64,000 bases of DNA from Mesorhizobium sp. B2-8-5 (lineage in GTDB: Bacteria; Pseudomonadota; Alphaproteobacteria; Rhizobiales; Rhizobiaceae): positions 4,993,501-5,057,500 of the forward strand of contig NZ_CP083951.1 in the NCBI RefSeq assembly GCF_006440675.2. Reading direction: 5' to 3'. Shown in pieces: positions 1 through 64,000 of the stretch. Position 1 is the stretch's first letter; each line of letters begins with the position of its first letter. Both the position numbers and the translations under genes were made by a program. The notes under the pieces are model-generated. The model was not told the origin of the DNA and ran no database searches. It saw nothing but the letters and a program-made list of their open reading frames with translations.

Positions 1-1
1 T

Positions 2-154
2 GCGGTCGCTGACTATCTGCTCGAGTCCAGGAAGGTAAACTTCCTCAACAAGGACATGCGGCTCAACGCCCTGATCTGGGCCGGCAGCACCCGCAACGGC
101 GAGCTCATCGAGAAACTGGAAGCGGCGATCCACGCGTTCTTCGAAGGCAAGTGA
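2..154 (+). CDS. C-terminal end of an unidentified protein (partial)
   Basis: The last 50 codons of a gene that begins before the window. The frame is open from the first bases to a TGA, and the peptide has normal composition, ending in an amphipathic helix rich in Glu, Lys and Ala (ELIEKLEAAIHAFFEGK). I do not recognise the family from this piece. It converges on the antiporter gene downstream, with a short palindromic repeat between them. Confidence 0.55.
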   Translation, partial: AVADYLLESRKVNFLNKDMRLNALIWAGSTRNGELIEKLEAAIHAFFEGK

Positions 155-184
155 GGACGAGGCGACGCCGAGGGAGCGAGTAAT

Positions 185-208
185 CCCCTCCCTGCGGGGG
201 AGATCGGC
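185..208. repeat. Short palindromic intergenic repeat
   Basis: An inverted repeat of the C-rich/G-rich type (CCCCTCCC...GGGGGAG followed by AGATC). It is one of about nine copies in the window that share the core CTCCCCC...GGGGGAGAT, consistent with the dispersed palindromic elements common in rhizobial genomes. It may also act as a hairpin between the two converging genes. Confidence 0.5.
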
Positions 209-211
209 CAA

Positions 212-2503
212 TCACCCTGCCCCAGTCCCCGTGCGTACGGCCTCGCGGTCGCTCTCGTCGCGTTTCACCCGCTCGTCGGAGATCAGCACCACCGGGCATG
301 GGCCGCGGCGCAGGACGGCCGTCGTCGTCTCGCCGAAAATCAGCTCCTCGCCCTGGCGCCGCGCCACGCCCATGACGATCAACGCCACGCTGCGGCCGGC
401 CTGGCGGGCGATGGCATCGGCGGCGGCGGCCCGCGAGCGGATTGCCGTCTCGATCTCGACGCCGTAGCGGTCGGCAAGGGCCACGATGTCCTTCAACACC
501 GCTTCTCGGCGGCGATGCGAGACCGTGTCGCGCGGCTCGTCGCGGCCGACCCTGGCGACATAGAGCATCTTGACCGGCGCGCCGGTGACGGCGGCGATGG
601 CCAAAGCCAGTTCGGCGCCTCGGCGCGCAACCGCCGTGCCGTTGACAGGCACCAGTATCTTGCCGGATCCCGGGCCGAGCCGAGGCATCTGGCGGCCAGC
701 GGCCGCCGGCTTCAACACCAGGCAGAGCGGCCCGTCAAATGCGCCGGCGACTTCATTCAGCCGATGCGAGAAGCCGCCCTTGGGGGTGACCGCGCGGCCG
801 AGGCCGACGAGCAGCATGCCGTAGCCCTTGCGCGCCTCCTTGGCGACCGCCTCGGCCGAAAGCACCTCGTGCTGGCGGCGGGTGACCGGCGCTTCGCGCG
901 CCGGCGTCTCGTCGCCCTTTTTCGCCGCCTCGCGGCTGTCCTCCGCACCCTTCTCGATCTCCTCCAGATGCAGCCCCTCGGTCGGCTCGGCATCGATCTC
1001 GCCGCTGGAATGCAGCACCGTCGTCGGCTTGCCGGCGCCGATGACGCCGGCAAGATAGGCGGCGAAGCGGCCGACGACGCCCTCGTCGACCACCACCAGA
1101 AGCCGCTCCAGACCGGCGACGAATCCGCGCTGGTCGACCTCCTCGCGCTCCAGCCGCTTCTTTTCCTTCTCGCCGATCGGCAGGCGACGCAACGCCCAGC
1201 GCAAGGTCGGCGGCATGATCAAAGTGGTGATGACCGCCATGGTGACGATCATGGTGAAGAGGTTATGCGAAAGTACGCCCATCGACAGGCCGATCGAAGC
1301 GACGATGACCTCCGTGGAACCTCGCGCATTCATGCCGCAGCCGACAGCGATGCCTTCGGCGCGGCTCATGCCGGCGACTTCCGCGCCAATGAAGGCGCCG
1401 CCGAACTTGCCGATCGAGGCGATCACCACCAGCGCCACGGTGAGTAGCGCGAGCTGCGGATCGATAAGCACGGTGAGATCGGCCGACAGGCCGGCGACGC
1501 CGAAGAAGACCGGCATGAACAGCGCGGTGATGATGCCGCGCAACTGCCCTTCGATGTGGCGCGACAAGATGGGCGACTCGCCCACCAAAATGCCGGCGAC
1601 GAAGGCGCCGAGCACGGTGTGCACGCCGATCAGGTCGGTGATCAAAGCCATGGCGCCCATGATGGCGAGGATGACGGTGACGACCGCGTATTCCGAGCGG
1701 AAAGTATCGTTTGTCCAGCGGATGGCGTCGAAGACGATGCGGCGCCCTAGCGTGAAGGAAAACGCCATGAAGGCGGCGACGCCGGCGATGGTGAAGGCCA
1801 GGCTGCCGATCTCGATGCGCCCCTTGGTGGCGATGCCGATGGTGATGGCGATGATCACCCAGCCGATCGTGTCCTCGATGATGGCCGAGGAGACGATGAT
1901 CTGGCCGAGGTCGCGGCGCATGAAGTTCATGTCGCGCACCACCATGGCGACGATCTTGACCGAGGATATGGAGAGCGCGGTGCCGAGGAACAGCCCGGCG
2001 ACGATGCGCTCGCTGCCGGCGGCAAGCAGCGTGGCCGGCATGAACTGGGCGGCGACGAAGCCGAGCGCGAAAGGCATGGCCACGCCCGCGGCCGAGATGG
2101 AAAAGCAGGCGCGGCCGACGCGGCGCACCAACCTCAAATCGGTCTCCATGCCGGTGAGCAGGAGCAGCATCAAGACGCCGAGTTGGGCGATGGCGTTGAT
2201 CATCGACTTTTGCGAGGCGTCACCGGCAAAGACCAGCCGCTCGGCCGCCGGCCAGACCCAGCCAAGCAGCGAAGGCCCAAGCAGGATGCCGCCGATCAGC
2301 TGTCCCATCACCGCCGGCTGGCCCAGTATTTCCAGAACCTCGCCGATGCCGCGACCGACGACAAGGAGCAGGATGAGTTCGGCGACGAAAATGCCTTCCG
2401 AGGACATGCCGGTCTTCTCGGCGGCGAAGGCGACGACGGGCATCAGCAGAAGCGCAGCGGCGGCTAACACGACCGACCGGCGCCGATTGAGTATTTTGGA
2501 CAA
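212..2503 (-). CDS. CPA2-type cation:proton antiporter with C-terminal UspA domain
   Basis: Predicted inner-membrane monovalent cation/H+ exchanger of 763 residues. A leader-like hydrophobic segment (residues 8-25) ends in AFA, followed by about 12 membrane segments of the Na+/H+ exchanger fold, with typical stretches such as GQPAVMGQLIGGILLGPSLL near the start and GCGMNARGSTEVIVASIGL late in the domain. A hydrophilic linker of about 100 residues rich in Glu and Lys leads to a universal-stress-protein fold, seen from KILVPVNGT and closing with IVMGVARR...PVVLISDE. The start is taken as TTG because GGGGAG sits 7 bases before it; the frame stays open further upstream but without a ribosome site. 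UspA domains often bind nucleotide, so transport may be gated by ATP or stress (inference). Confidence 0.85.
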   Translation of the reverse strand: MSKILNRRRSVVLAAAALLLMPVVAFAAEKTGMSSEGIFVAELILLLVVGRGIGEVLEILGQPAVMGQLIGGILLGPSLLGWVWPAAERLVFAGDASQKSMINAIAQLGVLMLLLLTGMETDLRLVRRVGRACFSISAAGVAMPFALGFVAAQFMPATLLAAGSERIVAGLFLGTALSISSVKIVAMVVRDMNFMRRDLGQIIVSSAIIEDTIGWVIIAITIGIATKGRIEIGSLAFTIAGVAAFMAFSFTLGRRIVFDAIRWTNDTFRSEYAVVTVILAIMGAMALITDLIGVHTVLGAFVAGILVGESPILSRHIEGQLRGIITALFMPVFFGVAGLSADLTVLIDPQLALLTVALVVIASIGKFGGAFIGAEVAGMSRAEGIAVGCGMNARGSTEVIVASIGLSMGVLSHNLFTMIVTMAVITTLIMPPTLRWALRRLPIGEKEKKRLEREEVDQRGFVAGLERLLVVVDEGVVGRFAAYLAGVIGAGKPTTVLHSSGEIDAEPTEGLHLEEIEKGAEDSREAAKKGDETPAREAPVTRRQHEVLSAEAVAKEARKGYGMLLVGLGRAVTPKGGFSHRLNEVAGAFDGPLCLVLKPAAAGRQMPRLGPGSGKILVPVNGTAVARRGAELALAIAAVTGAPVKMLYVARVGRDEPRDTVSHRRREAVLKDIVALADRYGVEIETAIRSRAAAADAIARQAGRSVALIVMGVARRQGEELIFGETTTAVLRRGPCPVVLISDERVKRDESDREAVRTGTGAG

Positions 2504-2570
2504 GCTGTCTCCCCTCGATTTCGCGTCATAACGGTTTGGCCGGTGGTTCGGTTGCACGGCGTCGGAGCTG

Positions 2571-2737
2571 CCAATCTCCCCCCTCGTGGGGGAGATGTCC
2601 GGCAGGACAGAGGGGGGCGCGAAGGAACGCGGCTTCACAGCCAGAAGCGTTAACATCTGCAGGTCCGGCGTGCGACATGCAGCAAGACGGCGCCCCTCTG
2701 CCCTCCACAAGGGGGGAGATCAGCAGTTCGGGCGCCG
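2571..2737. repeat. Cluster of two palindromic repeat units
   Basis: The 2504-2834 gap holds no gene. It carries two related G/C-rich palindromes: one near 2573-2596 with arms AATCTCCCCC/GGGGGAGAT followed by a GTCCGGCAGGAC hairpin, and one near 2697-2737 ending GGGGGGAGATCAGCAGTTCG. The same cores recur near 20.87, 33.09 and 49.87 kb. This marks dispersed repeats rather than a promoter. Confidence 0.6.
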
Positions 2738-2834
2738 TTTCCTACAATTCTATTCAAATGCCGCCGCCGATCTTTGCTTCCCGGTAAAGCGACTCGGCGA
2801 TGGTCGCGCCGTGGCGGGCAATAAGGAGAAGCTA

Positions 2835-3041
2835 ATGAAAAGCGACTTTGCCGCCGCCCACCTGCACCTTGACCGGGCCTGCCATTACCTGCGTGGCGAC
2901 GATGAAACGAGCCGCGCGGCGCTTGCGGCGCTCGACCTTGTGATCGAGGCGGTGGCAGCAGCCCAGCATGCCAGGCCGATAGCCGATGTGCTGCCCTTTC
3001 CGCGGCGCGCGAATGGTGGTCTTCCCCCGCTTGCATCCTGA
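2835..3041 (+). CDS. Small conserved-looking protein, 68 aa
   Basis: A 68-residue protein beginning MKSDFAAAHLHLDRACHYL with AAGGAG 6-7 bases upstream. It is mostly alpha-helical by composition (a repeated Leu/Ala pattern over residues 5-45) and ends in a basic, proline-rich tail. No signal peptide or membrane segment. I do not recognise the family. It lies just upstream of the stress-type promoter of the DUF2270 gene but ends before it, so the two are probably separate transcripts. Confidence 0.6.
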   Translation: MKSDFAAAHLHLDRACHYLRGDDETSRAALAALDLVIEAVAAAQHARPIADVLPFPRRANGGLPPLAS

Positions 3042-3061
3042 CTTATCCGCCTGAAAAGGCG

Positions 3062-3086
3062 GGAACATTCTGGCCGGCCGCACGTT
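3062..3086 (+). promoter_or_regulatory. EcfG-type (general stress) promoter
   Basis: GGAAC at 3062-3066, a 16-base spacer, then CGTT at 3083-3086. This exactly matches the known consensus for the alphaproteobacterial general-stress sigma factor EcfG (GGAAC-N16/17-CGTT). It is about 70 bases before the DUF2270 start codon. Confidence 0.7.
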
Positions 3087-3156
3087 ATGAGGATTGGGTA
3101 TGGCCGGCCGATCTCGGGCCGGCCGGCCATGGCGGCGGGAGGCGCATGGCAGAGGG

Positions 3157-3933
3157 ATGTCCCAGACAAGGGCCGCAAAACCAACCGACGCGGCTTGGCC
3201 GACAGAGGCGGCCGCGCCAGCAAAATCAACCGAAGCGGCCGCGCCGCCGCGCGCTTCCGATACGCTGGCGCTGAAGCTTAGTTCTCCCGAATTCACCACG
3301 ACGCTGTCGCATTTCCATCGCGCCGAGATCGCGCGCATGGCGGGCTGGCGCGACCGGCTCGACCGCACCAGCAACTGGGCGATCACCGTGGTGGCGGCGA
3401 TGCTGTCGGTGTCGCTGTCGACGCCCAGCGCGCATCACGGCGTGCTTTTGTTCGCCATGCTTTTGATCACCCTGCTTTTGTGGATCGAGGCGCGGCGCTA
3501 CCGCTTTTTCGACGTCTACCGCGCCCGCGTGCGGCAGTTCGAGCGCTATTACTTCGCCCAGATCTTTTCGCCGCAGCCCGACTATGCCTCCAATTGGCTC
3601 GCCATCCTCGGCGAAGGCCTGCGCTCGCCGCGTTTCCTGATCTCGCAGCGCGCGGCGCTGATCAGGCGGCTGCGCCGCAACTACATCTTCATGTACACGA
3701 TCCTGCTGCTAGCCTGGATCCTGAAGATCACCACGCCGAGCCTGTCGCGCGAAGGCTCTCCGATCGGCTTCGGTGCCTCGCTCGTGGACACGTTCCGGGT
3801 AGCGACACTGGGCCCCATCCCTGGCGTCGTCGTCGTGTGCGGGGTGGCCGCCTGCTATCTCGCGCTGCTTGCCGCCGCGTTCCTGGTCCGCGCCGATGAC
3901 GGCGAGCTGTCCTTCGGCGACGTGCATGTGTGA
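3157..3933 (+). CDS. DUF2270 integral membrane protein
   Basis: A 258-residue membrane protein of the DUF2270 family, whose function is unknown. After an Ala/Pro-rich leader of about 35 residues comes a conserved cytoplasmic stretch (FHRAEIARMAGWRDRLDRTS), then paired membrane helices (NWAITVVAAMLSVSLS and GVLLFAMLLITLLLW), an arginine-rich loop (RRYRFFDVYRARVRQFERYY) and further helices near residues 175-195 and 220-245. The ATG at 3157 is chosen because AGAGGG lies just ahead; an ATG at 3094 is in frame but sits closer to the promoter and lacks a site. The upstream GGAAC-N16-CGTT promoter suggests induction in the general stress response. Confidence 0.8.
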   Translation: MSQTRAAKPTDAAWPTEAAAPAKSTEAAAPPRASDTLALKLSSPEFTTTLSHFHRAEIARMAGWRDRLDRTSNWAITVVAAMLSVSLSTPSAHHGVLLFAMLLITLLLWIEARRYRFFDVYRARVRQFERYYFAQIFSPQPDYASNWLAILGEGLRSPRFLISQRAALIRRLRRNYIFMYTILLLAWILKITTPSLSREGSPIGFGASLVDTFRVATLGPIPGVVVVCGVAACYLALLAAAFLVRADDGELSFGDVHV

Positions 3934-3985
3934 AACAGCGGCGCGCCAAGGATTTCAGCCATGCTTGCTGGAGCGTGCCGCGCGA

Positions 3986-5371
3986 TCACAATCCCGGCGG
4001 CCTGACAAAGCCGTCGGTCAGGCGCGACAGCGCCTTGGCGGCCGCCAGCAGCTTCATGTCCGAATGGCGGCGGCCGACGAGCTGGGCGCCGATCGGCAGG
4101 CCTTCTCGGTCGAGGCCGATCGGAATGACGACGGCCGGATGACCTGTCAGGTTGAAGCGACAGGCGTGGCTGAGCGCGCTCCAATAGGGCGTCTCGACAC
4201 CATCGACCGGAATCGGCATTCCCATCTCCCGGTGGCGAAAAGCAGTGCACATCATCGCCGGACAGACGAGCACGTCCCAATCGCCGAACAAGCGCTCCCA
4301 CGCGTAGATGAATTCGTCCCTCTGATTGAGCGCCTCGAGATAGGTCGACAGCGTGGGCGAGTTTTCCAGCGGCGGCTGGAAGGCCTGCGAATACCAGGTG
4401 ATGAAGTCCGAAAACAGCGCCCGCTCGGCGGCGAAATCATGTGACGGCAGGGCCTGACCGACCCGTGCGCCGCTGGCGTCGATCGCGCTGGCAAGACCGG
4501 CAATCGCATCGGCGATATCGCGAGCGGTCGGCACGCCGGGGAATTCCGGCGCGAAGGCTATGCGCAGCCGGTCGAGCGGCGGCTCCGGCTCCTCGTCCGT
4601 CGCCACCGGCGGCACTTCGGTGTCGAGGCCGTCGGCGCCGGCGATAACGCGGTGGGCAAGGATGAGGTCGTCGACGCCACGTGCAAGGGGCCCTATGTCG
4701 AACAGCAATCGGAAGCTGCGCGGTATGTCGGGGGGATCTGCATAGCTGCCGGTGATCGGCACAGTTGCCTGCGTCGGCTTGAAGCCATAGACGCCGCACA
4801 GATGCGCCGGCACGCGGATCGAGCCGCCGGCGTCGCTGCCGATCTCCAGCGGAGCGAGCCCCGCGGCTACCGCTGCCGCCGCGCCGCCACTGGAACCACC
4901 CGGCGTGCGCGTGACATCCCAGGGGTTGCCCGTGCGGCCGAAGATCGGGTTAACGGTCTGCAGGTCGCGCAGTCTCGGCGGCACATTAGTCTTGCCGATG
5001 ATGATGGCGCCGGCCTTGCGCAGGCGCGCGGCAATGGTGCTGTCAACCGTCGGTACATGGTCGGCCCAGGCCCTCAGGCCGATCGTGGTGCGCATGCCGG
5101 CGGTGGCGTGGCCGTCCTTTAGCGTAATCGGCACGCCGTGCAGCGGCCCGACGGTCTTGCCGCGCGCAATGGCTTCGTCGGCTGCCCTGGCGCCGTCGCG
5201 CGCGGCCTTCTCGTCGAGGGTGATAATGGCATTGAGGAGCGGATTGACGGCGGCGATCCGCTCCAGCTGCGCCTCCATCGCCTCGCTTGCGCTCACGCTC
5301 CGCTCGCGGATCGCCGCCGCCAGTTGGGTGGCGGTCAGGAAGGTGGTGTCGGTGGCAAGAGTGGCGGTCAT
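3986..5371 (-). CDS. Amidase of the amidase-signature family
   Basis: A cytoplasmic amide hydrolase of 461 residues, the usual length for the family. The amidase signature is clear: the catalytic Lys in ITLKDGHATAGM (about residue 85), the Gly/Ser-rich GGSSGGAAAAVAAGL with the cis-serine, and GSDAGGSIRVPAHLCGVYGFKP with the nucleophilic serine. The C-terminal NLTGHPAVVIPIGLDREGLPIGAQLVG block is also typical. The start has GGGAGAA upstream. The substrate cannot be read from sequence; relatives include aryl and aliphatic amidases and Glu-tRNA amidotransferase A, but no gatB/gatC neighbours are present, so the tRNA role is unlikely. Confidence 0.9.
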   Translation of the reverse strand: MTATLATDTTFLTATQLAAAIRERSVSASEAMEAQLERIAAVNPLLNAIITLDEKAARDGARAADEAIARGKTVGPLHGVPITLKDGHATAGMRTTIGLRAWADHVPTVDSTIAARLRKAGAIIIGKTNVPPRLRDLQTVNPIFGRTGNPWDVTRTPGGSSGGAAAAVAAGLAPLEIGSDAGGSIRVPAHLCGVYGFKPTQATVPITGSYADPPDIPRSFRLLFDIGPLARGVDDLILAHRVIAGADGLDTEVPPVATDEEPEPPLDRLRIAFAPEFPGVPTARDIADAIAGLASAIDASGARVGQALPSHDFAAERALFSDFITWYSQAFQPPLENSPTLSTYLEALNQRDEFIYAWERLFGDWDVLVCPAMMCTAFRHREMGMPIPVDGVETPYWSALSHACRFNLTGHPAVVIPIGLDREGLPIGAQLVGRRHSDMKLLAAAKALSRLTDGFVRPPGL

Positions 5372-5464
5372 GTGAATGTTCTCCCTGTGTTGGGGGAGTA
5401 AGGCAGCAGGAAGCGATAGCCTGCAGATTTCCCTGCTGCCCCAGTCCCTCAACCCCTTACCGTC

Positions 5465-5914
5465 TCACTGCCCGCCCATCTCCTTCTTGAACTGCTCGAA
5501 GTCGACCTGCATGCCGTTGAAGATGGTGCTCCAGTGGCGGGTCAGAGCCGCCATGGCGACGGCTTCCTGGATCTCCTCGTCGGTGGCGCCGGCGCGCTTG
5601 GCGTCCTGCGTGTCCGACCAGATGCAGTAGCTGCAGGGAATCTGCGCCGCGACCGCCAGCGAGATCAGCGACTTGACCTTCGGCGGCAGCGCCGTCTTGT
5701 CGCTGAGCTCGATGGCCTTGACCTCGGCCCATGCGCCGGGCAGACCGGCTTTCGGGAACTGTTTCACGAAGCTCGGCACGCCGCCCATCGTCGACTGGAT
5801 GTCCGTCAGCGTCGCATCGTAATCGTCGGCATTGGCAAGCAACGGCGTCGCGAGCATGGCAAGCGAGCCCAGAACGACGGCGCGGCTCAATCTGACTGCG
5901 AGAAAGGCAAACAT
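5465..5914 (-). CDS. Exported carboxymuconolactone decarboxylase/AhpD-like protein
   Basis: A 149-residue protein with a signal peptide (residues 1-26, ending LLANA) followed by an AhpD-like helical fold. The CxxC pair is present (IPCSYCIWSD), but the histidine normally four residues after the second Cys is Asp, so classic peroxidase-reductase chemistry may be changed. Start chosen for the strong AAGGAGG. A probable ECF-type promoter lies just upstream and an ECF sigma gene with an NTF2-like tail is the next gene back on the same strand. Known ECF41 sigma factors are linked to exactly this family (carboxymuconolactone decarboxylases, oxidoreductases, epimerases), so it is probably the sigma factor's target. 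Confidence 0.75.
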   Translation of the reverse strand: MFAFLAVRLSRAVVLGSLAMLATPLLANADDYDATLTDIQSTMGGVPSFVKQFPKAGLPGAWAEVKAIELSDKTALPPKVKSLISLAVAAQIPCSYCIWSDTQDAKRAGATDEEIQEAVAMAALTRHWSTIFNGMQVDFEQFKKEMGGQ

Positions 5915-5937
5915 CGGAATTCCTCCTTGCTGTGGTT

Positions 5938-5964
5938 GACGCGCCGGCAATCGGCCGCGTGACC
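5938..5964 (-). promoter_or_regulatory. Candidate ECF sigma promoter (GGTCAC-N17-CGTC)
   Basis: On the minus strand GGTCAC, 17 bases, then CGTC, placed so that transcription would start roughly 15 bases before the start codon of the AhpD-like gene, just ahead of its ribosome site. The elements resemble the TGTCACA...CGTC pattern reported for ECF41-type promoters. The link to the neighbouring sigma gene is inference. Confidence 0.4.
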
Positions 5965-5990
5965 TAGACAGGATGATGGGGCGGATCGAA

Positions 5991-6013
5991 AAGTTCGCTG
6001 GGCCGGCGAACTT
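5991..6013 (-). terminator. Rho-independent terminator of the ECF sigma gene
   Basis: Arms AAGTTCGC and GCGAACTT with a 7-base loop; on the minus strand the right arm runs into TTTTCG. It starts 11 bases after the sigma gene stop codon, so it probably separates that transcript from the AhpD-like gene. Confidence 0.6.
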
Positions 6014-6023
6014 CACGAAGATG

Positions 6024-6989
6024 TCATTCCTCGAGGCGCGGCGGCCGTTCGCAGGTGTGGACGCGCATCATGCGCACCTGGCGCTCGCCGTGGATCAAAA
6101 CGATGGCGAAGCTTGGCGGGCAATGGAACGGGTTCTCGGGTGGGTTGACGAAATCGCCCTCGAGCACGGTGACGTTGGCGCTGACCAGCGCCCGCACCGG
6201 CTCATGGCGAACCCCGGCGCCGACATCCTCGTCGATGGCCTCGCCGAACAGATGGCGCCCAATGCCGCGCGGCCCGCCGGCGAAGGCGATGTCGAGCTCC
6301 TCGGCATAGTGGGAAAGCACACGCTCCTTGCCGCCGCGCTGCAGCGAGCGGTATTCCTCGGTGTAGAAAGCCAGCCGCTCCGCCACCAGCTTCTGATGCT
6401 CCCTGTCGGGCAGGCCGGCCGATGCAAGCAGCAGCTCCGAAAGCCTGATCTTGGCGTCAGCCAGCCGGCTGCGCACTGTGCCCACCGGCACGCCCAGAAC
6501 GGTCGATATCTCCTCGTAGCCCGGCGAGCTGCCGAAATAGCGCAGCATCACGGTAGCGCGTTGCATTTCCGGCAGATGCGCCAGCGCAGCCCACACCCAG
6601 TCGCGCAGGTCGCGGCTTTCGATGCGGCTCTCGATGCGTTCCTCGTCGGCAAGCTCGCGGAATGCGCGCTCGGTTTCGGCGGGTCCGGCACAGGGCCGGC
6701 GCCGTCGCAGCGCCATCAGGCAATGGTTCCTGAGAATCGAATGCAGCCAGCCGCCGACGGCGGCGGGATCGCGAAGGCCGTCCAGCCGGACGAGCGCGGT
6801 GAGGAACGTGTCGTGGACCGCGTCCTCGGCATCGCCGGTGTAGCCCAGCATCGACAGGGCCATGGCATGGAGTTGCGGACGGTAGCGCTCGAACAACAGG
6901 CCGAAACCGTTCGCCTCGCCGAAGCGCGCAGCCATCACCAGCGGCGCATCGGGCTGGCCTCGACCGCGATCAAAACTGGCTTGCCCCAT
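6024..6989 (-). CDS. ECF sigma factor with C-terminal NTF2/SnoaL-like domain
   Basis: A 321-residue extracytoplasmic-function sigma factor. Region 2 is visible around FGLLFERYRPQLHAMALSML and GDAEDAVHDTFLTAL; region 4 around LPEMQRATVMLRYFG and VPVGTVRSRLADAKIRL. After region 4 come about 130 extra residues with the look of an NTF2/SnoaL-like fold, as in sigma groups such as ECF41 and ECF56, where the tail acts as a built-in regulator in place of an anti-sigma factor. No anti-sigma gene is adjacent, which fits. The start at 6989 uses GGGGAT upstream; an in-frame ATG at 7013 is possible. The likely target is the AhpD-like gene downstream. Confidence 0.82.
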   Translation of the reverse strand: MGQASFDRGRGQPDAPLVMAARFGEANGFGLLFERYRPQLHAMALSMLGYTGDAEDAVHDTFLTALVRLDGLRDPAAVGGWLHSILRNHCLMALRRRRPCAGPAETERAFRELADEERIESRIESRDLRDWVWAALAHLPEMQRATVMLRYFGSSPGYEEISTVLGVPVGTVRSRLADAKIRLSELLLASAGLPDREHQKLVAERLAFYTEEYRSLQRGGKERVLSHYAEELDIAFAGGPRGIGRHLFGEAIDEDVGAGVRHEPVRALVSANVTVLEGDFVNPPENPFHCPPSFAIVLIHGERQVRMMRVHTCERPPRLEE

Positions 6990-7082
6990 GGCCTGATCCC
7001 CTTTCCTGATCATATCACAAGGGACAGGATGCGATGAGCGACCGGAAAGTTCGGATGCCTGTATTCATCGACCCGAACTCGT

Positions 7083-7685
7083 CTAATTCAGCGACAGCGC
7101 CGTCCGAAACTCCTGGGTCGAGTTGCGGCTGGGATAGGGTTCGTCCGGCACGGGAATGCCTAGATGGGCGCAAAGCGGCGCCCAGCCGTCGCCGAGCTTG
7201 TGGACCAGCAGACGTTCGGCCGGCACGGTATTCAGCACCGCCTCGACATTGTCCCGATAGATCGCGATCGCGTGGGCGCGATCCTGCGGGCGGCCGTCAA
7301 AAACCTGTTTCGAAACGAGCGAGACGCCGAGCGAGTCATGGTCCGTGCTGCCGGCGATGGCGGGCAGGAGCGTCTTTTCGAAACTCTCCCACCAGCTTTC
7401 GGGCGAGCGCCAGGTCAGGATGACGCGCGCCTGGGGATAGATTTCGATCAGCTCGCGCCAGTAATGCGCCGAGGGCCAGTCGACGCAGGATTTATAACCG
7501 GCAAAGAGCCTATCCCAGTCGGGCGCGGCGCCCTTGGCCAGCGCCCGCCAGAGCGCCTTCTGCTCCTCATGCGCCATCACCTCCGACATATGATGGCAAG
7601 GGCCGAAACCGAGCATGGTAAGCGCCTCACGCATCGAATCCGTCCCGGTCCGGCCAAAGCCGGTTCCAATCACCTTGAGCGACAT
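7083..7685 (-). CDS. Sulfotransferase-family protein
   Basis: A 200-residue protein with the P-loop-like 5'-PSB motif of sulfotransferases at its N-terminus (VIGTGFGRTGTDSMREAL) and the Trp-rich block VILTWRSPESWWESFEKTL that resembles the 3'-phosphate-binding region. Length and layout match the short 'sulfotransferase family' proteins found in many alphaproteobacteria. The usual donor is PAPS, but the acceptor is unknown, and transferase activity is not certain because these bacterial homologues are little studied. It lies 40 bases upstream of the end of a glyoxalase-fold gene on the same strand and may share its transcript. Confidence 0.8.
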   Translation of the reverse strand: MSLKVIGTGFGRTGTDSMREALTMLGFGPCHHMSEVMAHEEQKALWRALAKGAAPDWDRLFAGYKSCVDWPSAHYWRELIEIYPQARVILTWRSPESWWESFEKTLLPAIAGSTDHDSLGVSLVSKQVFDGRPQDRAHAIAIYRDNVEAVLNTVPAERLLVHKLGDGWAPLCAHLGIPVPDEPYPSRNSTQEFRTALSLN

Positions 7686-7725
7686 TTCCCCTCCTCCACT
7701 TCTCCACGTCTTCCAGCGGCTACGA

Positions 7726-8655
7726 TCAATCTCCCTGGACCACGAGCCGCAGGCGGTTGCCTTCCGGATCGGCGGTCGAGATAACGCGACCGTCCCTTTT
7801 CACCGGTATGTCGGCCGCTTCGAGCCTGCGCTCCACGGCGGCGAGCTCCTGCGCCGAGCCAAGCTCGATGGTGAAATGGTCGAGGCCGGCTGCACCCGGC
7901 GGCGGCTCGCGCAGCTCGTCGCGCGCCCAGATGTTGAAGGCCACCATATGGGCGCGGCGCTCCGTGCCGCAGTCGAACATGCCGAAGGTCCGGGACTGGA
8001 TATGCGGCCGGAAGCCGAGCACGCCGAGATAGAATTTCATCAGCATCTCGGGCGCGCGGGCGCGCAAATGGATGTGGCCGATAAAGGCATCCTGCGCCAT
8101 CCTCGGCTCGATATGGCCGGAGTTGCCGAGGTCGCGCAGCAGGCCCGACACGTCCAGCGGCTCGAGCCCCGAATGCGCGCTGCCGTCGGTGGCAATCAGC
8201 GTCACGCGGCCGTTGGGCGACATTTCGCGACGCAGCAAGCGCTCCGGCGTGTCGAAGCAGATCTCGATGCCGTTACCGGAGGGATCGGAGACATAGAGCG
8301 ATTCCGAAATCAGGTGATCCTGGGCGCTGGACCGTAAGCCAGATGCTTTGAGGCGGGCGGCTGTATGCGCGAGATCGCGGCGGCTGGTGATATGGATGGC
8401 GACGTGAAAGAGATCGCGCGACTTCTGCGGCAGTGGTGCCTCCGCTCCGGCATGGAGCACGATCAGCGTCCGGCCGCCGGCGCCAAGCTCCGCCATGGTG
8501 GCGTCCTCGCCAAGCAGCGCCAACCCGAGCGCGTCGCGCCAGACATTCAAGGCCGCCGGCATGTCGGTCACCCTGAGATGGACCGGCCCGAGCCGGGTCA
8601 CTGGAGACAGCAATCCTTCATCCATCGTCGTCTGTCCGATTGCGGCCAATGACAT
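7726..8655 (-). CDS. VOC-family protein, CatE/catechol-2,3-dioxygenase-like
   Basis: A 309-residue protein with two tandem vicinal-oxygen-chelate modules: the first from LGPVHLRVTDMPAALNVWRD to about residue 135 and the second from IGHIHLRARAPEMLMKFYLG to the end. Metal ligand positions are filled by His in VHLRV, IHLRA and GLDHFTIEL and by Glu in the closing modules. This layout matches CatE-type ring-cleavage dioxygenases, but substrate cannot be assigned. No good ribosome site is seen at the first ATG; an ATG ten codons later is possible. It is upstream of the sulfotransferase gene on the same strand. Confidence 0.8.
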   Translation of the reverse strand: MSLAAIGQTTMDEGLLSPVTRLGPVHLRVTDMPAALNVWRDALGLALLGEDATMAELGAGGRTLIVLHAGAEAPLPQKSRDLFHVAIHITSRRDLAHTAARLKASGLRSSAQDHLISESLYVSDPSGNGIEICFDTPERLLRREMSPNGRVTLIATDGSAHSGLEPLDVSGLLRDLGNSGHIEPRMAQDAFIGHIHLRARAPEMLMKFYLGVLGFRPHIQSRTFGMFDCGTERRAHMVAFNIWARDELREPPPGAAGLDHFTIELGSAQELAAVERRLEAADIPVKRDGRVISTADPEGNRLRLVVQGD

Positions 8656-8771
8656 ATTAGTTGTGAATGAAAAGCCTGTCGCGCTCCAAGTTCGGGTTGA
8701 CCCCTTCCCGGCGGGCAGCGACTATTGCGACGGCCGGTTTTTCTGGAATTGGTTCAGCAGGAGGAGATCGC

Positions 8772-9071
8772 ATGGACGAGACCGAACAGTGGCGCAACAT
8801 GGCGAGCGCGCCGCGGGACGGCAGCCGCATCCTGGTGACGGTGCGCTCCTCCGAACAGGGGCCGGCCGAGGTCGACATGGCCTACTGGTCGCGCGCCGAC
8901 CAGTTCGGCGAGGAAGGCTGGCGGGCGTCGGACTCCTCGCCCGGCCGCATCGTCGAATATGCCGAGCCGGAGCTCAGATGCTGGATGCCGCTGCCGACCG
9001 CAGGACGCGGGTCGATGCCGAGCCCATGGGAGGGCGAGGACGTGCCGCTGGTGGACGGAGACGGGATCTAG
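8772..9071 (+). CDS. Small acidic protein, 99 aa (DUF551-like layout)
   Basis: A 99-residue acidic protein starting MDETEQWRNMASAPRDGSRIL with a strong AGGAGGAGA upstream. The pattern W...SAPRDG..ILV...YW...W....G..W.PLP resembles small proteins of the DUF551 type, known from phages and many proteobacteria and of unknown role. It has no signal peptide or membrane segment. It stands alone between converging and diverging neighbours. Confidence 0.65.
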   Translation: MDETEQWRNMASAPRDGSRILVTVRSSEQGPAEVDMAYWSRADQFGEEGWRASDSSPGRIVEYAEPELRCWMPLPTAGRGSMPSPWEGEDVPLVDGDGI

Positions 9072-9104
9072 GGTGAAGCCCGCCGTGGATCGGAAGGCAG
9101 GCTT

Positions 9105-9365
9105 TCAAAGCCGAAACGAGGCGGGTCCTCGCCCGGCACGCCGGCGAGAGAGCGCTGCGCGGGCCGACGCCGCCAAGGCAAGAAGCCGGCTCACGAGCAT
9201 TGGCAGACTTATTCTGGGAGCGCCGGGAAACCGTTGAGCTAGCTGCCGCTCCAAGTACCGCGCCTGGGCGATGTCGTGACGAAAGATTGCGGGTGGGTTG
9301 CCTTGGGGCCGGTAGAAACCGTCATCTTGCCGGAAGGGCCAGTCGGTCGGGCTGAATGGCAGCAT
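9105..9365 (-). CDS. Small basic protein, 86 aa
   Basis: An 86-residue protein read from the ATG at 9365, which has GGGAGAA upstream. It begins MLPFSPTDWPFRQDDGFYRP, has a charged helix (FRHDIAQARYLERQLAQRFP) and ends in an Arg/Ala-rich tail. The frame remains open far upstream, but that part lies opposite the BTAD/hydrolase gene and is a shadow; only the segment from 9365 has its own start site. I do not recognise the family. Confidence 0.5.
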   Translation of the reverse strand: MLPFSPTDWPFRQDDGFYRPQGNPPAIFRHDIAQARYLERQLAQRFPGAPRISLPMLVSRLLALAASARAALSRRRAGRGPASFRL

Positions 9366-9533
9366 TGAGGTTCTCCCACGTTTCAGGTTCGGCCAACTCT
9401 CTGGCGCGACCGTGATAAAGCTGGAGAAGGCAGCGTGATCGAAACGTGAAAAAGACCGCTTGGGACAGATAGCGGTTGAATTAGCAGGGGCGAAGCGAAA
9501 GAATTGCCATAACCGTGGCCGGGGCCGAACCCA

Positions 9534-11219
9534 ATGATAGGGCCTCATCTTTATCTTCTGGGCGGATTTGGTCTCGCCGGTACTGGCGCGGCTACTCCAA
9601 CCTTGAGCCGCAAGGCGCGGGCGATGATGGCCTATCTCGCTCTGCAAGCCGGACAGGCACAATCGCGCGAGAAGCTGGCCGCCCTGCTCTGGAGCTTGAA
9701 TGGCGAAACCCAGGCCCGGATGAGCCTCAGGCAAGCCGTTTCGGCCATCCGAAAGGCCATGCACAAGTGCGGCAGCGGACGGTTTGTGACGGACGGCGCC
9801 AGTGTCGCCCTGTATCTCGACGAGATCGACTTCGATGTCGCCCGGTTCGAGACGCTTGCGACAGGATCGTCGCCCGAACACCTCGAGCAGGCACTCGCCG
9901 TCTACCGCGGCGAGCTGCTCGACGGTCTTGGCTTGAAAGAGGAGCCGTTCGAGGACTGGCTTCGGGTTGAACGCGAGCGCCTGAGAACGATCGCGGTTGC
10001 AGCGCTGGACAGGCTGGTGGCGCATTACAGCGCCTCGAACGACCTTTCATCCTGTGCGCGCACGGCTGCGCGACTGCTCGCAATGGAGCCTCTGCGCGAA
10101 GATATCCACCGGGCATTGATGAGAGCCTATGCCGCGCAGGGCCGCATCAACCTTGCTCTTAAACAGTATGAGCTCTGCCGTGATGCGCTGGAGAGAGATC
10201 TCGGGCTGCCGCCAGAACTGGAAACGCGCCAACTGTACGAGGCTCTGCGGACACGCCGGATGAGTTCATCGCCCTACTCGAAGCGTCCGGTTGCGGCCGC
10301 CGAGCCGGCGGCCGGTTCGGGGGCAAATGCCGGTGGGAGCCTTTCCGGCGGCGAGCCGATGCCACCGACCACCCATTACGTCAAATCGGCAGGAATCAAC
10401 ATTGCCTATCAGGTGACCGGCGAAGGGCTGATTGACCTCATATACGTGCCCGGTTGGGTCTCCAATCTCGACCTTGCCTGGGGCTCGCCGCGCTTCGCGC
10501 ATGTGCTCAAGCGGCTCGGCACCTTTTCACGGCTGATCCGATTCGACAAACGCGGCACCGGTCTATCCGACCGCAATGTCGGCCTGCCGACGCTGGAAGA
10601 GCGCATGGAGGATGTGCGTGCGGTACTGGACGCAGTCGGCTCCACGCGAGCGGTGTTGTTCGGCAGCTCGGAGGGCGGTCCGATGTGCATGCTTTTCGCC
10701 ACCACCTATCCCGAGCGTACGTCCGCGCTGGTGCTTAACGGAACCTACGCCAAGGGCACTTGGTCAAAAGAGTATCCCTGGGCAAGAACTGTAGCGCAGG
10801 TGGACGACGATGTAGCGGCCATGGAGCGGCAATGGGGCAAGCCCGCCGACATGAGCAATGCAGCGCCGAGCCTGACCGAAAACATGGTCGAACGCGAATG
10901 GTTCGCCGCCTATCTCCGGAATTCGGCCTCGCCCGCCGATGCAATCGCGCTCTGGCGCTGGGGTACCGAAGTCGACGTTCGCGACATCCTGCCGGCGATC
11001 CGCGTCCCGACGCTGGTCGTGCAGAGGACGGACGACCGTTGGGTACGCCCAGAGGAAGGGCGCTATTTGGCAACCCACATCCAAGGCGCCAGATACGTCG
11101 AGCTGGCCGGCAGAGACCACGTGATCTGGGGTGAAGATTGCGACCGCCTGGTTGACGAGATACGAAGCTTCGTCGCCGGATTGACGTCCCGAAAGACCAT
11201 CTCTGCGCTCACCGGATGA
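9534..11219 (+). CDS. AfsR/BTAD-type regulator fused to an alpha/beta hydrolase
   Basis: A 561-residue two-part protein. Residues 1-95 form an OmpR/SARP-like winged helix (LSRKARAMMAYLALQAG, SREKLAALLW, ARMSLRQAVSAIRKAM), and residues 95-240 form the helical BTAD/TPR-like domain (VYRGELLDGL...LLAMEPLREDIHRALMRAYA...RDLGLPPELETRQLY). After a Gly/Ala linker an alpha/beta hydrolase runs to the end, with the nucleophile elbow GSSEGGP, an acid in VVQRTDDRWV and His in GRDHVIWGED. The combination suggests a transcription activator whose hydrolase-like domain senses or processes a small ligand (inference). The start ATG has only a weak ribosome site. Confidence 0.8.
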   Translation: MIGPHLYLLGGFGLAGTGAATPTLSRKARAMMAYLALQAGQAQSREKLAALLWSLNGETQARMSLRQAVSAIRKAMHKCGSGRFVTDGASVALYLDEIDFDVARFETLATGSSPEHLEQALAVYRGELLDGLGLKEEPFEDWLRVERERLRTIAVAALDRLVAHYSASNDLSSCARTAARLLAMEPLREDIHRALMRAYAAQGRINLALKQYELCRDALERDLGLPPELETRQLYEALRTRRMSSSPYSKRPVAAAEPAAGSGANAGGSLSGGEPMPPTTHYVKSAGINIAYQVTGEGLIDLIYVPGWVSNLDLAWGSPRFAHVLKRLGTFSRLIRFDKRGTGLSDRNVGLPTLEERMEDVRAVLDAVGSTRAVLFGSSEGGPMCMLFATTYPERTSALVLNGTYAKGTWSKEYPWARTVAQVDDDVAAMERQWGKPADMSNAAPSLTENMVEREWFAAYLRNSASPADAIALWRWGTEVDVRDILPAIRVPTLVVQRTDDRWVRPEEGRYLATHIQGARYVELAGRDHVIWGEDCDRLVDEIRSFVAGLTSRKTISALTG

Positions 11220-11264
11220 GCGGCGGCATGTCGTCGGCAGAACTGCTCAAAGGGGCGCAGCGCC

Positions 11265-12095
11265 TCAGAACAAGAACGCCGCCGTGGCCGGATCGGGTCC
11301 CGTCCGGCCGTCGGCCGAATCCAGACCGTGAACGGTCTGCATGTCGTCCGCGTCCAACTCGAAACCGAAGACGTCGAAATTGCCGGCGATACGCTCCTGG
11401 TGGATCGACTTCGGGATGACGATCAGCCCTTCCTGCAAATGCCAGCGGATGATGACCTGCGCCACCGACTTGCCGTGCTTCTCCGCGATCTTCTCCAGCG
11501 TCGGATCGGCCAGCAGCCGGCCGCTGCCCAGCGGGCTCCAGCTCTCGATATGGATGTTGTGCTTCTCGTGGAACTCGCGCTTGTCGCGCTGCTGGAAGCG
11601 CGGGTGCAGTTCGATCTGGTTGACGACCGGCGTCACGCCGGTCTCGCCGATGATGCGCTCCAGATGCTCCTGGTTGAAGTTCGACACGCCGACCGATTTT
11701 ATCCGGCCGGCCTTCTGCAGCTCGACCAGCGTCTTCCAGGCCTCGACATATTTGTTCTGGCTGGGCACCGGCCAGTGGATGAGAAAGAGGTCGATCTTGT
11801 TGATGCCGAGCTTTTGCATCGTATCGTCGAAGGCGCGCAGCGCTGCGTCACGCTGATGCGCGCCGTTGCGCAGCTTGGAGGTGATGAAGAGTTCGGATCG
11901 CGGCACGCCGGCGGCGCGGATCGCCTCGCCGACGCCTTCCTCGTTGCGATAACCCTCGGCGGTATCGATCAGCCTGTAGCCGGCCCCGACGCCCCAGCGA
12001 ACGACCTTGGCGGTGATGTCGGGATCGACCTGCCACACACCGAGCCCGATCTGGGGGATGGCGGCGCCGTCGTTCAATGTGAGCTGTTCGGACAT
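11265..12095 (-). CDS. Aldo/keto reductase
   Basis: A 276-residue NADPH-dependent aldo/keto reductase with the catalytic tetrad visible: Asp and Tyr in YRLIDTAEGYRNEEGVG, Lys in LFITSKLRN and His in DLFLIHWPVP. The C-terminal cofactor loop VIPKSIHQERIAGNFDVFGFEL is typical of the DkgA (2,5-diketo-D-gluconate reductase) branch. Start chosen because AAGGATT precedes it. The TetR gene ends about 100 bases before its far end, on the same strand but upstream, so the reductase may be co-regulated with it. The physiological carbonyl substrate is not deducible. Confidence 0.9.
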   Translation of the reverse strand: MSEQLTLNDGAAIPQIGLGVWQVDPDITAKVVRWGVGAGYRLIDTAEGYRNEEGVGEAIRAAGVPRSELFITSKLRNGAHQRDAALRAFDDTMQKLGINKIDLFLIHWPVPSQNKYVEAWKTLVELQKAGRIKSVGVSNFNQEHLERIIGETGVTPVVNQIELHPRFQQRDKREFHEKHNIHIESWSPLGSGRLLADPTLEKIAEKHGKSVAQVIIRWHLQEGLIVIPKSIHQERIAGNFDVFGFELDADDMQTVHGLDSADGRTGPDPATAAFLF

Positions 12096-12196
12096 GGGGG
12101 AATCCTTTTGGGAGGGAGGGTGGTGCCGACTATGTAGGCCGTGGGTTGGGGAATGCCAGTCGGGGTGGAGCTGGCGCCGCCGGCAGCTGAGGCGCC

Positions 12197-12793
12197 TCAG
12201 CCCCTCGCCCCGAACCGCAACCCATCCATCAAAAGCTTCACCAGCCGCCCCGACCGTTCTCGCCAATCCGGCGTGTTCGGCGCTGAGTAGATGCCGCCCA
12301 GCGCGTGCATCACATCGGAAGCGTCGACGTCGGCGCGGATTTTCCCCGAGGCGGCGGCGGCCTCGATCAGGCCTCGCATGGCGCCGGAGACGCGGCCGGA
12401 CGTATCGGAGAACAGCGTCGAATTGGTGGTGAGCAATAGGCGCAGGCTGGTGGCGAGGCCACGCTTGGTGGCGATGTAGTCGACGAAGCGCTGCATCCAG
12501 AGCTCCAGCGCGACATCGGCCGGATGCTCGCGCGCCAGTTCGTCAGCCGCCTGGCAGAGCCCTTCCACCTCGCGGCGGTAGACCACCTCGACCAGATGCT
12601 CGCGCGTCGGGAAATGGCGGTAGAGCGTGCCTATGCCGACCCCCGCCCGCTTGGCGATCTCCTCCAGCGAGGCATCGACGCCGTCGCTCGCGAAAGTCTG
12701 CGCCGCCACCTCGACCAGTCTGTCGCGGTTGCGCTGCGCATCGGCGCGTAGCGGCTTTGGCGCCTGCGCGTCGCGCGTCGCTTCAGCGGTCAT
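12197..12793 (-). CDS. TetR/AcrR-family transcriptional regulator
   Basis: A 198-residue repressor-type protein. The N-terminal helix-turn-helix is clear (RDRLVEVAAQTFASDGVDASLEEIAKRAGVGIGTLYRHFPTRE, reported here by its key blocks ASLEEIAKRAGV and GTLYRHFP), followed by an all-helical ligand domain. The ATG at 12793 is used; a GTG at 12808 has a better spaced GGAG and is an equal candidate. A perfect 9+2+9 palindrome about 75 bases upstream is the likely operator, implying autoregulation. Targets may include the aldo/keto reductase just downstream. Confidence 0.88.
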   Translation of the reverse strand: MTAEATRDAQAPKPLRADAQRNRDRLVEVAAQTFASDGVDASLEEIAKRAGVGIGTLYRHFPTREHLVEVVYRREVEGLCQAADELAREHPADVALELWMQRFVDYIATKRGLATSLRLLLTTNSTLFSDTSGRVSGAMRGLIEAAAASGKIRADVDASDVMHALGGIYSAPNTPDWRERSGRLVKLLMDGLRFGARG

Positions 12794-12869
12794 TTCCCGG
12801 TCGGGCACTTTTTTCTCCACCAACGCAATATGGGGGGTTGAACCATGACTGGCCAGACCCCAGTTAAAT

Positions 12870-12889
12870 AAACGGAGGCACCTCCGTTT
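12870..12889. promoter_or_regulatory. TetR operator palindrome
   Basis: AAACGGAGG, CA, CCTCCGTTT: nine-base perfect arms with a two-base centre. Size and position in front of the TetR gene are typical of TetR-family operators. No second copy was noticed in the window. Confidence 0.7.
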
Positions 12890-13016
12890 TAGTGGAGTGG
12901 CTTTATCATATAACCAGGGGAAGCGGTATGTCACGTAGAGAAGGACGGAAAGCTTTCCCTGCCCGCTGGAGCCGCGCGCGTTCTGCGACGCCTGTGGTTG
13001 GCGAATCCGCTCGTGA

Positions 13017-13184
13017 GTTCGTCATCCTGGGGCGAAGCAAGGAGCGAAGCGACGCGGCGCAGCCTCTGGGATCCATGCCATACCCTGCGAGCGGCTCCGG
13101 TGCAGAATTCTGGCCTGCCGCGTTTCTCGGCAAACGTCACGGTATGGATCCTTGGGTCAAGCCCGAGGATGACGACCGCGAAGG
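13017..13184. repeat. Imperfect palindromic intergenic repeat (about 165 bp)
   Basis: The 12890-13275 gap contains no gene but a long imperfect palindrome. The outer arms are TCGTCATCCTGGGGCG and CCCGAGGATGACGA, and an inner pair is GGATCCATGCCATACC/GGTATGGATCC. The composition and the GTCATCCTGGGGCGAAG phrase are like dispersed intergenic elements that I recall from Mesorhizobium and related genera. Confidence 0.55.
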
Positions 13185-13275
13185 TCGCGTCCCCAGGCTG
13201 CCGTTACCCTTGCCCCTCTCCTCCCAAGCCCCATTTCCATCCGCCTAGCGTCCAGCAATCGGAGCCCGACGCCCT

Positions 13276-13815
13276 ATGACCAGCCAGACAATCATCGATC
13301 CTCCCGAAGACGGCCACGTCTTGAACGGCAAGGCCAGTCCCACCACGCTTTCCCTCAACCTCACCATCAACGGCCGCGACCATGCGCTCGACGTCGAGCC
13401 GCGCGTGACGCTGCTCGACGCGCTGCGCGACCGGCTGCATCTCAGCGGCACCAAGAAGGGCTGCGACCAGGGCCAGTGCGGCGCCTGCACCGTCCATGTC
13501 GACGGCGAGCGCGTGCTTGCCTGCCTGACCTTGGCGGCCCAGGTCGAGGGCCGCTCGATCACCACCATCGAAGGGCTCGCCGACGAGGACGGCACGCTGC
13601 ACGCCGTGCAGGCCGCCTTCCTCGAGCAGGACGCCTTCCAGTGCGGCTACTGCACGCCGGGGCAGATCATGTCGGCGGTGGCCTGCATCCGCGAGGGCCA
13701 TGCCGGCTCCGACGAAGAGATCCGCGAATACATGGCGGGCAATCTTTGCCGCTGCGGCGCCTACCCGAACATCGTCGCCGCCGTCCGCCAGGCCGCACAG
13801 GAGCTGCGCTCATGA
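13276..13815 (+). CDS. Molybdenum hydroxylase, 2Fe-2S subunit
   Basis: A 179-residue small subunit of a xanthine dehydrogenase-family enzyme. It carries the plant-type ferredoxin cluster motif (KKGCDQGQCGACTVHVDG with a further Cys in VLACLT) and the second, four-helix cluster domain (FQCGYCTPGQIM and NLCRCGAYPNIV). Unlike E. coli PaoA/YagT it has no Tat signal peptide, so the complex is probably cytoplasmic. Its stop overlaps the next start (ATGA), so translation is coupled through the operon with the FAD and molybdopterin subunits. Confidence 0.92.
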   Translation: MTSQTIIDPPEDGHVLNGKASPTTLSLNLTINGRDHALDVEPRVTLLDALRDRLHLSGTKKGCDQGQCGACTVHVDGERVLACLTLAAQVEGRSITTIEGLADEDGTLHAVQAAFLEQDAFQCGYCTPGQIMSAVACIREGHAGSDEEIREYMAGNLCRCGAYPNIVAAVRQAAQELRS

Positions 13816-14795
13816 GAGATTTTTCCTACCTCCGCGCTGACAGCGTGGAAGCCGCGCGCAACGCCGCCGCCCTTCCCGGCGCCATGCTGCTTGCCGGCGG
13901 CACGACGCTCATCGACCTCGCCAAATGCGGCGTCGCCGAACCTTCGACCGTCATCGACATCAGCCATATCGAAGGGCTCAACGCCATCGATGTCACCGCC
14001 GAGCGCGCGGTGATCGGCACGCTGGCGAAGATGAGCCATGTCGCCGACAATGCCGAGGTGAAAAGCCTTTTCCCGGCCGTGTCGGAAGCGCTCTGGCAGG
14101 CGGCCTCGGCGCAGCTGCGCAACATGGCGACCATCGGCGGCAACCTGATGCAGCGCACGCGCTGCCCCTATTTCCGCGATCCGCAAAACTTCCCGGCCTG
14201 CAACAAGCGCGCGCCGGGCAGCGGCTGCTCGGCGATCGGCGGGGTGACGCGCGGCCATGCGGTGCTCGGCGCGAGCGAAGCCTGCATCGCCACCTATCCG
14301 GGCGATCTGGCGGTGGCGCTCGTCGCCTTCGACGCCGAGGTCGATCTTGGCGAACGCAAGCTCAAAGTCGAGGACTTCTTCCTCGCCCCCGGCGCAACCG
14401 CCGAACAGGAGCACGACATCCGCCCCGGCGAGGTCATCACGGCCATCGAAATCCCCGGCTCGGCCGCGGCCAGGCGCTCGACCTACATCAAGGTGCGCGA
14501 CCGCCAGTCCTATGAATTCGCCGCAGCCAGCGCAGCAGTAGGGCTGGAGCTCGAAGGCGACGGCCGCACCGTCCGCGACATCCGTGTCGCGCTCGGCGGC
14601 GTCGCCACCAAGCCGTGGCGCGTGCGCGCCGTCGAGGAGGCGCTGAAGGGCAAGGCGCTCGACGAAGCCACGGTCCGCGAGGCGAGCGTGCTCGCCATGG
14701 AGGGCGCCGTCGACCATGGCGCCAACCACTACAAGATCGCCTTGGCGCCGCGCGTGATCGCCCGCGCCATCCTCAAATTGGGAGAGACGGCATGA
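13812..14795 (+). CDS. Molybdenum hydroxylase, FAD-binding subunit
   Basis: A 327-residue medium subunit with the FAD-binding motif GAMLLAGGTTLIDLAKCGVA near residue 25 and the second flavin motif NMATIGGNLMQRTRCPYF near residue 105. Four cysteines at residues 115-140 (TRCPYF, PACNKR, GSGCSA) suggest the extra Fe-S site seen in the YagS/PaoB branch. It passes electrons from the 2Fe-2S subunit to its acceptor. It overlaps the genes on both sides by four bases, so the three are one translational unit. Confidence 0.92.
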   Translation: MRDFSYLRADSVEAARNAAALPGAMLLAGGTTLIDLAKCGVAEPSTVIDISHIEGLNAIDVTAERAVIGTLAKMSHVADNAEVKSLFPAVSEALWQAASAQLRNMATIGGNLMQRTRCPYFRDPQNFPACNKRAPGSGCSAIGGVTRGHAVLGASEACIATYPGDLAVALVAFDAEVDLGERKLKVEDFFLAPGATAEQEHDIRPGEVITAIEIPGSAAARRSTYIKVRDRQSYEFAAASAAVGLELEGDGRTVRDIRVALGGVATKPWRVRAVEEALKGKALDEATVREASVLAMEGAVDHGANHYKIALAPRVIARAILKLGETA

Positions 14796-17089
14796 CCGTT
14801 CATGACATGAAACACGCCGCGTCCGACAGCGCGCGCCTCGAAGCGGTCGGCGGGCGCCTGTCGCGCGTCGACGGCCCGGCCAAGATCACGGGCGCAGCGA
14901 AATACGCCTTCGAGCAGCAGCTTGAGGGGCTGACGCATGCGGTGCTGGTCGGCGCGACGATAGCCGCAGGCAAGGTGACCGCGATCGACACGCGCGCGGC
15001 CGAAACCGCGCCCGGCGTGCTCGCCGTGCTGACGCCCGACACCATCATGGAGCTGAAGGGCGCGTCGGACTGGCTCGGCAACCCGGCGTCGCAGCCGACC
15101 TACGCGCCGCTCGTGCGCGAGGTCACCTTTTCCGGCCAGCATGTCGCGGCCGTGGTGGCCGAGACTTTCGAGCAGGCGGTGGCGGCGGCCGCACTCGTCA
15201 AGGTCTGGTATGACGAGAGCCCGGCCATCGTCGACCTGAGCGACGGCAGGGCCGGCGACGGCATCCCGATTGACGCCATGACCAAGGAATGGGGCGACGC
15301 GCAGGCGGCGTTCGCCGCAGCGCCCGTGCGCATCTGCGCGGCCTACAACACGCCGCGCGAATTCCAGGCAGCGATGGAGCCGCATGGGTTGATCGCGCGG
15401 TGGGAGGGCGAGGAGCTGACCATCTGGGAGCCGAGCCAGTGGCTCGACGGCATGGCCCGCACCTATGCCGAGTGGTTCGGCGTGCCGTTCGAGAATGTGC
15501 GGCTGGTCTCGCCCTATATCGGCGGCGGCTTCGGCTCCAAGGCGCTGGCGCTGGCGCACAGCGCGGTCGCGGCGGCTGCCGCCAGGATGCTCGGACGTCC
15601 GGTGAAGCTGGTGCTCAACCGTCCGCAGAATTTCACGTCCTATGGCGGCCGCGCCGCGACGCGGCAGACCGTTGCCATCGGCGCCGACAGAGACGGCAGG
15701 ATCCAGTCGATCGTGCATCGCGGCGTCAACGAGACGGCCGTCGACGGCATGTGGGTCGAGCCGCTCGGCTCGGTCACCTCGATCATGTATGCCACGCCCA
15801 ACTTCTCCTCAAAGCAGAATGTCGTGCGGGTCAACACGGTGGTGCCGGGAGCAAAACGTGCGCCGGGCGAGAACCCGAGCGCCTTCGGCATCGAATGCGC
15901 CATCGACGAGCTCGCCCATGAACTCGGGATCGATCCGCTGGAGATGCGGCTGATCAACTATGCCGAACAGGATCCGCATGCGAAGAAGGCATGGTCGACA
16001 CGCCAGTTGCGCGAGGCGTTTGCCGCCGGCGCCGAAGCCTTCGGCTGGGCCAAGCGCTCGCCTCAGCCACGCTCGATGCGCGACGGCCGCCAGTTCATCG
16101 GCTGGGGCATGGCGGCCGGCACCTATCCGGTGCGGCGCGCACATGGCGAGGCGGTGGTGAAGCTCATGGCCGACGGTTCGGTCGAGGTCGAAAGTTCCTC
16201 CATCGACATGGGCCAGGGCACTTACACGATCCTGGCGCAGACGGCGGCCGAAACGCTCGGCGTGCCAGTGGAGCATGTGTCGGTGAAGCTCGGCGACTCG
16301 CACTTCGCCCGCGCCGGTGTCACCGGCGGCTCGCGGCTTGCCGGCGTCATGACTGGCGCCGTCTACAAGGCGGCCGGCCAGGCGCTGGACGAGCTGATCG
16401 GGCTGGCGCTTTCCGACCCGCGCTCGCCCTTCCAGAAGCTGCAGGCAAATACACTGTTGGTAAAGGACGGCCGCATCGCCTCGCCGCGTGGCGAAGGGCC
16501 GGAGCTGTCGATCGCCGAGTTCATGGTGGCGATCGGCCGCGACCAGATCGAAGCCAAGGGCGACACGCTGCCGGCCAGCACGACGCCGGAAGAGCGCTAC
16601 AAGAACTATACCACGATAGCCATGTCGATCCCGCACACCGAAGGCGACTATTCGCGCCATTCCTGGTGCGCGCATTTCGTCGAGGTGCGCGTCGACGAGG
16701 ATTTCGGCACGGTGCGCGTGTCGCGCGTCGTGTCGGCGCTGGACTCGGGCCGGCTCTACAACCCCAAGCTGGCGGAAAGCCAGTGGAAGGGCGGCATCAT
16801 CATGGGCATCGGCCAGGCGCTGCTCGAAGAAGGCATCGTCGATCGCCGCCACGGCCGCATCGTCAACGGCAATTTCGCCGACTACATGCTGCCGACCAAC
16901 GCCGATATCCCCGACATCCAGACGATCTCGGTCGGCATCCCCGACCCGCACTCCTCCGCCCTTGGGGGCAAGGGCGTGGGCGAACTGGCAATCGTCGGCA
17001 TCGCGCCGGCGATTGCCAACGCAGTGTTCCATGCGACGGGCAAGAGGATAAGGGATTTGCCGATCACGCTGGAGAAATTGATCGAGTAA
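14792..17089 (+). CDS. Molybdenum hydroxylase, molybdopterin-binding subunit
   Basis: A 765-residue large subunit. The N-terminal aldehyde-oxidase hammerhead is seen from RVDGPAKITGAAKYAFE, and the molybdenum domain has SPYIGGGFGSKALALAHS, the substrate-face block PGAKRAPGENPSAFGIECAIDEL and the C-terminal GGKGVGELAIVGIAPAIANAVFHATG with the catalytic Glu. Length and order fit the PaoC/YagR type of aldehyde or xanthine oxidoreductase. No MCD maturation chaperone or xdhC-like gene follows, so insertion of the cofactor must rely on genes elsewhere. Substrate is unknown; aromatic aldehydes are the best guess from the family. Confidence 0.92.
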   Translation: MTVHDMKHAASDSARLEAVGGRLSRVDGPAKITGAAKYAFEQQLEGLTHAVLVGATIAAGKVTAIDTRAAETAPGVLAVLTPDTIMELKGASDWLGNPASQPTYAPLVREVTFSGQHVAAVVAETFEQAVAAAALVKVWYDESPAIVDLSDGRAGDGIPIDAMTKEWGDAQAAFAAAPVRICAAYNTPREFQAAMEPHGLIARWEGEELTIWEPSQWLDGMARTYAEWFGVPFENVRLVSPYIGGGFGSKALALAHSAVAAAAARMLGRPVKLVLNRPQNFTSYGGRAATRQTVAIGADRDGRIQSIVHRGVNETAVDGMWVEPLGSVTSIMYATPNFSSKQNVVRVNTVVPGAKRAPGENPSAFGIECAIDELAHELGIDPLEMRLINYAEQDPHAKKAWSTRQLREAFAAGAEAFGWAKRSPQPRSMRDGRQFIGWGMAAGTYPVRRAHGEAVVKLMADGSVEVESSSIDMGQGTYTILAQTAAETLGVPVEHVSVKLGDSHFARAGVTGGSRLAGVMTGAVYKAAGQALDELIGLALSDPRSPFQKLQANTLLVKDGRIASPRGEGPELSIAEFMVAIGRDQIEAKGDTLPASTTPEERYKNYTTIAMSIPHTEGDYSRHSWCAHFVEVRVDEDFGTVRVSRVVSALDSGRLYNPKLAESQWKGGIIMGIGQALLEEGIVDRRHGRIVNGNFADYMLPTNADIPDIQTISVGIPDPHSSALGGKGVGELAIVGIAPAIANAVFHATGKRIRDLPITLEKLIE

Positions 17090-17253
17090 TTTTCCGCTCA
17101 AGGTAGAGGCTACGGCTCCGTCGCTTTCGCCAAATCCCGACGACCTCGCGGTCGGCCCTTCCACCAGATCGAAGAAACCTGCTTTGGCAACGAAACAGCT
17201 GGGGCGATGACAGAACCCGCAACAACAGTCCGACCAGTTCGGCGGGCCGGCCA

Positions 17254-17454
17254 ATGCCCGACGGCAAGCGGCCAGGCCCTGGAGGCTGGAACCGCATCCA
17301 TCTGATCGTCGAGGATCTTGCGGAGGAGGTTGACCGGTTGCGGGCGGCGAGTCTCAGCTTCCGCAATGAAATCGTCCCGGGTCCAGGCGGATCGCAGATA
17401 TTGCTGATCGATCCATCCGGCAATCTGGCGGAGCTGTTTCAGCCGGTCCGGTGA
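17254..17454 (+). pseudogene. C-terminal remnant of a glyoxalase/VOC-family gene
   Basis: The 66-codon frame MPDGKRPGPGGWNRIHLIV...SGNLAELFQPVR matches only the second half of a single-module VOC protein, with the ligand His in NRIHLIV and Glu in AELFQP. The preceding bases carry an in-frame TSSAGRP stretch typical of these proteins, but the first half is missing. There is no ribosome site at the ATG. It is best read as a decayed gene. Confidence 0.6.
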
Positions 17455-17512
17455 GGGTGCTTGTCGCCGGAAGACAGCGGAACAGCACCCCACGCGATGT
17501 AGGCGGCACCGA

Positions 17513-18343
17513 TCATTTCACGCTCAAATTCTTCACCTCGTTGGGCCGGTAGGTGTCCATGGCCGCGCCGTTGCGATCCTCCTCCAACAGCGACTTGCTG
17601 CCGAAGGAGGCGCGCAGACCCACCAGGTATTTGTGGGTCTCGCCGAGGTCGGTTGAACCGATCTTCATCTGCTCCAATTGATAGCGCGCGAACACTGACC
17701 ACGGTGTGTCGTTGAACCGGTACATGGCCTGGAGAGCGCCGCCGGATACGTCCAGGTTCACCCCCTGGTCCGTTCTGCTGAAGCTGAGTTCCGCATCCAG
17801 GCGAAGGTTATCCTGGACGAAGTAGCGTGCGACGGCGCGGACGTTCCATTGGTCGGAGTTGAGGGAATCCTCGTTTGCCCGGCCAAAGGCCGCCTGGCCG
17901 TAAAGGGTAAGATTGCCAAAGTAGATCTGGGCTTCCGGACCGACCACCCAGGAACTCGCCTTCCCGTCGAAATCGCCAAAGTCCACCGACGTATAAGTCG
18001 CGAACACACCGGCGGCAAATCTGTCGGGGTCCCGGTAGTATCCGTGGATCGCGCCGCCAACGCCGCCCCAATGAGCGAAATCGTCGTCCCAGATCCGGTC
18101 ATAGGTGAGGTCGCCCTGGAAGTTCCAGCGCTGGGCGAACGGAATGTTGACGCGGGCGGCGCCCCCTGCGGCGTGCACGGTGTCGCCGATGCTGGTAAAG
18201 CGAAGCCCGCCCAGGTAGATCTCGCCGTAGCCGGAAATATGCGGCGTCACCACCGTCTCTCCGGCCAGCGGCTGCGGTGCGTCGGCGGCGTACGCGAACG
18301 TCGTGGCGACCAGCGACGCAGCGATGATTGAAAAGCGATGCAT
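17513..18343 (-). CDS. Outer-membrane beta-barrel protein, 276 aa
   Basis: A 276-residue exported protein. The signal peptide (MHRFSIIAASLVATTFAYAA) is followed by alternating amphipathic strands rich in Tyr, Phe and Gly (GYGEIYLGGLRFTSIG, FNDTPWSVFARYQLEQM, KYLVGLRASFGSKSLL), the pattern of a barrel of about 10-12 strands. The last strand does not end at the C-terminus; about 25 hydrophilic residues follow. I do not know its substrate or named family. Its leader region shares about 100 bases with that of the next barrel gene, implying common regulation or a segment duplication. Confidence 0.72.
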   Translation of the reverse strand: MHRFSIIAASLVATTFAYAADAPQPLAGETVVTPHISGYGEIYLGGLRFTSIGDTVHAAGGAARVNIPFAQRWNFQGDLTYDRIWDDDFAHWGGVGGAIHGYYRDPDRFAAGVFATYTSVDFGDFDGKASSWVVGPEAQIYFGNLTLYGQAAFGRANEDSLNSDQWNVRAVARYFVQDNLRLDAELSFSRTDQGVNLDVSGGALQAMYRFNDTPWSVFARYQLEQMKIGSTDLGETHKYLVGLRASFGSKSLLEEDRNGAAMDTYRPNEVKNLSVK

Positions 18344-18402
18344 TAGGAGCCCCCGAATTCGAATATGCGTCCTGCGGTCCGGACGAATGCCGGGCTCGGT
18401 CT

Positions 18403-18507
18403 TGCATTGTTCGCCGTCCGGCGTCTTGGGCTGGACCGCAGCGGAATTGTCCTGGAAAGCGCTGCCGCACTTGACGCGCCAGTGTGGCCATCCGGCCACC
18501 AGCCGAC
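18403..18507. repeat. Leader-region repeat, copy A
   Basis: A stretch of about 105 bases upstream of the barrel gene at 17513-18343 that aligns with 19369-19471 upstream of the second barrel gene. Shared blocks include TGCATTGTTCGC, CGTCTTGGGCTG, GGAATTGTCC, GGAAAGCGCTGCCGC and CCAGTGTGGC. A hairpin near 18547-18571 just beyond it corresponds to the terminator beyond copy B. Confidence 0.7.
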
Positions 18508-18588
18508 CGGCCTGCTCATTCCTGTCGCCTTTCCCCCCGCCACAAGCAAACCCCGGTGCGAGGCCAGGGTTTCGTGCGGTCTGTCGGA

Positions 18589-19284
18589 TCAGAACTTGTA
18601 GCTGAGGCCGACCCGCAGATCGTGCGTCTTGAGATCGACGCTCGTCGCCGTGGGAAGACCGGATGCGATCGAGAGAGCCTTGCTGCCGAAATCGGAGTAG
18701 CGGTACTCGACCCGAGCGATCCATTTATCGGTGAAGGCGTGCTCGACGCCGGCTCCAACCGTCCAGCCAACATGGGTGTCGTCGTGGAGCGGTATGTCAC
18801 CACTGGAGGTGCCGGTGATGCCGATAATTTCATACTTGGCCGCGGCCACGCCCGCAGTGATGTAAGGCAACGTCCGATCGAACGCATAGCCGGCGCGCAG
18901 CCGCGCCGACCCCGACCACTGGAGCTCGCTCTTAAGAATAGTGCTGCCGCCATTGGCAAGGGTCGTCAGTCCTTCGACGTTACTGTACGCGATGTCCGCC
19001 TCAACACCGAGCACGAAGCGGTTCGCCATCTCCTGATTGAAGCCGATATGGATGCCGCCAATGAAACCGTCCGGATCGACAGGAGCGTTAATATCGGTGC
19101 CCCCAATACCACCGCCAGAGATGAAGAGATTGGATTTTCCGGCAGCGTAACCGAAGTGAACGCCGGCATAGAGCCCGGACCAGTGGTAATCGGCGGCAAT
19201 GGGCAAGGTTTCATTGATGTCCGCCGCGGGCGCCATGCCGACAGATGCGAGAATAACGGCCGTAGCGAGAAGAATCGTTTTCAT
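18589..19284 (-). CDS. Omp25/Omp31-like outer-membrane protein
   Basis: A 231-residue small-barrel outer-membrane protein. The signal peptide ends near MAPAA, then YHWSGLYAGVHFGYAAGKS marks the first strand, as in Brucella/rhizobial Omp25/Omp31 proteins. Eight-stranded layout ends with WIARVEYRYSDFGSKAL and the final strand HDLRVGLSYKF, which has the C-terminal Phe required for Bam assembly. Function in the family is structural or adhesive; no more can be said. It lies upstream of a second barrel gene on the same strand, separated by a hairpin and the repeated leader. Confidence 0.85.
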   Translation of the reverse strand: MKTILLATAVILASVGMAPAADINETLPIAADYHWSGLYAGVHFGYAAGKSNLFISGGGIGGTDINAPVDPDGFIGGIHIGFNQEMANRFVLGVEADIAYSNVEGLTTLANGGSTILKSELQWSGSARLRAGYAFDRTLPYITAGVAAAKYEIIGITGTSSGDIPLHDDTHVGWTVGAGVEHAFTDKWIARVEYRYSDFGSKALSIASGLPTATSVDLKTHDLRVGLSYKF

Positions 19285-19368
19285 TGTTGTTTGCTGCCCC
19301 CAGGGTGTTGCGCTACCCCGCTGCCGAAATGCTCAGCGGGATCCAGTTAACGTCAAGAGCCCCGATGT

Positions 19369-19471
19369 TGCATTGTTCGCAGCCCGCGTCTTGGGCTGCA
19401 CCGCACTGGAATTGTCCCGGAAAGCGCTGCCGCGCATGTCCGGCCAGTGTGGCAGTTCGGCATCAGCCGAC
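19369..19471. repeat. Leader-region repeat, copy B
   Basis: The counterpart of 18403-18507, here 85 bases before the Omp25-like start codon (copy A is about 60 bases before its gene). The two barrel genes themselves differ in length and sequence, so conservation of the leader is notable. Confidence 0.7.
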
Positions 19472-19559
19472 AGGCGCGCGCTCACTCCCGGCGACCGCGG
19501 CATTGGCGCCTCCCCGGCTCACGTCGGCCGGCGTTTTTTCGTTTCCGGCACAAGCAAGA

Positions 19560-19580
19560 AACCCGGCGCGAGGCCGGGTT
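19560..19580 (-). terminator. Hairpin terminator after the AraC-type gene
   Basis: AACCCGGC, loop GCGAG, GCCGGGTT; on the minus strand it runs into TTTCTTG. It is about 60 bases past the stop codon of the AraC-family gene. Confidence 0.5.
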
Positions 19581-19638
19581 CCTACCTGTTCGCGCAAACA
19601 GAGATCAGCATTGCTACGCGCTAGCCCTGGCCGGCGAA

Positions 19639-20604
19639 CTATCTGGCGCTGCTCGGCGTCGAGCCGAAGCGGCGGCGGAAGCAGCGGTTGAAATAGGAGA
19701 CGTCTGAGAAGCCGCTCAGCAGCGCGATCTCGCTGATGCGCATACGGTCGTTGCGCCTGTCGGAAAGCATGCGATGGGCCCTTTGCAAGCGCAATTCGAG
19801 AACGCGCTCGGCGAAGCTCACCCCGCTTTCCTGCAAGAGGTCATGGACATAGCGGGGCGAGAGCCGCAACTGCTGGGCAACGCGCTGGGCCGAGATGGAC
19901 GGATCGGCGAAATTGTCCCTGATCTTGTCGAGGATTGCCTGGAGCCTTGCCGCGCGCAGGCCGCGCATGCCAGCGAGCTCGGCGGGCTCGCCCTTGGCGC
20001 CGGTTACCAGGCCGATCAGATCGACGATCGTTTCGGTGGCATGGGTGACAAGGTCCGGCGACACCAGAGCCGGACCAGCTTCCAGGAAGTTGCAATAGCG
20101 CCTGAGCATGCCGAGCGCCTCATTGTCGGCCGCCACGGTCAGTGCCAGCCGGTCCTCGACATGGGCGAAGGCACTCTCCAGGATCTCGCGCGGAACGACG
20201 ATGTTGGCCCAGACATTGCTGTCGCCGCCGCTCATTTCCAGCGCCTCCGAGGCAGATACCAGCGCGGCTTCGCCCTTGCCCACGCTGTAGTCGCGGCCGG
20301 CCTGGGCGCCGCTCAGCCTGGTGTCGCCATGGTTGATCAAGAGGAGATAGCCGTCGCGGCCGTCGTCGGCGATGTTGCGGGCCTTGCGGCTGGCATGCCG
20401 GATGGTTCCGGCCATCTGCCCCAGCACCACCGGCCCGACGGGCGTGGCTTCGATCTCGGCCGCGAATGGCTGGTTGGCCGCGATGGCATATTCGACCGAC
20501 CATATCTCGGCGACGTGGATGTCCTGCCAGAGCGCGAAGCGCGCGCGGTCGTCGAGATGCCCAGGCAGGTCGAGCGACGAGAAGACGTTCTTTTTCAAGA
20601 GCAA
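19639..20604 (-). CDS. AraC-family transcriptional regulator
   Basis: A 321-residue regulator. The C-terminal 100 residues hold two helix-turn-helix units (SISAQRVAQQLRLSPRYVHDLL and MRISEIALLSGFSDVSYFNRCF), the second with the family signature. The N-terminal 180 residues resemble the AraC-binding-like domain of OxyR-independent sensors such as those with an 'AraC_binding_2' fold. The start is a TTG with AAAGG five bases before it. It sits upstream of the two barrel genes on the same strand and could control them, though a terminator intervenes. Confidence 0.85.
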   Translation of the reverse strand: MLLKKNVFSSLDLPGHLDDRARFALWQDIHVAEIWSVEYAIAANQPFAAEIEATPVGPVVLGQMAGTIRHASRKARNIADDGRDGYLLLINHGDTRLSGAQAGRDYSVGKGEAALVSASEALEMSGGDSNVWANIVVPREILESAFAHVEDRLALTVAADNEALGMLRRYCNFLEAGPALVSPDLVTHATETIVDLIGLVTGAKGEPAELAGMRGLRAARLQAILDKIRDNFADPSISAQRVAQQLRLSPRYVHDLLQESGVSFAERVLELRLQRAHRMLSDRRNDRMRISEIALLSGFSDVSYFNRCFRRRFGSTPSSAR

Positions 20605-20858
20605 CCTGGCCTTTCTGCGCGCGCGTCTTCACTTGGACGGGCACCGTATTGGACCAGTTCACATCTTGTCCAGAGCCGCAAAATATCTATGCATGCCAGG
20701 ACAATTCCGTTGCTGTTCTGGACAAGAACTCACCCGAATTTCATCGACCCGATCGGAAAATTTCAAGAATACTCGGAAATGTCAGCTCGAATCGGCGGCG
20801 CCCTGTCGATCGTAGCGGAAAGCGGATCCAGGCTGTGGAGCCGGCGGCAAAGCCGCCA

Positions 20859-20892
20859 ATCTCCCCCACGTGGGATCCCTCGTGGGGGAGAT
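20859..20892. repeat. Palindromic intergenic repeat, perfect 12-bp arms
   Basis: ATCTCCCCCACG, ten bases, CGTGGGGGAGAT. Same core as the repeats near 2.58, 33.09 and 49.87 kb. It lies in the 20605-20929 gap, which otherwise shows no gene. Confidence 0.65.
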
Positions 20893-20929
20893 CAGTCGCC
20901 CATTCTCTTTCGCCAATCTCCAACGTCGG

Positions 20930-21312
20930 CTACCAGTCCAACCCGAACACCAGCTTGCGAAATGCAGGCCGCCGGCGGCCATGTGAGTGTAGGCCTCGGT
21001 TGCCTCGTTCTGCGAAAACACCTTGTCGACGACCGATCAGCTCCAGCAGCTTGCCGTCCCAGTCGGGTCGCGCGGTAGTTGATCAGGTGATCGGCGCCGA
21101 GCGCCTTGGCCCGATCGAGCTTCTCGTCCGAGGACCAAGTAATGACGGTGGCCCCGGCCGCCTTGGCGAGCTGCAGCGTGAAGATCGAGACGCCGCCCGT
21201 GCCGAGCAGCACGACGACCGAGCCCGGCCCGACATCGGCGGCACGGAGCGCGTTCCAGGCAGTGGTGCCGGCGCTCGGCAAGGTCGAGGCTGCAATCCGC
21301 GCTTCGGAAAGG
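20930..21312 (-). pseudogene. Remnant of a zinc-type NAD(P)-dependent alcohol dehydrogenase
   Basis: Pieces of a medium-chain dehydrogenase spread over three frames. The first piece has the cofactor fold entry ([58 protein letters not shown]). A second frame then gives [20 protein letters not shown] and a third the ending RKLVFGLDW. The N-terminal catalytic half is absent and about 80 residues between the first two pieces are deleted. At least two frame changes plus deletions mean it cannot make a working enzyme. Confidence 0.75.
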
Positions 21313-21397
21313 TGTTAAGCGCCATTTCCTTCGCATTCCCGAGGATGCCACGCCATCATAAGTCCTGTATGGTCGCCACATGTCTCGGAGGGCGACC

Positions 21398-21901
21398 ATG
21401 CAAAACGGATTGGCAAAATTCATCATGGCTGCTCCCATCGCGGCCACCCTGCTGGCCGCAGCGCCCGCCCATGCCGCCTCCTGCGCCTGGTCCGCCAAGA
21501 TGGAAGAAGACGAGGGCGGCAGCGTGATGACGGCGTCGGTCTGCGGCGGGCCGAAGGGCGATGCGCATCTGATGCTGGCCTGCTTCGACAGACCGGTGCT
21601 GAGCTATGATCTGGGCGCCGCCGGCGGACAGCTCGAGCCCGGCATCAGCGGCTCCTTCACCTTCAAGGCCGGGGGCAAGAGCGTGACCAAAAAGCTCGAG
21701 CTCGAGGCGATGTACAATTACTTCACCGCCGAGCTCTCCGGTCCCGCCGACCCGTTGCTGGCGCTCTTGCGCGGCAAGGGCGAAGTGACGGTTTCCGCCG
21801 ACAAATATGGCGCGGCAAGCTTTCCGCTGAAAGGCTCAGGCGCCGCAATCGGCAAGGTGCTGGCAGCGTGCGGCAAGGGTTCAGGCGGCGAGGCGGATTG
21901 A
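21398..21901 (+). CDS. Exported protein of unknown function, 167 aa
   Basis: A 167-residue periplasmic-looking protein. The signal peptide is clear (residues 1-28, ending AHAAS), followed by a small beta-rich domain with three cysteines near CAWSAK, SVCGGP and LACFDR that could form disulfides, and a final Cys in KVLAACGKG. GGAGGGCG precedes the chosen ATG; another ATG six codons upstream is less well placed. I do not recognise the family. Confidence 0.7.
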   Translation: MQNGLAKFIMAAPIAATLLAAAPAHAASCAWSAKMEEDEGGSVMTASVCGGPKGDAHLMLACFDRPVLSYDLGAAGGQLEPGISGSFTFKAGGKSVTKKLELEAMYNYFTAELSGPADPLLALLRGKGEVTVSADKYGAASFPLKGSGAAIGKVLAACGKGSGGEAD

Positions 21902-21941
21902 TGCCTGAGCGCGCGCTGGCGCCCGCGCGTTCCATCGCTTT

Positions 21942-22055
21942 TCACGCCTTCCGTGGAAGCGGAATTGCTTGGAAGCCACCGTCTGGCACAGCCAGCCGCG
22001 TGGCGTCGCGTCCGCCTGCCTTGGCAGCGTAGAGCGCCTTGTCCGCCTGGACTGG
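21942..22055 (-). pseudogene. C-terminal remnant of a GGDEF (diguanylate cyclase) gene
   Basis: The minus frame reads ADKALYAAKAGGRDATRLAV... to a TGA, which is the typical last helix of a GGDEF domain (RADKALYxAKxxGRD). Nothing upstream encodes the GGDEF motif, so only the tail survives. The surrounding 21902-22385 interval shows no intact gene. Confidence 0.6.
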
Positions 22056-22385
22056 CCGCGCGTGTTCTTGACGTAGCAGAAGTCCGGCGGCTGGGCGACG
22101 GCGGCGGGCAGCAGGTCACGCTCGTTGGTGACAAGCTGCGTGTGCAGCACGACGAGGCCGGCCACTTGCGGTTGTTATGCGGTTGCGCGTCGGTGGCCAG
22201 TCCCATGGCGAAACCTTTCGTCCCGCACCATATAAATCTCCGCCGGCGATGATTGCCCTCGCGACAAGCGTGATCGATCCCAGAATGCCGGCCAGGCGGT
22301 CCATCCCGGGCCGCCGACGCTCCTCGCGAGGCCCGTTGCGGCATCGCGCGACCCTGTCACCGGCCGCGACACAGGAGCTTTATCC

Positions 22386-23228
22386 ATGAATCCGATCACC
22401 CTTTTCCTCACCGCTGTCTTTGCGCTCATCGGCGCCGGCGTCGGCGCGCTTGCCGGGCCATGGGCGGGCGGGCCGTTCTTCGTCATCGCGGCGCTGATCG
22501 CCGCCTCGCTGAAGATGGCCAACACCTGGCAGCGCTTCGTCGTGCTGCGCGCCGGCAATCTGCTGGGTGTGCGCGGTCCCGGCCTGTTCATGATCGTCCC
22601 GGTCCTCGACAATGTCGTGGCGGTCATCGACCAGCGCATCCAGACCACCGCCTTCAACGCCGAGGAGGCGCTGACCAGGGATACCGTGCCGGTGAATGTC
22701 GACGCCGTCATCTTCTGGCACGTCCATGACGCGCGCCAGGCGGCGCTGGAAATCACCAACTACCGCGAGGCGATCGACCGCGTGGCGCAGACCTCGCTGC
22801 GCGAGATGATCGGTTCCTCGATGCTCTCCTCGCTGCTTGCCGACCGCCAGGCCGCCGACGCGCATCTGCGCGACGTCATCGGCGCCAAGACGGCCCAATG
22901 GGGCATCACCGTGATGTCGGTCGAGATCCGCGACGTCGCCATCCCCGTGGCGCTGCAGGACGCCATGTCGCGCCAGGCACAGGCCGAGCGGGAGAAGGAA
23001 GCGCGCGTCATCCTGGGCTCAGCCGAGGCCGAAGTCGCGGCCAAGTTCGTCGAGGCCGCCACCACCTATGCCGATCATCCGGCGGCGCTGCAACTGCGCG
23101 CCATGAACATCATCTATGAGACGACCAAGGAGCGAGGCGCCACCATCCTGATCCCGACCGGGTTGGTGGACAGCCTCAACCCAGCAGCGGCACTGGTTCA
23201 GGCCGGCGTGCTGAAAAGCGCAGCGTAG
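22386..23228 (+). CDS. SPFH/band 7 (slipin-like) membrane protein
   Basis: A 280-residue protein with two N-terminal hydrophobic segments (residues 3-20 and 24-40), then the SPFH domain: GPGLFMIVPVLDNVVAVIDQRIQTT, RDTVPVNVDAVIFW and WGITVMSVEIRDVAIP. A charged helix follows (QAQAEREKEARVILGSAEAEVAAKF) as in stomatin/slipin proteins. Members scaffold membrane microdomains and often partner with NfeD proteins, but no nfeD is adjacent. AGGAG precedes the ATG. A strong hairpin terminator closes the gene. Confidence 0.9.
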   Translation: MNPITLFLTAVFALIGAGVGALAGPWAGGPFFVIAALIAASLKMANTWQRFVVLRAGNLLGVRGPGLFMIVPVLDNVVAVIDQRIQTTAFNAEEALTRDTVPVNVDAVIFWHVHDARQAALEITNYREAIDRVAQTSLREMIGSSMLSSLLADRQAADAHLRDVIGAKTAQWGITVMSVEIRDVAIPVALQDAMSRQAQAEREKEARVILGSAEAEVAAKFVEAATTYADHPAALQLRAMNIIYETTKERGATILIPTGLVDSLNPAAALVQAGVLKSAA

Positions 23229-23257
23229 GGAGATTGCATCCTCCCGACGCATCATAA

Positions 23258-23305
23258 AAATCCGGTCCGGCTGATGCGCCATAACGCGCCAGCCGGACCG
23301 GATTT
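23258..23305. terminator. Bidirectional hairpin terminator
   Basis: A perfect 16-bp stem, AAATCCGGTCCGGCTG and its complement, with a 16-base loop. It lies between the converging SPFH gene and the His-rich gene and can serve both. Confidence 0.8.
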
Positions 23306-23327
23306 GTCTTCGATGATCGATGGAACC

Positions 23328-23639
23328 TCAGTAGTCGGAGCCGCCCTCGACGACGACCGGACGATGATGGTGCCGGTGGCCGATCGAACCGGTGACGACG
23401 ACGGTGTCGTCACGGCGGTGATGGCGGTGACGCCAGCCGCGTTCGCCATTGTCATAGAAGGCGACCGTGCCGTGATGGCGGTGATGCAGGCGGTGGCCTT
23501 CCTCATTGATGATGACCGCCGGGCGGTGGTGGTAATGATGCCTGTGATGCGTGCCGATGACGATATCGGCCTCGGCCGCGGAAGCCACGGTGGGGGCGGC
23601 GACAAAAAGCGCCAGGGCAGCAAGAAGCACTGTTTTCAT
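23328..23639 (-). CDS. Exported histidine-rich small protein, 103 aa
   Basis: A 103-residue protein with a signal peptide (MKTVLLAALALFVAAPTVASAA) and a mature part loaded with His and Arg (THHRHHYHHRP, LHHRHHG, RHRHHRRDD, IGHRHHHRP), which suggests metal binding or interaction with an acidic surface. AGGAAAAGAG precedes the start. A GGAAC-N16-GGTT promoter variant lies 40-65 bases upstream, so stress induction is plausible. It resembles the Tyr/His-rich proteins at 34-35.6 kb in layout. Confidence 0.7.
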   Translation of the reverse strand: MKTVLLAALALFVAAPTVASAAEADIVIGTHHRHHYHHRPAVIINEEGHRLHHRHHGTVAFYDNGERGWRHRHHRRDDTVVVTGSIGHRHHHRPVVVEGGSDY

Positions 23640-23678
23640 TGCTCTTTTCCTAATTTCTGAATCATCCCTTCGCCGGTA

Positions 23679-23703
23679 AACCGCTGCCCGCCGCTTTGGT
23701 TCC
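23679..23703 (-). promoter_or_regulatory. EcfG-like promoter variant (GGAAC-N16-GGTT)
   Basis: One mismatch from the EcfG consensus in the -10 element. The same GGTT variant occurs before the repeat-rich DUF1236 gene at 55866. Confidence 0.45.
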
Positions 23704-23921
23704 GGGGCAAGACGGACATCGCCATCCGCTTCCGGCGCTCGATCGAGATCAGGTGGGAGGATGGGCCGGTGCCGCAGTGGATGGGGTCCGTTGGGGTAGC
23801 CGAGGCACCGGCCGAAGGCGGAATGGGCACCGCCGCAAGGCAAAGATAGTCTTCGCGGCCGGCGGCGAAATTACGCGATCACGGAAGGCTGGAATCTCTC
23901 CCTTGAGAGGTCCAAGGAAGA

Positions 23922-25397
23922 TCACTCGCTCCTTCGTCCAGCCACCGCAATCACCGCTGCGACCACCACCAGCATCGACGCCGCGGCGAAGGTGAACCGC
24001 ATTCCGCCGGCAACCGCCTCAGGCGGCGCCGCCGCGATGTTCCCCGTCCCCACGGCGAAGGCGAACACCGCGCCCATCACCGCCGTGCCGGTGACGAGAC
24101 CGAGATTGCGCGACAGGCTGAGCATGCCCGACACCACGCCGCGCTCGTTCCTGTCGACATCGGCCATGACGGCTGTGTTGTTGGCCGCCTGGAAGAGCTG
24201 GTAGCCCGGAGTGAGCAGTATGATCGCCGCCGCGTAGCCGGCAACGCCGAAGAGGCCTGGCAGGGCGGCCAGCGCGACGCAGCCGGCGACCATCAGCATC
24301 AGCCCGGCGGTGACCATCGCCGCCGCGCCGAGGCGGTCGACGACGCGCCCGGCAATGACGCCGCACAGTGCCGAGACGACAGGCCCGATCGACAGCACGG
24401 CCCCGGTTGCCGCGTCGCCGAGGCCCAAGGCGCGCGACAGGAAGAACGGGCCGACGACCAGCGTCGCCATCATCACCGTCGAAACCAGCGCGTTCATGGC
24501 GAGGCTCGGCGCCAGCACCGGGTCGCGCAACAGCGCGAGCTTGACCAGGGGTGATGCCACCTTGGCCTCAACGACAACGAACAGCACCGCGCCAGCCGCG
24601 GCCGCGCCAAGCAGCGCGATGTTCAGGCCGCCGAAATGGCCGCGCCCCATGGTCATGGACAACGCATAGGCGGCAAGCGTGGCGGCAAGCAGCAGCGTGC
24701 CCAGCATATCGAAACGACCCCTCGCCTCGCCATGGACACCTGTCGCTCGTCGGACGATGCCGGCTGGCATCGCTCGGCGGACGATGCCAGCCGCTTCGCT
24801 GGCGGGCATCGCCGCTGGAAGGAAGCGCCAGGCGGCGAGCAGCGCGACGGCGCCGAGCCCGGCGTTGACGAGGAAGATCGAGCGCCAGCCGAGAATGGCG
24901 ATCAGCACGCCGCCAAGCGAAGGCCCCAGTGCCGTGCCGACCGCCGACATGGTGCCGAGCAGACCCATGGCGCTGCCGGTGCGTTCCTTCGGCACCGTCT
25001 CGCCGACGAAAGCCATCGTCAGCGCCATCATCACCGCCGCGCCCAGGCCTTGCACGGCGCGGGCGCCGATCAGAAAGGCCAGCGACGGCGCGAGCGCGGC
25101 GGCAAACGAGGCGGCGCTGAACAGCGCCAGGCCAACAATCAGCAGCGGCCGGCGGCCGACGAGATCGCCGAGGCGCCCGACGATGACGATCAGAACGGTG
25201 ATAGCGAGCAGATAGGCCAGCACCACCCATTGCACCGCCGCAAAGGACGCGGCGAAGGCCACGCTCAGCGTCGGCAGCGCGACATTGGCGATGCTGGTGC
25301 CGAGCGAGGAGACGAGCATGGCAAGCGACAGGCTGGCCAGCGCGCCCGCCGCCGAATGGCTTCCAGGCGCGGCGCGGGTTTCGGCGATGTCGGCCAT
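23922..25397 (-). CDS. MFS drug-efflux-type transporter (DHA2-like)
   Basis: A 491-residue inner-membrane transporter with about 14 predicted helices. The motif A region is visible as VGRLGDLVGRRPLLIVG, motif C as GLLGTMSAVGTALGPSLGGVL, and the order fits the DHA2 proton-driven drug exporters. A short cytoplasmic loop contains a tandem duplication (AGIVRRAMP then AGIVRRATG). GGAGA precedes the start. It is divergent from a LysR-type gene, a common exporter/regulator pairing, so LysR control of export is likely. Confidence 0.88.
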   Translation of the reverse strand: MADIAETRAAPGSHSAAGALASLSLAMLVSSLGTSIANVALPTLSVAFAASFAAVQWVVLAYLLAITVLIVIVGRLGDLVGRRPLLIVGLALFSAASFAAALAPSLAFLIGARAVQGLGAAVMMALTMAFVGETVPKERTGSAMGLLGTMSAVGTALGPSLGGVLIAILGWRSIFLVNAGLGAVALLAAWRFLPAAMPASEAAGIVRRAMPAGIVRRATGVHGEARGRFDMLGTLLLAATLAAYALSMTMGRGHFGGLNIALLGAAAAGAVLFVVVEAKVASPLVKLALLRDPVLAPSLAMNALVSTVMMATLVVGPFFLSRALGLGDAATGAVLSIGPVVSALCGVIAGRVVDRLGAAAMVTAGLMLMVAGCVALAALPGLFGVAGYAAAIILLTPGYQLFQAANNTAVMADVDRNERGVVSGMLSLSRNLGLVTGTAVMGAVFAFAVGTGNIAAAPPEAVAGGMRFTFAAASMLVVVAAVIAVAGRRSE

Positions 25398-25484
25398 GAT
25401 CTTCTCCGTCGATTGAACTTGCCGGGGAAGATAAGCGTGCGATCGACATGGCGGAACACGCAGCGTTTGCACCTGAACAGTGCA

Positions 25485-25505
25485 TCAGACGCCATGTCCG
25501 TCTGA
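25485..25505. promoter_or_regulatory. Inverted repeat, candidate LysR binding site
   Basis: TCAGACG, seven bases, CGTCTGA, in the 131-base gap between the divergent MFS and LysR genes. Size and position suit a LysR-type recognition site. Confidence 0.5.
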
Positions 25506-25528
25506 CGGATCCATGCTATGGTCGCGCC

Positions 25529-26458
25529 ATGTCGCGACCCGATCTCAACCTGCTCGTCACGCTGGATGTGCTGCTTGCCGAAGGCAGTGTCGCCAAGGCC
25601 GCGCGGCGCCTGAAGCTTAGCCCCTCGGCGATGAGCCGGGCGCTGGCGAGGCTGCGCGAGACAACCGGCGACCCGCTTCTGGTGCGCGCCGGACGCGGCC
25701 TGGTGCCGACGCCGCGCGCCATCGAGCTGGGCGCCGAGGTCGGCCGGCTGGTGACGGAAGCTGAAGCGGTGCTGCGGCCGGCCGAGCGGCTCGAGCTTGC
25801 GCGGCTCGACCGCAGTTTCACTCTCCGCAACAGCGATGGTTTCGTCGAGAATTTCGGTCCGGCGCTGCTGGCCCGCGTGGCCGAGGAGGCGCCGGGCGTG
25901 CAATTGCGCTTCGTGCCCAAGCCCGACAAGGACAGCGGCCCGATGCGCGGGGGCGCGGTCGATCTGGAGACCGGCGTGGTCGGCGGCTCGACCGGACCCG
26001 AGATACGCGCGCAGGCGCTGTTCCGCGACCGCTTCGTCGGCGTCGCGCGCGCTGGCCATCCTTTGAGCGAAGGCCGCATCACCGCCGCCCGCTTCGCCGC
26101 CGGCCGACACATATTGATCTCGCGCCGCGGCCTCGACCGCGGCCCGGTGGACGACGCCTTGGAACGCGCCGAGCTGACGCGGAAAGTCACGACCGTGGTC
26201 GGCGGCTTTGCCGAGGCGCTGGCGCTGGCACGCGGCTCCGACCTCATCGCCACCGTGCCGGAGCGCTATACCGGCACCCTGCGCGAGGGCCTGTTCACCT
26301 TCACGCTGCCGGTGAAGCTCGCCGCGCTGACGATCTCGCTCTTGTGGCACCCGAGGCTCGATGCCGATCCGGCGCATCGCTGGCTGCGCGGGCTGGTGAA
26401 AGAGGTGTGCCGCCTTTCCTCTCCCTCCTTTCACCACGGCGAGGAACCCTTGCCCTGA
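25529..26458 (+). CDS. LysR-family transcriptional regulator
   Basis: A 309-residue regulator. The N-terminal winged helix is clear (LNLLVTLDVLLAEGSVAKAA, LKLSPSAMSRALARLRETTG, LVRAGRGLVPTPRAIELG), followed by the two-lobed effector domain. The start at MSRPDLNLL is the one that fits the family; the frame is open further upstream. It is divergent from the MFS exporter and most likely controls it in response to an exported compound (inference). Confidence 0.88.
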   Translation: MSRPDLNLLVTLDVLLAEGSVAKAARRLKLSPSAMSRALARLRETTGDPLLVRAGRGLVPTPRAIELGAEVGRLVTEAEAVLRPAERLELARLDRSFTLRNSDGFVENFGPALLARVAEEAPGVQLRFVPKPDKDSGPMRGGAVDLETGVVGGSTGPEIRAQALFRDRFVGVARAGHPLSEGRITAARFAAGRHILISRRGLDRGPVDDALERAELTRKVTTVVGGFAEALALARGSDLIATVPERYTGTLREGLFTFTLPVKLAALTISLLWHPRLDADPAHRWLRGLVKEVCRLSSPSFHHGEEPLP

Positions 26459-26563
26459 TACGCCGGCCCCACGGAACCAACCGCGCGTTGCAGGCGATAT
26501 CCCTATAAATATTAGCCATAACTAATGTATACTATCGCACGCAGGACAAACCGTGTCTGTCAT

Positions 26564-26589
26564 GGAACCCGCGGCGCAATCAGCGCGTT
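26564..26589 (+). promoter_or_regulatory. EcfG-type promoter
   Basis: GGAAC, 17-base spacer, CGTT. It lies about 33 bases before the TTG start of the small zinc-ribbon-like gene and argues for that start rather than earlier ones. Confidence 0.5.
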
Positions 26590-26621
26590 CCCGGGCGCCT
26601 GTGAAACAGCCGGAGGCTCGC

Positions 26622-26837
26622 TTGAGCGAATTCAGGAAGTTCGCCTGCCCCCGCTGCCTGGGCGCCGGCAAGGTGTTCGAGTGCGGGAAGCAGGTGGCGT
26701 CGAACGGCACATGCTACCCCTCGGGTGCATTGCACGACAATTGCCCGGGACAACTGGTTTCCTGCCGGGCCTGCAACGGAACCGGCCTGCGCGGCTACAG
26801 CGCGCCCTCCAATGTACAGGCTTCCCCGATCAGCTGA
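26622..26837 (+). CDS. Small protein with two DnaJ-type zinc-binding motifs, 71 aa
   Basis: A 71-residue protein with two CxxCxGxG-like motifs, CPRCLGAGKV near residue 9 and CRACNGTGL near residue 50, plus three cysteines between them (FECGK, GTCYP, DNCPG). This resembles the cysteine-rich zinc region of DnaJ but without a J-domain, so a redox or chaperone-assist role is possible. The TTG start has GGAGG five bases before it and a stress-type promoter ahead; a GTG at 26553 and an ATG at 26562 are in frame but lie over or before that promoter. Confidence 0.6.
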   Translation: MSEFRKFACPRCLGAGKVFECGKQVASNGTCYPSGALHDNCPGQLVSCRACNGTGLRGYSAPSNVQASPIS

Positions 26838-26931
26838 TGGCCGGGCGTGGGAATCTTGCATTTTATTCGCCATTTCTAATATAAAAGGCGCTTGCGCGAG
26901 AAGCGAAACGGCGGGCGCCCTGGAGGCGCGC

Positions 26932-27159
26932 ATGAAAACCTATCGCGTCGAGGAAATAGACGGCGGAGCCGTCGTCGCGGTGCATTCGGCGGAAGCCAAG
27001 ACGCCTTTCGAGGCGGCTGAGAAGGCGCTTGGCCGGAAAGTCACGTTGCGTGCCGGCGCTGACAGGTGGGTCCGCGTCGTCGACCTCACCGAGCGGCCGA
27101 GGCCGGTCAGGCTCAGGCCCACGATCTTCGAATTCAAAGCAATCGGACAGAGGAAATAG
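26932..27159 (+). CDS. Small protein of unknown function, 75 aa
   Basis: A 75-residue basic protein starting MKTYRVEEIDGGAVVAVHSA with GGAGG upstream. It shows a beta-beta-alpha-like pattern (VVAVHSAEAKTPFEAAEKAL followed by VTLRAGADRWVRVVDL) and a basic C-terminus. No signal or membrane segment. I do not recognise the family. It lies about 95 bases after the zinc-ribbon gene and may share its transcript. Confidence 0.55.
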   Translation: MKTYRVEEIDGGAVVAVHSAEAKTPFEAAEKALGRKVTLRAGADRWVRVVDLTERPRPVRLRPTIFEFKAIGQRK

Positions 27160-27203
27160 GCGATCCGTGGCTTTGAACGCTTCGCACTTTTCCCGGAATT
27201 GCT

Positions 27204-27326
27204 TCAGGTGCTGGCGCCGCCCATCAGCGCGGCGACCAGAGTCGCCAGAAAGACAAGCAGCCCCAATGCGATCCGATCCAGCCATGACCGCCGTCTGGCA
27301 AGAACCTCGAACAACCGATTGGCCAT
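27204..27326 (-). CDS. Single-span membrane miniprotein, 40 aa
   Basis: A 40-residue peptide, MANRLFEVLARRRSW then a hydrophobic helix (IALGLLVFLATLVAALMG). The start has GGGGGAAG six bases upstream. The positive N-terminus and single span predict an inner-membrane protein with N-in topology. Too short for family assignment, but coding is supported by start-site quality and composition. Confidence 0.5.
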   Translation of the reverse strand: MANRLFEVLARRRSWLDRIALGLLVFLATLVAALMGGAST

Positions 27327-28053
27327 CGCAACTTCCCCCATTCGTTGGCGACATTGTATCACGTCTTTCATGAGCGGATCATGAAACGGCACACAAATGG
27401 GTCCGATGCCGTTTTCAACGGCGAGACCCGTCTTCGCCGGGCGCGAATGCTGCACTGCCGAATTGCACCCAAAAAAAGTCGGGGTCGAAGTGACATGCCG
27501 GCCGGCGAAAAATCAGCCTATTCAAGCGGATAGGCATATATGTGCGGCGCGGCCTGGTGGGCATCGGAAAAGCCCGGAATTCCGCTATTTCGGGGCTTCT
27601 TGGCTTGGCCCCGGCATGACCGCAAAGCGTGCTTCGGGCACGAAAAGGCGGCTAAAAGGCGCTCCCGGGCCGCTCGCCGGCGGCGTTGACAGGACACCGC
27701 GCCAATGGCACTCCGCAAACCACTGGTCACGCCATGACCGTTGCTGTTGGGGACGGACGGGGTTTCAGCAGCTTGGCGGCGGCGCCGGACGGGCGGGCAC
27801 CTTCGAAGTGTGCCGCCCGCTCCTGGCCGGTCCAGCTTTCAGCTTTAAAAGTGCTTGCTTAAAACCGATCAAAGCCTGCGGCGCGTTCCTGAGAAACTCA
27901 GAACGTGAAGCCCGAGGATGGCACTGCGGCGGTCACCGCCGAAAGCCTGTCACGTCTGGCAAGCGTCGGTTTGCGATATGGCTTCTTCATCGGCTGTCTC
28001 GGCCCGGTCGACGATGAAATCAGGACAGCAAGATATGGCCGGCGTCCGCCGCG
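27327..28053. other. Gap with no convincing gene
   Basis: About 730 bases with several open frames but none with a good start site or protein-like composition. It holds a hairpin near 27568-27605 (AAGCCCG...CGGGGCTT) and another imperfect one near 27790-27822 (GGGCGGGCAC...GTGTGCCGCCC). Confidence 0.5.
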
Positions 28054-28242
28054 TCAAGCGGAAGGATAAATTTGGCGGAAGGATAATTCGGCGAGCGCGT
28101 AAATTTGGCTGGCGAGCCGATCGGCTCGCCAGCCAATGTGATCGGTGCGCCTGTGTTTCGGCGCGGGATTCGAGGCGTTCGCGACGACGCTCGACAGCTT
28201 CTGGCGCTTCGACAGCACCGGCTTCTCGTAAGTCTTCTTCAT
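28054..28242 (-). CDS. RiPP precursor-like peptide, 62 aa
   Basis: The first 21 residues, MKKTYEKPVLSKRQKLSSVV plus A, match the leader style of rhizobial 'putative RiPP precursor' peptides and lasso-peptide leaders (aromatic-x2-P-x-L, then L at +7/+8 and a small-residue end). AAAGGG lies six bases before the ATG. The core would begin around NASNPAPKHRRTD. The frame then reads through a 32-bp palindrome to residue 62, so the natural peptide may be shorter or the end may be decayed. No cyclase, leader peptidase or other RiPP enzyme is in the window, so maturation would need enzymes elsewhere. Confidence 0.5.
   Translation of the reverse strand: MKKTYEKPVLSKRQKLSSVVANASNPAPKHRRTDHIGWRADRLASQIYALAELSFRQIYPSA
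28105..28136. repeat. Perfect 32-bp palindrome
   Basis: TTGGCTGGCGAGCCGA followed directly by its complement, no loop mismatch. On the minus strand it is followed by AAATTT. It overlaps the 3' part of the RiPP-like reading frame and could be its terminator or an inserted element. Confidence 0.8.
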
Positions 28243-28412
28243 GGGAAGCCCTTTGCCCAGTTTTTACGCGCGTAGCGGTAACGCCAACCGGATTCGCGTC
28301 AAAGAACATTCGCGTGATCGACGTGCAATGAGGGCTGACCACAACCGTGCGGGCTGTGGCTGCCGGCAACATCCGGCGCCGCCCCCCGATGGAACTTTAC
28401 GACCGCGTTAGG

Positions 28413-29345
28413 TCAACCCGAGTGCTGCAGCCAATGGCGGTCGAACACGTCGAGGATGGCGCGGAACTCTCCCGGTGAAATCTGGATAGCGCCGTCATCG
28501 CTGTAGGCGTCAAGGAACTGGTCGAGCTGCCGGTCGACCGCTTCCGGATGTTCCAGGCCGATACCGAGGCTTACCAGGTCGGCGGCAATCGAACCGCCGG
28601 CCGGCAGGTACCCGCCCCATGTCGCGGCGCCGGTTGCCGCATCGCGCAGCCGCACCAGCAGTATCCGGGTCAGCGAGGGCTGCGCTTCGGGACCAATGAC
28701 GGCCGAGCCGCACATATAGCCGCCGAGCACGCTGACCGGCTGTGTCTGCGGGAACAGGCACAGGAAGAACTGCGTGTCGCCGCCGACATCCTTGAGATGC
28801 AGATAGACACCGCGCTTTGCCGGCATCACCGGGCCGACGAGTTGCAAGTGCCCCGTCGGCAACGTCTCGCCATAGGTAGCCGTCAGCCCATGCACGCCTG
28901 GCCCGGCCTCGATCGACAGGCGGCCCTTGATCAACTGGCCGCGATAATAGGGCGACCAGGCGCGAGAATAGCATGCATAGGTTCCGGCAAGCCCGGAGCC
29001 GGCGCCGCGCTCGTCATGCGAGGAGGCATCGAACTGCATGCCGGCGCGTCGCTCCAGCTCGGCGCTGTCGACGCCGTGGCGGGCCGCGATGGCGGCGGTG
29101 AAGGCCGGTAGCTCGCTCTCGGCGATCCAGGCGCCGGACTGCTCCAGTTCGAGCAGCCTCGCCCAGTCGTCATAGACGCTCATCTGTCGCGGCCGCGCGC
29201 GGCCTTGCAACCATTTGTCGGCGCGGCCGAGATCGAACGCGGTGTTCGGGTTGACGGCGCGGAACGCCGCCGCCAGGTCCTTGCGGGTCACCGTTCCCAG
29301 CAAGGCCGAAGTCAGCCTTAGTTTTTGCGCGATTTGCTGCGCCAT
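28413..29345 (-). CDS. Protein of unknown function, 310 aa
   Basis: A 310-residue soluble protein. Its N-terminal 70 residues look like a helical DNA-binding or adaptor domain (RKDLAAAFRAVNPNTAFDLG, KWLQGRARPRQMSVYDDWAR), and the rest is a beta-rich domain containing GTYACYSRAWSPYYRGQLIKG and LHLKDVGGDTQFFLCLFPQ. I recall similar proteins in other rhizobia without assigned function. A palindrome (GGAATTCCAAAGAATTCC) about 150 bases upstream could be an operator. Beyond a possible regulatory role nothing can be said. Confidence 0.65.
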   Translation of the reverse strand: MAQQIAQKLRLTSALLGTVTRKDLAAAFRAVNPNTAFDLGRADKWLQGRARPRQMSVYDDWARLLELEQSGAWIAESELPAFTAAIAARHGVDSAELERRAGMQFDASSHDERGAGSGLAGTYACYSRAWSPYYRGQLIKGRLSIEAGPGVHGLTATYGETLPTGHLQLVGPVMPAKRGVYLHLKDVGGDTQFFLCLFPQTQPVSVLGGYMCGSAVIGPEAQPSLTRILLVRLRDAATGAATWGGYLPAGGSIAADLVSLGIGLEHPEAVDRQLDQFLDAYSDDGAIQISPGEFRAILDVFDRHWLQHSG

Positions 29346-29492
29346 GCAAAAGGTCCCCGATGTTCTTCGCCGCCTAAGCAGTTCGGCGTTCCGGCGGGAA
29401 TCGCCGAGCTTCTCCGACGCTCCTGGCTAGCGCGCCGGCAAACAATCTCCATTCCCGGCGGCGGCGTTTGTTTTCCATCCACTAATATTACT

Positions 29493-29510
29493 GGAATTCC
29501 AAAGAATTCC
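29493..29510. promoter_or_regulatory. Palindrome GGAATTC-CAAA-GAATTCC
   Basis: Seven-base perfect arms in the AT-richer gap between divergent genes (28413-29345 minus and 29589-29810 plus). Candidate operator for either gene. Confidence 0.4.
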
Positions 29511-29588
29511 ACAGTGTTCCGCGCGCGTGGCCTTCGCGACGAGACAAGCGGCGCTAGGGTCGCTTCGGGGTGAATTCAGGGAGCTGCC

Positions 29589-29810
29589 ATGAAAATCCTT
29601 CTATCCGCGCTTATTATGGCGCTTGCGCTGTCGCAAGCCGCCGAAGCCAAAACGAAAATCCCGCTGACCGAAACAAAGACCGGCGCCGAGAAGAGCCGGC
29701 AGCCGCTCGATCAGACGGCCACCGGCGGCATCGTGCCTTCGGCCGGCCTGACGTCGAAGGGCGCCGAACCGGGCCAAGCCTATCCGCAGCCCCTGGACCT
29801 TCACTTCTAG
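29589..29810 (+). CDS. Small exported protein, 73 aa
   Basis: A 73-residue protein with a signal peptide (MKILLSALIMALALSQAAEA) and a hydrophilic mature region of about 53 residues rich in Thr, Gly and Pro (KIPLTETKTGAEKSRQPLDQ). GGGAG precedes the ATG. No cysteine, so not a lipoprotein. Family not recognised. Confidence 0.6.
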   Translation: MKILLSALIMALALSQAAEAKTKIPLTETKTGAEKSRQPLDQTATGGIVPSAGLTSKGAEPGQAYPQPLDLHF

Positions 29811-30159
29811 AGCAATTCCGGAAGCCGTGCTCGACGGTTTTGGTCCGCTACCGCGTAAGACAAAAGGTAGCCATTCCGGGGACCCATAGCCGGTTCATCA
29901 TCTGGGATCGGCGGGGAAAGCAGCGGCCGGACGGCCGAACCAACAGCCGCCAGCCTGACGGCTGGGGGCTTGGCGCCGCCGGCGGGGGCGGCGCCTGCCC
30001 GCGCGGATGCAAGGCCACGATCCGCGCGGGTCAGGCTTCCGACCAGTCGCCCCCAGATCATTCTTCTTCGGATCCAAGCCGTTCTTGACGAATGGCCAGC
30101 GAACCGGAAAGCTCGGCAACGGCGCCGCAATGGCGCTGTGCGAGAAGGAAGGCCGTGCC
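29811..30159. other. Gap with no convincing gene
   Basis: About 350 bases between the small exported protein and the RidA-like gene. Open frames exist on both strands but lack start sites and have arginine-heavy, shadow-like composition. No repeat or RNA signal noticed. Confidence 0.45.
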
Positions 30160-30645
30160 ATGCCGGGTGCCGACGAAAAGCTTGCCGCGCTCGGCATCGT
30201 ACTGCCACCGCCGTTGAAACTGCCGCCGGGCATGGTGCTGCCCTTTCCCTGGGTGAATGTGCGCGGCGACCGCGCCTATATCTCCGGCCACGGGCCGCAG
30301 GAGCCGGACGGCTCGCTTGCCGGCCCGTTCGGCGCGGTCGGCGAGAGCGTGTCGCTGGGCGAGGCGCGGGCTTCGGCCCGCAAGGTCGGGCTGTCGATGC
30401 TCGGCAGCCTCAAACGCGAGCTCGGCAGCCTCGACCGGATCACGGGCTGGTGCCGCGTGCACGGCATGGTCAATTCGGCATTGCGCTTCGCCGAGACGCC
30501 GGCGGTGATGAACGGCTTTTCGGAGCTCATCCTCGAGGTCTTCGGCCCTGAGATCGGCCGTCACGCCCGCACCGCCGTCGGCGTTGCCGCCCTGCCCCTG
30601 AACTTCCCGGTCGAGATCGAGGCCGAAGTGATGATTGGGTGGTGA
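30160..30645 (+). CDS. RidA/YjgF-family protein
   Basis: A 161-residue protein of the longer RidA-like branch (YjgF/YER057c/UK114). The family pattern is seen in LPFPWVNVRGDRAYISGHGP and in the C-terminal RHARTAVGVAALPLNFPVEIEA. The Arg of ARTAVGV is the carboxylate-binding residue of active imine deaminases, so hydrolysis of reactive enamine/imine intermediates is plausible. AGGAAGG precedes the ATG at 30160; upstream in-frame ATGs give an Arg-rich extension that looks noncoding. Confidence 0.85.
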   Translation: MPGADEKLAALGIVLPPPLKLPPGMVLPFPWVNVRGDRAYISGHGPQEPDGSLAGPFGAVGESVSLGEARASARKVGLSMLGSLKRELGSLDRITGWCRVHGMVNSALRFAETPAVMNGFSELILEVFGPEIGRHARTAVGVAALPLNFPVEIEAEVMIGW

Positions 30646-30730
30646 GCCTCCCTTGGTTCCAGCGCAGCTTGACCAGGCCGTGGTCGGCGCGATAGGCGGG
30701 CCGAGGCCATCCAACCGATGAAAGACCGCC

Positions 30731-30952
30731 ATGACGGACCTTATCGTAAAAGACAGCAACGGCACGCCGCTGAAAGACGGCGACTCCGTGATCCTCATCA
30801 AGGACCTCAAGGTCAAGGGCACGTCGGAAACGATCAAGCGCGGCACGCTGGTGAAGAACATCCGGCTCAACGGCAATCCCGGCGAGATCGAATGCAACAC
30901 CAAGCAGGTCAAGGGCCTGGTGCTGAAGACAGAGTTCCTGAAGAAGGCGTGA
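30731..30952 (+). CDS. PhnA-domain protein (YjdM C-terminal-type), 73 aa
   Basis: A 73-residue protein that is essentially the PhnA domain: VKDSNGTPLKDGDSVILIKD, then KVKGTSETIKRGTLVKNIRL, then IECNTKQVKGLVLKTEFLKK. The N-terminal zinc ribbon of full-length YjdM is missing, as is usual for this short form. Despite the name, a role in phosphonate use is unproven for the family. It stands alone between the RidA-like and acyltransferase genes. Confidence 0.85.
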   Translation: MTDLIVKDSNGTPLKDGDSVILIKDLKVKGTSETIKRGTLVKNIRLNGNPGEIECNTKQVKGLVLKTEFLKKA

Positions 30953-31076
30953 TGGCGGGGGAGATCGAGAGGGCCGCCCTCGCCCTCCCCTTATGTTGCA
31001 CCGCGTTAGATTTGTTGCATTGCGATATCGGCGCATAGGGCCGAGGCTTTAGGGAGGCGGGATACGAACAAGCATC

Positions 31077-33077
31077 GTGAGGTTCGTATTCGTGTCAACA
31101 CCTGCGCAGGATTTCCGGCCCGACATCGAAGGCTTGCGGGCGGTGGCCGTGGCGGGCGTCGTCGCTTTCCATTTCGGCCTCACCGCGCTGCCCGGCGGCT
31201 TTGCCGGGGTCGACATCTTCTTCGTCATCTCGGGCTATCTGATCACCCGCCATCTCGCCGCCGAGATTTCCGGGACCGGCCGGCTCGACCTTTTGCGCTT
31301 CTACGCCCGGCGCGCGCGGCGCCTGCTGCCGGTGGCGCTTTTCGTCATCGCCGCGACGCTCTGCGCCGGCGCGCTCATCCTGTCGCCGGAGGAGCAGGCG
31401 CTTTATTCCAAGGGCGCGATGTTCGCCTCGGCGTATATGATCAATCTGTGGCTGATCCGCTGGTCGTTCGACTATTTCGCCAATGACGCCACGAGCAACC
31501 CGTTCATCCATTACTGGTCGCTGTCGGTCGAGGAGCAATTCTATCTTGCCTGGCCGGCGCTTTTGCTGCTGGCCGCCTGGATGAAGCCCGGCAAGCGCGC
31601 CATCATGATTGCGATCGGCGCCGTCGGCCTCGTCTCCTTCATCGCCTGTGCCTGGCTGACGAGCGTGTCGCAGCCCTGGGCCTTCTATTTTTCGCCGCTG
31701 CGCGCATGGGAATTTGCCGCCGGCGGCCTCGTATCGATGGCGCCGGCACGGCTGTTGCAGGAGCGCCCGCTGCTGGGGCGGGCGTTAAGCCTGACCGGCC
31801 TGACGATGATCGGGGCCGCATATCTCACCTTCAGCGAGGACGCTCCCTTCCCCGGCTTTCTGGCGCTTCTGCCGGTTGCCGGCACGGTCCTTCTGCTCAA
31901 GGCGGGAGCGGCCGGCGCCAGGGACGGCTCGCGCAATTCCGAATGGAATTGCGTGAATGCCGCCCTGGCGCTGCCGCCCTTACAATGGATCGGCAAGCTC
32001 TCCTATTCGCTCTATCTGTGGCATTGGCCGGTCATCGTCTATGCCAGCATGCTGGCGCCGGAGCTGACGCCGGCCGAGCGGCTGCTGTGCCTCGCGGTGA
32101 CGCTGGCGCTCTCCATTCTCAGCTATCATCTCATCGAGAACCCGATCCGTCGCAACGGCTGGCTGATGGCCAGTGCGGCGCGGGCGCTGGTGCCGGCCCT
32201 CCTCCTGACCGGCACCGGCGTCGCAGCCGCCTATGGCAGTGCCAGGCTTGCCGTGCACGACCTCGATCCGGAACAGCGCATCATCGCCGCCAGCGCCGCC
32301 GAACCGTCGACGGCCCGGGCCGAAGCCGGCTGCGTGCAGGATTACCAGAGCGTGACGCCGAAGCCTTGCGTGTTCGGCGATGGCCAGCGCCTCATCGCCC
32401 TCTTCGGCGACTCCCATGCCGACCATTGGTCGACGCCGCTGATCGAGGCGGGCCGGAAGAATGGCTACCGGGTGGTGACCTGGCTGAAGAATTCCTGCCG
32501 CGCCTCGCGCATCAGCGTCTGGTCGTCCGAGCTCAAGCGTCCCTACAGCGAGTGCGACCGCTGGCGCGAGCAGGCGATCGCCGAGATCATCGAGGCGAGA
32601 CCGGCGCTGGTGGTCATCTCGGAGCTGGCGCTGACCAGCGGCCGCAAAATGGCCGGCCGCAGCGGCGACACGCGGAGCCAGGACGCCGACTGGCGGGCCG
32701 GCCTGCGCTCCACCCTCACCAGCCTGAGCAAGGCTGGGCTCAAGGTCGCCTTCATCCGCGACGTGCCGTTCAACAACGCCAATGTCGACACCTGCGTGGC
32801 GCGGGCGCTGTGGCGGGACGAGACGCCCTCGCGCTGCGACCAGACGCGCGCCTACGCCGCCAACGACGCCATGGCGGCGGTGGAACGCGACATCGTCGAC
32901 AGCATTCCCAACGCCGCTTACGTCGACCTCACCGACCGCTTCTGCAGCGCCACCATTTGCCACGTCTTCATCGACGGCAAGCTCGCCTTCCGCGACCAGC
33001 ACCATATGGCGACGCCATTCGCGGAATCGCTGGAGCCGGAGGTGGAGAAAAGGGTGATCTCGAAGGTGGGGCGCTGA
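31077..33077 (+). CDS. Acyltransferase-3 with C-terminal SGNH domain (OafA-like)
   Basis: A 666-residue inner-membrane O-acyltransferase. The N-terminal half has the family start FRPDIEGLRAVAVAGVVAFHF, including the catalytic-type His, followed by about ten membrane helices and the VEEQFYLAWPALLLL motif. The periplasmic half is an SGNH domain with the block LIALFGDSHADHW (nucleophile Ser) and a late DQHHMATPF (Asp-x-x-His). This architecture moves acetyl groups onto exported glycans such as lipopolysaccharide O-antigen or exopolysaccharide. The start is a GTG; a second GTG five codons later is possible. No polysaccharide genes adjoin it. Confidence 0.9.
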   Translation: MRFVFVSTPAQDFRPDIEGLRAVAVAGVVAFHFGLTALPGGFAGVDIFFVISGYLITRHLAAEISGTGRLDLLRFYARRARRLLPVALFVIAATLCAGALILSPEEQALYSKGAMFASAYMINLWLIRWSFDYFANDATSNPFIHYWSLSVEEQFYLAWPALLLLAAWMKPGKRAIMIAIGAVGLVSFIACAWLTSVSQPWAFYFSPLRAWEFAAGGLVSMAPARLLQERPLLGRALSLTGLTMIGAAYLTFSEDAPFPGFLALLPVAGTVLLLKAGAAGARDGSRNSEWNCVNAALALPPLQWIGKLSYSLYLWHWPVIVYASMLAPELTPAERLLCLAVTLALSILSYHLIENPIRRNGWLMASAARALVPALLLTGTGVAAAYGSARLAVHDLDPEQRIIAASAAEPSTARAEAGCVQDYQSVTPKPCVFGDGQRLIALFGDSHADHWSTPLIEAGRKNGYRVVTWLKNSCRASRISVWSSELKRPYSECDRWREQAIAEIIEARPALVVISELALTSGRKMAGRSGDTRSQDADWRAGLRSTLTSLSKAGLKVAFIRDVPFNNANVDTCVARALWRDETPSRCDQTRAYAANDAMAAVERDIVDSIPNAAYVDLTDRFCSATICHVFIDGKLAFRDQHHMATPFAESLEPEVEKRVISKVGR

Positions 33078-33083
33078 AGCTGT

Positions 33084-33108
33084 CAATCTCCTCCCTCGTG
33101 GGGGAGAT
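33084..33108. repeat. Palindromic intergenic repeat
   Basis: AATCTCCTCCCTCGTGGGGGAGAT followed by CAGCAGGTTC, between the converging acyltransferase and cupin genes; one of the dispersed family. Confidence 0.6.
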
Positions 33109-33129
33109 CAGCAGGTTCAGCGCAGCCCC

Positions 33130-33483
33130 CTACTCCACCACGACGACGAAATGCTTGGTCACCGGCTCGAGGATCTTCCAGGTGCCCTTGAAATCCGCCT
33201 CGACGACGAAGGCATCGCCGGGGCCGACCTCGACCGGCTCGCCGCCGTCGGGGGTGATGATGATGCGGCCGGCGATCATGTGGACGAATTCATAGTCGGT
33301 GTAGGTGGCGTGATAGGTGCCGGGCGAGGCGCGCCAGGTGCCGGACATCACCTTGCCGTCCTCGGTGGTGTGCTGCACGGCCGTCTGCATGGTCGGCGAG
33401 CCTTCGACAGCGATCCAGCCCGGCAGGTCGCCGCCTTCGGCATGCTCGACGGGGCCGAATTTGAGAATGGTGGGTCTGGTCAT
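33130..33483 (-). CDS. Cupin-domain protein (DUF861/EutQ-like)
   Basis: A 117-residue single-cupin protein. The segments SGTWRASPGTYHATYTDYEF (first motif) and GEPVEVGPGDAFVVEADFKG (second motif) match the Cupin_3/DUF861 family, often called (S)-ureidoglycine aminohydrolase-like. Metal-binding His residues are reduced, so it may bind a ligand rather than catalyse. AGGAG precedes the start. A fragment of a second, related cupin gene lies about 440 bases away on the opposite strand. Confidence 0.85.
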   Translation of the reverse strand: MTRPTILKFGPVEHAEGGDLPGWIAVEGSPTMQTAVQHTTEDGKVMSGTWRASPGTYHATYTDYEFVHMIAGRIIITPDGGEPVEVGPGDAFVVEADFKGTWKILEPVTKHFVVVVE

Positions 33484-33696
33484 CGGATGCTCCTGGGGTC
33501 GCCGGAATTGGCTGGGGATGAGATAGCCGATGGCGGCATGCGGTGCACGCGGCGATGCGACAAAGCGAGGCGAAGCGGCGACGGATGCCTACGGAACCGA
33601 TAGCTGTCTGAGGCGATAGGCCGTGGCATATTAGCAACACTTAACAGGCGTCGCACAGAGTTTGCGGCATTGAGCATCACTGTCCCGTTTCGGGAC

Positions 33697-33712
33697 TGGC
33701 ATCAGCCTTGCT
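33697..33712 (+). promoter_or_regulatory. Sigma-54 (RpoN) promoter candidate
   Basis: TGGCATC, four bases, TTGCT. The GG and GC dinucleotides are 12 bases apart, as required for the -24/-12 elements of RpoN promoters. No coding gene begins within 500 bases on this strand; the likely product is the structured RNA directly downstream. Confidence 0.55.
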
Positions 33713-33722
33713 ATAAAGAGAT

Positions 33723-33823
33723 TGCCGGTGTCCTCCCGCCGGTCCTGATCGGGGGATCAGGTCTTAAATCTCGCCGGGCGTGTGGGCTTTGGGCACCAGG
33801 GGCAAGCCCGGCGAGTTTTCTTT
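33723..33823 (+). ncRNA. Candidate small RNA with three hairpins and terminator
   Basis: Starting at the predicted sigma-54 start site the transcript would be about 100 bases. A weak CCGG/CCGG hairpin exposes TGTCCTCCCG, complementary to ribosome-binding sites. A perfect CCTGATC-GGGG-GATCAGG hairpin follows, then CTCGCCGGGC/GCCCGGCGAG with a 26-base loop runs into TTTTCTTTC. Anti-ribosome-site loops plus a terminator are typical of rhizobial trans-acting RNAs such as the alpha-r14/r15 groups, but I cannot assign a known family. Confidence 0.5.
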
Positions 33824-33920
33824 CTCCATTGTCATGCCGACTGGCGGACGCCCCGCCCTTCCTCCGCGGCCTGCAATTGCTTCCGGCGCGCCGGCCGGCG
33901 GCGGTCGGCGGGTTTTCAAC

Positions 33921-34130
33921 GTGACCGCCGCCTTGTTCGAAAGCGCGCCGGTCACCGCGTCGACCCATGCCAAAGGCGACGATCTGTCGGGCTGGGTCGC
34001 GGTCGAAGGCTTGCCGACCATGCAGACGGGCGGGCAGTACACCATCGAGCCTCCCTGCTGCCTGGCAATGATCAGAGATATTTCGCCGGCGTGCGACGCG
34101 CCGCCGCCCGGTCGGTTGCAGATACGCTAA
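33921..34130 (+). pseudogene. Fragment of a cupin gene related to 33130-33483
   Basis: The frame contains HAKGDDLSGWVAVEGLPTMQ, which parallels HAEGGDLPGWIAVEGSPTMQ in the intact cupin. The match stops soon after (QYTIE), and the rest to the stop is unrelated. The core cupin barrel is missing, so this is a truncated paralogue. Confidence 0.6.
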
Positions 34131-34236
34131 TAAATATCTGAGCTCATTGCCTTACGGAGAGGCAGCAATGCGCCGGACCAAGCGGCTGGCGCCGCGGCCA
34201 GTGCCTTGTCCAAGGGCGGCAACCCGACGGTTTTCG

Positions 34237-34261
34237 GGAACATGCACCGCTCGAAACCGTT
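34237..34261 (+). promoter_or_regulatory. EcfG-type promoter
   Basis: GGAAC, exact 16-base spacer, CGTT; start codon of the Tyr/His-rich gene is about 40 bases further on. Exact consensus match. Confidence 0.7.
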
Positions 34262-34302
34262 GTCTTGCCGAAGGGGCGTCCTGCAAACTCAAGGAGGCAG
34301 CG

Positions 34303-34617
34303 ATGAAAAAGCTTCTGCTTGCTTCGATGATCGCCATCGCCTCGGCGTTCGCGATCGCGCCGGCCAGCGCCGGCGGCGTTCAGCTTGGTATCGGCATCGG
34401 GCCGGGCTATGATGACGACTATTATGGCGGCTATTATCCGCACCGCTACTACCGCCACGTCTACAATGACGATTACGATAATGGCGGCTATGTGGTGCGC
34501 TACCATCACCGCTATCATCGCCATCATTGCCGCACCGAACTGGTGACCCACTGGCGCCGCCACCACCGCGTGGTGGAGGAAGTGCGGGTGTGCGGTAATG
34601 GCTACAACCGCTACTAA
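34303..34617 (+). CDS. Exported Tyr/His-rich protein 1, 104 aa
   Basis: A 104-residue exported protein. Signal peptide MKKLLLASMIAIASAFAIAP-ASA, then a low-complexity mature part with GIGIGPGYDDDYYGGYYPHR and YVVRYHHRYHRHHCRTE, ending with a basic segment VVEEVRVCGNGYNRY. AAGGAGG precedes the ATG. It is the first of three tandem paralogues sharing signal peptide and ending motifs (RxVRVCG in copies 1 and 2). The exact EcfG promoter upstream suggests stress induction. A metal-binding or cell-surface role is possible but unproven. Confidence 0.7.
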   Translation: MKKLLLASMIAIASAFAIAPASAGGVQLGIGIGPGYDDDYYGGYYPHRYYRHVYNDDYDNGGYVVRYHHRYHRHHCRTELVTHWRRHHRVVEEVRVCGNGYNRY

Positions 34618-34630
34618 GCGCGCCAACGTG

Positions 34631-34667
34631 GATCGCGCGGGAACCGCCTCCGGCGTCCCGCGCGATC
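34631..34667 (+). terminator. Strong hairpin after Tyr/His-rich gene 1
   Basis: GATCGCGCGGGA, 13 bases, TCCCGCGCGATC: a perfect 12-bp stem that begins 14 bases past the stop codon. No clear T-run, so it may act as an RNA stabiliser or a weak terminator. Confidence 0.5.
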
Positions 34668-34793
34668 GCCGATCCCGCCCCGGGGCGGCTCCCGGCGCTC
34701 ACAAAGCCTTCAAATCTTGCTGATTGCGCGACGCGGCCGGACTTTTTCGGCGTGCCGCGCGTTATCATGGCGAACCTCAGGAGAAGGCTTGTC

Positions 34794-35126
34794 ATGCGCA
34801 AATTGGTGTTTGCCTCGCTGCTCGCCCTGGCTTCGGCTGCGACCACCGTCATGCCTGCGGATGCAGGCAATGTATTCCTCGGCGGCAGTTATTTCGACTA
34901 CGGCCCATTCGGCGATTTTTACGACAGCTACGGCTCCGTGCCGGTCTATGGCTCTTATTGGGGCGGCCCCTATCTCAACTACGCCCCCGGTGAGCATGAC
35001 GACCATGACAGCTTCTATGTCGCCCCGCCGAATGCCGCACACGCCCGCCGCCATTGCCGGATCGAAATGGTAAGAACCCGCAGTCATGACCATCGGTTCA
35101 TGCGGCAGGTGCGCGTCTGCGGTTAG
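34794..35126 (+). CDS. Exported Gly/Tyr-rich protein 2, 110 aa
   Basis: A 110-residue paralogue-like protein. Signal peptide (MRKLVFASLLALASAATTVM...ADA), then a Tyr/Phe/Gly-rich stretch (YFDYGPFGDFYDSYGSVPVY, GSYWGGPYLNYAPG), a His/Asp patch (GEHDDHDSF) and an ending HCRIEMVRTRSHDHRFMRQVRVCG-like block with two Cys. AGGAGAAGG precedes the ATG. Upstream the phrase CGTTATCATGGCGAACCTCAGG parallels the leader of copy 3, so the array arose by duplication with divergence. Confidence 0.65.
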   Translation: MRKLVFASLLALASAATTVMPADAGNVFLGGSYFDYGPFGDFYDSYGSVPVYGSYWGGPYLNYAPGEHDDHDSFYVAPPNAAHARRHCRIEMVRTRSHDHRFMRQVRVCG

Positions 35127-35254
35127 CCATGTCCACCGCCGGCGGGTGAGTGCGACTTCAAATCCCGGCGATTTTCCGGGCAGGCGCGCCAGTTCCTTGG
35201 CAGCCTTTCGGCGCGCCAAGCGTTGTCGATGCGAACCTTCAGGAGGAGGTTGCC

Positions 35255-35581
35255 ATGAAAAAGCTTCTACTCGCCTCCGCAATCGCCCTCGCGTCGGCGG
35301 TGGCCACGGTCGCGCCGGCAGACGCTCAGGGATTCTTCGGCCTCGGTATCGGACCGTTTGGCGGCTATCCGTTCTACGGCGGCCCGTTCTATGGCGGCCC
35401 GTTCTACGATTACGGCGGCCGCTACTACGGCCCGCGCTACTACGACGATTATCCCGGCTACGTGGTCCGCTATCCCCACTACCGGTACCATCGGTATCAT
35501 AGACATTACTACGTCTATCCCCACCGGTACCACCACAGGCACCATTACCGGCACCATCACAGGCTCTACGGGCGCAGGTAG
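35255..35581 (+). CDS. Exported Gly/Tyr/His-rich protein 3, 108 aa
   Basis: A 108-residue protein with signal peptide MKKLLLASAIALASAVATVAP-ADA and a mature part made of GYPFYGGPFYGGPFYDYGGR, RYYGPRYYDDYPGYVVRYPH and a His/Arg/Tyr tail (HRYHHRHHYRHHHRLYGRR). The Cys-containing ending of copies 1 and 2 is lost. AGGAGGAGG precedes the ATG. The run of Tyr and His invites metal binding, self-assembly or radical quenching as hypotheses. It lies next to an insertion sequence. Confidence 0.65.
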   Translation: MKKLLLASAIALASAVATVAPADAQGFFGLGIGPFGGYPFYGGPFYGGPFYDYGGRYYGPRYYDDYPGYVVRYPHYRYHRYHRHYYVYPHRYHHRHHYRHHHRLYGRR

Positions 35582-35675
35582 CAGCGGCTGCACACCGACA
35601 AGCTGATCTTCCCTTGTGGGGAGATCCGCCGCTTGCAAATCTCCGCCGAAATGCCATCTAAGTCGCCGGTTCCAG

Positions 35676-36839
35676 CAGGGCTATCGCATATGAGTGATTG
35701 CATTGATGAGATAGTCGTCGTTCCAGGCGCATTTCTTGATGCGATGGCTGATGGGGACTTTGGCAGCATCGGCGGCCTGAAGGATGTTTCTAGCGAGGCG
35801 ATTGAGAAGGGCTGTGTTGGCGGGAGCATTGTCCTTGCGGGCCCGGCTGAGATCCTCATCAAGATGGACATCGAGCATCCAATGCAGGCCGTTCTCGATC
35901 TGCCAATGAGCTCTAGTGAGGTCGAGCGCCTGCTGAGGCGACATGAGCGTGGAGGCCATGAACAGGCGCATCAACGGCTTGGCCTGATCGCGTCGGCTGG
36001 TGATGCGGATGAAGGCCAGGTGGCCAGGCATCAGCGGCTCGGCCGCCGCCACGATCTCGGCTTGCCGCCATTCGTTGCGGCCGTGGCTGGTCTCGGTCCG
36101 CTCGGCAATGGAAGGGGTCGCGTCGGCCAGTTTCAAGTTGGCACGGCGCAGCCAATGACGCCGGTTGCCCTTCAGCGCAAGCAGGTAATCGCCACCTCTT
36201 TGGGTAATGGCCGCAGCCATTCGGGTATGACAGTGGAGCGCGTCGGCGGTGACCAATCTGCCCGTAAGATCAATGAGTTCGACGACTTTGAGCGCGGCCT
36301 CGACTTCGTTCTCACCATCACTCGGCGAGACTGCCGCCAGGCACAGCCGGGTCTCGGCCGCGAAGGCCGACACCGTCAACGGCGGACTGGCTGCCAAGCC
36401 CTTCTCGTAGGCCCGCCGCAAAGCCTTGCCGTCAAGCGATACCACCTCGGGCGTCTCTCGGCTGGCTCGGGCGAAAGCGGCGGCAAAGGCGGCAAAAGCG
36501 CGACCGAAGGCCTCCGGGTCGAGCAGGCGCAGCAGCCGCGAGAAAGTGTCGTGGCTGGGAGCTGCGTCATAGTCGATCAGCCGCGACAGCGCTTGCTTGC
36601 GCTCCTGTGCGAACAAGGCAAATTCCGTCGCATTACTGGCACCGCACAGGCTTGCCGCGATCATCATCACGATCAGGTCGCCAAGCCGGTGCGTGGCGTT
36701 GGGCGCGCGGGGATCAGGCACCGCGCCAAAGTAGCTCTCAAGGCAGGAAATGGCAGTCGCTCCTTCGCTCAACTGCCTCTCCAAAGAATCCTTTCTCAGC
36801 CTAAACTCAACCCAAAAAACGCCATATGCGATTCCCCTG
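35676..36839 (-). mobile_element. Complete ISAs1-family insertion sequence (1164 bp)
   Basis: Ends were read from terminal inverted repeats: CAGGGCTATCGCATATGA at the left and CAGGGGAATCGCATATGG at the right (complement). Both ends are flanked by the 10-base direct repeat CCGGTTCCAG (35666-35675 and 36840-36849), the expected target duplication for this family. It holds a single intact transposase gene. Exact repeats suggest recent insertion, about 12 bases before the GTG start of the DUF763 gene. Confidence 0.88.
35681..36784 (-). CDS. ISAs1-family transposase
   Basis: A 367-residue DDE transposase. The N-terminal ISAs1 domain begins SCLESYFGAVPDPRAPNATHRL, the catalytic core has VVSLDGKALRRAYEKG (first Asp), GRLVTADALHCHTRMAAAI (second Asp) and HWQIENGLHWMLDVHLDED (Glu region). 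The C-terminal ISRIKKCAWNDDYL block is typical. The reading frame is intact, so the element may still be active. Only five bases separate its stop from the left end of the element. Confidence 0.93.
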   Translation of the reverse strand: MERQLSEGATAISCLESYFGAVPDPRAPNATHRLGDLIVMMIAASLCGASNATEFALFAQERKQALSRLIDYDAAPSHDTFSRLLRLLDPEAFGRAFAAFAAAFARASRETPEVVSLDGKALRRAYEKGLAASPPLTVSAFAAETRLCLAAVSPSDGENEVEAALKVVELIDLTGRLVTADALHCHTRMAAAITQRGGDYLLALKGNRRHWLRRANLKLADATPSIAERTETSHGRNEWRQAEIVAAAEPLMPGHLAFIRITSRRDQAKPLMRLFMASTLMSPQQALDLTRAHWQIENGLHWMLDVHLDEDLSRARKDNAPANTALLNRLARNILQAADAAKVPISHRIKKCAWNDDYLINAITHMR

Positions 36840-36861
36840 CCGGTTCCAGGGAGAACGAAAG

Positions 36862-38136
36862 GTGACGCAGCGAAGCGGCAGCGCCGACCTGCCGCTGCAT
36901 GGCGGGCAGGTTCCGAAATGGCTGGGCGAGCGCATGACGAAGCTCGGCGCCGTGCTGTGCGAAGCGATCATCCACCATTACGGCCGCGACGAGCTTTTGC
37001 GGCGCCTTGCGCATCCCTTCTGGTTCCAGTCTTTTGGGGCCGTGATGGGTATGGACTGGCATTCTTCCGGTATCACCACCTCGGTCATCGGCGCGCTGAA
37101 GCGGGGGCTAAATCCGCTCAGCAACGAGCTCGGCATCCATGTCTGCGGCGGGCGCGGCGCGCATTCGCGCAAGACGCCCGGCGAGCTGCTGGCCATCGGC
37201 GACCGTGTCGGGCTGAACGGTGAGGCTTTGGCCACCGTCAGCCGGCTCGTCGCCAAGGTGGACAGCGCCGCCGTGCAGGACGGCTACGACCTTTATCTGC
37301 ACGGCTTCATCGTCACCGATGACGGGCGCTGGGTGGTGGTGCAGCAAGGCATGAACGGCGACGCCCGCCAGGCGCGCCGCTATCACTGGCTGTCGGAAGG
37401 GCTGACCAGCTTCGTCGACCAGCCGCATGCGGCGATCGAGGGCGAGGCCCAAGGGCAGATCGTCAACCTCACCGACCGTCGCGCCGAAAAAGCCCGCGGC
37501 GGCCAGATCGAGCTGCTCAAGACCATGAGCCCGGAAAAGATCCTCACCGAGCTTGCCCTGCTGGAACCGCGGCCCGAACCTGAGCCCGCCGCGCAGCCGC
37601 TGCTGCCCAACCTCGTCATGCCCGCGCATCACGACGTGCGCGAGAGCGACATCGTCATGCGCCGCCTGCACGGCAACATCGCCTCAGCCATTGAAAGCGG
37701 CCCGAAGGATTTTCCTGATTTGCTGCTGGTTCCCGGTGTCGGCCCGCGCACGGTGCGGGCGCTGGCCATGGTCTCGGAAGTGGTGCATGGCGCACCCTTT
37801 CGCTTCTCCGACCCGGCCCGCTTCTCCCTCGCCCATGGCGGCAAGGACCGCCAGCCCTTCCCCGTGCCGCTGAAGGTCTATGACGAGACGATCGGCGTGC
37901 TGAAATCGGCGGTGGGCAAGGCAAAGCTCGGACGAACCGAGGAACTGGAGGCGCTCAGGCGGCTGGACGGCGAGTCACGCCGGATGGAGCGCTACGTGAC
38001 GGGGCCGAGCTTGAAGGAGATCGTCGCCGGCGAGATGGACCAGTCGCATTTGCTGGGGGGACGGAGTGTGTTTGGGTGGGAGGTGAAGCCCGAGGGTGGC
38101 GAGGAGCCAACGAAGACAGACAAGACTGGAGCTTGA
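36862..38136 (+). CDS. DUF763-domain protein
   Basis: A 424-residue DUF763 protein; the family is widespread in bacteria and archaea and its function is unknown. It starts (GTG) TQRSGSADLPLHGGQVPKWL, the family's usual opening, and contains HVCGGRGAHSRKTPGELLAI and a helix-hairpin-helix-like block LLLVPGVGPRTVRALAMVSE, which hints at DNA contact. An ATG 12 codons upstream lies inside the insertion sequence and is not native. The insertion sequence sits at the edge of the ribosome site (GGGAGA), so expression is probably altered unless the element supplies a promoter. Confidence 0.85.
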   Translation: MTQRSGSADLPLHGGQVPKWLGERMTKLGAVLCEAIIHHYGRDELLRRLAHPFWFQSFGAVMGMDWHSSGITTSVIGALKRGLNPLSNELGIHVCGGRGAHSRKTPGELLAIGDRVGLNGEALATVSRLVAKVDSAAVQDGYDLYLHGFIVTDDGRWVVVQQGMNGDARQARRYHWLSEGLTSFVDQPHAAIEGEAQGQIVNLTDRRAEKARGGQIELLKTMSPEKILTELALLEPRPEPEPAAQPLLPNLVMPAHHDVRESDIVMRRLHGNIASAIESGPKDFPDLLLVPGVGPRTVRALAMVSEVVHGAPFRFSDPARFSLAHGGKDRQPFPVPLKVYDETIGVLKSAVGKAKLGRTEELEALRRLDGESRRMERYVTGPSLKEIVAGEMDQSHLLGGRSVFGWEVKPEGGEEPTKTDKTGA

Positions 38137-38170
38137 GAAGCGTTCGGTCAGCGCTGCCCCGCCGGGCATT

Positions 38171-38270
38171 TCTCCCCGTGAACGGCGAGAAAGAGGCTGT
38201 CGCCGGCGCCGCGCCTCTTCCTTCGCCCCGTTTACGGGGAGAAGGTGCCCGAAGGGCGGATGAGGGGCGG
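38171..38270. repeat. Mosaic palindromic repeat
   Basis: A TCTCCCCGTGAACGGCGAGA unit and a second unit with CCCCGTTTACGGGG, followed by AGAAGGTGCCCGAAGGGCGG. It has the look of intergenic mosaic elements common in rhizobia; no gene in 38137-38331. Confidence 0.55.
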
Positions 38271-38331
38271 CGCCGAACGTCAGTGATCTTGGGATGCAAA
38301 GCGGTTGTGCCTGAAATTGCTTCGGCGGGCG

Positions 38332-38562
38332 TTACTTCTTCCACTCGATCAGCTGCATTCCCTCCTCGGGCTTCACGTAGTGGATCAGCCCCGCCTTTTC
38401 GGACAGGACCATGATCCCTTGTTCCAGATAGCCGAAGGCTTCCTTGGGGTACTGCTCGAAATATTCGTCAGTATCCATGGAGCGGATCACGACGCCTTCG
38501 TTCCCTTCCCAGACGAGGACTTTGTCGCCAAGTCTGGCAAGGGTGCCGTCGGGATGTTTCAT
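38332..38562 (-). CDS. Small protein of unknown function, 76 aa
   Basis: A 76-residue acidic protein. The opening GTLARLGDKVLVWEGNEGVV resembles a small SH3/KOW-like beta barrel, followed by a Tyr/Phe/Glu-rich part. No signal or membrane segment. The ribosome site is weak. It could be an immunity-type or regulatory small protein, but no partner gene supports that. Confidence 0.55.
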   Translation of the reverse strand: MKHPDGTLARLGDKVLVWEGNEGVVIRSMDTDEYFEQYPKEAFGYLEQGIMVLSEKAGLIHYVKPEEGMQLIEWKK

Positions 38563-38678
38563 TGGTCAATCCAAGCGTCTCATGATGCTTGCGCACGATA
38601 TGTACAGCTGTCCCGCGCCAATTCAGCAGCAGCAATGTAGCTCTGTAGTTATTCCTCAGTAAAGATGATGCTCAATAT

Positions 38679-39275
38679 TCACCCCGCCTTCCGCCCTATC
38701 ATCCCGTAGTGCACCGCGAGCAGGTCCAGCCCGACCTTCAGCAGCTTGACCACCACGTCGCGCCCTTCGCCTGTGCGTTCGGCGATGGCCTTCACCGACT
38801 GGCCTTCGAGGCAGATCTTGCGCACCACGTCCGCCACCTCCCAATGGGCGAGCGCAGCGGCAGCGTGGGCATGCGCCCGGCCGTTTGACAGCACGCGGTC
38901 GGGGACGCCGCCGCCAATCCGGCCGCCGTCGACGCGCTCGCTCCAGGATTGCGGCTGCAGGCCCTCGCGCTGGCTGCGCTCGAAGTCGTCGCGGAAGCGC
39001 CCTCCTGCCTCACGCTGCTGCCGGCTGAGCGAGGTGATGCCCACCAGCGGGTCGACATTGCGCAGGCGCACGACGCCGCCGGTGGAGGTGTAGCCGCCGT
39101 TCGACACCTCATAGACGCGCCGCGCCTCCGCAGTGCCGGTGGTGAGGCGCTGGCGGCCGAAGGAGTCAGTCTTCAGCGCGAAGTCGTGGCCGACCTCGCG
39201 GCGGATGCGCACCTGCTCGGCCTCGCCTTTGGGGAGTTTCGGGGGTTGCGGTTTCTTGGCGGCTTTGCGGGGCAT
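38679..39275 (-). CDS. DUF6456-like protein, 198 aa
   Basis: A 198-residue protein with a basic Lys/Pro-rich N-terminus (MPRKAAKKPQPPKLPKGEAE), a central region of unknown fold and a C-terminal helix-turn-helix-like end (KICLEGQSVKAIAERTGEGR, DVVVKLLKVGLDLLAVHYG). This layout resembles DUF6456 proteins, found in alphaproteobacteria and some phages. AAAGGA precedes the ATG. It is the last gene of a run of small regulatory genes on the minus strand opposite an S24 repressor, so a phage-derived regulatory block is likely. Confidence 0.6.
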   Translation of the reverse strand: MPRKAAKKPQPPKLPKGEAEQVRIRREVGHDFALKTDSFGRQRLTTGTAEARRVYEVSNGGYTSTGGVVRLRNVDPLVGITSLSRQQREAGGRFRDDFERSQREGLQPQSWSERVDGGRIGGGVPDRVLSNGRAHAHAAAALAHWEVADVVRKICLEGQSVKAIAERTGEGRDVVVKLLKVGLDLLAVHYGMIGRKAG

Positions 39276-39349
39276 GGAGCGGTCCTTTGTGGGTGGCGGG
39301 GTGGATGGCCAACGGGAGAGGCTGAGTTCCTTCGCGCATGGATCAAGGT

Positions 39350-39536
39350 TCCTCGCCCCACGAAGTGGGGAGAGGTGGCGCGGCGAAGCCGCGACGGAGA
39401 GGGGTTTTTCGTGGAGCGCCAAGCTCGACAGCGGGTTCTCGCCGCGCGGCGTTTCGTCCTACCGTCGTCGGCGCTATCCCCGTCCGCTTCGCGGACACCT
39501 CTCCCCCGCTATCGGCGGGGGCGAGGAACACAAGCG
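39350..39536. repeat. Mosaic palindromic repeats
   Basis: Two units: CTCGCCCCACGAAGTGGGGAGAG with GGCGCGGCGAAGCCGCG (39350-39400), and ACACCTCTCCCCCGCTATCGGCGGGGGCGAGG near 39494-39530. The 39276-39553 gap otherwise shows no gene. Confidence 0.55.
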
Positions 39537-39553
39537 CGCATACGCCTCGCCTC

Positions 39554-40402
39554 TCACATCCCCCTCCCGCGATGGCCGTGGAACCTGGCATGGTGATGCG
39601 CGCAGTAGCTTCGCGTGCCCGCGGTGCGCAAACCGCAGCACAGCATGTCCGGTGCCGGGCGCGCGCCGGCGGGATCGTCTTCCGGCGTTTCGCGCAGCGC
39701 CAAGTCGAGCGGCGCGCGGCAGCGGCCGAACAGGCAGTCGAGGAAACGCATCGCCGCGACATGCGGCTGGCGTCCGGGGTTTACCGGCGGCGGCGGCGCG
39801 GGCAGCTTGTAGCGCTGCGCTTCGGATTTCTCGCGCCCGCCGGGGGTGAGCCAGGCGGGCGGAAGCATGCGCGCGGGTTTGCGGGGTTTGGATTTCTTTG
39901 GCTTGGGAGCGCGGGCGGTGACGGCGTCCGTTTGTGTGGTGATGCCACAGGCTGAGAGGTCGGCCGGACAGCGCTCCCCTCTGTCCCGCCCGTCCTCCGC
40001 AGCAGCTGCGCTGCGGCTGCGGAGGGTGGACTGGGCATCGCCCCCAGTTAGGCGGAGATCAAGCGCTTCAGCGCCGGCGCCTTCTACAAGCTCGGCATAT
40101 CTGGCAAGCGCTGCAGGTTCGGAGAGCGTCACGCCTCCAGCGGCCACCCTGGCGCGCCGGCCGGGGCGATCCGGCCGTGCGGCATGCTTCCTCGGCCGGC
40201 CGCCGGCGCGGCCGCCCTTGGGATTGGCGAAGCCGATGGCGCTCAGGCCCGTGTTGCGGTGGACGATGCCGATGATGGCGTTGCGCGAGACCGGAGCGCC
40301 GCGCAGGGCGCTGAAGCGGCCGGCGATGCGCGAGGCCGAAAGCCCCTCCTTCAGCCAGGTGGCGATCTCGTCGATTTCCTTTTGCGTGTAGGCGGCGGCC
40401 AT
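39554..40402 (-). CDS. GcrA-like regulator
   Basis: A 282-residue protein with a GcrA-type N-terminus: MAAAYTQKEIDEIATWLKEG, LSASRIAGRFSALRGAPVSR, NAIIGIVHRNTG. The C-terminus carries the GcrA Cys/His pattern (CLFGRCRAPLDL ... CCGLRTAGTRSYCAHHHARF). GcrA proteins bind methylated GANTC promoters with sigma-70; here the linker is longer than in the cell-cycle GcrA, as in accessory or phage-borne copies. Start chosen at the second ATG (GGA nine bases before); ATG at 40411 is the alternative. Confidence 0.75.
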   Translation of the reverse strand: MAAAYTQKEIDEIATWLKEGLSASRIAGRFSALRGAPVSRNAIIGIVHRNTGLSAIGFANPKGGRAGGRPRKHAARPDRPGRRARVAAGGVTLSEPAALARYAELVEGAGAEALDLRLTGGDAQSTLRSRSAAAAEDGRDRGERCPADLSACGITTQTDAVTARAPKPKKSKPRKPARMLPPAWLTPGGREKSEAQRYKLPAPPPPVNPGRQPHVAAMRFLDCLFGRCRAPLDLALRETPEDDPAGARPAPDMLCCGLRTAGTRSYCAHHHARFHGHRGRGM

Positions 40403-40489
40403 TCTTCTCATTCCATTTGCTTGTCGAAGGCGCGGACGAGCGCCAGGGTTCGGCCGCGAGGCCGCGGTCAGGTCAGCGATCGGTTGAAG

Positions 40490-40786
40490 TCAGGCGGTGC
40501 TGGTCAGCCGAAGCAGCGCTGCCTCGGCCGCGGCGCGGGTCAGGCCCGACACCGCAAGGCCCGTCGCCCGGTCGAACAGGATGACGGTTCCGTCCTCGGT
40601 GCGGATGCAGGATGCGCCGCCACAAGTGGCGGCCGGAGCCGGGGGAGGAACGGCTCCGGCCGCTCCGGTGAACCGGGGTGCGGGCGGTTCGACCGGATCC
40701 GGGGCAAGCGCCCCGGAAAGCGCCCGGACCGGGGAGGAGGACGGTCCGGGCGATTGGAATTCATGGATCGAGGGAGGCGCGTTCAT
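40490..40786 (-). CDS. Small Pro/Ala-rich protein, 98 aa
   Basis: A 98-residue protein: a Pro/Ala-rich N-terminal half, then a compact part CGGASCIRTEDGTVILFDRA and TGLAVSGLTRAAAEAALLRL that could fold as a small alpha/beta unit. Its ATG overlaps the stop of the preceding gene (ATGA), so the two are translationally coupled. No known family. Confidence 0.6.
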   Translation of the reverse strand: MNAPPSIHEFQSPGPSSSPVRALSGALAPDPVEPPAPRFTGAAGAVPPPAPAATCGGASCIRTEDGTVILFDRATGLAVSGLTRAAAEAALLRLTSTA

Positions 40787-41064
40787 GCCGCCTCCCCTTG
40801 CATGGCGGCCGCGGCGCGGCCGGCCAGCGATTCGTAGCTGACGCCGGCGATGCCGTGCCTGCGGCTTGCCGCCATCACATGCGGCCAGTGCTGCGGCGCG
40901 ATGCGGCCGCGCCGGCGCATCTGCCGCGCCGCCTCGTAGCCGCAGCCGACGTCGGCGGCGAAGGCGCCGATGCTCTGCCAGGAATCAATAAGCTCCGGAA
41001 TGCCGGCGGGCTGGGCGGATCCGCCGGCGGGCGATGCGGAAGAGCTTGCGGAATGTACGATCAT
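40783..41064 (-). CDS. Small Cro/YdaS-like DNA-binding protein, 93 aa
   Basis: A 93-residue protein with a helix-turn-helix-like core (QSIGAFAADVGCGYEAARQM, RRRGRIAPQHWPHVMAASRR), like the Cro/YdaS-type partners of phage repressors. It is divergent from the XRE/S24 repressor, and two 17-bp operators plus half-sites lie between them, the classic layout of a phage-type switch. It heads the minus-strand run to the GcrA-like gene. Confidence 0.7.
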   Translation of the reverse strand: MIVHSASSSASPAGGSAQPAGIPELIDSWQSIGAFAADVGCGYEAARQMRRRGRIAPQHWPHVMAASRRHGIAGVSYESLAGRAAAAMQGEAA

Positions 41065-41071
41065 GCGCTAA

Positions 41072-41088
41072 GCGTACGTTATGTACGA
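41072..41088. promoter_or_regulatory. XRE/S24 operator 1 (GCGTAC-N5-GTACGA)
   Basis: Palindromic 17-base site in the divergent control region. It matches the site at 41106-41122 and the pair at 50838-50889. Half-sites GTACGA also occur at 41055-41060 and 41140-41145. Confidence 0.65.
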
Positions 41089-41105
41089 ATGACGCGCAAG
41101 CATAA

Positions 41106-41122
41106 TCGTACACTTTGGACGA
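41106..41122. promoter_or_regulatory. XRE/S24 operator 2 (TCGTAC-N5-GGACGA)
   Basis: Second site, 34 bases from the first measured start to start, and 23 bases before the repressor start codon. Confidence 0.65.
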
Positions 41123-41144
41123 TTATTTTCAGGCATTTTGTACG

Positions 41145-41777
41145 ATGATGGATTCCCGGCACAGATTGCAGCAGGCGCGCGCCCAGGCCGGCTATGCTTC
41201 GCCCAGCGATGCGGCGCGGGCCTTGCGCGACATCAACAAGAACACGCTGATCAGCCATGAGAACGGCAATCGGCCATTGTCCCGGAAAGCGGCGGAGAAA
41301 TACGGCCGGCTGTTCGGCGTCGACCCCGGCTGGCTCCTGTTCAATGCCGATGGCGCGGAAGCGGCGCCCGTCAGCCTCATGCCCTCGCCCGTCACCGTCG
41401 ACGTGCCGATCGTGTCGTGGATCAGCGCCGGCGAGCTCGGCAGCCAGGACAGCGTGGTCAACCTCTCCGACTATCCGACCATCCCCACCGCCGACCTCGA
41501 GGAGGGCGAATGGATCGCGCTGCGCGTCGACGGTCCGTCGATGAACAAGATCTCGCCGCCGGATTCGATCATCTTCGTCAATTTGCGCGACAAGCGGCTG
41601 GTGACCAATGGCTGCTACGTGATCTCGGACGAGACGGGACGCGCCACCTACAAGCGCTACCGCCCGAACGACAACCCGCCGTTCCAGCCGGCGTCCTATA
41701 TGGATATCCCGCCGCCGGAGCTGGAGGGCGCGATCACCATCATCGGGCGGGTGAAAAGGTCGATGATCGATATGTGA
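41145..41777 (+). CDS. XRE-family repressor with S24 (LexA-like) peptidase domain
   Basis: A 210-residue CI-like repressor. The N-terminal helix-turn-helix spans about residues 5-60 (HRLQQARAQAGYASPSDAAR, NTLISHENGNRPLSRKAAEK). The C-terminal S24 domain has the Ala-Gly self-cleavage site in SWISAGELGS, the catalytic Ser in VDGPSMNKIS and Lys in RATYKRYRP, so RecA-stimulated self-cleavage is possible. It is divergent from a Cro-like gene with shared operators. A second pair of identical-type operators near 50.85 kb suggests control of a distant gene. No integrase or structural phage genes are nearby, so this is a domesticated or satellite switch. Confidence 0.85.
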   Translation: MMDSRHRLQQARAQAGYASPSDAARALRDINKNTLISHENGNRPLSRKAAEKYGRLFGVDPGWLLFNADGAEAAPVSLMPSPVTVDVPIVSWISAGELGSQDSVVNLSDYPTIPTADLEEGEWIALRVDGPSMNKISPPDSIIFVNLRDKRLVTNGCYVISDETGRATYKRYRPNDNPPFQPASYMDIPPPELEGAITIIGRVKRSMIDM

Positions 41778-41893
41778 GCCGTTGGGAGCGATGCCGCCAA
41801 GCTGAGGCGCTGCTTTGCTTCCCTCTCGCAAGGTCCTCGCCAAGCGCCACTTGGCCCATCCAAGGGCATAAATGCAGCCACCGCAATTTCTGC

Positions 41894-41923
41894 TTGCATT
41901 AGGGAACAAAAACAGAACTATAT
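41894..41923 (+). promoter_or_regulatory. Housekeeping-type promoter for the TPR locus
   Basis: TTGCAT, 18 bases, CTATAT, close to the rhizobial sigma-70 pattern; about 50 bases before the start of the TPR gene, within an AT-richer patch. Confidence 0.45.
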
Positions 41924-41970
41924 AGGTATCCGCGAGAGCAGTCGCGATCACTCCGGGGGGAGGATCAATC

Positions 41971-43374
41971 ATGTCACGCCACACCGCCGCGCTGATGCGC
42001 GCGTTTGTTGCCTGGCTTTCGCGCGGGCCGCTCCTGGCGCTGGCAGGGGTGGTTGTGCTTGGTGCTTTCGGCGGCAAAACATTCGCGGCTGGCAAAGACT
42101 ACAACACTTGCTTCAGCGAGAGCAAATTTTCCGCCGACCGGCAGGTTGCCGCCTGCACCGCAATCGCCGAGGACAGAGGCGAGGTGCCTGATCTTCGCGT
42201 AAGCGCCTATTTTGTGCGCGGCCTGGCCTATGCACAGAGGAACGATATTGCCCACCTCATCGCCGATATGAACGAGGTGATCGCGCTCGATCCGACTTAC
42301 GTCCGCGCATTTACCAATCGCGCCATCGCCTGGGAGAGCAAAGGGGATTTCGACCGGGCCGTCGCGGACTACACAAAAGCGATCGCGCTTACGCCGGATG
42401 ATGCAAGCCGATATGCCGATCGCGCGCGGGCGCTCAACAAGAAAGGCGAGCATGATCGGGCTATCGCCGATTGCGACAAGGCGATCGACATCGATCCCGC
42501 CAATGAAATGGCCTATGGCGTGCGCGGCGTTGTGTGGGAAGACAAGGGCGACGCAGCGCGAGCCCAGGCCGACTACGACAAAGCGGAGAGCGTCCGTATT
42601 GACCCTATCGCTCCTTACCTAGACCGGGCCCGCTCATCGATCGCCGAGCGTGATCGCAAGCGAGCCAAGGCCGATTGCAAGCGCATCGCCAATATCGATG
42701 CGGACAAGGGGCGCGATTGCACGCGACTGATTGTCGAGGCTTTCGGTGAGCCGGGCGACGGCGCGACCGACCCAAACCCAGCTTCTGCTCAAAATGCGAT
42801 TGGAGTAGAGTGGCAGGAAAAGGGCGACCATACCCGCGCCATCGCCGCATTCGACGAGGCGATCCGGCTCAATCCAGCAAGTTCCGCTTTCCACTTCAAC
42901 CGCGCCAAGAGCTGGGCCTCAAAGAAGAATTATGCCCGCGCTATCGCCGATCTGGATGACGCCGTTCGCCGCGATCCGGCCAACGCCCAAGCTTACCGCG
43001 TGCGCGGCATGACCATGGCCCAGATCGGCAATTCACGAGAGGCGTTTGCCGACCTCGACAAAGCGATTGCCATCAGCTCCGACGATCCAAAATCGTATTT
43101 CGAGCGGGCAGTCGTCTGGGAGGCGAAGGATCCCGACAAGGCAATTGCGGACCTCGACAAAGCGATCGCGCTCGATCCGGCCAACGCCGACTACCGCAAA
43201 GAAAGGCTCAGCGTCCAAATCAGCAGGAGCAGGGCGAACGGGCAACCCGTGCTGCAGTCGCCGAGTCATATGCGCCGCCGCAACTATATGCCAAGCAGGA
43301 TAACTCCGCCGCCATTGCTTGGAACCTCAAATCGGGGTTGCAGGCGATGCAGGTCGACCCCAAGGGCGCGATAG
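41971..43374 (+). CDS. TPR-repeat protein, N-terminal part (frameshifted locus)
   Basis: A 467-codon frame. It starts with a signal-anchor (residues 9-40), then a Cys-containing head (DYNTCFSESKFSADRQVAAC) and about ten TPR units with the consensus AIADxDKAIxLDPxNAxAY. After about residue 412 the TPR pattern breaks (QISRSRANGQPVLQS...) and the last 55 residues are Arg/Pro-rich shadow sequence. The -1 frame over the same bases continues sensibly into the next frame (QQEQGERATRAAVAESYAPP, QLYAKQDNSAAIAWNLKSGL). Together the two parts would make one exported or membrane-anchored TPR protein of about 1480 residues. Confidence 0.75.
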   Translation: MSRHTAALMRAFVAWLSRGPLLALAGVVVLGAFGGKTFAAGKDYNTCFSESKFSADRQVAACTAIAEDRGEVPDLRVSAYFVRGLAYAQRNDIAHLIADMNEVIALDPTYVRAFTNRAIAWESKGDFDRAVADYTKAIALTPDDASRYADRARALNKKGEHDRAIADCDKAIDIDPANEMAYGVRGVVWEDKGDAARAQADYDKAESVRIDPIAPYLDRARSSIAERDRKRAKADCKRIANIDADKGRDCTRLIVEAFGEPGDGATDPNPASAQNAIGVEWQEKGDHTRAIAAFDEAIRLNPASSAFHFNRAKSWASKKNYARAIADLDDAVRRDPANAQAYRVRGMTMAQIGNSREAFADLDKAIAISSDDPKSYFERAVVWEAKDPDKAIADLDKAIALDPANADYRKERLSVQISRSRANGQPVLQSPSHMRRRNYMPSRITPPPLLGTSNRGCRRCRSTPRAR

Positions 43375-46300
43375 ATACATTCAGCTTTGTCATCGGCCTC
43401 GATCCCTACAATGCAGATGCCTATTACAACCGCTCGATCGCCGAGGCACTCGTCGGCAATTTCGACCTCGCCATCGGCGATTGCCGGCGAGCGGTCGAAC
43501 TCGATCGGAAACGCGCAGGCACGTATTGGGAAAATCTGCCTGGCCAACAGCCGACCGCTACGCAGCCAAGCGGGGATCCGGCGACCGCCAAGACACTGCT
43601 CGAGCGCGCCCAGATGCGGTTGTCGAAATACGGCGTCGACGGCGCGCTGCTCGATTTCGACAAGGCGATCAGCCTCGACCCCGACAATGCCGACGCCTAT
43701 CTGGGCCGCAGCCGCGCCAGGACGCTCAAGGGCGACCAGGCCGGCGCGGCGGCGGATTGCCGGCGCGCCGTGGAGTTGGATTCCGCACGGTCGGCAAGCT
43801 GCGACGAGCAGGCTGCCGGCGATGAGGGCAAAACTGAACCGTCGCGGGACCCTGAGCAGCCGAAGGCGGCGGCCGCTGCTCCAAAGCCACAAATCGTCCG
43901 TCCGAATTTGGCGGCTACGGACGACACGCTGGCCGCAAAGACCTTGGAGACAAAAGACCAGCGCGCGCTCCAAGCGATCCTGGAAGGCGATGCCTGGCTG
44001 GGCATGGGCAAATACGACAAGGCGATCGGCTCCTATGACGTGGTGATCGCGCTCGAACCCGACAACCGCTTCGGCTACTTCGGCCGCGGCAGGGCCAGGG
44101 CCGCCATACGCGATTATGGCCAGGCGATCGCCGACTTCGACAGGGTCATCCAGTTTGCCCCCAATTTTGCCGCCGCGTATTTTCACCGGGGGCTCGCCAA
44201 GGTGACGTCCGGCGACGTCGATGGCGCGCTTGCCGATTGCGATCGTGCAGCGACGCTCGACCCGAAGGCGCGCGACGCCCACTATTGCAAAGGCATGGCC
44301 TGGCACGCCAAGGGCGACACCGGGCGCGCCATCGCCGCTTATTCGGTGGCGATCGGGATCGATCCCGGGCATGACGCCAGCTACTACGCGCGCGGCATGG
44401 TGCGGGCGGATCGGAAAGACTATGCCGGCGCCATCGCCGATTTCGATCAGGCGCTCAAGCTCGATCCCGGCAATGGTGACTATGCCGTAGCCCGCAAGGC
44501 AGCGGCGGACGTCAGCGGGGAGCCTGCCGATGGCATGACCAAAGCGGACGGCTCCGACATAACGGCGAACGAACAGAGCGCCACCGCAGTTGCGCCAGCA
44601 GAAACCCCGTCTGCGGTCAAGCCTGGTGCGAGTGACGATCTTTCGCTTGCCGATCCGAAGTTGGCGAAGCTTATCGACACCAGTGATCCCCGCGTCCTCG
44701 TCGCGGTGGCCAACGGCGACAGCCTCTTGCACGAAGAAAAGTATGACGAAGCGATCGAGGCCTATGAAGAGGCCATCGCTATCGATCCTAAGAGCCCGCT
44801 CGCCTATTTCAGCCGTGGCAGGGCGTTTGATGGCAAGAAGGATTTTACCCGCGCGATCGCCGATTACGACAAGGCCATCGCCATTATTCCCGATGCGGCC
44901 GCGCCGCTCATGCGCCGTGGTCTGGCCAAGGCCGCAGCGGGCGACGCGGACGGCGCGCTTGATGATTGCATCAAGGCCATCAGGCTCGACCCGAAAGCGA
45001 GCGGCGCTTTCTTCTGTTCCGGAGCGGCCTGGTACGCCACGGGAGACCCGAAGCGAGCGATCGAGGCATTTTCAGCGGCGATCGAGATCGATCCGAAAGA
45101 CGCCGCAAGCTACTACGGACGCGGTATGGTGCGAGCCGACGGCAAAAACTACGCCGATGCCATTGCCGACCTCGACCAAGCTGCCAAACTAGACCCGCAC
45201 AATCCAAACTACGCCGCCGCGCGCAAAGCAGCGATGGCCACGCAGAAGAAAGGCGGTGCCGGCGGCAACGCGATCGCGCCATCCTCGAAGAAGCTAAACG
45301 CTCTGGTCGATCGCGGCTACGCCTTCTACTACAAGGGCCAATATGATCGTGCGATCGCCCAATTCAACAAGGCGATGGCGCTCGATCCGCAAGATGCCTC
45401 GCCCTATGTCGGACGGGCCATCGCGCTTGTCGACAAAGGCAAATACGACGCGGCGATCGAGGACTACAACAAGGTCATCGGGCTCTACCCTGACTACTCG
45501 GACGCTTACATGGGCCGTTCCGTCGCGTGGACCAAAAAGAACGAACCGGATCGCGCCATCGCCGATTTGAGCCGTGCAATCGAGCTCGACGCCAATGACG
45601 CGCAGGCCTATTTCGGGCGCGGCGGCGCCTTCGCTGCCAAGGGTGACTTTGGCCGGGCGATCGCCGATTTCGACCAGGCGCTGAAGCTCGATCCGGAGAT
45701 GAGCCTCGCCCGCAAGGGCCTCAAGCTTGCGGCGGCGGCGAAGGCAAGGACGTCAGGCAAGATCGAGAGCGGAGCGGCGACCTCGGCGGGTGGCATTCCG
45801 CCTGGAGCCAGGGCGGCTTTCAACAATGCACAAGTGCTGGACAGCAGGGATGACTATGACGGCGCCATCGCGCAGTATGGCAAAGCGATTGCCCTGTTCC
45901 CCACCTTCCGAGACGCATATGTAGCGCGCGCCATCCTTTGGGAGACGAAGGGCGACTATGCCCGTGCCATCGCCGATTTCAGCCAGGCGATCACTATCGG
46001 CCCCGACATCGGTGACACTTACAGCGATCGCGGCCGCGTCCTCAGCTACCAGGGGGACTATGACGGGGCATCGGCGGATTACGAAAACGCCGTCCGTCTC
46101 GATCCAATGAACGCAAGGATCTATGCCGGTCGAGGCATGTTCCGCATGAAGCACCACGAAGACACAGGGGCATTCAGCGATTTCGAAACGGTTCTTAGAC
46201 TCGATCGCAATAACGTTTTCGGTTACTTCGGCCGCGGCACGATCCGCGCCCGCAAAGCGGACTATGACGGCGCCATCGCCGACCTCAACCAAGCGATCAA

Positions 46301-46418
46301 GTTAAGGCCAAATTTCGCTGGCGCATACAAATCGCGTAGCGCTGTGTGGGAAGCCAAGGGCAACCGCAAGCGTGCGGAAGCCGACCGCAAGAAGGCGCTG
46401 AGCCTTGGGGCAGAGTGA
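43338..46418 (+). CDS. TPR-repeat protein, C-terminal part (frameshifted locus)
   Basis: A 1026-codon frame of near-continuous TPR units, e.g. YDKAIGSYDVVIALEPDNRF, ARAIADFDRVIQFAPNFAAA and YARAIADFSQAITIGPDIGD, organised in three larger blocks separated by Ala/Pro/Lys-rich linkers. The TTG start has no proper ribosome site, and the frame is open and protein-like for at least 45 codons further upstream, overlapping the end of the previous frame. It is therefore the rest of the gene beginning at 41971, displaced by one base near 43195-43215. TPR arrays bind proteins; an envelope scaffold role is inferred. Confidence 0.75.
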   Translation: MQAMQVDPKGAIDTFSFVIGLDPYNADAYYNRSIAEALVGNFDLAIGDCRRAVELDRKRAGTYWENLPGQQPTATQPSGDPATAKTLLERAQMRLSKYGVDGALLDFDKAISLDPDNADAYLGRSRARTLKGDQAGAAADCRRAVELDSARSASCDEQAAGDEGKTEPSRDPEQPKAAAAAPKPQIVRPNLAATDDTLAAKTLETKDQRALQAILEGDAWLGMGKYDKAIGSYDVVIALEPDNRFGYFGRGRARAAIRDYGQAIADFDRVIQFAPNFAAAYFHRGLAKVTSGDVDGALADCDRAATLDPKARDAHYCKGMAWHAKGDTGRAIAAYSVAIGIDPGHDASYYARGMVRADRKDYAGAIADFDQALKLDPGNGDYAVARKAAADVSGEPADGMTKADGSDITANEQSATAVAPAETPSAVKPGASDDLSLADPKLAKLIDTSDPRVLVAVANGDSLLHEEKYDEAIEAYEEAIAIDPKSPLAYFSRGRAFDGKKDFTRAIADYDKAIAIIPDAAAPLMRRGLAKAAAGDADGALDDCIKAIRLDPKASGAFFCSGAAWYATGDPKRAIEAFSAAIEIDPKDAASYYGRGMVRADGKNYADAIADLDQAAKLDPHNPNYAAARKAAMATQKKGGAGGNAIAPSSKKLNALVDRGYAFYYKGQYDRAIAQFNKAMALDPQDASPYVGRAIALVDKGKYDAAIEDYNKVIGLYPDYSDAYMGRSVAWTKKNEPDRAIADLSRAIELDANDAQAYFGRGGAFAAKGDFGRAIADFDQALKLDPEMSLARKGLKLAAAAKARTSGKIESGAATSAGGIPPGARAAFNNAQVLDSRDDYDGAIAQYGKAIALFPTFRDAYVARAILWETKGDYARAIADFSQAITIGPDIGDTYSDRGRVLSYQGDYDGASADYENAVRLDPMNARIYAGRGMFRMKHHEDTGAFSDFETVLRLDRNNVFGYFGRGTIRARKADYDGAIADLNQAIKLRPNFAGAYKSRSAVWEAKGNRKRAEADRKKALSLGAE

Positions 46419-46441
46419 GAAGGGTGTCGGAGCGCAGGCGG

Positions 46442-46714
46442 ATGTCACCTTGGAAATGGTTGCAAGTCGCGGCGGTCGTCCCCGTAAGCATCGTTGGGAC
46501 TAACGTGATGCCAACGATGTTCGGCAGCGGCAGACATCACCACTATCAGTCAGTAAAGATGCCGCCCCAGACGCTGACCACCGCCGACATCGATGCCGAG
46601 ATCCGGAAGCAGGATCTCCAGATATTCGAGGCTATCGCCCGCGAATTTCCGGACGACTACGATGCGATGCTGCGCAAGATCACTGCCGCGGCCCAGGCCG
46701 GAAGCCAAACATAA
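46442..46714 (+). CDS. Membrane-anchored protein, N-terminal part (split gene)
   Basis: A 90-codon frame with one N-terminal membrane segment (WLQVAAVVPVSIVGTNVMPT), a His-rich patch (GRHHHYQS) and a helical part ending MLRKITAAAQAGSQT before TAA. GGAG is upstream; an earlier GTG at 46415 overlapping the TPR stop is an alternative start. The next frame is in phase and continues directly after the stop with matching composition (RQAVADLRHRYAPLLP), so this looks like the first part of one gene interrupted by a nonsense codon. Confidence 0.6.
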   Translation: MSPWKWLQVAAVVPVSIVGTNVMPTMFGSGRHHHYQSVKMPPQTLTTADIDAEIRKQDLQIFEAIAREFPDDYDAMLRKITAAAQAGSQT

Positions 46715-47212
46715 GTGCGCAATATCAGCAGACAGGCGGTCGCCGATCTGAGGCATAGATATGCGCCACTCCTACCCACGACCCCCGACAGCAACGCTTC
46801 GGAAGCGCTTTCGGCGCAACTCGACATGCTCAATCATGTCATGGCGCGCGAAACACCGGCCACCTGCAACAATTACCTGCGCAACGGGCCGGACGCGATC
46901 AGTGCGCCCGGCCACGATTTCCTGGCTGACCTGGACAGGATCGGCGCCGCGCTGTTCCGCGCCTTCGGCGCCGCCAAAAGAAGCGGCCTACCGGCGGCCG
47001 TGCCCGGCGATCAGGACTGGTCGCTGGTCGCCGACGTTTTCACAAAGATCGGCGGCACGTCGGCCGAGATGGAGGCTATCTCGAACGCCAACCAGGACTT
47101 CCCGGGCCTGTGCCCGGCCATGGCGAGATTCTATGAGGCCGCCCTGTTACTGCATGGCGAACCCGGGTGGCACATCAAAACCGCGCTGCTTCGCGCCATC
47201 GTTGAGAATTAG
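46715..47212 (+). CDS. C-terminal part of the split gene after TAA
   Basis: A 165-codon frame whose GTG start immediately follows the stop of the previous frame and is in phase with it. No independent ribosome site is seen (CCAAACATAA precedes it). It is helical with two Cys positions (TCNNYLRNG and GLCPAMARF) and no membrane segment. Read together with 46442-46714 it would be a roughly 256-residue membrane-anchored periplasmic protein. Co-location with the TPR locus suggests a partner role. Confidence 0.55.
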   Translation: MRNISRQAVADLRHRYAPLLPTTPDSNASEALSAQLDMLNHVMARETPATCNNYLRNGPDAISAPGHDFLADLDRIGAALFRAFGAAKRSGLPAAVPGDQDWSLVADVFTKIGGTSAEMEAISNANQDFPGLCPAMARFYEAALLLHGEPGWHIKTALLRAIVEN

Positions 47213-47268
47213 GCTCCGCACCGGATTTCCGGACGGGTTCCGGCGCGACACCGCGTTCCTTCGTCCTC

Positions 47269-48285
47269 TCAGGCGCCCAGAAACCCGTTGCTGAAGTACG
47301 CCTCGATGTCCGGCTTCTCCTTCAACGCCTTGCCATTGCCGTCGAGCAATATCCCCGAGGCAAACAGATACCCGCCCATCGCCTCCATCTTTGCCTTGTC
47401 CATCGTACCGATGGCGCCGTTGGCACTCTTCAGGAAATGGCCGTCGTTCAGCGCCTTCAGCGAGGCGTCGATCAGCGCCGGGTTGGCGAGTGTGTCCCTG
47501 TTGGCGGCGATCAGCAGTTCGCCCGCCTCCAGCGCCTGATCGACCGCGAAGGCATAGCCGCGCCGCGTCGCCTTGACGAAAGCGGCGGCGGCTTTCGGAT
47601 TGGCGCTAAGGAAGCCGTTGCTGGAGACGATCAGCGTGGTGTGCTCGTCCGGCACGCCGTAGTCGGCGTAGCGAAAGCTGCGCTGCTTGAGGCCTTTCAG
47701 TTCCGCTTCGACACCTTCCCATGTCGAGACTTCGAGCGTGAAATCGACCGAGCCGTTGGCCAGCGCATCGTATGCGGACGTCCCCAGCGTCACGGTCGAA
47801 AAATCGCCCTTGCCGCCGTCATGGCGGATGATGGTCCGCAGCAGCGCGTTTTCCCAGGCGCTGCCGAAGCCGCCATAGGTCAGGCCGTCAAGATTTTTCG
47901 GGCTCTTGATCGCCGCGCGGTCGGCGTTGAAGACGACGCGGCCGGTCTCCGACTGGACGACGGCGTAGACGGCCTTCAGGTCGGCGCCAGCACTCTTCTG
48001 GGTGAACAGGCCGAGCGAGCCGGAAATGCCGAAATCGGCGACACGGTTGGCGACCAGCGTGCCCGAGCCGGTATCGCCATAGGGCAGGATTTCCACGTCA
48101 ATGCCGGCGTCGCGATAGAAGCCTTTGTCGCGGGCGACGAACAGACCGATGTGGTTGGTGTTGACGGTCCAGTCGAGCGCGACCGTGATCTTTTGCGTGG
48201 TGGCGGCACGGGCGTGCGTGACGGCCCCGGCAAGAGGCAGGCCGGCGGCCAGAAACAGCGCCTGGCGGCGGGTCAGATCGGTCAT
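47269..48285 (-). CDS. thiY: ABC transporter substrate-binding protein, NMT1/THI5-like (ThiY)
   Basis: A 338-residue periplasmic binding protein. The N-terminus is a Tat-type signal (TRRQALFLAAGLPLAGAVTH), then the NMT1 fold begins KITVALDWTVNTNHIGLFVA, with DKGFYRDAGIDVEILPYG and the ligand-side block PDEHTTLIVSSNGFL. Family members bind thiamine pyrimidine precursors such as formylaminopyrimidine or HMP. GGAG precedes the ATG, which overlaps the stop of the ATPase gene. The TPP riboswitch at the head of the operon supports a thiamine-precursor role. Confidence 0.88.
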   Translation of the reverse strand: MTDLTRRQALFLAAGLPLAGAVTHARAATTQKITVALDWTVNTNHIGLFVARDKGFYRDAGIDVEILPYGDTGSGTLVANRVADFGISGSLGLFTQKSAGADLKAVYAVVQSETGRVVFNADRAAIKSPKNLDGLTYGGFGSAWENALLRTIIRHDGGKGDFSTVTLGTSAYDALANGSVDFTLEVSTWEGVEAELKGLKQRSFRYADYGVPDEHTTLIVSSNGFLSANPKAAAAFVKATRRGYAFAVDQALEAGELLIAANRDTLANPALIDASLKALNDGHFLKSANGAIGTMDKAKMEAMGGYLFASGILLDGNGKALKEKPDIEAYFSNGFLGA

Positions 48286-49055
48286 TTCAATTCTCCATCG
48301 GATGGTCGGAAATTCGGATCGGACTGGCCAAGCAGCGTGTCGAGGATGCCTGCCTCGATCGCCGCGGCCTCGCGGGCAAGCGCCGCGCTCTCGGTGCGCG
48401 GGCGCGGCAGCGGCACGGCCACCTCACGCACCACGCGCGCGGGCCGTGCCGAAAGCACATAGATACGGTCGGACAGAAGCACTGCTTCGCGCACGTCATG
48501 GGTGATGAGCAGCGCCGTCCAGCGATAGTTTCGCCACATCGTCTCCAGCCAGCGCTGCATGGCGGCGCGGGTGAGCGCGTCGAGCGCGCCGAACGGCTCG
48601 TCGAGCAAAAGCATGTCGCGCTGCTGCACCACGGTGCGCAGGAGCGCGGCGCGCTGGCGCATGCCGCCGGACAGTTCGGCCGGCCAGGCGCGCTCGAAGC
48701 CGGCAAGGCCGAATTCGGCGAACAACGGCGCCACGCGCTCGCGCGCCGCGCGCCGCTTCATGCCCTGGACTTCGAGCCCCAGCGCCGCATTGTCGATAAC
48801 GCGCCGCCACGGCATCAGCGCGTCGCGCTGCGGCATGAAGGCGAAGCGGGCGCCATCGAGCGGCGCGCCGTCGAAGCGCATCTCGCCCTCGCCCCGGATC
48901 GCGCCGGTGAGCAGTTGGAACAATGTCGACTTGCCGGCGCCGGAAGGACCGAGGATCGAGACGAACTCGCCCGCGCCGACATGGAGAGAGACGCCGGCCA
49001 GAACCTCGAGCGCGCCGAAGTTCTTTCGCACGTCGCGGAGCTCGAGCCGGGTCAT
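48282..49055 (-). CDS. thiZ: ABC transporter ATP-binding protein (ThiZ)
   Basis: A 257-residue ATPase with Walker A (GPSGAGKST), a Q-loop (FMPQRDALMPW), the signature LSGGMRQRAALL, Walker B (MLLLDEPFGALD) and switch His (LLITHDVREAV). It is of the nitrate/taurine/thiamine-precursor transporter class. Start and stop each overlap the neighbouring gene by four bases, so permease, ATPase and binding protein are translated as a coupled set. Confidence 0.9.
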   Translation of the reverse strand: MTRLELRDVRKNFGALEVLAGVSLHVGAGEFVSILGPSGAGKSTLFQLLTGAIRGEGEMRFDGAPLDGARFAFMPQRDALMPWRRVIDNAALGLEVQGMKRRAARERVAPLFAEFGLAGFERAWPAELSGGMRQRAALLRTVVQQRDMLLLDEPFGALDALTRAAMQRWLETMWRNYRWTALLITHDVREAVLLSDRIYVLSARPARVVREVAVPLPRPRTESAALAREAAAIEAGILDTLLGQSDPNFRPSDGELK

Positions 49056-49957
49056 GGCCGGCCCTCCCCGACAGGCTTGCCGCCGTCGCGCCCCGCCCTT
49101 TCGCCCTCTGCATTTTCCCAGGGCATGGCGAGACGCTGGACGAGCACGGCGAGGCCGAACAGCGCCAGCGTCAGCGCCGAGCTGACCGCGACGGCGGCAA
49201 GCACCAGGTCGGGGCGGAAATTGTTCTTGGCGCTGAGCATGTAGATGCCGAGCCCCTTCGCGGCGCCCGCGTATTCGGCGAAGATGGCGCCCACCACGGC
49301 ATAGGTGATGGAGATGCGCAGTCCGGCGAAGAAATAGGGCAGCGCCGACGGCAGCCGCGCCAGCCAAAAGATGCGCCAGCGCCCTGCTCCCATCGCGGCG
49401 AGCATCTGGCTGATCTCCTTGGCCGTGGCGGCATAGCCTTCGACCAGCGCCACCATCATCGGGAAGAAGGTGACCAGCGCCACGAGCAGGATTTTTGGCA
49501 GCAGCCCGAAGCCGAACCACAGCACCACCAGCGGCGCGATCGCCACCAGCGGCAAGGTCTGGCTGGCGATCAGCAGCGGGAACAGCGCCCGGCGCAACGG
49601 GGCCAGGAAGTCGACCAGCGCCGAGAGGATGAAGGCGGCAACGAGCGAGCAGGCAAAGCCCGCCAGCGTGGCGCGGATGGTGGGCAGCGTGTTGTCGGCA
49701 AGCGCCGAGCGGTTCTCCCAGGCTTGCGCCAGCACGCGCGAGGGCGCGGGGAGCACGGTGGACGCGATGCCGCCGAGGCGGGCGTAGAGCTCCCAGGCGA
49801 TGAGGAGAAGAGCGAAAGCGATGGCGGCGGGGAAGATCCTGGCGAAGGCGGAAGCAAGGGCTGATCTCCCCCGCAAGGGGGGAGATTGGACGGCACCCCG
49901 GCTTTCGCCAATCTCGGAAGACTCTTCTTGCGGTGTAGAACCGAACGAAACAGCCAT
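49052..49957 (-). CDS. thiX: ABC transporter permease (ThiX)
   Basis: A 301-residue BPD-type permease with about six helices and the EAA loop (MVALVEGYAATAKEISQMLA followed by AMGAGRWRIFWLARLPSALP). Oddly, residues 14-34 (EIGESRGAVQSPPLRGRSAL) are encoded by one of the dispersed palindromic repeats, inserted in frame ahead of the first helix. The ATG at 49957 has GAGG upstream. It follows the ykoF-like gene in the riboswitch-led operon. Confidence 0.88.
   Translation of the reverse strand: MAVSFGSTPQEESSEIGESRGAVQSPPLRGRSALASAFARIFPAAIAFALLLIAWELYARLGGIASTVLPAPSRVLAQAWENRSALADNTLPTIRATLAGFACSLVAAFILSALVDFLAPLRRALFPLLIASQTLPLVAIAPLVVLWFGFGLLPKILLVALVTFFPMMVALVEGYAATAKEISQMLAAMGAGRWRIFWLARLPSALPYFFAGLRISITYAVVGAIFAEYAGAAKGLGIYMLSAKNNFRPDLVLAAVAVSSALTLALFGLAVLVQRLAMPWENAEGERAGRDGGKPVGEGRP
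49862..49887. repeat. Palindromic repeat inside the permease reading frame
   Basis: TGATCTCCCCCGCAAGGGGGGAGATT: the same core as intergenic copies, here coding for part of the extra N-terminal segment of ThiX. Confidence 0.65.
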
Positions 49958-49985
49958 CACATCTACCTCGGCAGCGCTACGCGGC

Positions 49986-50594
49986 TCAAACCGCGGTCGG
50001 GCTGTTCGCCGAAATCGTTATGTCGAGCGTCACGTGGCCCGCGCCGGGGCCGAAGCGGCAGAAGGCTTCGGCGAGCGTGGCGAACACCGCGCCGGCATCG
50101 CCGCGCAGCCTGGTGCAGAAATTCTTCGAGCGGTCGAAGACGCCGGAGTTTTTCAGGAAGTCGATGCAGCCATAGATCTCGTCCATGTGGTCGCCGGTGC
50201 CCATCACATAGAGCGAGAATTGCGCCGCCACCGGCTGGTCGGTCGAGGGCGTCGCCTCGACGGCGCGGAGCGCGGCGCGCTTGCGCTCCTCAAGCGGAAT
50301 CGCCGGGCCGCCTATCTCGTCCGAGCGGCAGATCGGGTCGTCCGGCTCGCCGGGGCAGCCGCGCGAGACCGCGGCCGACAGCACGCAGTGCCTGCCGCTC
50401 TTCGCCGCCGCGACGAACAGGTCGCGCATGGCGGGAAAAAGCACTTCGGGCGGCCCGACCAGCAGCGTCGAGATATCGTCGGTCTCGATCCTCAGCCTGT
50501 CGCGGTAAGGATCGAGCGCGCCCAACGCGCCAAGGATGACGCCGACGAAATCGTCAGCCATGGGATAAAGGGAAATCTGTGCGCCGGAAAACAT
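49986..50594 (-). CDS. ykoF: YkoF-family thiamine/HMP-binding protein
   Basis: A 202-residue protein of two repeated ferredoxin-like units: QISLYPMADDFVGVILGALG in the first and QFSLYVMGTGDHMDEIYGCI in the second, the hallmark of YkoF, which binds thiamine or its pyrimidine part in the cytoplasm. It is the first gene after the TPP riboswitch, and its ribosome site (GGAGCGAGG) is formed by the 3' edge of the riboswitch, so translation control by thiamine pyrophosphate is likely. Confidence 0.85.
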   Translation of the reverse strand: MFSGAQISLYPMADDFVGVILGALGALDPYRDRLRIETDDISTLLVGPPEVLFPAMRDLFVAAAKSGRHCVLSAAVSRGCPGEPDDPICRSDEIGGPAIPLEERKRAALRAVEATPSTDQPVAAQFSLYVMGTGDHMDEIYGCIDFLKNSGVFDRSKNFCTRLRGDAGAVFATLAEAFCRFGPGAGHVTLDITISANSPTAV

Positions 50595-50603
50595 GGCCCG
50601 CCT

Positions 50604-50690
50604 CGCTCCGCTGGTATTATCCAGATCAGCTTTAGGGTCCGGAGGCTTGCCGCCGCCATCTCAGCCCCGACCGTACGGAGCACCCCTGTG
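50604..50690 (-). ncRNA. TPP riboswitch (THI element)
   Basis: Read on the minus strand it has CACAGGGGTGCTCC, then GGGGCTGAGATGG, a short variable arm, GACCCT, GCTGATCTGGATAATACCAG and CGGAGCGAGG. These are the conserved THI-box blocks (GGGGTGC, GGCTGAGA, ACCCT, CTGATCTGGATAATACC). It would sense thiamine pyrophosphate and shut off the ykoF-thiXZY operon. Confidence 0.93.
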
Positions 50691-50763
50691 GATGGCCGCG
50701 TTAAAGCACTGTTCGAGCGAATGGGAAAGCGGTTTTTTGCGAGGCCAATTGAGCCAAGGGCCC

Positions 50764-50781
50764 CATCTCCCTAAGGGAGAT
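50764..50781. repeat. Short palindromic repeat
   Basis: CATCTCCCTAAGGGAGATG in the gap upstream of the riboswitch; reduced form of the dispersed repeat. Confidence 0.5.
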
Positions 50782-50837
50782 GCCGGGTTACAAGATTTTC
50801 GCAGATTTCTTATAACCGCGGTATCGCAACCGCAGTG

Positions 50838-50854
50838 TCGTTCAAAATGTACGA
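50838..50854. promoter_or_regulatory. XRE/S24-type operator 3 (TCGTTC-N5-GTACGA)
   Basis: Matches the operator type found at 41.07-41.12 kb with one arm mismatch. Confidence 0.6.
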
Positions 50855-50872
50855 ATCCGGCTTGATTGTTTT

Positions 50873-50889
50873 TCGTACATAAAGTACGA
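50873..50889. promoter_or_regulatory. XRE/S24-type operator 4 (TCGTAC-N5-GTACGA)
   Basis: Perfect arms. It is 35 bases from operator 3 (34 bases separate operators 1 and 2) and 28 bases before the TTG start of the next gene. Confidence 0.65.
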
Positions 50890-50916
50890 TATTTCCCTTC
50901 CTTTGAGGGGACTTGC

Positions 50917-51261
50917 TTGAATACCGCGAACCGTGGCGCTTTCGCCGACCTCTCCCGCCCTTTGCTCTCGCCACTGCCGTTCGCCGAGCGCGAACGCGTT
51001 GCCGGCGCCTGGCGCATGGCCAGCCAGGACATCGCCGACGACATCCGTTTCATCCGGCAATATCTGAAGGTGATCGCCGAGAAGGACGAGCGGCTTTCGA
51101 CCGGCACGCTGGTGCATGGCCGCGCCTATGTCGAGGCCTGCGCCGCCTGGCTCCCGGAGACGGTGGCGCGGTATCTGCGCAATCTCAGGCTGATCAGCGA
51201 ATGCGAAAGCGCGATGATCGCGGCCCGCATGAGGTTTGCCCGGTCGAGCGATGCGTGGTGA
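50917..51261 (+). CDS. Small helical protein under XRE/S24-type operators, 114 aa
   Basis: A 114-residue protein. The TTG start has GAGGGG six bases before it; an ATG at 50866 lies before the second operator and is unlikely. The chain is mainly helical (ERVAGAWRMASQDIADDIRF, IRQYLKVIAEKDERLS) and ends with two amphipathic helices. No known family recognised. Its two operators match those of the S24 repressor at 41.1 kb in sequence and spacing, so it may be released on DNA damage along with that switch (inference). Confidence 0.65.
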   Translation: MNTANRGAFADLSRPLLSPLPFAERERVAGAWRMASQDIADDIRFIRQYLKVIAEKDERLSTGTLVHGRAYVEACAAWLPETVARYLRNLRLISECESAMIAARMRFARSSDAW

Positions 51262-51414
51262 GGCAGGCAGCTCCCCCTACAACCCTTGGGCCGCCCGTCG
51301 AAAAATGCATCGTTTCATACAATTGGCAATTGGTGGACGCGGCTGAGCGGCGGGTGGTTAAATTCGTCTCAGGCGAAGGAGGGTAAAGCCGCGTACCAGG
51401 GAGGAACTCGTTTG

Positions 51415-51624
51415 ATGGACCAGCGTATCGACATCGACATACAGCCTGACGACCAGCCCTACGAAGTCACGTCATTCGCCAGAAAGCATGGCCTGACGAT
51501 CCCCGTCGCGGACGCGGTGCTTTTCGCCAGGGGACCGTCGCCGTCGCGGACCGCCTGCGATATGGCGGCGCTGGCCCTCATTTGCGCGGTCGCGCAATAC
51601 GCCGGAAAGCAAGGGAGACGATAG
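51415..51624 (+). CDS. Small protein, DUF3606-like, 69 aa
   Basis: A 69-residue acidic protein: MDQRIDIDIQPDDQPYEVTS, then FARKHGLTIPVADAVLFARG. The order 'short acidic start, aromatic helix, helix with PS' recalls DUF3606, small proteins of unknown role common in rhizobia. GGAGG precedes the ATG. It follows the operator-linked gene by 150 bases. Confidence 0.55.
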   Translation: MDQRIDIDIQPDDQPYEVTSFARKHGLTIPVADAVLFARGPSPSRTACDMAALALICAVAQYAGKQGRR

Positions 51625-51630
51625 CCTCCC

Positions 51631-52131
51631 CTACCAGCTGAACTGCAGCCCCACATTGCCGCCGACCTGGCTGCCGGCGAAGGCAATGCCGAGCGTGCTG
51701 GTCAGCCGGCCCCCATGGTCGAAGCCCTCGCTCAGCACCGCGGCGCCCGTGATGCCGAAGGCATTGGCATAGCCGGCATTGCCCCAGTTGACGCGCACAC
51801 CGAAATGCTCGCCCTGGACGAGATCGGGCGCTGCGAGCGCGGCCGAGATCGAGGCGTTCTCAAAGGCGCGCGTGATGCGGTTGTCGATGTCATCGACGTG
51901 GGCCGCGAGCGCCGTCTTACCGACCTCGGTCATCTCGCCGCCATTGCCGTCGTCGACCTGCTTCTTGGTCACGCCAGTCTGGGCATTGATGCAGGTGTCC
52001 GTGCCCGGGCTATAGTAGTAATTGGCTCCATAGGCGGAGCAGATCTTGACATACGCGACTGCCGCCTGGGATGGCGCCGCAAGGAGCGTTGCCGCGCCGA
52101 GGATCGCCGGCGCAAGAAGATATCTGAACAT
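51631..52131 (-). CDS. Porin/YadA-anchor-like outer-membrane protein, copy 1, 166 aa
   Basis: A 166-residue exported protein. After the signal peptide (ending PSQAA) comes VKICSAYGANYYYSPGTDTC, which closely resembles the N-terminal signature of alphaproteobacterial porins (Porin_2, 'CSxYGxxFFYIPGTDTC'). The rest is not a 16-strand porin: a helix near residues 75-100 leads into four strand-like segments (GEHFGVRVNWGNAGYANAFG to GNVGLQFSW) resembling the YadA-type trimeric anchor. So it is a porin-like cap on a trimeric-anchor-like barrel. It is a tandem paralogue of the next gene. Confidence 0.7.
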   Translation of the reverse strand: MFRYLLAPAILGAATLLAAPSQAAVAYVKICSAYGANYYYSPGTDTCINAQTGVTKKQVDDGNGGEMTEVGKTALAAHVDDIDNRITRAFENASISAALAAPDLVQGEHFGVRVNWGNAGYANAFGITGAAVLSEGFDHGGRLTSTLGIAFAGSQVGGNVGLQFSW

Positions 52132-52151
52132 TGATTGCCCCTCGGTCGCGC

Positions 52152-52652
52152 TTACCAGGTGAACTGCAGGCCGGCATTGCCGCCGACCGTCTTGCCGGAG
52201 AAGCCGACGCCCGCGGCGCCGGCCAGCCGACCGTTGCCGCCAGGCATGAAGCCCTCGCCAAGAACCGCCGCGCCGGTGACACCCATGGCGTTGGATTGAC
52301 CGGCATTGCCCCAGTTGACGCGCACGCCGAAATGCTCGCCCTGCACCAGGTCCGGGCCGGCCAGCGCTGAGGCCACCGATGCACCCTCGAAGGCGCGCTG
52401 GACGCGGCGGTCAATGTCGTCGACCTTGCTCGCCAACGCCGTCTTGCCGTCGACCACACCGTCCTCCGTCAAGCTGCGCGTCTCGCCCGTGTTGGCATTG
52501 ATACAGGTGGCGGTGCCGGGACTGTAATGGTATTGCGCGCCATAAGCCGTGCAGACCCTGACGTACTCGACCGGCGCTGCCTGGCAAGGCGCAGAGAGAC
52601 CGCCCGCCACAGCTAGAAACGCAAATGAAATGACACGGTTGATACCCCGCAT
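52152..52652 (-). CDS. Porin/YadA-anchor-like outer-membrane protein, copy 2, 166 aa
   Basis: Same length and layout as copy 1: signal peptide, VRVCTAYGAQYHYSPGTATC, a charged helix (VDDIDRRVQRAFEGASVASA) and the strand region LVQGEHFGVRVNWGNAGQSN to GNAGLQFTW. The shared DLVQGEHFGVRVNWGNAG block is the most conserved part. GGGGATC precedes the ATG; a longer start at 52724 adds a charged, non-signal stretch. An inverted repeat CTCGCATG/CATGCGAG (52687-52711) lies in its leader. The tandem pair lacks a terminator between genes and is probably co-transcribed. Confidence 0.7.
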   Translation of the reverse strand: MRGINRVISFAFLAVAGGLSAPCQAAPVEYVRVCTAYGAQYHYSPGTATCINANTGETRSLTEDGVVDGKTALASKVDDIDRRVQRAFEGASVASALAGPDLVQGEHFGVRVNWGNAGQSNAMGVTGAAVLGEGFMPGGNGRLAGAAGVGFSGKTVGGNAGLQFTW

Positions 52653-53024
52653 GCCTGATCCCCGAAGTTGGATGTTGAGAGAAAGCCTCGCATGAAAAAG
52701 GCGCATGCGAGCGCGCGGAGTCAACTGCGCCTTCCGCTCAATGCCTGACTTTTACTGGGAGCATTTCATCTATTGAACACATATTGCAGCCAAGCTACAG
52801 TAAACAGTTCAACCTGATCAGTAATTCCCCGATGATTTGCAGCTGTGGCGTCGAGGCTTATTAACACTCTCTAATATCAAGCGATGCCGGGCGATCTGCC
52901 CGGCAGGCTCGCCGAGGTGGGCCCGCGCAGCTGGCGCAGGCCGCGGCTTTGCAGGTCGCCGTCGCCGGTGGGTCAACTATGCGGCAGACGGTCTGACGAC
53001 TGCCCGTAATCCTTTAGGACGCGA
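52653..53024. other. AT-richer gap with no gene
   Basis: About 370 bases. It holds the 25-base inverted repeat at 52687-52711 and a locally AT-rich segment (52750-52880) upstream of the porin-like pair that probably contains their promoter. No coding frame with a start site. Confidence 0.5.
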
Positions 53025-53270
53025 TCAGCCCTTGGCTTTCGACTTGGGTGGCGCCTTGGGGGCCTTGGCAGGCTTCTCCGCCTTCGCGGCCTTCGGCTTC
53101 TCGACCTTGGCGGCAGCGGCCTTCTTGGCGGCTTTCTTCGGCCTGCCCGCCTCATCGATCTCGGCCGTCGCCTGGTCCCAGTGCTCCATATGCGCGCCTT
53201 CAGGCCGGCCGGCCTGCTCCCAAATCTCGTGCGCGCGTTGGCGAATGCGTTCGTGCCTGTCGTCCGTCAC
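53025..53270 (-). CDS. DUF2934 protein with Lys/Ala/Pro tail, 81 aa
   Basis: An 81-residue protein. The N-terminal 40 residues are DUF2934 (TDDRHERIRQRAHEIWEQAG, RPEGAHMEHWDQA), and the rest is a Lys/Ala/Pro tail (KKAAKKAAAAKVEKPKAAKA) like histone H1-type or AlgP-like tails, which suggests DNA contact. The GTG start has AGGAGGCGAC upstream. DUF2934 proteins have no known function but are common in stress clusters of rhizobia. Confidence 0.8.
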   Translation of the reverse strand: MTDDRHERIRQRAHEIWEQAGRPEGAHMEHWDQATAEIDEAGRPKKAAKKAAAAKVEKPKAAKAEKPAKAPKAPPKSKAKG

Positions 53271-53389
53271 TTTGTCGCCTCCTACGGTTTGGGACTGTTC
53301 CCCAGCCAAACATTAGCCCAATTTTCGCGTGCCGTCTTGGGTGTAGACGCGGCGCGCAAACGCATCTTGAAGCAATATCCGGTGATGGC

Positions 53390-53599
53390 TCACTTCTCGT
53401 CGGAAAGCACCGCGATGCCGAGATACGCGGCCTTCTTGACGATCAGTCCGGCCAGGTCGGCGTCGGAACGATCGGTTCCGGTGCGCTCGCGCAGCAGCGC
53501 GACCGCCTGCTTGATCGACAGCAGCCCATCGCCGCGTTCGGCCAGCAGTCTGTCGACTTGGCGGGCAATGTCAGGTGATTCGACGTGTGGATGATGCAT
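53390..53599 (-). CDS. Small protein, 69 aa
   Basis: A 69-residue helical protein: MHHPHVESPDIARQVDRLLA, then LSIKQAVALLRERTGTDRSD and LIVKKAAYLGIAVLSDEK. GGAG is nine bases upstream. The helical pattern could be a small nucleic-acid- or protein-binding unit. No named family recognised. Confidence 0.6.
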   Translation of the reverse strand: MHHPHVESPDIARQVDRLLAERGDGLLSIKQAVALLRERTGTDRSDADLAGLIVKKAAYLGIAVLSDEK

Positions 53600-53671
53600 G
53601 GCAACGACTCCTTCCGCGCTTCGTTGCCTCCCAAACCGCTGTTTATCTTAGGCCTTATGCCCGGATACGAG

Positions 53672-53718
53672 AAGAGCCCGATCCTTCCCCGATGCTCCGG
53701 GGAGAGGATCGGGCTCTT
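53672..53718. terminator. Bidirectional terminator hairpin
   Basis: AAGAGCCCGATCC and its complement GGATCGGGCTCTT with a 21-base loop that itself folds (CCCCG/CGGGG). It closes the DUF1236 gene on the minus strand. Confidence 0.75.
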
Positions 53719-53730
53719 TCAGGACTAAAT

Positions 53731-54030
53731 CTACTCGATCACCTGAACAACGCGGCGCGTGCCGGGATCGATCAGCACCGTATGGTCATTGACGACCGCA
53801 TAGCGGTACTGGACGTCCGGAACCTGCTGCAGCTCGACGGTGTCAGGCACGGTCGAGCCGACGCCGAGCTCGAGGCCGAGCACATTGACCGAGGCGATCG
53901 GATGCTTGTGGACATATTCCCTGACCACGGTCTGCTGCTCGGGGGTGACGATCACCTCGTCCGCGGCCGCGATGCCGATGCCGGCCATCAGAGCCAGGCC
54001 GGCGACAGCTGGAATGAGGGTGGTTTTCAT
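53731..54030 (-). CDS. DUF1236 exported protein, copy 1, 99 aa
   Basis: A 99-residue periplasmic protein. Signal peptide ending GIAAADE, then VIVTPEQQTVVREYVHKHPI and the DUF1236 core VPDTVELQQVPDVQYRYAVV, closing TVLIDPGTRRVVQVIE. The domain is found singly or repeated in many rhizobia and is of unknown function. AGGAGAT precedes the ATG, and an exact GGAAC-N16-CGTT promoter lies 88-112 bases upstream. Confidence 0.88.
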   Translation of the reverse strand: MKTTLIPAVAGLALMAGIGIAAADEVIVTPEQQTVVREYVHKHPIASVNVLGLELGVGSTVPDTVELQQVPDVQYRYAVVNDHTVLIDPGTRRVVQVIE

Positions 54031-54117
54031 CGTTTATCTCCTGTTGCGTTGGCGAGCTCCGCCTGGCCTCCGCGGGGCGGAAACACGGGCAGGTCGAACA
54101 TGGGAGCTCCCGGGGCA

Positions 54118-54142
54118 AACGCCGCCGGCAGGGTGTTGTTCC
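54118..54142 (-). promoter_or_regulatory. EcfG-type promoter
   Basis: On the minus strand GGAAC, exact 16-base spacer, CGTT; drives the DUF1236 gene at 53731-54030. Confidence 0.7.
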
Positions 54143-54243
54143 GTCAGCCACGACTAATTGATTTGGCGGAACCTTCGCATCGGCTCTGCATTGGAAGGCA
54201 TTGAAACTGCCCAAGTCTTTGAAAATCAAAGGATGCCGCAGTC

Positions 54244-54594
54244 ATGCAAGAAGGCCCCATCAGAAGCGACATCGAACTTCGGGCCCCCGTGGCCATTGCC
54301 GTGGGCGCCGGCTTCAAGCGCGAGATCGCCACGCTCACCGGGATGCAGAACTTTCTCAAGGAATGGCCGCAGGCCACGCGGGGCGATAGCTACGCCAACG
54401 CATTCCGCGCCTGTGAGGCGGCGCGGACCGGAGAGATCGATCTCGACAAGGCGCGGCAGGCGTTCCTGGTCTTCGCGCGGAAGGCCGGAATCGAATGGAC
54501 CGGCGCCGATCCGGTCGCGGTGCTGCGCGAAGCAAAGGTCAGGCGAAGCCGGGTACGCGAAAGCCGGGCACAGAACCGACACGTGCCTGGATAG
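54244..54594 (+). CDS. DUF982 protein, 116 aa
   Basis: A 116-residue protein of DUF982, a family nearly limited to rhizobia and of unknown function. The core runs from VAIAVGAGFKREIATLTGMQ through NFLKEWPQATRGDSYANAFR to AFLVFARKAGIEW. The C-terminal 25 residues are Arg-rich. A GGAAC-N16-CATT element (54168-54192), one base off the EcfG consensus, is about 50 bases before the start. The ribosome site is weak. Confidence 0.8.
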   Translation: MQEGPIRSDIELRAPVAIAVGAGFKREIATLTGMQNFLKEWPQATRGDSYANAFRACEAARTGEIDLDKARQAFLVFARKAGIEWTGADPVAVLREAKVRRSRVRESRAQNRHVPG

Positions 54595-54879
54595 TCCCTC
54601 GCCGGTCAAAGGCCGGTCGGCAGCGACGGGCATGACGCCCGCAGGGCCAGCGGCGCCCGCTGGAGCGGCAGCGTCTGTTGATCACGCCTCACAACGCGTA
54701 TGACGACCATCCGCCAGGACGCCGTGCGCATTGGCCTTGACCGCAAGTTTTAGGATTTGGCCTGCGAATCCCGGATCAACCGGGCGCGCCCTGACGTCCG
54801 TTGCATCCGTTTGCCTGCAGACCGCCGCCTTGCGGCTGGAGGTCGACTGGATCGATCGGGATTCGGCTGGAGGCCGCTG

Positions 54880-55101
54880 TCAGCTCGGTGCCGATTCGCC
54901 CGGGGCCTCGGTGACGAAGGACGCGGCGATCAGATCGTCCGCGTCTATGCGTAGGGAGCCCTCGCCGCCCCCCATGATGGCCGCGACCTTCTGGAAGGTC
55001 TTCATCTCATGCTCGGTGATCCGGGCGTCCCGCATCCTGGCTTTGAGATCGGCGACACGCATCCCGAGCGAACGGGATGTTCCGATTTCTCGTTTCGACA
55101 T
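54880..55101 (-). CDS. Small protein, 73 aa
   Basis: A 73-residue protein starting MSKREIGTSRSLGMRVADLK with GGAGGAG eight bases before it. It has two charged helices (ARMRDARITEHEMKTFQKVA) and an acidic C-terminus. No signal. No family recognised. The 54595-54879 gap beside it shows no gene. Confidence 0.6.
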   Translation of the reverse strand: MSKREIGTSRSLGMRVADLKARMRDARITEHEMKTFQKVAAIMGGGEGSLRIDADDLIAASFVTEAPGESAPS

Positions 55102-55316
55102 GTTGGTCAGTCTCCTCCCCCAACCCGTGCCTGTTTCGCCGCCGCCCGATTCCCGCATCCTGCGCATGCTTGTGTTCTCTATGAGGCAATTTCGAACACA
55201 GCAGCGGCAACGCGAGCCCGGAACGAAGGTTCCGTTAGCATGTGGTCACGAATTAATACTGGTTAACGGCCCGGCCGCAGTCCGCGGCAAGGCCGTCAAC
55301 TCAGCTGCGAATGATC

Positions 55317-55616
55317 CTACTGGATGACCTGGACGATCTTGCGCGTGCCGGGATCCACGATGACCGTCTGATTGTCGACGACGACGTAACGGTACTTGAC
55401 GTTCGGTACCTCGTGCAATTCGACGGTGTCGGGAAGGACGCTGCCGATGCTGAGCTTGACGCCGGGAAGCTTGACCGACGCCAGCGGCTGCTTATGCACA
55501 TATTCGCGGATGACCGTTTCCTGTTCGGGCTGGATAATAACATCCTCGGCGGCGGCGGCGCCGATGCCGGCCAGAAGCAGCAGGCCCGCGGCTGCGGTTG
55601 TGAGGTGCATTTTCAT
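55317..55616 (-). CDS. DUF1236 exported protein, copy 2, 99 aa
   Basis: Second 99-residue DUF1236 protein: signal peptide to AAAAED, then VIIQPEQETVIREYVHKQPL, VLPDTVELHEVPNVKYRYVV and TVIVDPGTRKIVQVIQ. It aligns with copy 1 across its whole length with no gaps, so the two arose by duplication. AAGGAGA precedes the ATG. An exact EcfG-type promoter lies 76-100 bases upstream, as for copy 1. Confidence 0.88.
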   Translation of the reverse strand: MKMHLTTAAAGLLLLAGIGAAAAEDVIIQPEQETVIREYVHKQPLASVKLPGVKLSIGSVLPDTVELHEVPNVKYRYVVVDNQTVIVDPGTRKIVQVIQ

Positions 55617-55691
55617 CGATCTTCTCCTTGATTTGGATAGATTGCCTCTCACGCTGCGCCTGCGATTTCACAGCCGGTAGGCAATGTGCGT

Positions 55692-55716
55692 AACGCCGGC
55701 CGACAAGCCTTGTTCC
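55692..55716 (-). promoter_or_regulatory. EcfG-type promoter
   Basis: GGAAC, exact 16-base spacer, CGTT on the minus strand, upstream of DUF1236 copy 2. Confidence 0.7.
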
Positions 55717-55801
55717 TGCAAAAAATTCGCCGACACCATTTTCGGGGGAACGTCACAGGCACGTCCGAAGAAACGTCACCGGCGCGCGGCGCGGCAATTT
55801 C

Positions 55802-55826
55802 GGAACAATGCTTTTCGGGCCGGGTT
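55802..55826 (+). promoter_or_regulatory. EcfG-like promoter variant (GGAAC-N16-GGTT)
   Basis: One base from consensus in the -10 element; start codon of the repeat-rich DUF1236 gene is 40 bases downstream. Confidence 0.5.
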
Positions 55827-55865
55827 TTCCTAGTGAAGGGACCGAATTTTCCGAGGAGAAATCCC

Positions 55866-56759
55866 ATGAAACATCTGCTTATCACAAGTATGATCGCGCT
55901 CGGCGTCGGTTGCGGCGCCGCGATGGCGCAGACCGAATCCGCACAGCCGAGCGGCGGCGACAATTGCGCGGCCGGCACGGCCGATTGTCAAAAGGGCGGC
56001 AAGGCCGGCGGGCAGGCTCAGGGCGAGACGAAATCGAAGACCGAGATGAACGCTCAGGGCAAGGCCGGCGCCAACACCGAAGAGCAGGCCCAGGGCACGG
56101 CCAAGATGAAGACCGATGAGCAGGCCCAGGGTCAGGCCGGCGCCAATACCGACCAGAATGCTCAGGACAATACACAGCTGAAGAAGAAGCAGGCTCAGGG
56201 CAAGACCGGGACCAGCACCGAGCAAAACGCTCAGGGCAACACCAAGATGCAGACTGAGCAGAACGCGCAGGGCAAGACCGGTACGACAACCGAGCAGAAT
56301 GCCCAGAACAAGACGAAGACCCAGACCGATCAGCAGGCCCAGGGTAAGTCCGGCACAACCACCACCGAGCAGAACGCTCAGGGCGGCAACACCAAGATGC
56401 AGACCGAGCAGAACGCGCAGGGCAAGACCGGTACCAACACCGAACAGAACGCCCAGGGCAACACCAATGTCGAGACCGACCAGAACAAGACGGCCTCGAT
56501 CAACAACGTGACGGTGGAGCAGAAGACGCAGGTCACGCAGATCATTCACGAGACCAGGGTCGAACCGGTTCGCGACGTCAGCTTCGACATCTCTGTCGGC
56601 GTCGAGGTTCCGCGGCACAAGGTGCGTCTGCACCGCCTGCCGGCGCGCATCGTCAAGATCGTGCCTGCCTACGAATCCTACGAGTATTTCGTGCTGGCCG
56701 ACGGACGTATCGTCATCGTCGACCCCGACACTTACAAGATCGTGCTGATCCTGACCTGA
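55866..56759 (+). CDS. DUF1236 protein with Gln/Thr/Asn-rich repeats, 297 aa
   Basis: A 297-residue exported protein. Signal peptide to AMAQ, then about 150 residues of imperfect repeats with the unit AQGKTGTNTEQNAQGNTKMQ, then a bridge (INNVTVEQKTQVTQIIHETR) and a C-terminal DUF1236 domain (VSFDISVGVEVPRHKVRLHR ... GRIVIVDPDTYKIVLILT). The repeats are hydrophilic, with no Cys, and resemble desiccation or stress-protection proteins (LEA-like) in composition; this is inference. GAGGAG precedes the ATG, and a perfect terminator follows the stop. Confidence 0.85.
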   Translation: MKHLLITSMIALGVGCGAAMAQTESAQPSGGDNCAAGTADCQKGGKAGGQAQGETKSKTEMNAQGKAGANTEEQAQGTAKMKTDEQAQGQAGANTDQNAQDNTQLKKKQAQGKTGTSTEQNAQGNTKMQTEQNAQGKTGTTTEQNAQNKTKTQTDQQAQGKSGTTTTEQNAQGGNTKMQTEQNAQGKTGTNTEQNAQGNTNVETDQNKTASINNVTVEQKTQVTQIIHETRVEPVRDVSFDISVGVEVPRHKVRLHRLPARIVKIVPAYESYEYFVLADGRIVIVDPDTYKIVLILT

Positions 56760-56781
56760 TCCGGATAGCAGGACAGACAAG

Positions 56782-56806
56782 GGCCCGCCACGCGGCGGGC
56801 CTTTTT
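56782..56806 (+). terminator. Rho-independent terminator
   Basis: GGCCCGCC, ACGC, GGCGGGCC followed by TTTTT, directly after the DUF1236 repeat gene. Confidence 0.92.
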
Positions 56807-57021
56807 GCGTGCAGAGACAACCGAACACACGGGCAATCGCCTGCGCGTGTTCATTAGGCATGCGTTGAATGTTGAGCCTCGGGAACGATTTGGCGCAATT
56901 CCCAGTTGTCACACCGGAAGTCCTGCGTCCCTAGTCCCTATCGGATCGGACGAAAGGGCGATGGGCCCGCCGGCAAATCGTTCAAGCTTGCGGTCCACTA
57001 GGAAAAGGTGCATGGGTCGAG

Positions 57022-57381
57022 ATGGGTAGAGATATGGGCGAGATCGTCGACGACCGAATGTGGCCGCGGCGCTCGGATGGGCAGATGTATTTTCCGCAGT
57101 TTCTTGTGGGAATGGTGGCAACGCTTCTGGTGATCCTCGGTTGGACTTACGCCTCCACGGGATCTGTCTGGATGGCGATCGGCTGGACATTCCTGGCGGC
57201 AGTGGTTCTGCAGGCCGGCTATTTCGTGGCCGTGCTCTGGCTCGTGCATGGCGAGACCCGCGTGACCGACGAACGCAAGGCGGACGCAAGCTCGGCACCG
57301 GCCAAGATACCCGGCCCGTTCGAGCGCGACGGCATCATCCACGCTCTCATCTTGTGGCTGTTCCCGAAACTGCTGCCTTAA
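57022..57381 (+). CDS. ExoX/SyrA-type exopolysaccharide production repressor
   Basis: A 119-residue membrane protein. The core MYFPQFLVGMVATLLVILGW, then YASTGSVWMAIGWTFLAAVV and LQAGYFVAVLWLVHGE, matches the ExoX/SyrA family, whose members in Rhizobium and Sinorhizobium modulate exopolysaccharide synthesis from the inner membrane. Family members usually start at the MYFP methionine (57085); the longer start is possible but lacks a better site. The C-terminal 45 residues are cytoplasmic-looking. A GGAAC-N17-AGTT element lies near 56882-56907. Confidence 0.75.
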   Translation: MGRDMGEIVDDRMWPRRSDGQMYFPQFLVGMVATLLVILGWTYASTGSVWMAIGWTFLAAVVLQAGYFVAVLWLVHGETRVTDERKADASSAPAKIPGPFERDGIIHALILWLFPKLLP

Positions 57382-57652
57382 TCGCTTTGAGCGGCGCTTT
57401 GCGGCCGGGCTGCTGACCGACCGTCTTTTCGTTTTCGAGAGGTCGTCGCACCGCAATAGCCGGCGCTCCGCATTCTCCGCTCGAACGCAGGGACCGGGCT
57501 ACGCCTCGGTGCTAAAGTTCCGAGGCGCCATCAAATTTGTATTGTCGCCGGCGGGCCGCCTTTCACCACGTCAATGCGGCGCAACGCAAACGGCCGGCTT
57601 GCAGCCGTCGGAACCGTGGTCCGAGCCGGCTGCAATCCTGTGGTTCGCCGAG

Positions 57653-58060
57653 TTAACGCGCGGTGGCCGGCGAAGCCGAGCGGACCGTCTCCGAAGACGA
57701 GAAGACGACGAAGCCAAAGACCAGCACCGCAGCGGCGACGATCAGCGAGCCGATCGCCACGACCGGCTCGATCTCCGGATGGCCTGCCGCCAGCATCCAG
57801 TAGAGCGCCGGCAGCATGATCACGATGCCGACCGTATAGAGGCCGTAATGGATCATTGCGATGCGGCGCTCGGCCTTGGCCGGGTTGAGCGCATAGTAGC
57901 CGCCGAAGATGGCGCTGGTGACCCAGCCAAGAAGGTTGATGTGGGCATGCGCGGGAAACGCACCGTGATCGCCCGAAATCGCCATCTGCAGCCCGGCGGC
58001 GATGCCCAGAATAAGAAAGACGATGGCCGTCTTGAAGAAAAGCTCCGATACCCGTGGCAT
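57653..58060 (-). CDS. Small heme-oxidase-like membrane protein, 135 aa
   Basis: A 135-residue protein with four predicted helices. The segment FPAHAHINLLGWVTSAIFGG has the His pair seen in short proteins related to cytochrome-oxidase subunit I and NnrS-type heme-copper proteins; the usual annotation is 'cytochrome-c oxidase' or hypothetical. Four helices are too few for a full oxidase, so a heme-binding or assembly role is more likely. The start lies after a short stretch that lacks a good site. Confidence 0.65.
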   Translation of the reverse strand: MPRVSELFFKTAIVFLILGIAAGLQMAISGDHGAFPAHAHINLLGWVTSAIFGGYYALNPAKAERRIAMIHYGLYTVGIVIMLPALYWMLAAGHPEIEPVVAIGSLIVAAAVLVFGFVVFSSSETVRSASPATAR

Positions 58061-58189
58061 TTTGTTGTCCTCCCAATGCCTCTGTAAACCCGACTCCGCG
58101 AAGTCTACATCCTGCAAGCCATATTAGCCATGGCGTACCTAAGTCAGTGGGGCTTCGGGCGAAAGCCGCGAGATTGTCGACGGCTTTGC

Positions 58190-58275
58190 AAAAAAATGGC
58201 CCGCCTCTTTCGAGGCGAGCCAAAAAGGAGCCGGGCTTGAGGTCGGCCCCATCCAGGTTGCCACCTGAATTTCAG
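58190..58275 (-). ncRNA. Candidate small RNA, copy 1 (three hairpins)
   Basis: On the minus strand: TGAAATTCAGG, the hairpin CAGGT-GGCA-ACCTG, a GGGGCCG...CGGCTCC arm and GGCTCGCCTCGAAAGAGGCG with a closing GGGCC then TTTTTTT. Each block recurs in copy 2 on the other strand at 59573. No minus-strand gene lies directly upstream, so the terminator belongs to its own transcript. Confidence 0.6.
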
Positions 58276-58572
58276 ACGGCGCTAACGTAACAGAACCCGG
58301 AATTTATTCCACCGCTATAGCGGACTGACACGGTAGGGTTTTCCGACCTTGAACAGCGCAAGCCCTTGCCGATCGGCCATCGGAACCAAGGCACTACCAG
58401 ACAGGACGTCGCCCCCTTTTCAGCCGGCGGGTGAAAGCATGGGCTTCAGCGTCCCATCCTTCTGCTAGAACCGATGGTGCAGCACGGCAAGGCGATGCGC
58501 CTTGCACGTCCGCAGCATTTGAGCAATGCTTCGCGACGGGGGTGGTTTCCGTAATTTCGGAAGCACGATTAC

Positions 58573-59115
58573 ATGTTCATTGACTACTACGAACTTCTGG
58601 AAATAAGCCCGAACGCCAATTCTGAGACCATCGAGCGGATTTTCCGCTACTTTGCCATGCGCTATCACCCCGACAATCGGGAAACAGGCAACGAAGCGCG
58701 CTTCAGCGAGATCGTGGAAGCCCACAATACGCTGCGGGACCCAGTCAAACGGGCTCAGTACGACATCCTTTACCGGGAGCATCTTGGCCTTCGTCACGAA
58801 CTCACGGAAGGAGCCCGCGACGGCGGCGGCATGGAGAGGGATACCGTCATCCAGGCCAATCTGCTGTCGCTCCTCTATGTGAGGCGCCGGCGGGACGTCA
58901 ACAATCCGGGCATCGGTGACGACGAGCTCGAGCGCCTGTCGGGCTGCCCTCGCGAGCACCTGGAATTCCATCTGTGGTACCTCAAGGCGAAGGGCTTCAT
59001 CGGCAGGACCGAGAACGGGACGTTCGCGATCACCGTGGAAGGCATCGATCACGCCGGGACCAAACAGGGCCGGGATCGCCCCGACGCCACCCGCCTGCTC
59101 GATCACGCGAGTTAG
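58573..59115 (+). CDS. J-domain protein with winged-helix-like C-terminus
   Basis: A 180-residue protein. Residues 3-65 form a J-domain (DYYELLEISPNANSETIERI, the HPD loop in RYHPDNRETG, RDPVKRAQYDILYREH), so it can stimulate DnaK. The C-terminal 90 residues (RDTVIQANLLSLLYVRRRRD ... LSGCPREHLEFHLWYLKAKG ... TENGTFAITVEGIDHAG) look like a winged helix. Such DnaJ-wHTH proteins are scattered in bacteria; a link from chaperone to DNA-bound control is inferred. It is flanked by the two small-RNA copies. Confidence 0.82.
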   Translation: MFIDYYELLEISPNANSETIERIFRYFAMRYHPDNRETGNEARFSEIVEAHNTLRDPVKRAQYDILYREHLGLRHELTEGARDGGGMERDTVIQANLLSLLYVRRRRDVNNPGIGDDELERLSGCPREHLEFHLWYLKAKGFIGRTENGTFAITVEGIDHAGTKQGRDRPDATRLLDHAS

Positions 59116-59572
59116 GCCGACCATCAAAAGCCCGCCGACTGGCGCCTGAACCAGTGGCGGGGCTCGATGAAGGAACAGCTACATCCCTATCCCTGAGGAA
59201 TCGACTGTCGTCTTCTCAACTCCCCATATCTGGGCTCGGTTCGCCGGGGGCGGCGGAGTCTAAGCCATGCACCATGACGGGCAAGACGAGGAGTGCAGGG
59301 TTACATTGGCGTTGTATTTCGCCGAATACAAGGTGACCGAGGTCTGACGTGCCGACGCATTGGACCGGTGCCGACCCGTCGGGGTGATTACGAGGACGCC
59401 TCGCCAACAGCTTGTTTGAAGCAATACCCGCGTGGCTGGCGTTCGAACATCAAAAGTTGTTGCTGGCCTGTCGTGCCAACGATAAGTGTATCGTAACACG
59501 ATATTTTGCGCCGAACATCCTCACCGCCAGGCCGGCGCCATGCTTTTCATCGCCCAGGAAAGCAAGCATTCG

Positions 59573-59663
59573 TGAAATCAGGTGGCAACCTGTAGCGGGA
59601 GCCGACACCAACAGTGCGGCTCCCGCTTTGGCTCGTCTCGATCGAGGCGAGCCATTTTCTTTC
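59573..59663 (+). ncRNA. Candidate small RNA, copy 2 (three hairpins)
   Basis: TGAAATCAGGTGGCAACCTG (stem CAGGT/ACCTG), then GCGGGAGCCG with its perfect complement CGGCTCCCGC and a 12-base loop, then GGCTCGTCTCGATCGAGGCG with AGCC closing a perfect stem and TTTTCTTTC. It has the same block order as copy 1. No coding gene occupies 59116-59759 apart from this; a 25-codon frame near 59267-59344 is not supported. Confidence 0.65.
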
Positions 59664-59700
59664 TGAAATCGCGAGTGCACGGCCGGCGACATACCGACAA

Positions 59701-59730
59701 AAAAGCCGCCGGGCGGGCCCGGCGGCTTTT
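59701..59730 (-). terminator. Bidirectional terminator hairpin
   Basis: AAAAGCCGCCGGG, CGGG, CCCGGCGGCTTTT: 13-bp perfect arms flanked by A and T runs, 30 bases past the stop of the Gly/Asn-rich gene. Confidence 0.9.
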
Positions 59731-59759
59731 CGTTCATCCTCTGGTCGGTTCGCCCGGCC

Positions 59760-60575
59760 TTACGGTGTTGTCGCCGTGGCGGCGGCTTGCGCGTCGATCT
59801 TGCCCGCCAGCGTGTCCTTGGCCCAGGCGGTGACGTCGGCGTCGACCGGCTTGTTGGCCATCTCGGCAAGGGCCGCGTCCAAGGACGCGTCAGTGGGGGG
59901 CGGCGCGTTGTCAACCGCGGCCTGGGCATCGGTGACCGCCTGATTGTCGGCGGTGATTGCCGTGTTCTGGGCGTCAATCTGCCCCTGAACCTCGGCAACC
60001 TGCGCATCGAGAGCGGCCTGCTGCTCGGGCGTGAAGCCGGTCGTGTCGGTCGCGTTGAGATCGGCGAGTTGCTGAGTGAGGTCGGCGAGTTTGCTCTGGT
60101 CGGTGGTCAATTGGGCGTTCGCGGCGTCGAGCTTGGCCTGCGCGTTCTTGGCCGCCGCGGCCTGAGTCACGTAAGCTTGGACGCCGGCGAATTTCTTGCT
60201 CTTGGAATGCTCGTAGGCGCTCAGATTGCGCTTCAGCGAGTTCAACCGGCCGAGCTTGGCATGAAGGTTCTTCTCCTTCGACGTGGCGGCCGTGGTCGTG
60301 TTGTCGGTCGAGCTGTCGTCGGACGCGCTGTCGTTCGAGGCGCTGTCGGTGCCCTTGTTGTGCCCCGGAGCCGAAGCCGACTTGCCGTGCGAGGCGCCGC
60401 TGTTGCCGTTGCCATTACCACCGGCATTGCCGCCGCCGTTTCCATTGCCATTGCCGCCGCCATTACCGCCGCCATGGCCGTTGCCGCCGCCATTGCCGCC
60501 AGCGTCGGCAAGCGCGGGGGCCGCGGCAAGCGCCAGAATGGCAAGAGATGCCAGAAGTGTCTTTCGCAATGTCAT
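59760..60575 (-). CDS. Exported Gly/Asn-rich protein with coiled coil, 271 aa
   Basis: A 271-residue exported protein. Signal peptide (residues 1-23, ending PALADA), then a Gly/Asn/His-rich low-complexity region (GGNGGGNGHGGGNGGGNGNG), a Ser/Asp-rich stretch, a region NLHAKLGRLNSLKRNLSAYE and a predicted coiled coil (QAKLDAANAQLTTDQSKLAD, LTQQLADLNA; QAALDAQVAEVQGQIDAQNT). GGAGAAG precedes the ATG. Function unknown; a cell-surface structural protein is one possibility. A strong terminator follows. Confidence 0.75.
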   Translation of the reverse strand: MTLRKTLLASLAILALAAAPALADAGGNGGGNGHGGGNGGGNGNGNGGGNAGGNGNGNSGASHGKSASAPGHNKGTDSASNDSASDDSSTDNTTTAATSKEKNLHAKLGRLNSLKRNLSAYEHSKSKKFAGVQAYVTQAAAAKNAQAKLDAANAQLTTDQSKLADLTQQLADLNATDTTGFTPEQQAALDAQVAEVQGQIDAQNTAITADNQAVTDAQAAVDNAPPPTDASLDAALAEMANKPVDADVTAWAKDTLAGKIDAQAAATATTP

Positions 60576-61306
60576 TTTGCTTCTCCGCAGATGAATCGTC
60601 GTCATGGCCCAACCGCTAGGCAGCCTCTTATGAGAATTTCCTAACGGCGTCGGATAAACTTTAAGCAATTGCGGTCGCGAAATGAGAGCATGGCCGACGC
60701 GGCCCGGCGATCTCCGCCAGATAGCGTGTTAACGCATTGAAATTTAATGAAAATACAAAGGGCCGAGCGCGCTTGGGCCGTTTGGAACAATGAGGGCCCT
60801 TGTCTCGCCAGACCATGGTCCCAAGGACATTCCCGCCCGGGCGAAACCGTGCAAACCCGGAACGTCCGCCCGGCGCGACGCGCCTAAAGCGAAGGATCCG
60901 AGGCTTGCGTGTCGCCTGCATCCTGATCCGTGGGTACCGCGGCGCCCGGCTCCTGGTGTTCACCTGAACCGGTCGGGGAAAGGACCGTCAGATCCATCCG
61001 AGCTATGCGGGACGCGGCTTTTCCTTGCGCATTCGGCTCGCTGTCATCCGTCTCGCAAACCGAGGCCTTTGCAAGGTGGCCAACGCTTTCGCCACTCTTG
61101 CCCGGGAAGGCTTCCGACGACGCAGGAGGTTTGCTCGGATGATGCACCAAGCCGGTGCGTGCTGGCTTCCAACAACAGAGGTCATGGCTGCGCTTCCGAT
61201 ATGGATGACAGGCAAATTCCTAGTTTAGCACTCCGGGCTGGCGCGAAACTTACACGATTTAGAGATCGCTAATGTTCCAGCTTGATATTGGGCGGCGATC
61301 GACCTT
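60576..61306. other. Gap with no convincing gene
   Basis: About 730 bases between the Gly/Asn-rich gene and the TadE-like genes. Several frames are open on both strands, but none has a start site or protein-like composition. AT-richer patches near 60720-60760 and 61225-61290 may hold promoters. No repeat or RNA was identified. Confidence 0.5.
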
Positions 61307-61717
61307 CTAGCCGCCGACCAGCGGCACGGTCACCGAGGTGGTATAGCTGATCGGATAATCGCTGAAATAAGGAAAGCTGATGACGAAGGCGTAGCTGGCG
61401 TTGACGTGCGCCATGCGGAAGCCGCCGCTCGCCGGGTCGGTGGTGATGGTGACGTTCACGTTCTGCAGGCCCAGCGCCTGCAGTTTCTGCGTCGCGACCG
61501 CCTGGATGTCGGCCTGCGTCAGCGTGTTGTTGAGCTGCAGGGAGCGCGCGGAGGCTTCAAGCGCATAGCGCACGCTGGAGATGTTGTTCATCGACCAGCC
61601 AAAGGCGAAGATGCCGAACAGCAGCATGATGAGGAAGGGCGCAACCAGCGCGAACTCGAGACCGGCGCCACCCGAGATGTCGCCGACAAATGCTTGACGT
61701 CTTTGCTTAGCGGACAC
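61307..61717 (-). CDS. TadE-like pilus-assembly protein, 136 aa
   Basis: A 136-residue TadE/TadF-type pseudopilin. After a short basic N-terminus comes the TadE motif [20 protein letters not shown] with the Glu of the prepilin-like helix, then an extracellular beta region ending [16 protein letters not shown]. The GTG start overlaps the stop of the preceding gene by 11 bases, so translation is coupled. Such proteins belong to Tad/Flp pilus systems for surface attachment; no secretion ATPase is in the window. Confidence 0.82.
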
Positions 61718-62147
61718 GGACCACCTGCAGATGACCGATCGACGTGTCGCGCGGGAAGACGCCGAAGATGAAAGGCGGCTTCCAGGTGCCCGACGCCTGG
61801 ATCTGGACGAAGACCGAGGGCACTTTCGGCCCGCTGCAGATGGTGGTCGAGGTGACCACGGTCGTTCCGCATTTGTAGGCACGGCTCACCGCGATCGCCG
61901 CATCGTCCGGTTTGTGTTCCCAGCTCGCCAGCGCCGCGGCCTGGGTGGCGCTGTCGTCGGTGCCGCCTGCCATGACAAGGTTGGCGGCCGTCTTCACCCC
62001 TGCCCGCATCGCCAGCGAGCTGGTGACGTAGGACCAGCCGTCCAAGACGCCCAGAAGAGCGGCGCACAGCACCGGCATCACCAGCGCGAGCTCCACCGCG
62101 GCGATGCCGGCGCGGTCCCTGCCGAAGCGGATTGCCCGTAGCCGCAT
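61707..62147 (-). CDS. TadE/TadG-like pilus-assembly protein, 146 aa
   Basis: A 146-residue protein with the prepilin-like helix [20 protein letters not shown] after a basic N-terminus, then a periplasmic domain with two Cys (AYKCGTT, TTICSGP). It is the middle gene of a three-gene minus-strand set and overlaps the next gene. The start ATG is 5 bases after the stop of the TadG-like gene. Confidence 0.82.
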
Positions 62148-62152
62148 GGCCG

Positions 62153-63403
62153 CTACTCGACCACCGCAACCGACTGGGTGGCCGGGATGTCCTTCATCCC
62201 GAGGCTCGAGCAGTCCTGGTTGATGGTCGAGTTGCCCGACCACTGAATGGTGTCGGCAACAACCTGGGTGCAGCCGTTCTTACCCGAGAAATTGCCAAGG
62301 TAATTGACCTGCTGCCTGGGAAAATAGATTGCGCCGGTCAAAAGCGAAGTCGCGTTGCCGTTGAAAGTGCTTTGCGCCGCCGTCCCTGTCCGGTCGCCGT
62401 AGAACAGCACGCCGGAATAGGTGCCCGTGGTCGGGGCGGCCAGCGTCACGGTGGCGTTGCCGTTCATGCTGACGGTGTTGCTGCCGGCCATGAAGATCGT
62501 GACGTCGCTGCCTTGGATGACGGCACCCGCATTGATCTTCAAGTCGCCCTGGACGACGTAGACACCGGGGGAAAGCGTGATATTGCCGTTGAGGTTCATG
62601 CCGCTGCAGTAGGTCCCGGGCTGGATCGTTTGCGTCGTCTTGTTGCCGTTGATCTTCTGGCATGGGTTTGAGGTCGCGGGAGCCGGCAAGCTGGCGAACG
62701 GGTCGGCCGCTGGCAGGGCTTGGGTGATCGGAGACTTGCAAACCATCGTTGGCGGATTGTTCAGCACCATGCCGCCGACGGTGATCAGACAGTCGGTCTG
62801 GACAGCCGCCGAGCCCTGGATCTTGATTGCGTCGGAGGCGTTCGAATTCGCCATGTCAACGCAGCCGATTTTCTTCGCGTTGGTGTTGCCGGAGAAGAGC
62901 AACGCCTGCGAAGCCGTGAGACTGAGAGCTATGTCGCAAGCTTTGGAGGCATCGGTGATCAGTGCCACCGCCCTCGCCTGCTCCGGCACCTTGGTCTGCG
63001 TGAAGATGGAGGTGAACATGCGGTCGAGGTTCTGGTTGAGGATCACCTCGACCGCCTTCTTGGCCGTGTTCGGCCCGGACGCCGGCGGGGTGTTGACGAC
63101 GATGGTGCCGCCGCCCAGCCCGTTCGAGGCGGCCGATGTCGTGGCGGCGGCGGTGATGGTGGCGGTGTCGGACCCCGCGATCTTTTCCAACGCGCCGGCA
63201 TAGGCGGCCGCGTCGGCGATCGCCTGCAGCTTCAGGCTCGAATAGTACCAATAGGAGGTCTCGACGCCGAGCCCGGCGCCGCCGATGACGACCGGCAGGG
63301 TCAGCGCGAAGATGGTCGCGACATTGCCGCCCTTGCCTTCGCAAAAGCGTCGAGAGACCAGTCCAGAAAAAAGATTTCTGATGAACCGACCTGAAAAGGC
63401 CAT
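62153..63403 (-). CDS. TadG-like protein with large extracellular domain, 416 aa
   Basis: A 416-residue protein. The N-terminal Tad motif is GGNVATIFALTLPVVIGGAG, followed by VETSYWYYSSLKLQAIADAA (typical TadG/Flp). The remaining 330 residues form a Thr/Asn/Gly-rich domain with an apparent beta-helix (LNGNITLSPGVYVVQGDLKI, IFMAGSNTVSMNGNATVTLA) and paired Cys, which suggests an adhesive or stalk role. The start at 63403 is chosen; a GTG at 63415 is in frame. Confidence 0.82.
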   Translation of the reverse strand: MAFSGRFIRNLFSGLVSRRFCEGKGGNVATIFALTLPVVIGGAGLGVETSYWYYSSLKLQAIADAAAYAGALEKIAGSDTATITAAATTSAASNGLGGGTIVVNTPPASGPNTAKKAVEVILNQNLDRMFTSIFTQTKVPEQARAVALITDASKACDIALSLTASQALLFSGNTNAKKIGCVDMANSNASDAIKIQGSAAVQTDCLITVGGMVLNNPPTMVCKSPITQALPAADPFASLPAPATSNPCQKINGNKTTQTIQPGTYCSGMNLNGNITLSPGVYVVQGDLKINAGAVIQGSDVTIFMAGSNTVSMNGNATVTLAAPTTGTYSGVLFYGDRTGTAAQSTFNGNATSLLTGAIYFPRQQVNYLGNFSGKNGCTQVVADTIQWSGNSTINQDCSSLGMKDIPATQSVAVVE

Positions 63404-63683
63404 GGCCGAGCGCACCCAAGCTATCCCAGCCGTTACGTCATCATTATCATATGAACGAATGCCTAATTATTTCGCTCGACTTGCGCTGTTAGGACTGCAT
63501 CCGGCTGCCACCCCGCCTTGCGCCGCGCACACTAAGACTTAAGGCCCAGAAACGCTCAGACTTAAGATGTAACCATTAGTAAAACCATATATTTTAGCAC
63601 TTTCTGCATTTTATCTTTTTTGGAAATCGCCCGTAGAGACAGCGTGCCTATCACTTTCGCATATACGACGAGGGCGGACTTCC

Positions 63684-64000
63684 ATGTTTGCACGTTTCTG
63701 GGCTTCGAGGCGCGGCAACTTCGCGGTCGCGACCGCGGTGGCCATGGTGCCGCTGATGCTTGCCCTGGCAGGGTCCATCAACCTGATCGGCACCAGCGAC
63801 GACGCCGCGCAGTTGCAGAATTCGCTTGACGCGGCCGACCTTGCAATCGGTACGAAATACCAGGCGCGCATGTCGGCGAGCGACGTGCAGCAACTCGGCC
63901 AGACCTTCTTCGCGGCCAATATGAGCACCGCCGACGCGCAGGAATATACGGGCAGCGTCGCCGCCTTCCAGGCCGGGGCCAGCGGCGATCCGAGCGCCTA
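63684..64000 (+). CDS. TadG-like protein (N-terminal part, continues past the window)
   Basis: The first 105 codons. It opens MFARFWASRRGNFAVATAVA with the Tad-type helix (MVPLMLALAGSINLIGTSDD), as in TadG proteins. AGGGCGG precedes the ATG. It is divergent from the TadE/TadG set, with a 264-base gap (63420-63683) that probably carries both promoters. The gene runs off the end of the window. Confidence 0.8.
   Translation, partial: MFARFWASRRGNFAVATAVAMVPLMLALAGSINLIGTSDDAAQLQNSLDAADLAIGTKYQARMSASDVQQLGQTFFAANMSTADAQEYTGSVAAFQAGASGDPSA

Follow-up and report, generated by a model that had tools for sequence, protein, structure and literature searches.

A putative small-RNA family of Mesorhizobium and a palindrome shared between one of its copies and a divergent marR/clc promoter

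Results

Layout of the locus

In the window, by which we mean the whole stretch of 64,000 nucleotides that was analysed, a J-domain protein gene lies between two similar elements on opposite strands. A first-pass annotation had described these elements as paralogous three-hairpin small RNAs, and both copies are present where it placed them, have the blocks that it listed in common and can be aligned over approximately 90 bases. We refer to the minus-strand copy as A and to the plus-strand copy as B. The features of the locus are the following.

57653-58060, minus strand: gene for a COX1-like membrane protein of 135 aa, downstream of A (PF00115 below its cut-off, 22.6 vs 34.8 bits)
58101-58132, minus strand: promoter-like block assigned to the COX1-like gene, between it and the A terminator (loose pattern fitted by eye)
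58190-58277, minus strand: putative small RNA A, whole body (covariance model match at 58185-58277, 105.5 bits, A having helped to build the model; conservation rises at the first bases and falls after the T-run)
58251-58270, minus strand: hairpin 1 of A, core CAGGT-GGCA-ACCTG at 58254-58267 (formed in the fold from 58275 and not in that from 58290; core exact in 21 of 23 A rows)
58227-58250, minus strand: hairpin 2 of A, loop GACCUCAAGCC, partly complementary to the Shine-Dalgarno sequence (fold and accessibility)
58190-58222, minus strand: intrinsic terminator of A with T-run, stem 58222-58197 (fold and terminator scan)
58278-58317, minus strand: conserved promoter-like block of A, with a -10-like TACGTT ending 6 nt before 58277 (identity 0.57-0.67; putative promoter)
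58573-59115, plus strand: gene for a J-domain protein of 180 aa, between A and B (Pfam PF00226, E 3e-18)
59449-59488, plus strand: conserved promoter-like block of B, ATCAAAAGTTGTTGC...GATAAGTG (mean pairwise identity 0.57-0.78; putative promoter)
59489-59503, no strand: palindrome TATCGTAACACGATA, putative MarR-family operator (second place in the genome at marR/clc; co-occurs with the B core motif)
59570-59665, plus strand: putative small RNA B, three-hairpin body (covariance model match at 59569-59666, 86.1 bits, B having helped to build the model)
59579-59592, plus strand: hairpin 1 of B, CAGGT-GGCA-ACCTG (fold; exact in 8 of 10 B rows)
59594-59627, plus strand: hairpin 2 of B, loop region ACACCAACAGUG (fold; ACACC in 8 of 10 B rows, GACCTC in none of the 10)
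59629-59661, plus strand: intrinsic terminator of B with T-rich tail, stem 59629-59654 (fold and terminator scan)

RNA folding from 58275 and from 59573 yields the three hairpins that had been described for each copy, and each copy ends in an intrinsic terminator of its own, stem and T-run included, as had also been proposed. Common to A and B are the near-invariant hairpin 1, a GC-rich second hairpin and the terminator. The fold of A reaches -45.3 kcal/mol (z -4.4) and that of B -54.0 kcal/mol (z -7.8), and none of 200 dinucleotide shuffles was as low in either case. Terminator-like sites number five in 57900-60000, compared with an average of 2.0 in shuffles, and none is longer than these two terminators. 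In hairpin 2, GA(C/T)CTCAAGC occurs in all 23 A rows and GACCTCAAGC in 20 of them, and the GC/GC at the base of hairpin 2 of B is an extension that has no counterpart in A rather than a compensated change. In the 6.46 Mb genome, A and B are the only places with the exact 14-mer CAGGTGGCAACCTG, and the covariance model, which was built from seven copies including these two, gives 32 bits at the next place in the whole genome. Six further matches to the core with one mismatch (L003-L008) lack the other blocks and were dropped.

When window A is folded from 58290, with 15 extra 5′ bases, the upstream bases pair with hairpin 1 and the hairpin is lost. Among the 23 A copies, hairpin 1 is present in the minimum-energy fold of 22, 21, 20, 18, 15 and 16 copies with 0, 3, 6, 9, 13 and 20 added 5′ bases, respectively, and it is kept in eight or nine of the 10 B copies with 0-80 added bases. 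Because the fold of hairpin 1 in A varies with the 5′ end, the exact start matters for this copy. Scanning for the sigma-70 consensus gave no promoter at either copy, but the blocks upstream of both copies are conserved, and it is on these that we infer a promoter for each. Since the promoter-like block and the palindrome of B occupy 59449-59503, the B transcript may start well before 59573. The block of A was also considered as an ECF-like sigma-factor site (GGAAT...CGTT); this reading was rejected, the sequence of the block differing in four of 23 loci and its spacing not fitting the ECF consensus.

Distribution of the two copies

The first-pass annotation had proposed a covariance search of related genomes, and homologues do occur in Mesorhizobium. 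Above 50 bits, 24 of 146 genomes of the genus are positive, with A in 23 and B in 10, and all of these copies adjoin the same COX1-like gene. Copies in the genus are counted only above this threshold; 110 of the 146 genomes have some match at E <= 0.01, and the matches of those beyond the 24 reach at most 34.7 bits and are left out. B was not found in 14 of the 23 A-bearing genomes, in one of which (G142) the contig ends before the place of B. In an even sample of 394 genomes of the family, which includes members of the genus, 15 have a match at E <= 0.001; only the copies of the window's genome and of G015 score above 37 bits, and outside the genus the highest score is 30.3 bits. Both genome searches used strict filters, by which weak copies can be lost. 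A pattern scan of GTDB returned 51 stretches, of which 19 carry A or B (model R2, E <= 1e-8) and the other 32 are uncounted; 17 of the 19 records are titled Mesorhizobium (M. plurifarium, M. hawassense, M. atlanticum and unnamed species), and the remaining two are titled only Hyphomicrobiales and Alphaproteobacteria. One strain that has both copies is M. plurifarium STM8773 (L086). Matches in G020 and G017 (L014, L015), in which the core is followed by other sequence with no terminator block, were also not counted. A plasmid search gave only five short matches, which lie inside the J-domain gene in Mesorhizobium plasmids.

The earlier failure to match the copies to a named family agrees with the database: no Rfam 15 family matches A or B of the window, or any of eight related loci scanned, at the gathering cut-off. 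At a permissive threshold, the matches were all sub-threshold (best 24.5 bits vs 49) and were judged to be due to chance. The only Rfam match above the cut-off in the window is a TPP riboswitch at 50585-50697 on the minus strand (57.5 bits).

Neighbouring genes and the age of the copies

The order COX1-like gene, A, J-domain gene is found in all 23 A loci. On the COX1 side, a SyrA/ExoX-like gene and other genes of the window follow further out, one of which we label DUF1236-like. In the window, the former encodes a small membrane protein like the exopolysaccharide repressors SyrA/ExoX (57022-57381, plus strand; PF11089 above its cut-off, NCBIfam ExoX below). On the other side, 18 of the 23 loci have a match to the 302-aa protein no more than 3.5 kb past the J-domain gene (in L060 over only 37 residues); the match lies farther away in three loci and was not found in two.

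The J-domain gene had been presented as the gene that the two RNAs flank. It does lie between A and B in the window, but it is probably not the defining partner of the family, because B in G083 and B-like motifs in G102 and G103 occur without it and G154 has it without the RNAs. Of the 146 genomes, 24 have an orthologous J-domain gene (at least 91% identity), and A accompanies it in 23; the exception is G154 (L131), which has kept the gene and has neither A nor B, with unrelated sequence, apparently another gene, in the place of A. A COX1-like homologue is present in 142 of 146 genomes, in many at only about 40% identity. For comparison we used 20 A-lacking loci at the better COX1-like homologues and eight loci at J-domain genes. 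The B copy of G083 (52.7 bits) lies beside the COX1-like gene with no J-domain gene there. The same is true of the B-like GGTGGCAACC elements with the same palindrome in G102 and G103, which score 11.8 and 14.9 bits with model R1, and in G155 (L139) a degenerate motif with the palindrome has no model match. Since B-like elements also occur without the J-domain gene and A is found only with it, the occurrence of the copies, rather than a tree, suggests that B is the older one.

In G103 and G102, model R1 gave higher scores elsewhere (L144, 29.6 bits; L149, 24.2 bits), and on inspection these matches proved to be not B but a second hairpin-terminator element. This element, GCCGUCUGACCACCUCGGC followed by a terminator, lies downstream of the B-like motif (L144:3445-3550 and L149:3465-3557, both minus strand), and judging from its sequence it is perhaps another small RNA.

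Relation of A to the COX1-like gene

A lies upstream of the COX1-like gene and on its strand in all 23 A loci, and in the 22 loci that could be measured its terminator ends 119-231 nt before the start codon. This arrangement would fit a cis-acting 5′ leader, that is, an attenuator or riboswitch-like element of the COX1-like gene. However, the COX1-like gene has a promoter-like block of its own after the A terminator. With a loose, fitted pattern that has no chance control, the block is found in all 23 loci with A and in 17 of the 22 without it; with a strict pattern, which was relaxed after the sequences were known, it is found in 5 of 23 and 11 of 22. A block in this position makes it probable that A is not the leader of the COX1-like gene and favours a separate RNA. 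In addition, the distance from A to the gene varies about twofold, and in the window the paralogue B is directed towards the end of a convergent gene and is the leader of none. We consider a leader unlikely.

A second possibility is that A regulates the COX1-like mRNA by pairing with its start region, in which GGUGGCA of hairpin 1 would bind AUGCCAC and the hairpin 2 loop would bind the ribosome-binding site. Long imperfect duplexes of -32.0 to -47.5 kcal/mol are predicted in 22 A loci, and their mean z against shuffled start regions is -2.15, compared with -0.72 to +1.25 for five other neighbouring genes (7-22 loci). When window A and its COX1-like start are co-folded, 184 of 6000 background windows are at least as good; for the plain duplex, however, 552 of 6000 are as good. 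The rank per locus extends from 0/400 to 388/400, and 1781 of 9200 pooled windows are as low (mean z -1.6). Moreover, the pairing is hardly specific to its own locus: the mean energy is -6.2 kcal/mol for own and -5.7 kcal/mol for foreign pairs, the own A beats the average foreign A in 13 of 23 cases, and among 18 A-lacking loci there are 10 whose start regions pair with window A at least as well as its own COX1-like start does. B does not pair with this start (4827 of 6000 windows as low). The interaction, striking at first, was thus inconsistent and unspecific in the background and foreign-pair controls; we do not put it forward and regard such regulation as quite unlikely.

Conservation, covariation and coding potential

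Among the 23 A loci, mean pairwise identity is 0.75-0.98 in the body of A. It is 0.57-0.67 in the preceding 40 bases, 0.28-0.57 upstream of these, and falls to 0.34 after the T-run. A second conserved patch, with an identity of 0.81-0.82, lies downstream of the A terminator at +110 to +140 (about 58120-58170 of the window, minus strand). In the 10 B loci, identity is 0.60-1.00 in the body and 0.50-0.78 in a second stretch 50-150 bases upstream; a further conserved patch downstream of B is part of the next hairpin. The core of hairpin 1 is exact in 29 of 33 rows, and most stem pairs vary little.

The first-pass annotation had argued from base changes that keep the stems paired. Such double changes exist in five of 27 pairs (reached by 36 of 500 shuffles) and in eight of 875 pair cells (reached by 1 of 500), but sliding the pairing partners by one column (-1) gives more, namely seven pairs and 13 cells, the highest counts of any slide. 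The covariation score of 0.089 was reached by 75 of 500 shuffles. Standard pairs fill 92.7% of the pair cells in the 33 rows, including row B_G004, which is shifted by one column at the terminator and loses pairs; shuffles give 91.9% (7 of 500 as high), and slides of one to three columns give 34-47%. The structure is therefore well kept but hardly tested by evolution, and its covariation is not above the slid control.

This lack of covariation above controls would also fit a reading in which A and B are merely conserved terminator-like or palindromic DNA repeats with no regulatory RNA function. The third hairpin does resemble ordinary terminators, and the weak model matches elsewhere in the family include plain gene terminators. 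However, conservation is generally higher in hairpins 1 and 2, which are not needed for termination, than in the terminator, the genome has only two strong copies, and the upstream blocks and the palindrome are conserved as well, so that we regard this reading as improbable. A protein-coding role of the region is very improbable: open frames that begin with TTG or GTG do run across A (230 aa in the window, its 5′ part inside A; 142 aa in L012; 237 aa in L013), but the distance from the core motif to the terminator varies by single bases between copies (A row G108 being unmeasured), and these length changes, which would break a common frame, argue against coding.

A palindrome shared with marR/clc

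The new element at this locus, as read from the sequence, is a palindrome near TATCGTANTACGATA upstream of B, which otherwise marks the putative divergent promoter of marR and a chloride channel gene (marR/clc). Neither this palindrome nor the promoter-like block of B had been mentioned in the first-pass annotation. With at most two mismatches, the pattern TATCGTAAYACGATA occurs at two places in the genome. One is upstream of B, and the other (L159:4006-4020, corresponding to C1:3322605-3322619 of the same genome) lies between divergent genes for a MarR-family protein (PF12802, E 1.6e-16) and a ClC channel (PF00654, E 1.9e-78). MarR proteins bind palindromes between marR and its divergent neighbour.

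With at most one mismatch, TATCGTANTACGATA occurs in 94 of 146 genomes of the genus, in 11 of them at two places, compared with 11 of 146 for the reversed control. Twenty sites were chosen from the listed places and fetched; all are flanked by a marR-like and a clc-like gene except one, in G051. The marR/clc palindrome, conserved in much of the genus, is thus a likely, although putative, site of autoregulation.

The small-RNA loci could be scored for the palindrome in 34 of 45 cases (four intervals were too long and seven lacked the gene pair). Of the 13 scored loci that have the core motif, 12 carry the palindrome with at most three mismatches; none of the 21 that lack the motif does (best, five mismatches). 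The three-mismatch cut and the relaxed core motif, which includes one degenerate form, were chosen after the sequences were known. Shuffled stretches average 4.9-6.8 mismatches, and the lowest of 30 shuffles per locus was 1 in a single case and otherwise at least 3. Retention and loss of the palindrome and of the B core motif go together; because related genomes are not independent, this co-occurrence should not be read as a probability. In the nine B copies of A-bearing genomes, the best palindrome match lies 61-88 bases before the model start, and in G083 it overlaps the start. Five of the 10 B copies have two or three mismatches, and one B locus (G120, L073) has five.

Discussion

The first-pass annotation had concluded that the two copies argue for a functional RNA. 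Much of this stands, since A and B are paralogous, conserved, probably non-coding and terminator-ended and have homologues in Mesorhizobium, although the covariation on which it also relied is weak and does not exceed the slid control. In our opinion, A and B are probably a functional new small-RNA family of the ordinary kind, with an unusually specific regulatory lead. On balance, we lean towards a family that is restricted to the genus and consists of stand-alone small RNAs acting by base pairing, with B under a repressor of the MarR type.

According to this explanation, A and B would each be made from its own putative promoter and would end at its intrinsic terminator. B is probably the older copy, and A would have arisen as an inverted duplicate under another promoter; it occurs only in loci that contain the J-domain gene. 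The MarR-family protein encoded at marR/clc probably represses B, because an operator-like palindrome is common to the region upstream of B and the marR/clc promoter, as would be expected of the sequence of a regulon, and B would be released together with the channel, so that a chloride-channel regulator may act as its switch. For both RNAs, action in trans is the most likely mode, with the exposed loop of hairpin 2 pairing with the translation start regions of mRNAs. In A this predicted loop is GACCUCAAG, which is partly anti-Shine-Dalgarno; the loop of B differs, and different targets would thus be expected. The anti-Shine-Dalgarno look is confined to the loop of A, which we count against the explanation, as we do the start-dependent fold of hairpin 1 in A, the covariation at no more than the level of the slid control and the A-bearing genomes in which B was not found. 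Hairpin 1 would be the shared module, and the U-tail would be a site for an Hfq-type chaperone.

More tentatively, and with somewhat less than even confidence, we suggest a history in which the founding member B came under the MarR-type switch that serves a ClC chloride/proton exchanger, so that one repressor would have only two sites in this genome, at marR/clc and at one small RNA. A would then have arisen by duplication and have been recruited to a new promoter when the J-domain gene entered, which would have left two differently controlled RNAs with different loops. The family offers several handles: one hairpin is near-invariant, the two paralogues differ in their loops, and the palindrome is rare and predicts both a regulator and a partner gene. 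The expression condition, the regulator and the targets of A and B are thus directly testable.

Among the known small RNAs of rhizobia, alpha-r14/NfeR1 is described in the available parts of two papers (PMC7143759, PMC3927594) as being, like A and B, an intergenic RNA of three hairpins with several copies per genome, a conserved promoter motif and an anti-Shine-Dalgarno loop. According to the available part of the second, however, its anti-Shine-Dalgarno motif (CCUCCUCCC) is present in all loops and its stems are hypervariable (PMC3927594). In contrast, the partial motif of A, GACCUC, is confined to hairpin 2, none of the 10 B rows has GACCTC, the loop of hairpin 1 is GGCA in both window copies and has no anti-Shine-Dalgarno motif, and the stems of A and B are nearly invariant; by these features the two are set apart from alpha-r14. 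The AbcR1/AbcR2 pair (alpha-r15) also consists of two neighbouring paralogous small RNAs with three stem-loops, according to the available part of a paper that also treats MmgR (PMC7143759). The AbcR genes are in tandem and have two unpaired CU-rich anti-Shine-Dalgarno motifs, whereas A and B are inverted around a gene, differ in sequence, have no Rfam match, and have one partial motif in A and none in the 10 B rows. As in MarR-controlled divergent promoters, the palindrome at marR/clc lies between marR and its divergent neighbour; the difference is that here it is also found upstream of a putative small-RNA gene.

Among the literature matches listed, which came from one library, no paper names the A/B family or a small RNA controlled from marR/clc, and among the matches listed for the core sequence none concerns bacterial small RNAs by its title. 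The available part of a study of M. huakuii small RNAs holds no sequence for comparison (PMC5596092). A title in the reference list of PMC5936775 links sycA, which is a Rhizobium tropici ClC homologue, with acid tolerance, and the expression values given for sycA in the available part of that paper are near zero or slightly negative; its likeness to the present clc is that both are ClC homologues, not established orthologues.

One further weak match per genome, of approximately 30 bits to the model (C1:3670616-3670710 in the genome of the window), looked like a distant paralogue of A and B. We do not claim it as such, because its shared motif GACCTCMAGYCCGG, counted irrespective of context, occurs in 111 of 199 family genomes, often more than once. 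At this place (L021:1501-1595) and in L051-L056 and L160-L162, of which L161 is from another genus, a hairpin with GACCUCCAGUCCGG is followed by a terminator in 10 of 10 loci, and four of the 10 were scanned with no Rfam match at E <= 0.5. In L021 the hairpin lies just 3′ of a gene that we take to be nlpD-like, and from its sequence it is a possible candidate for a separate anti-Shine-Dalgarno small RNA.
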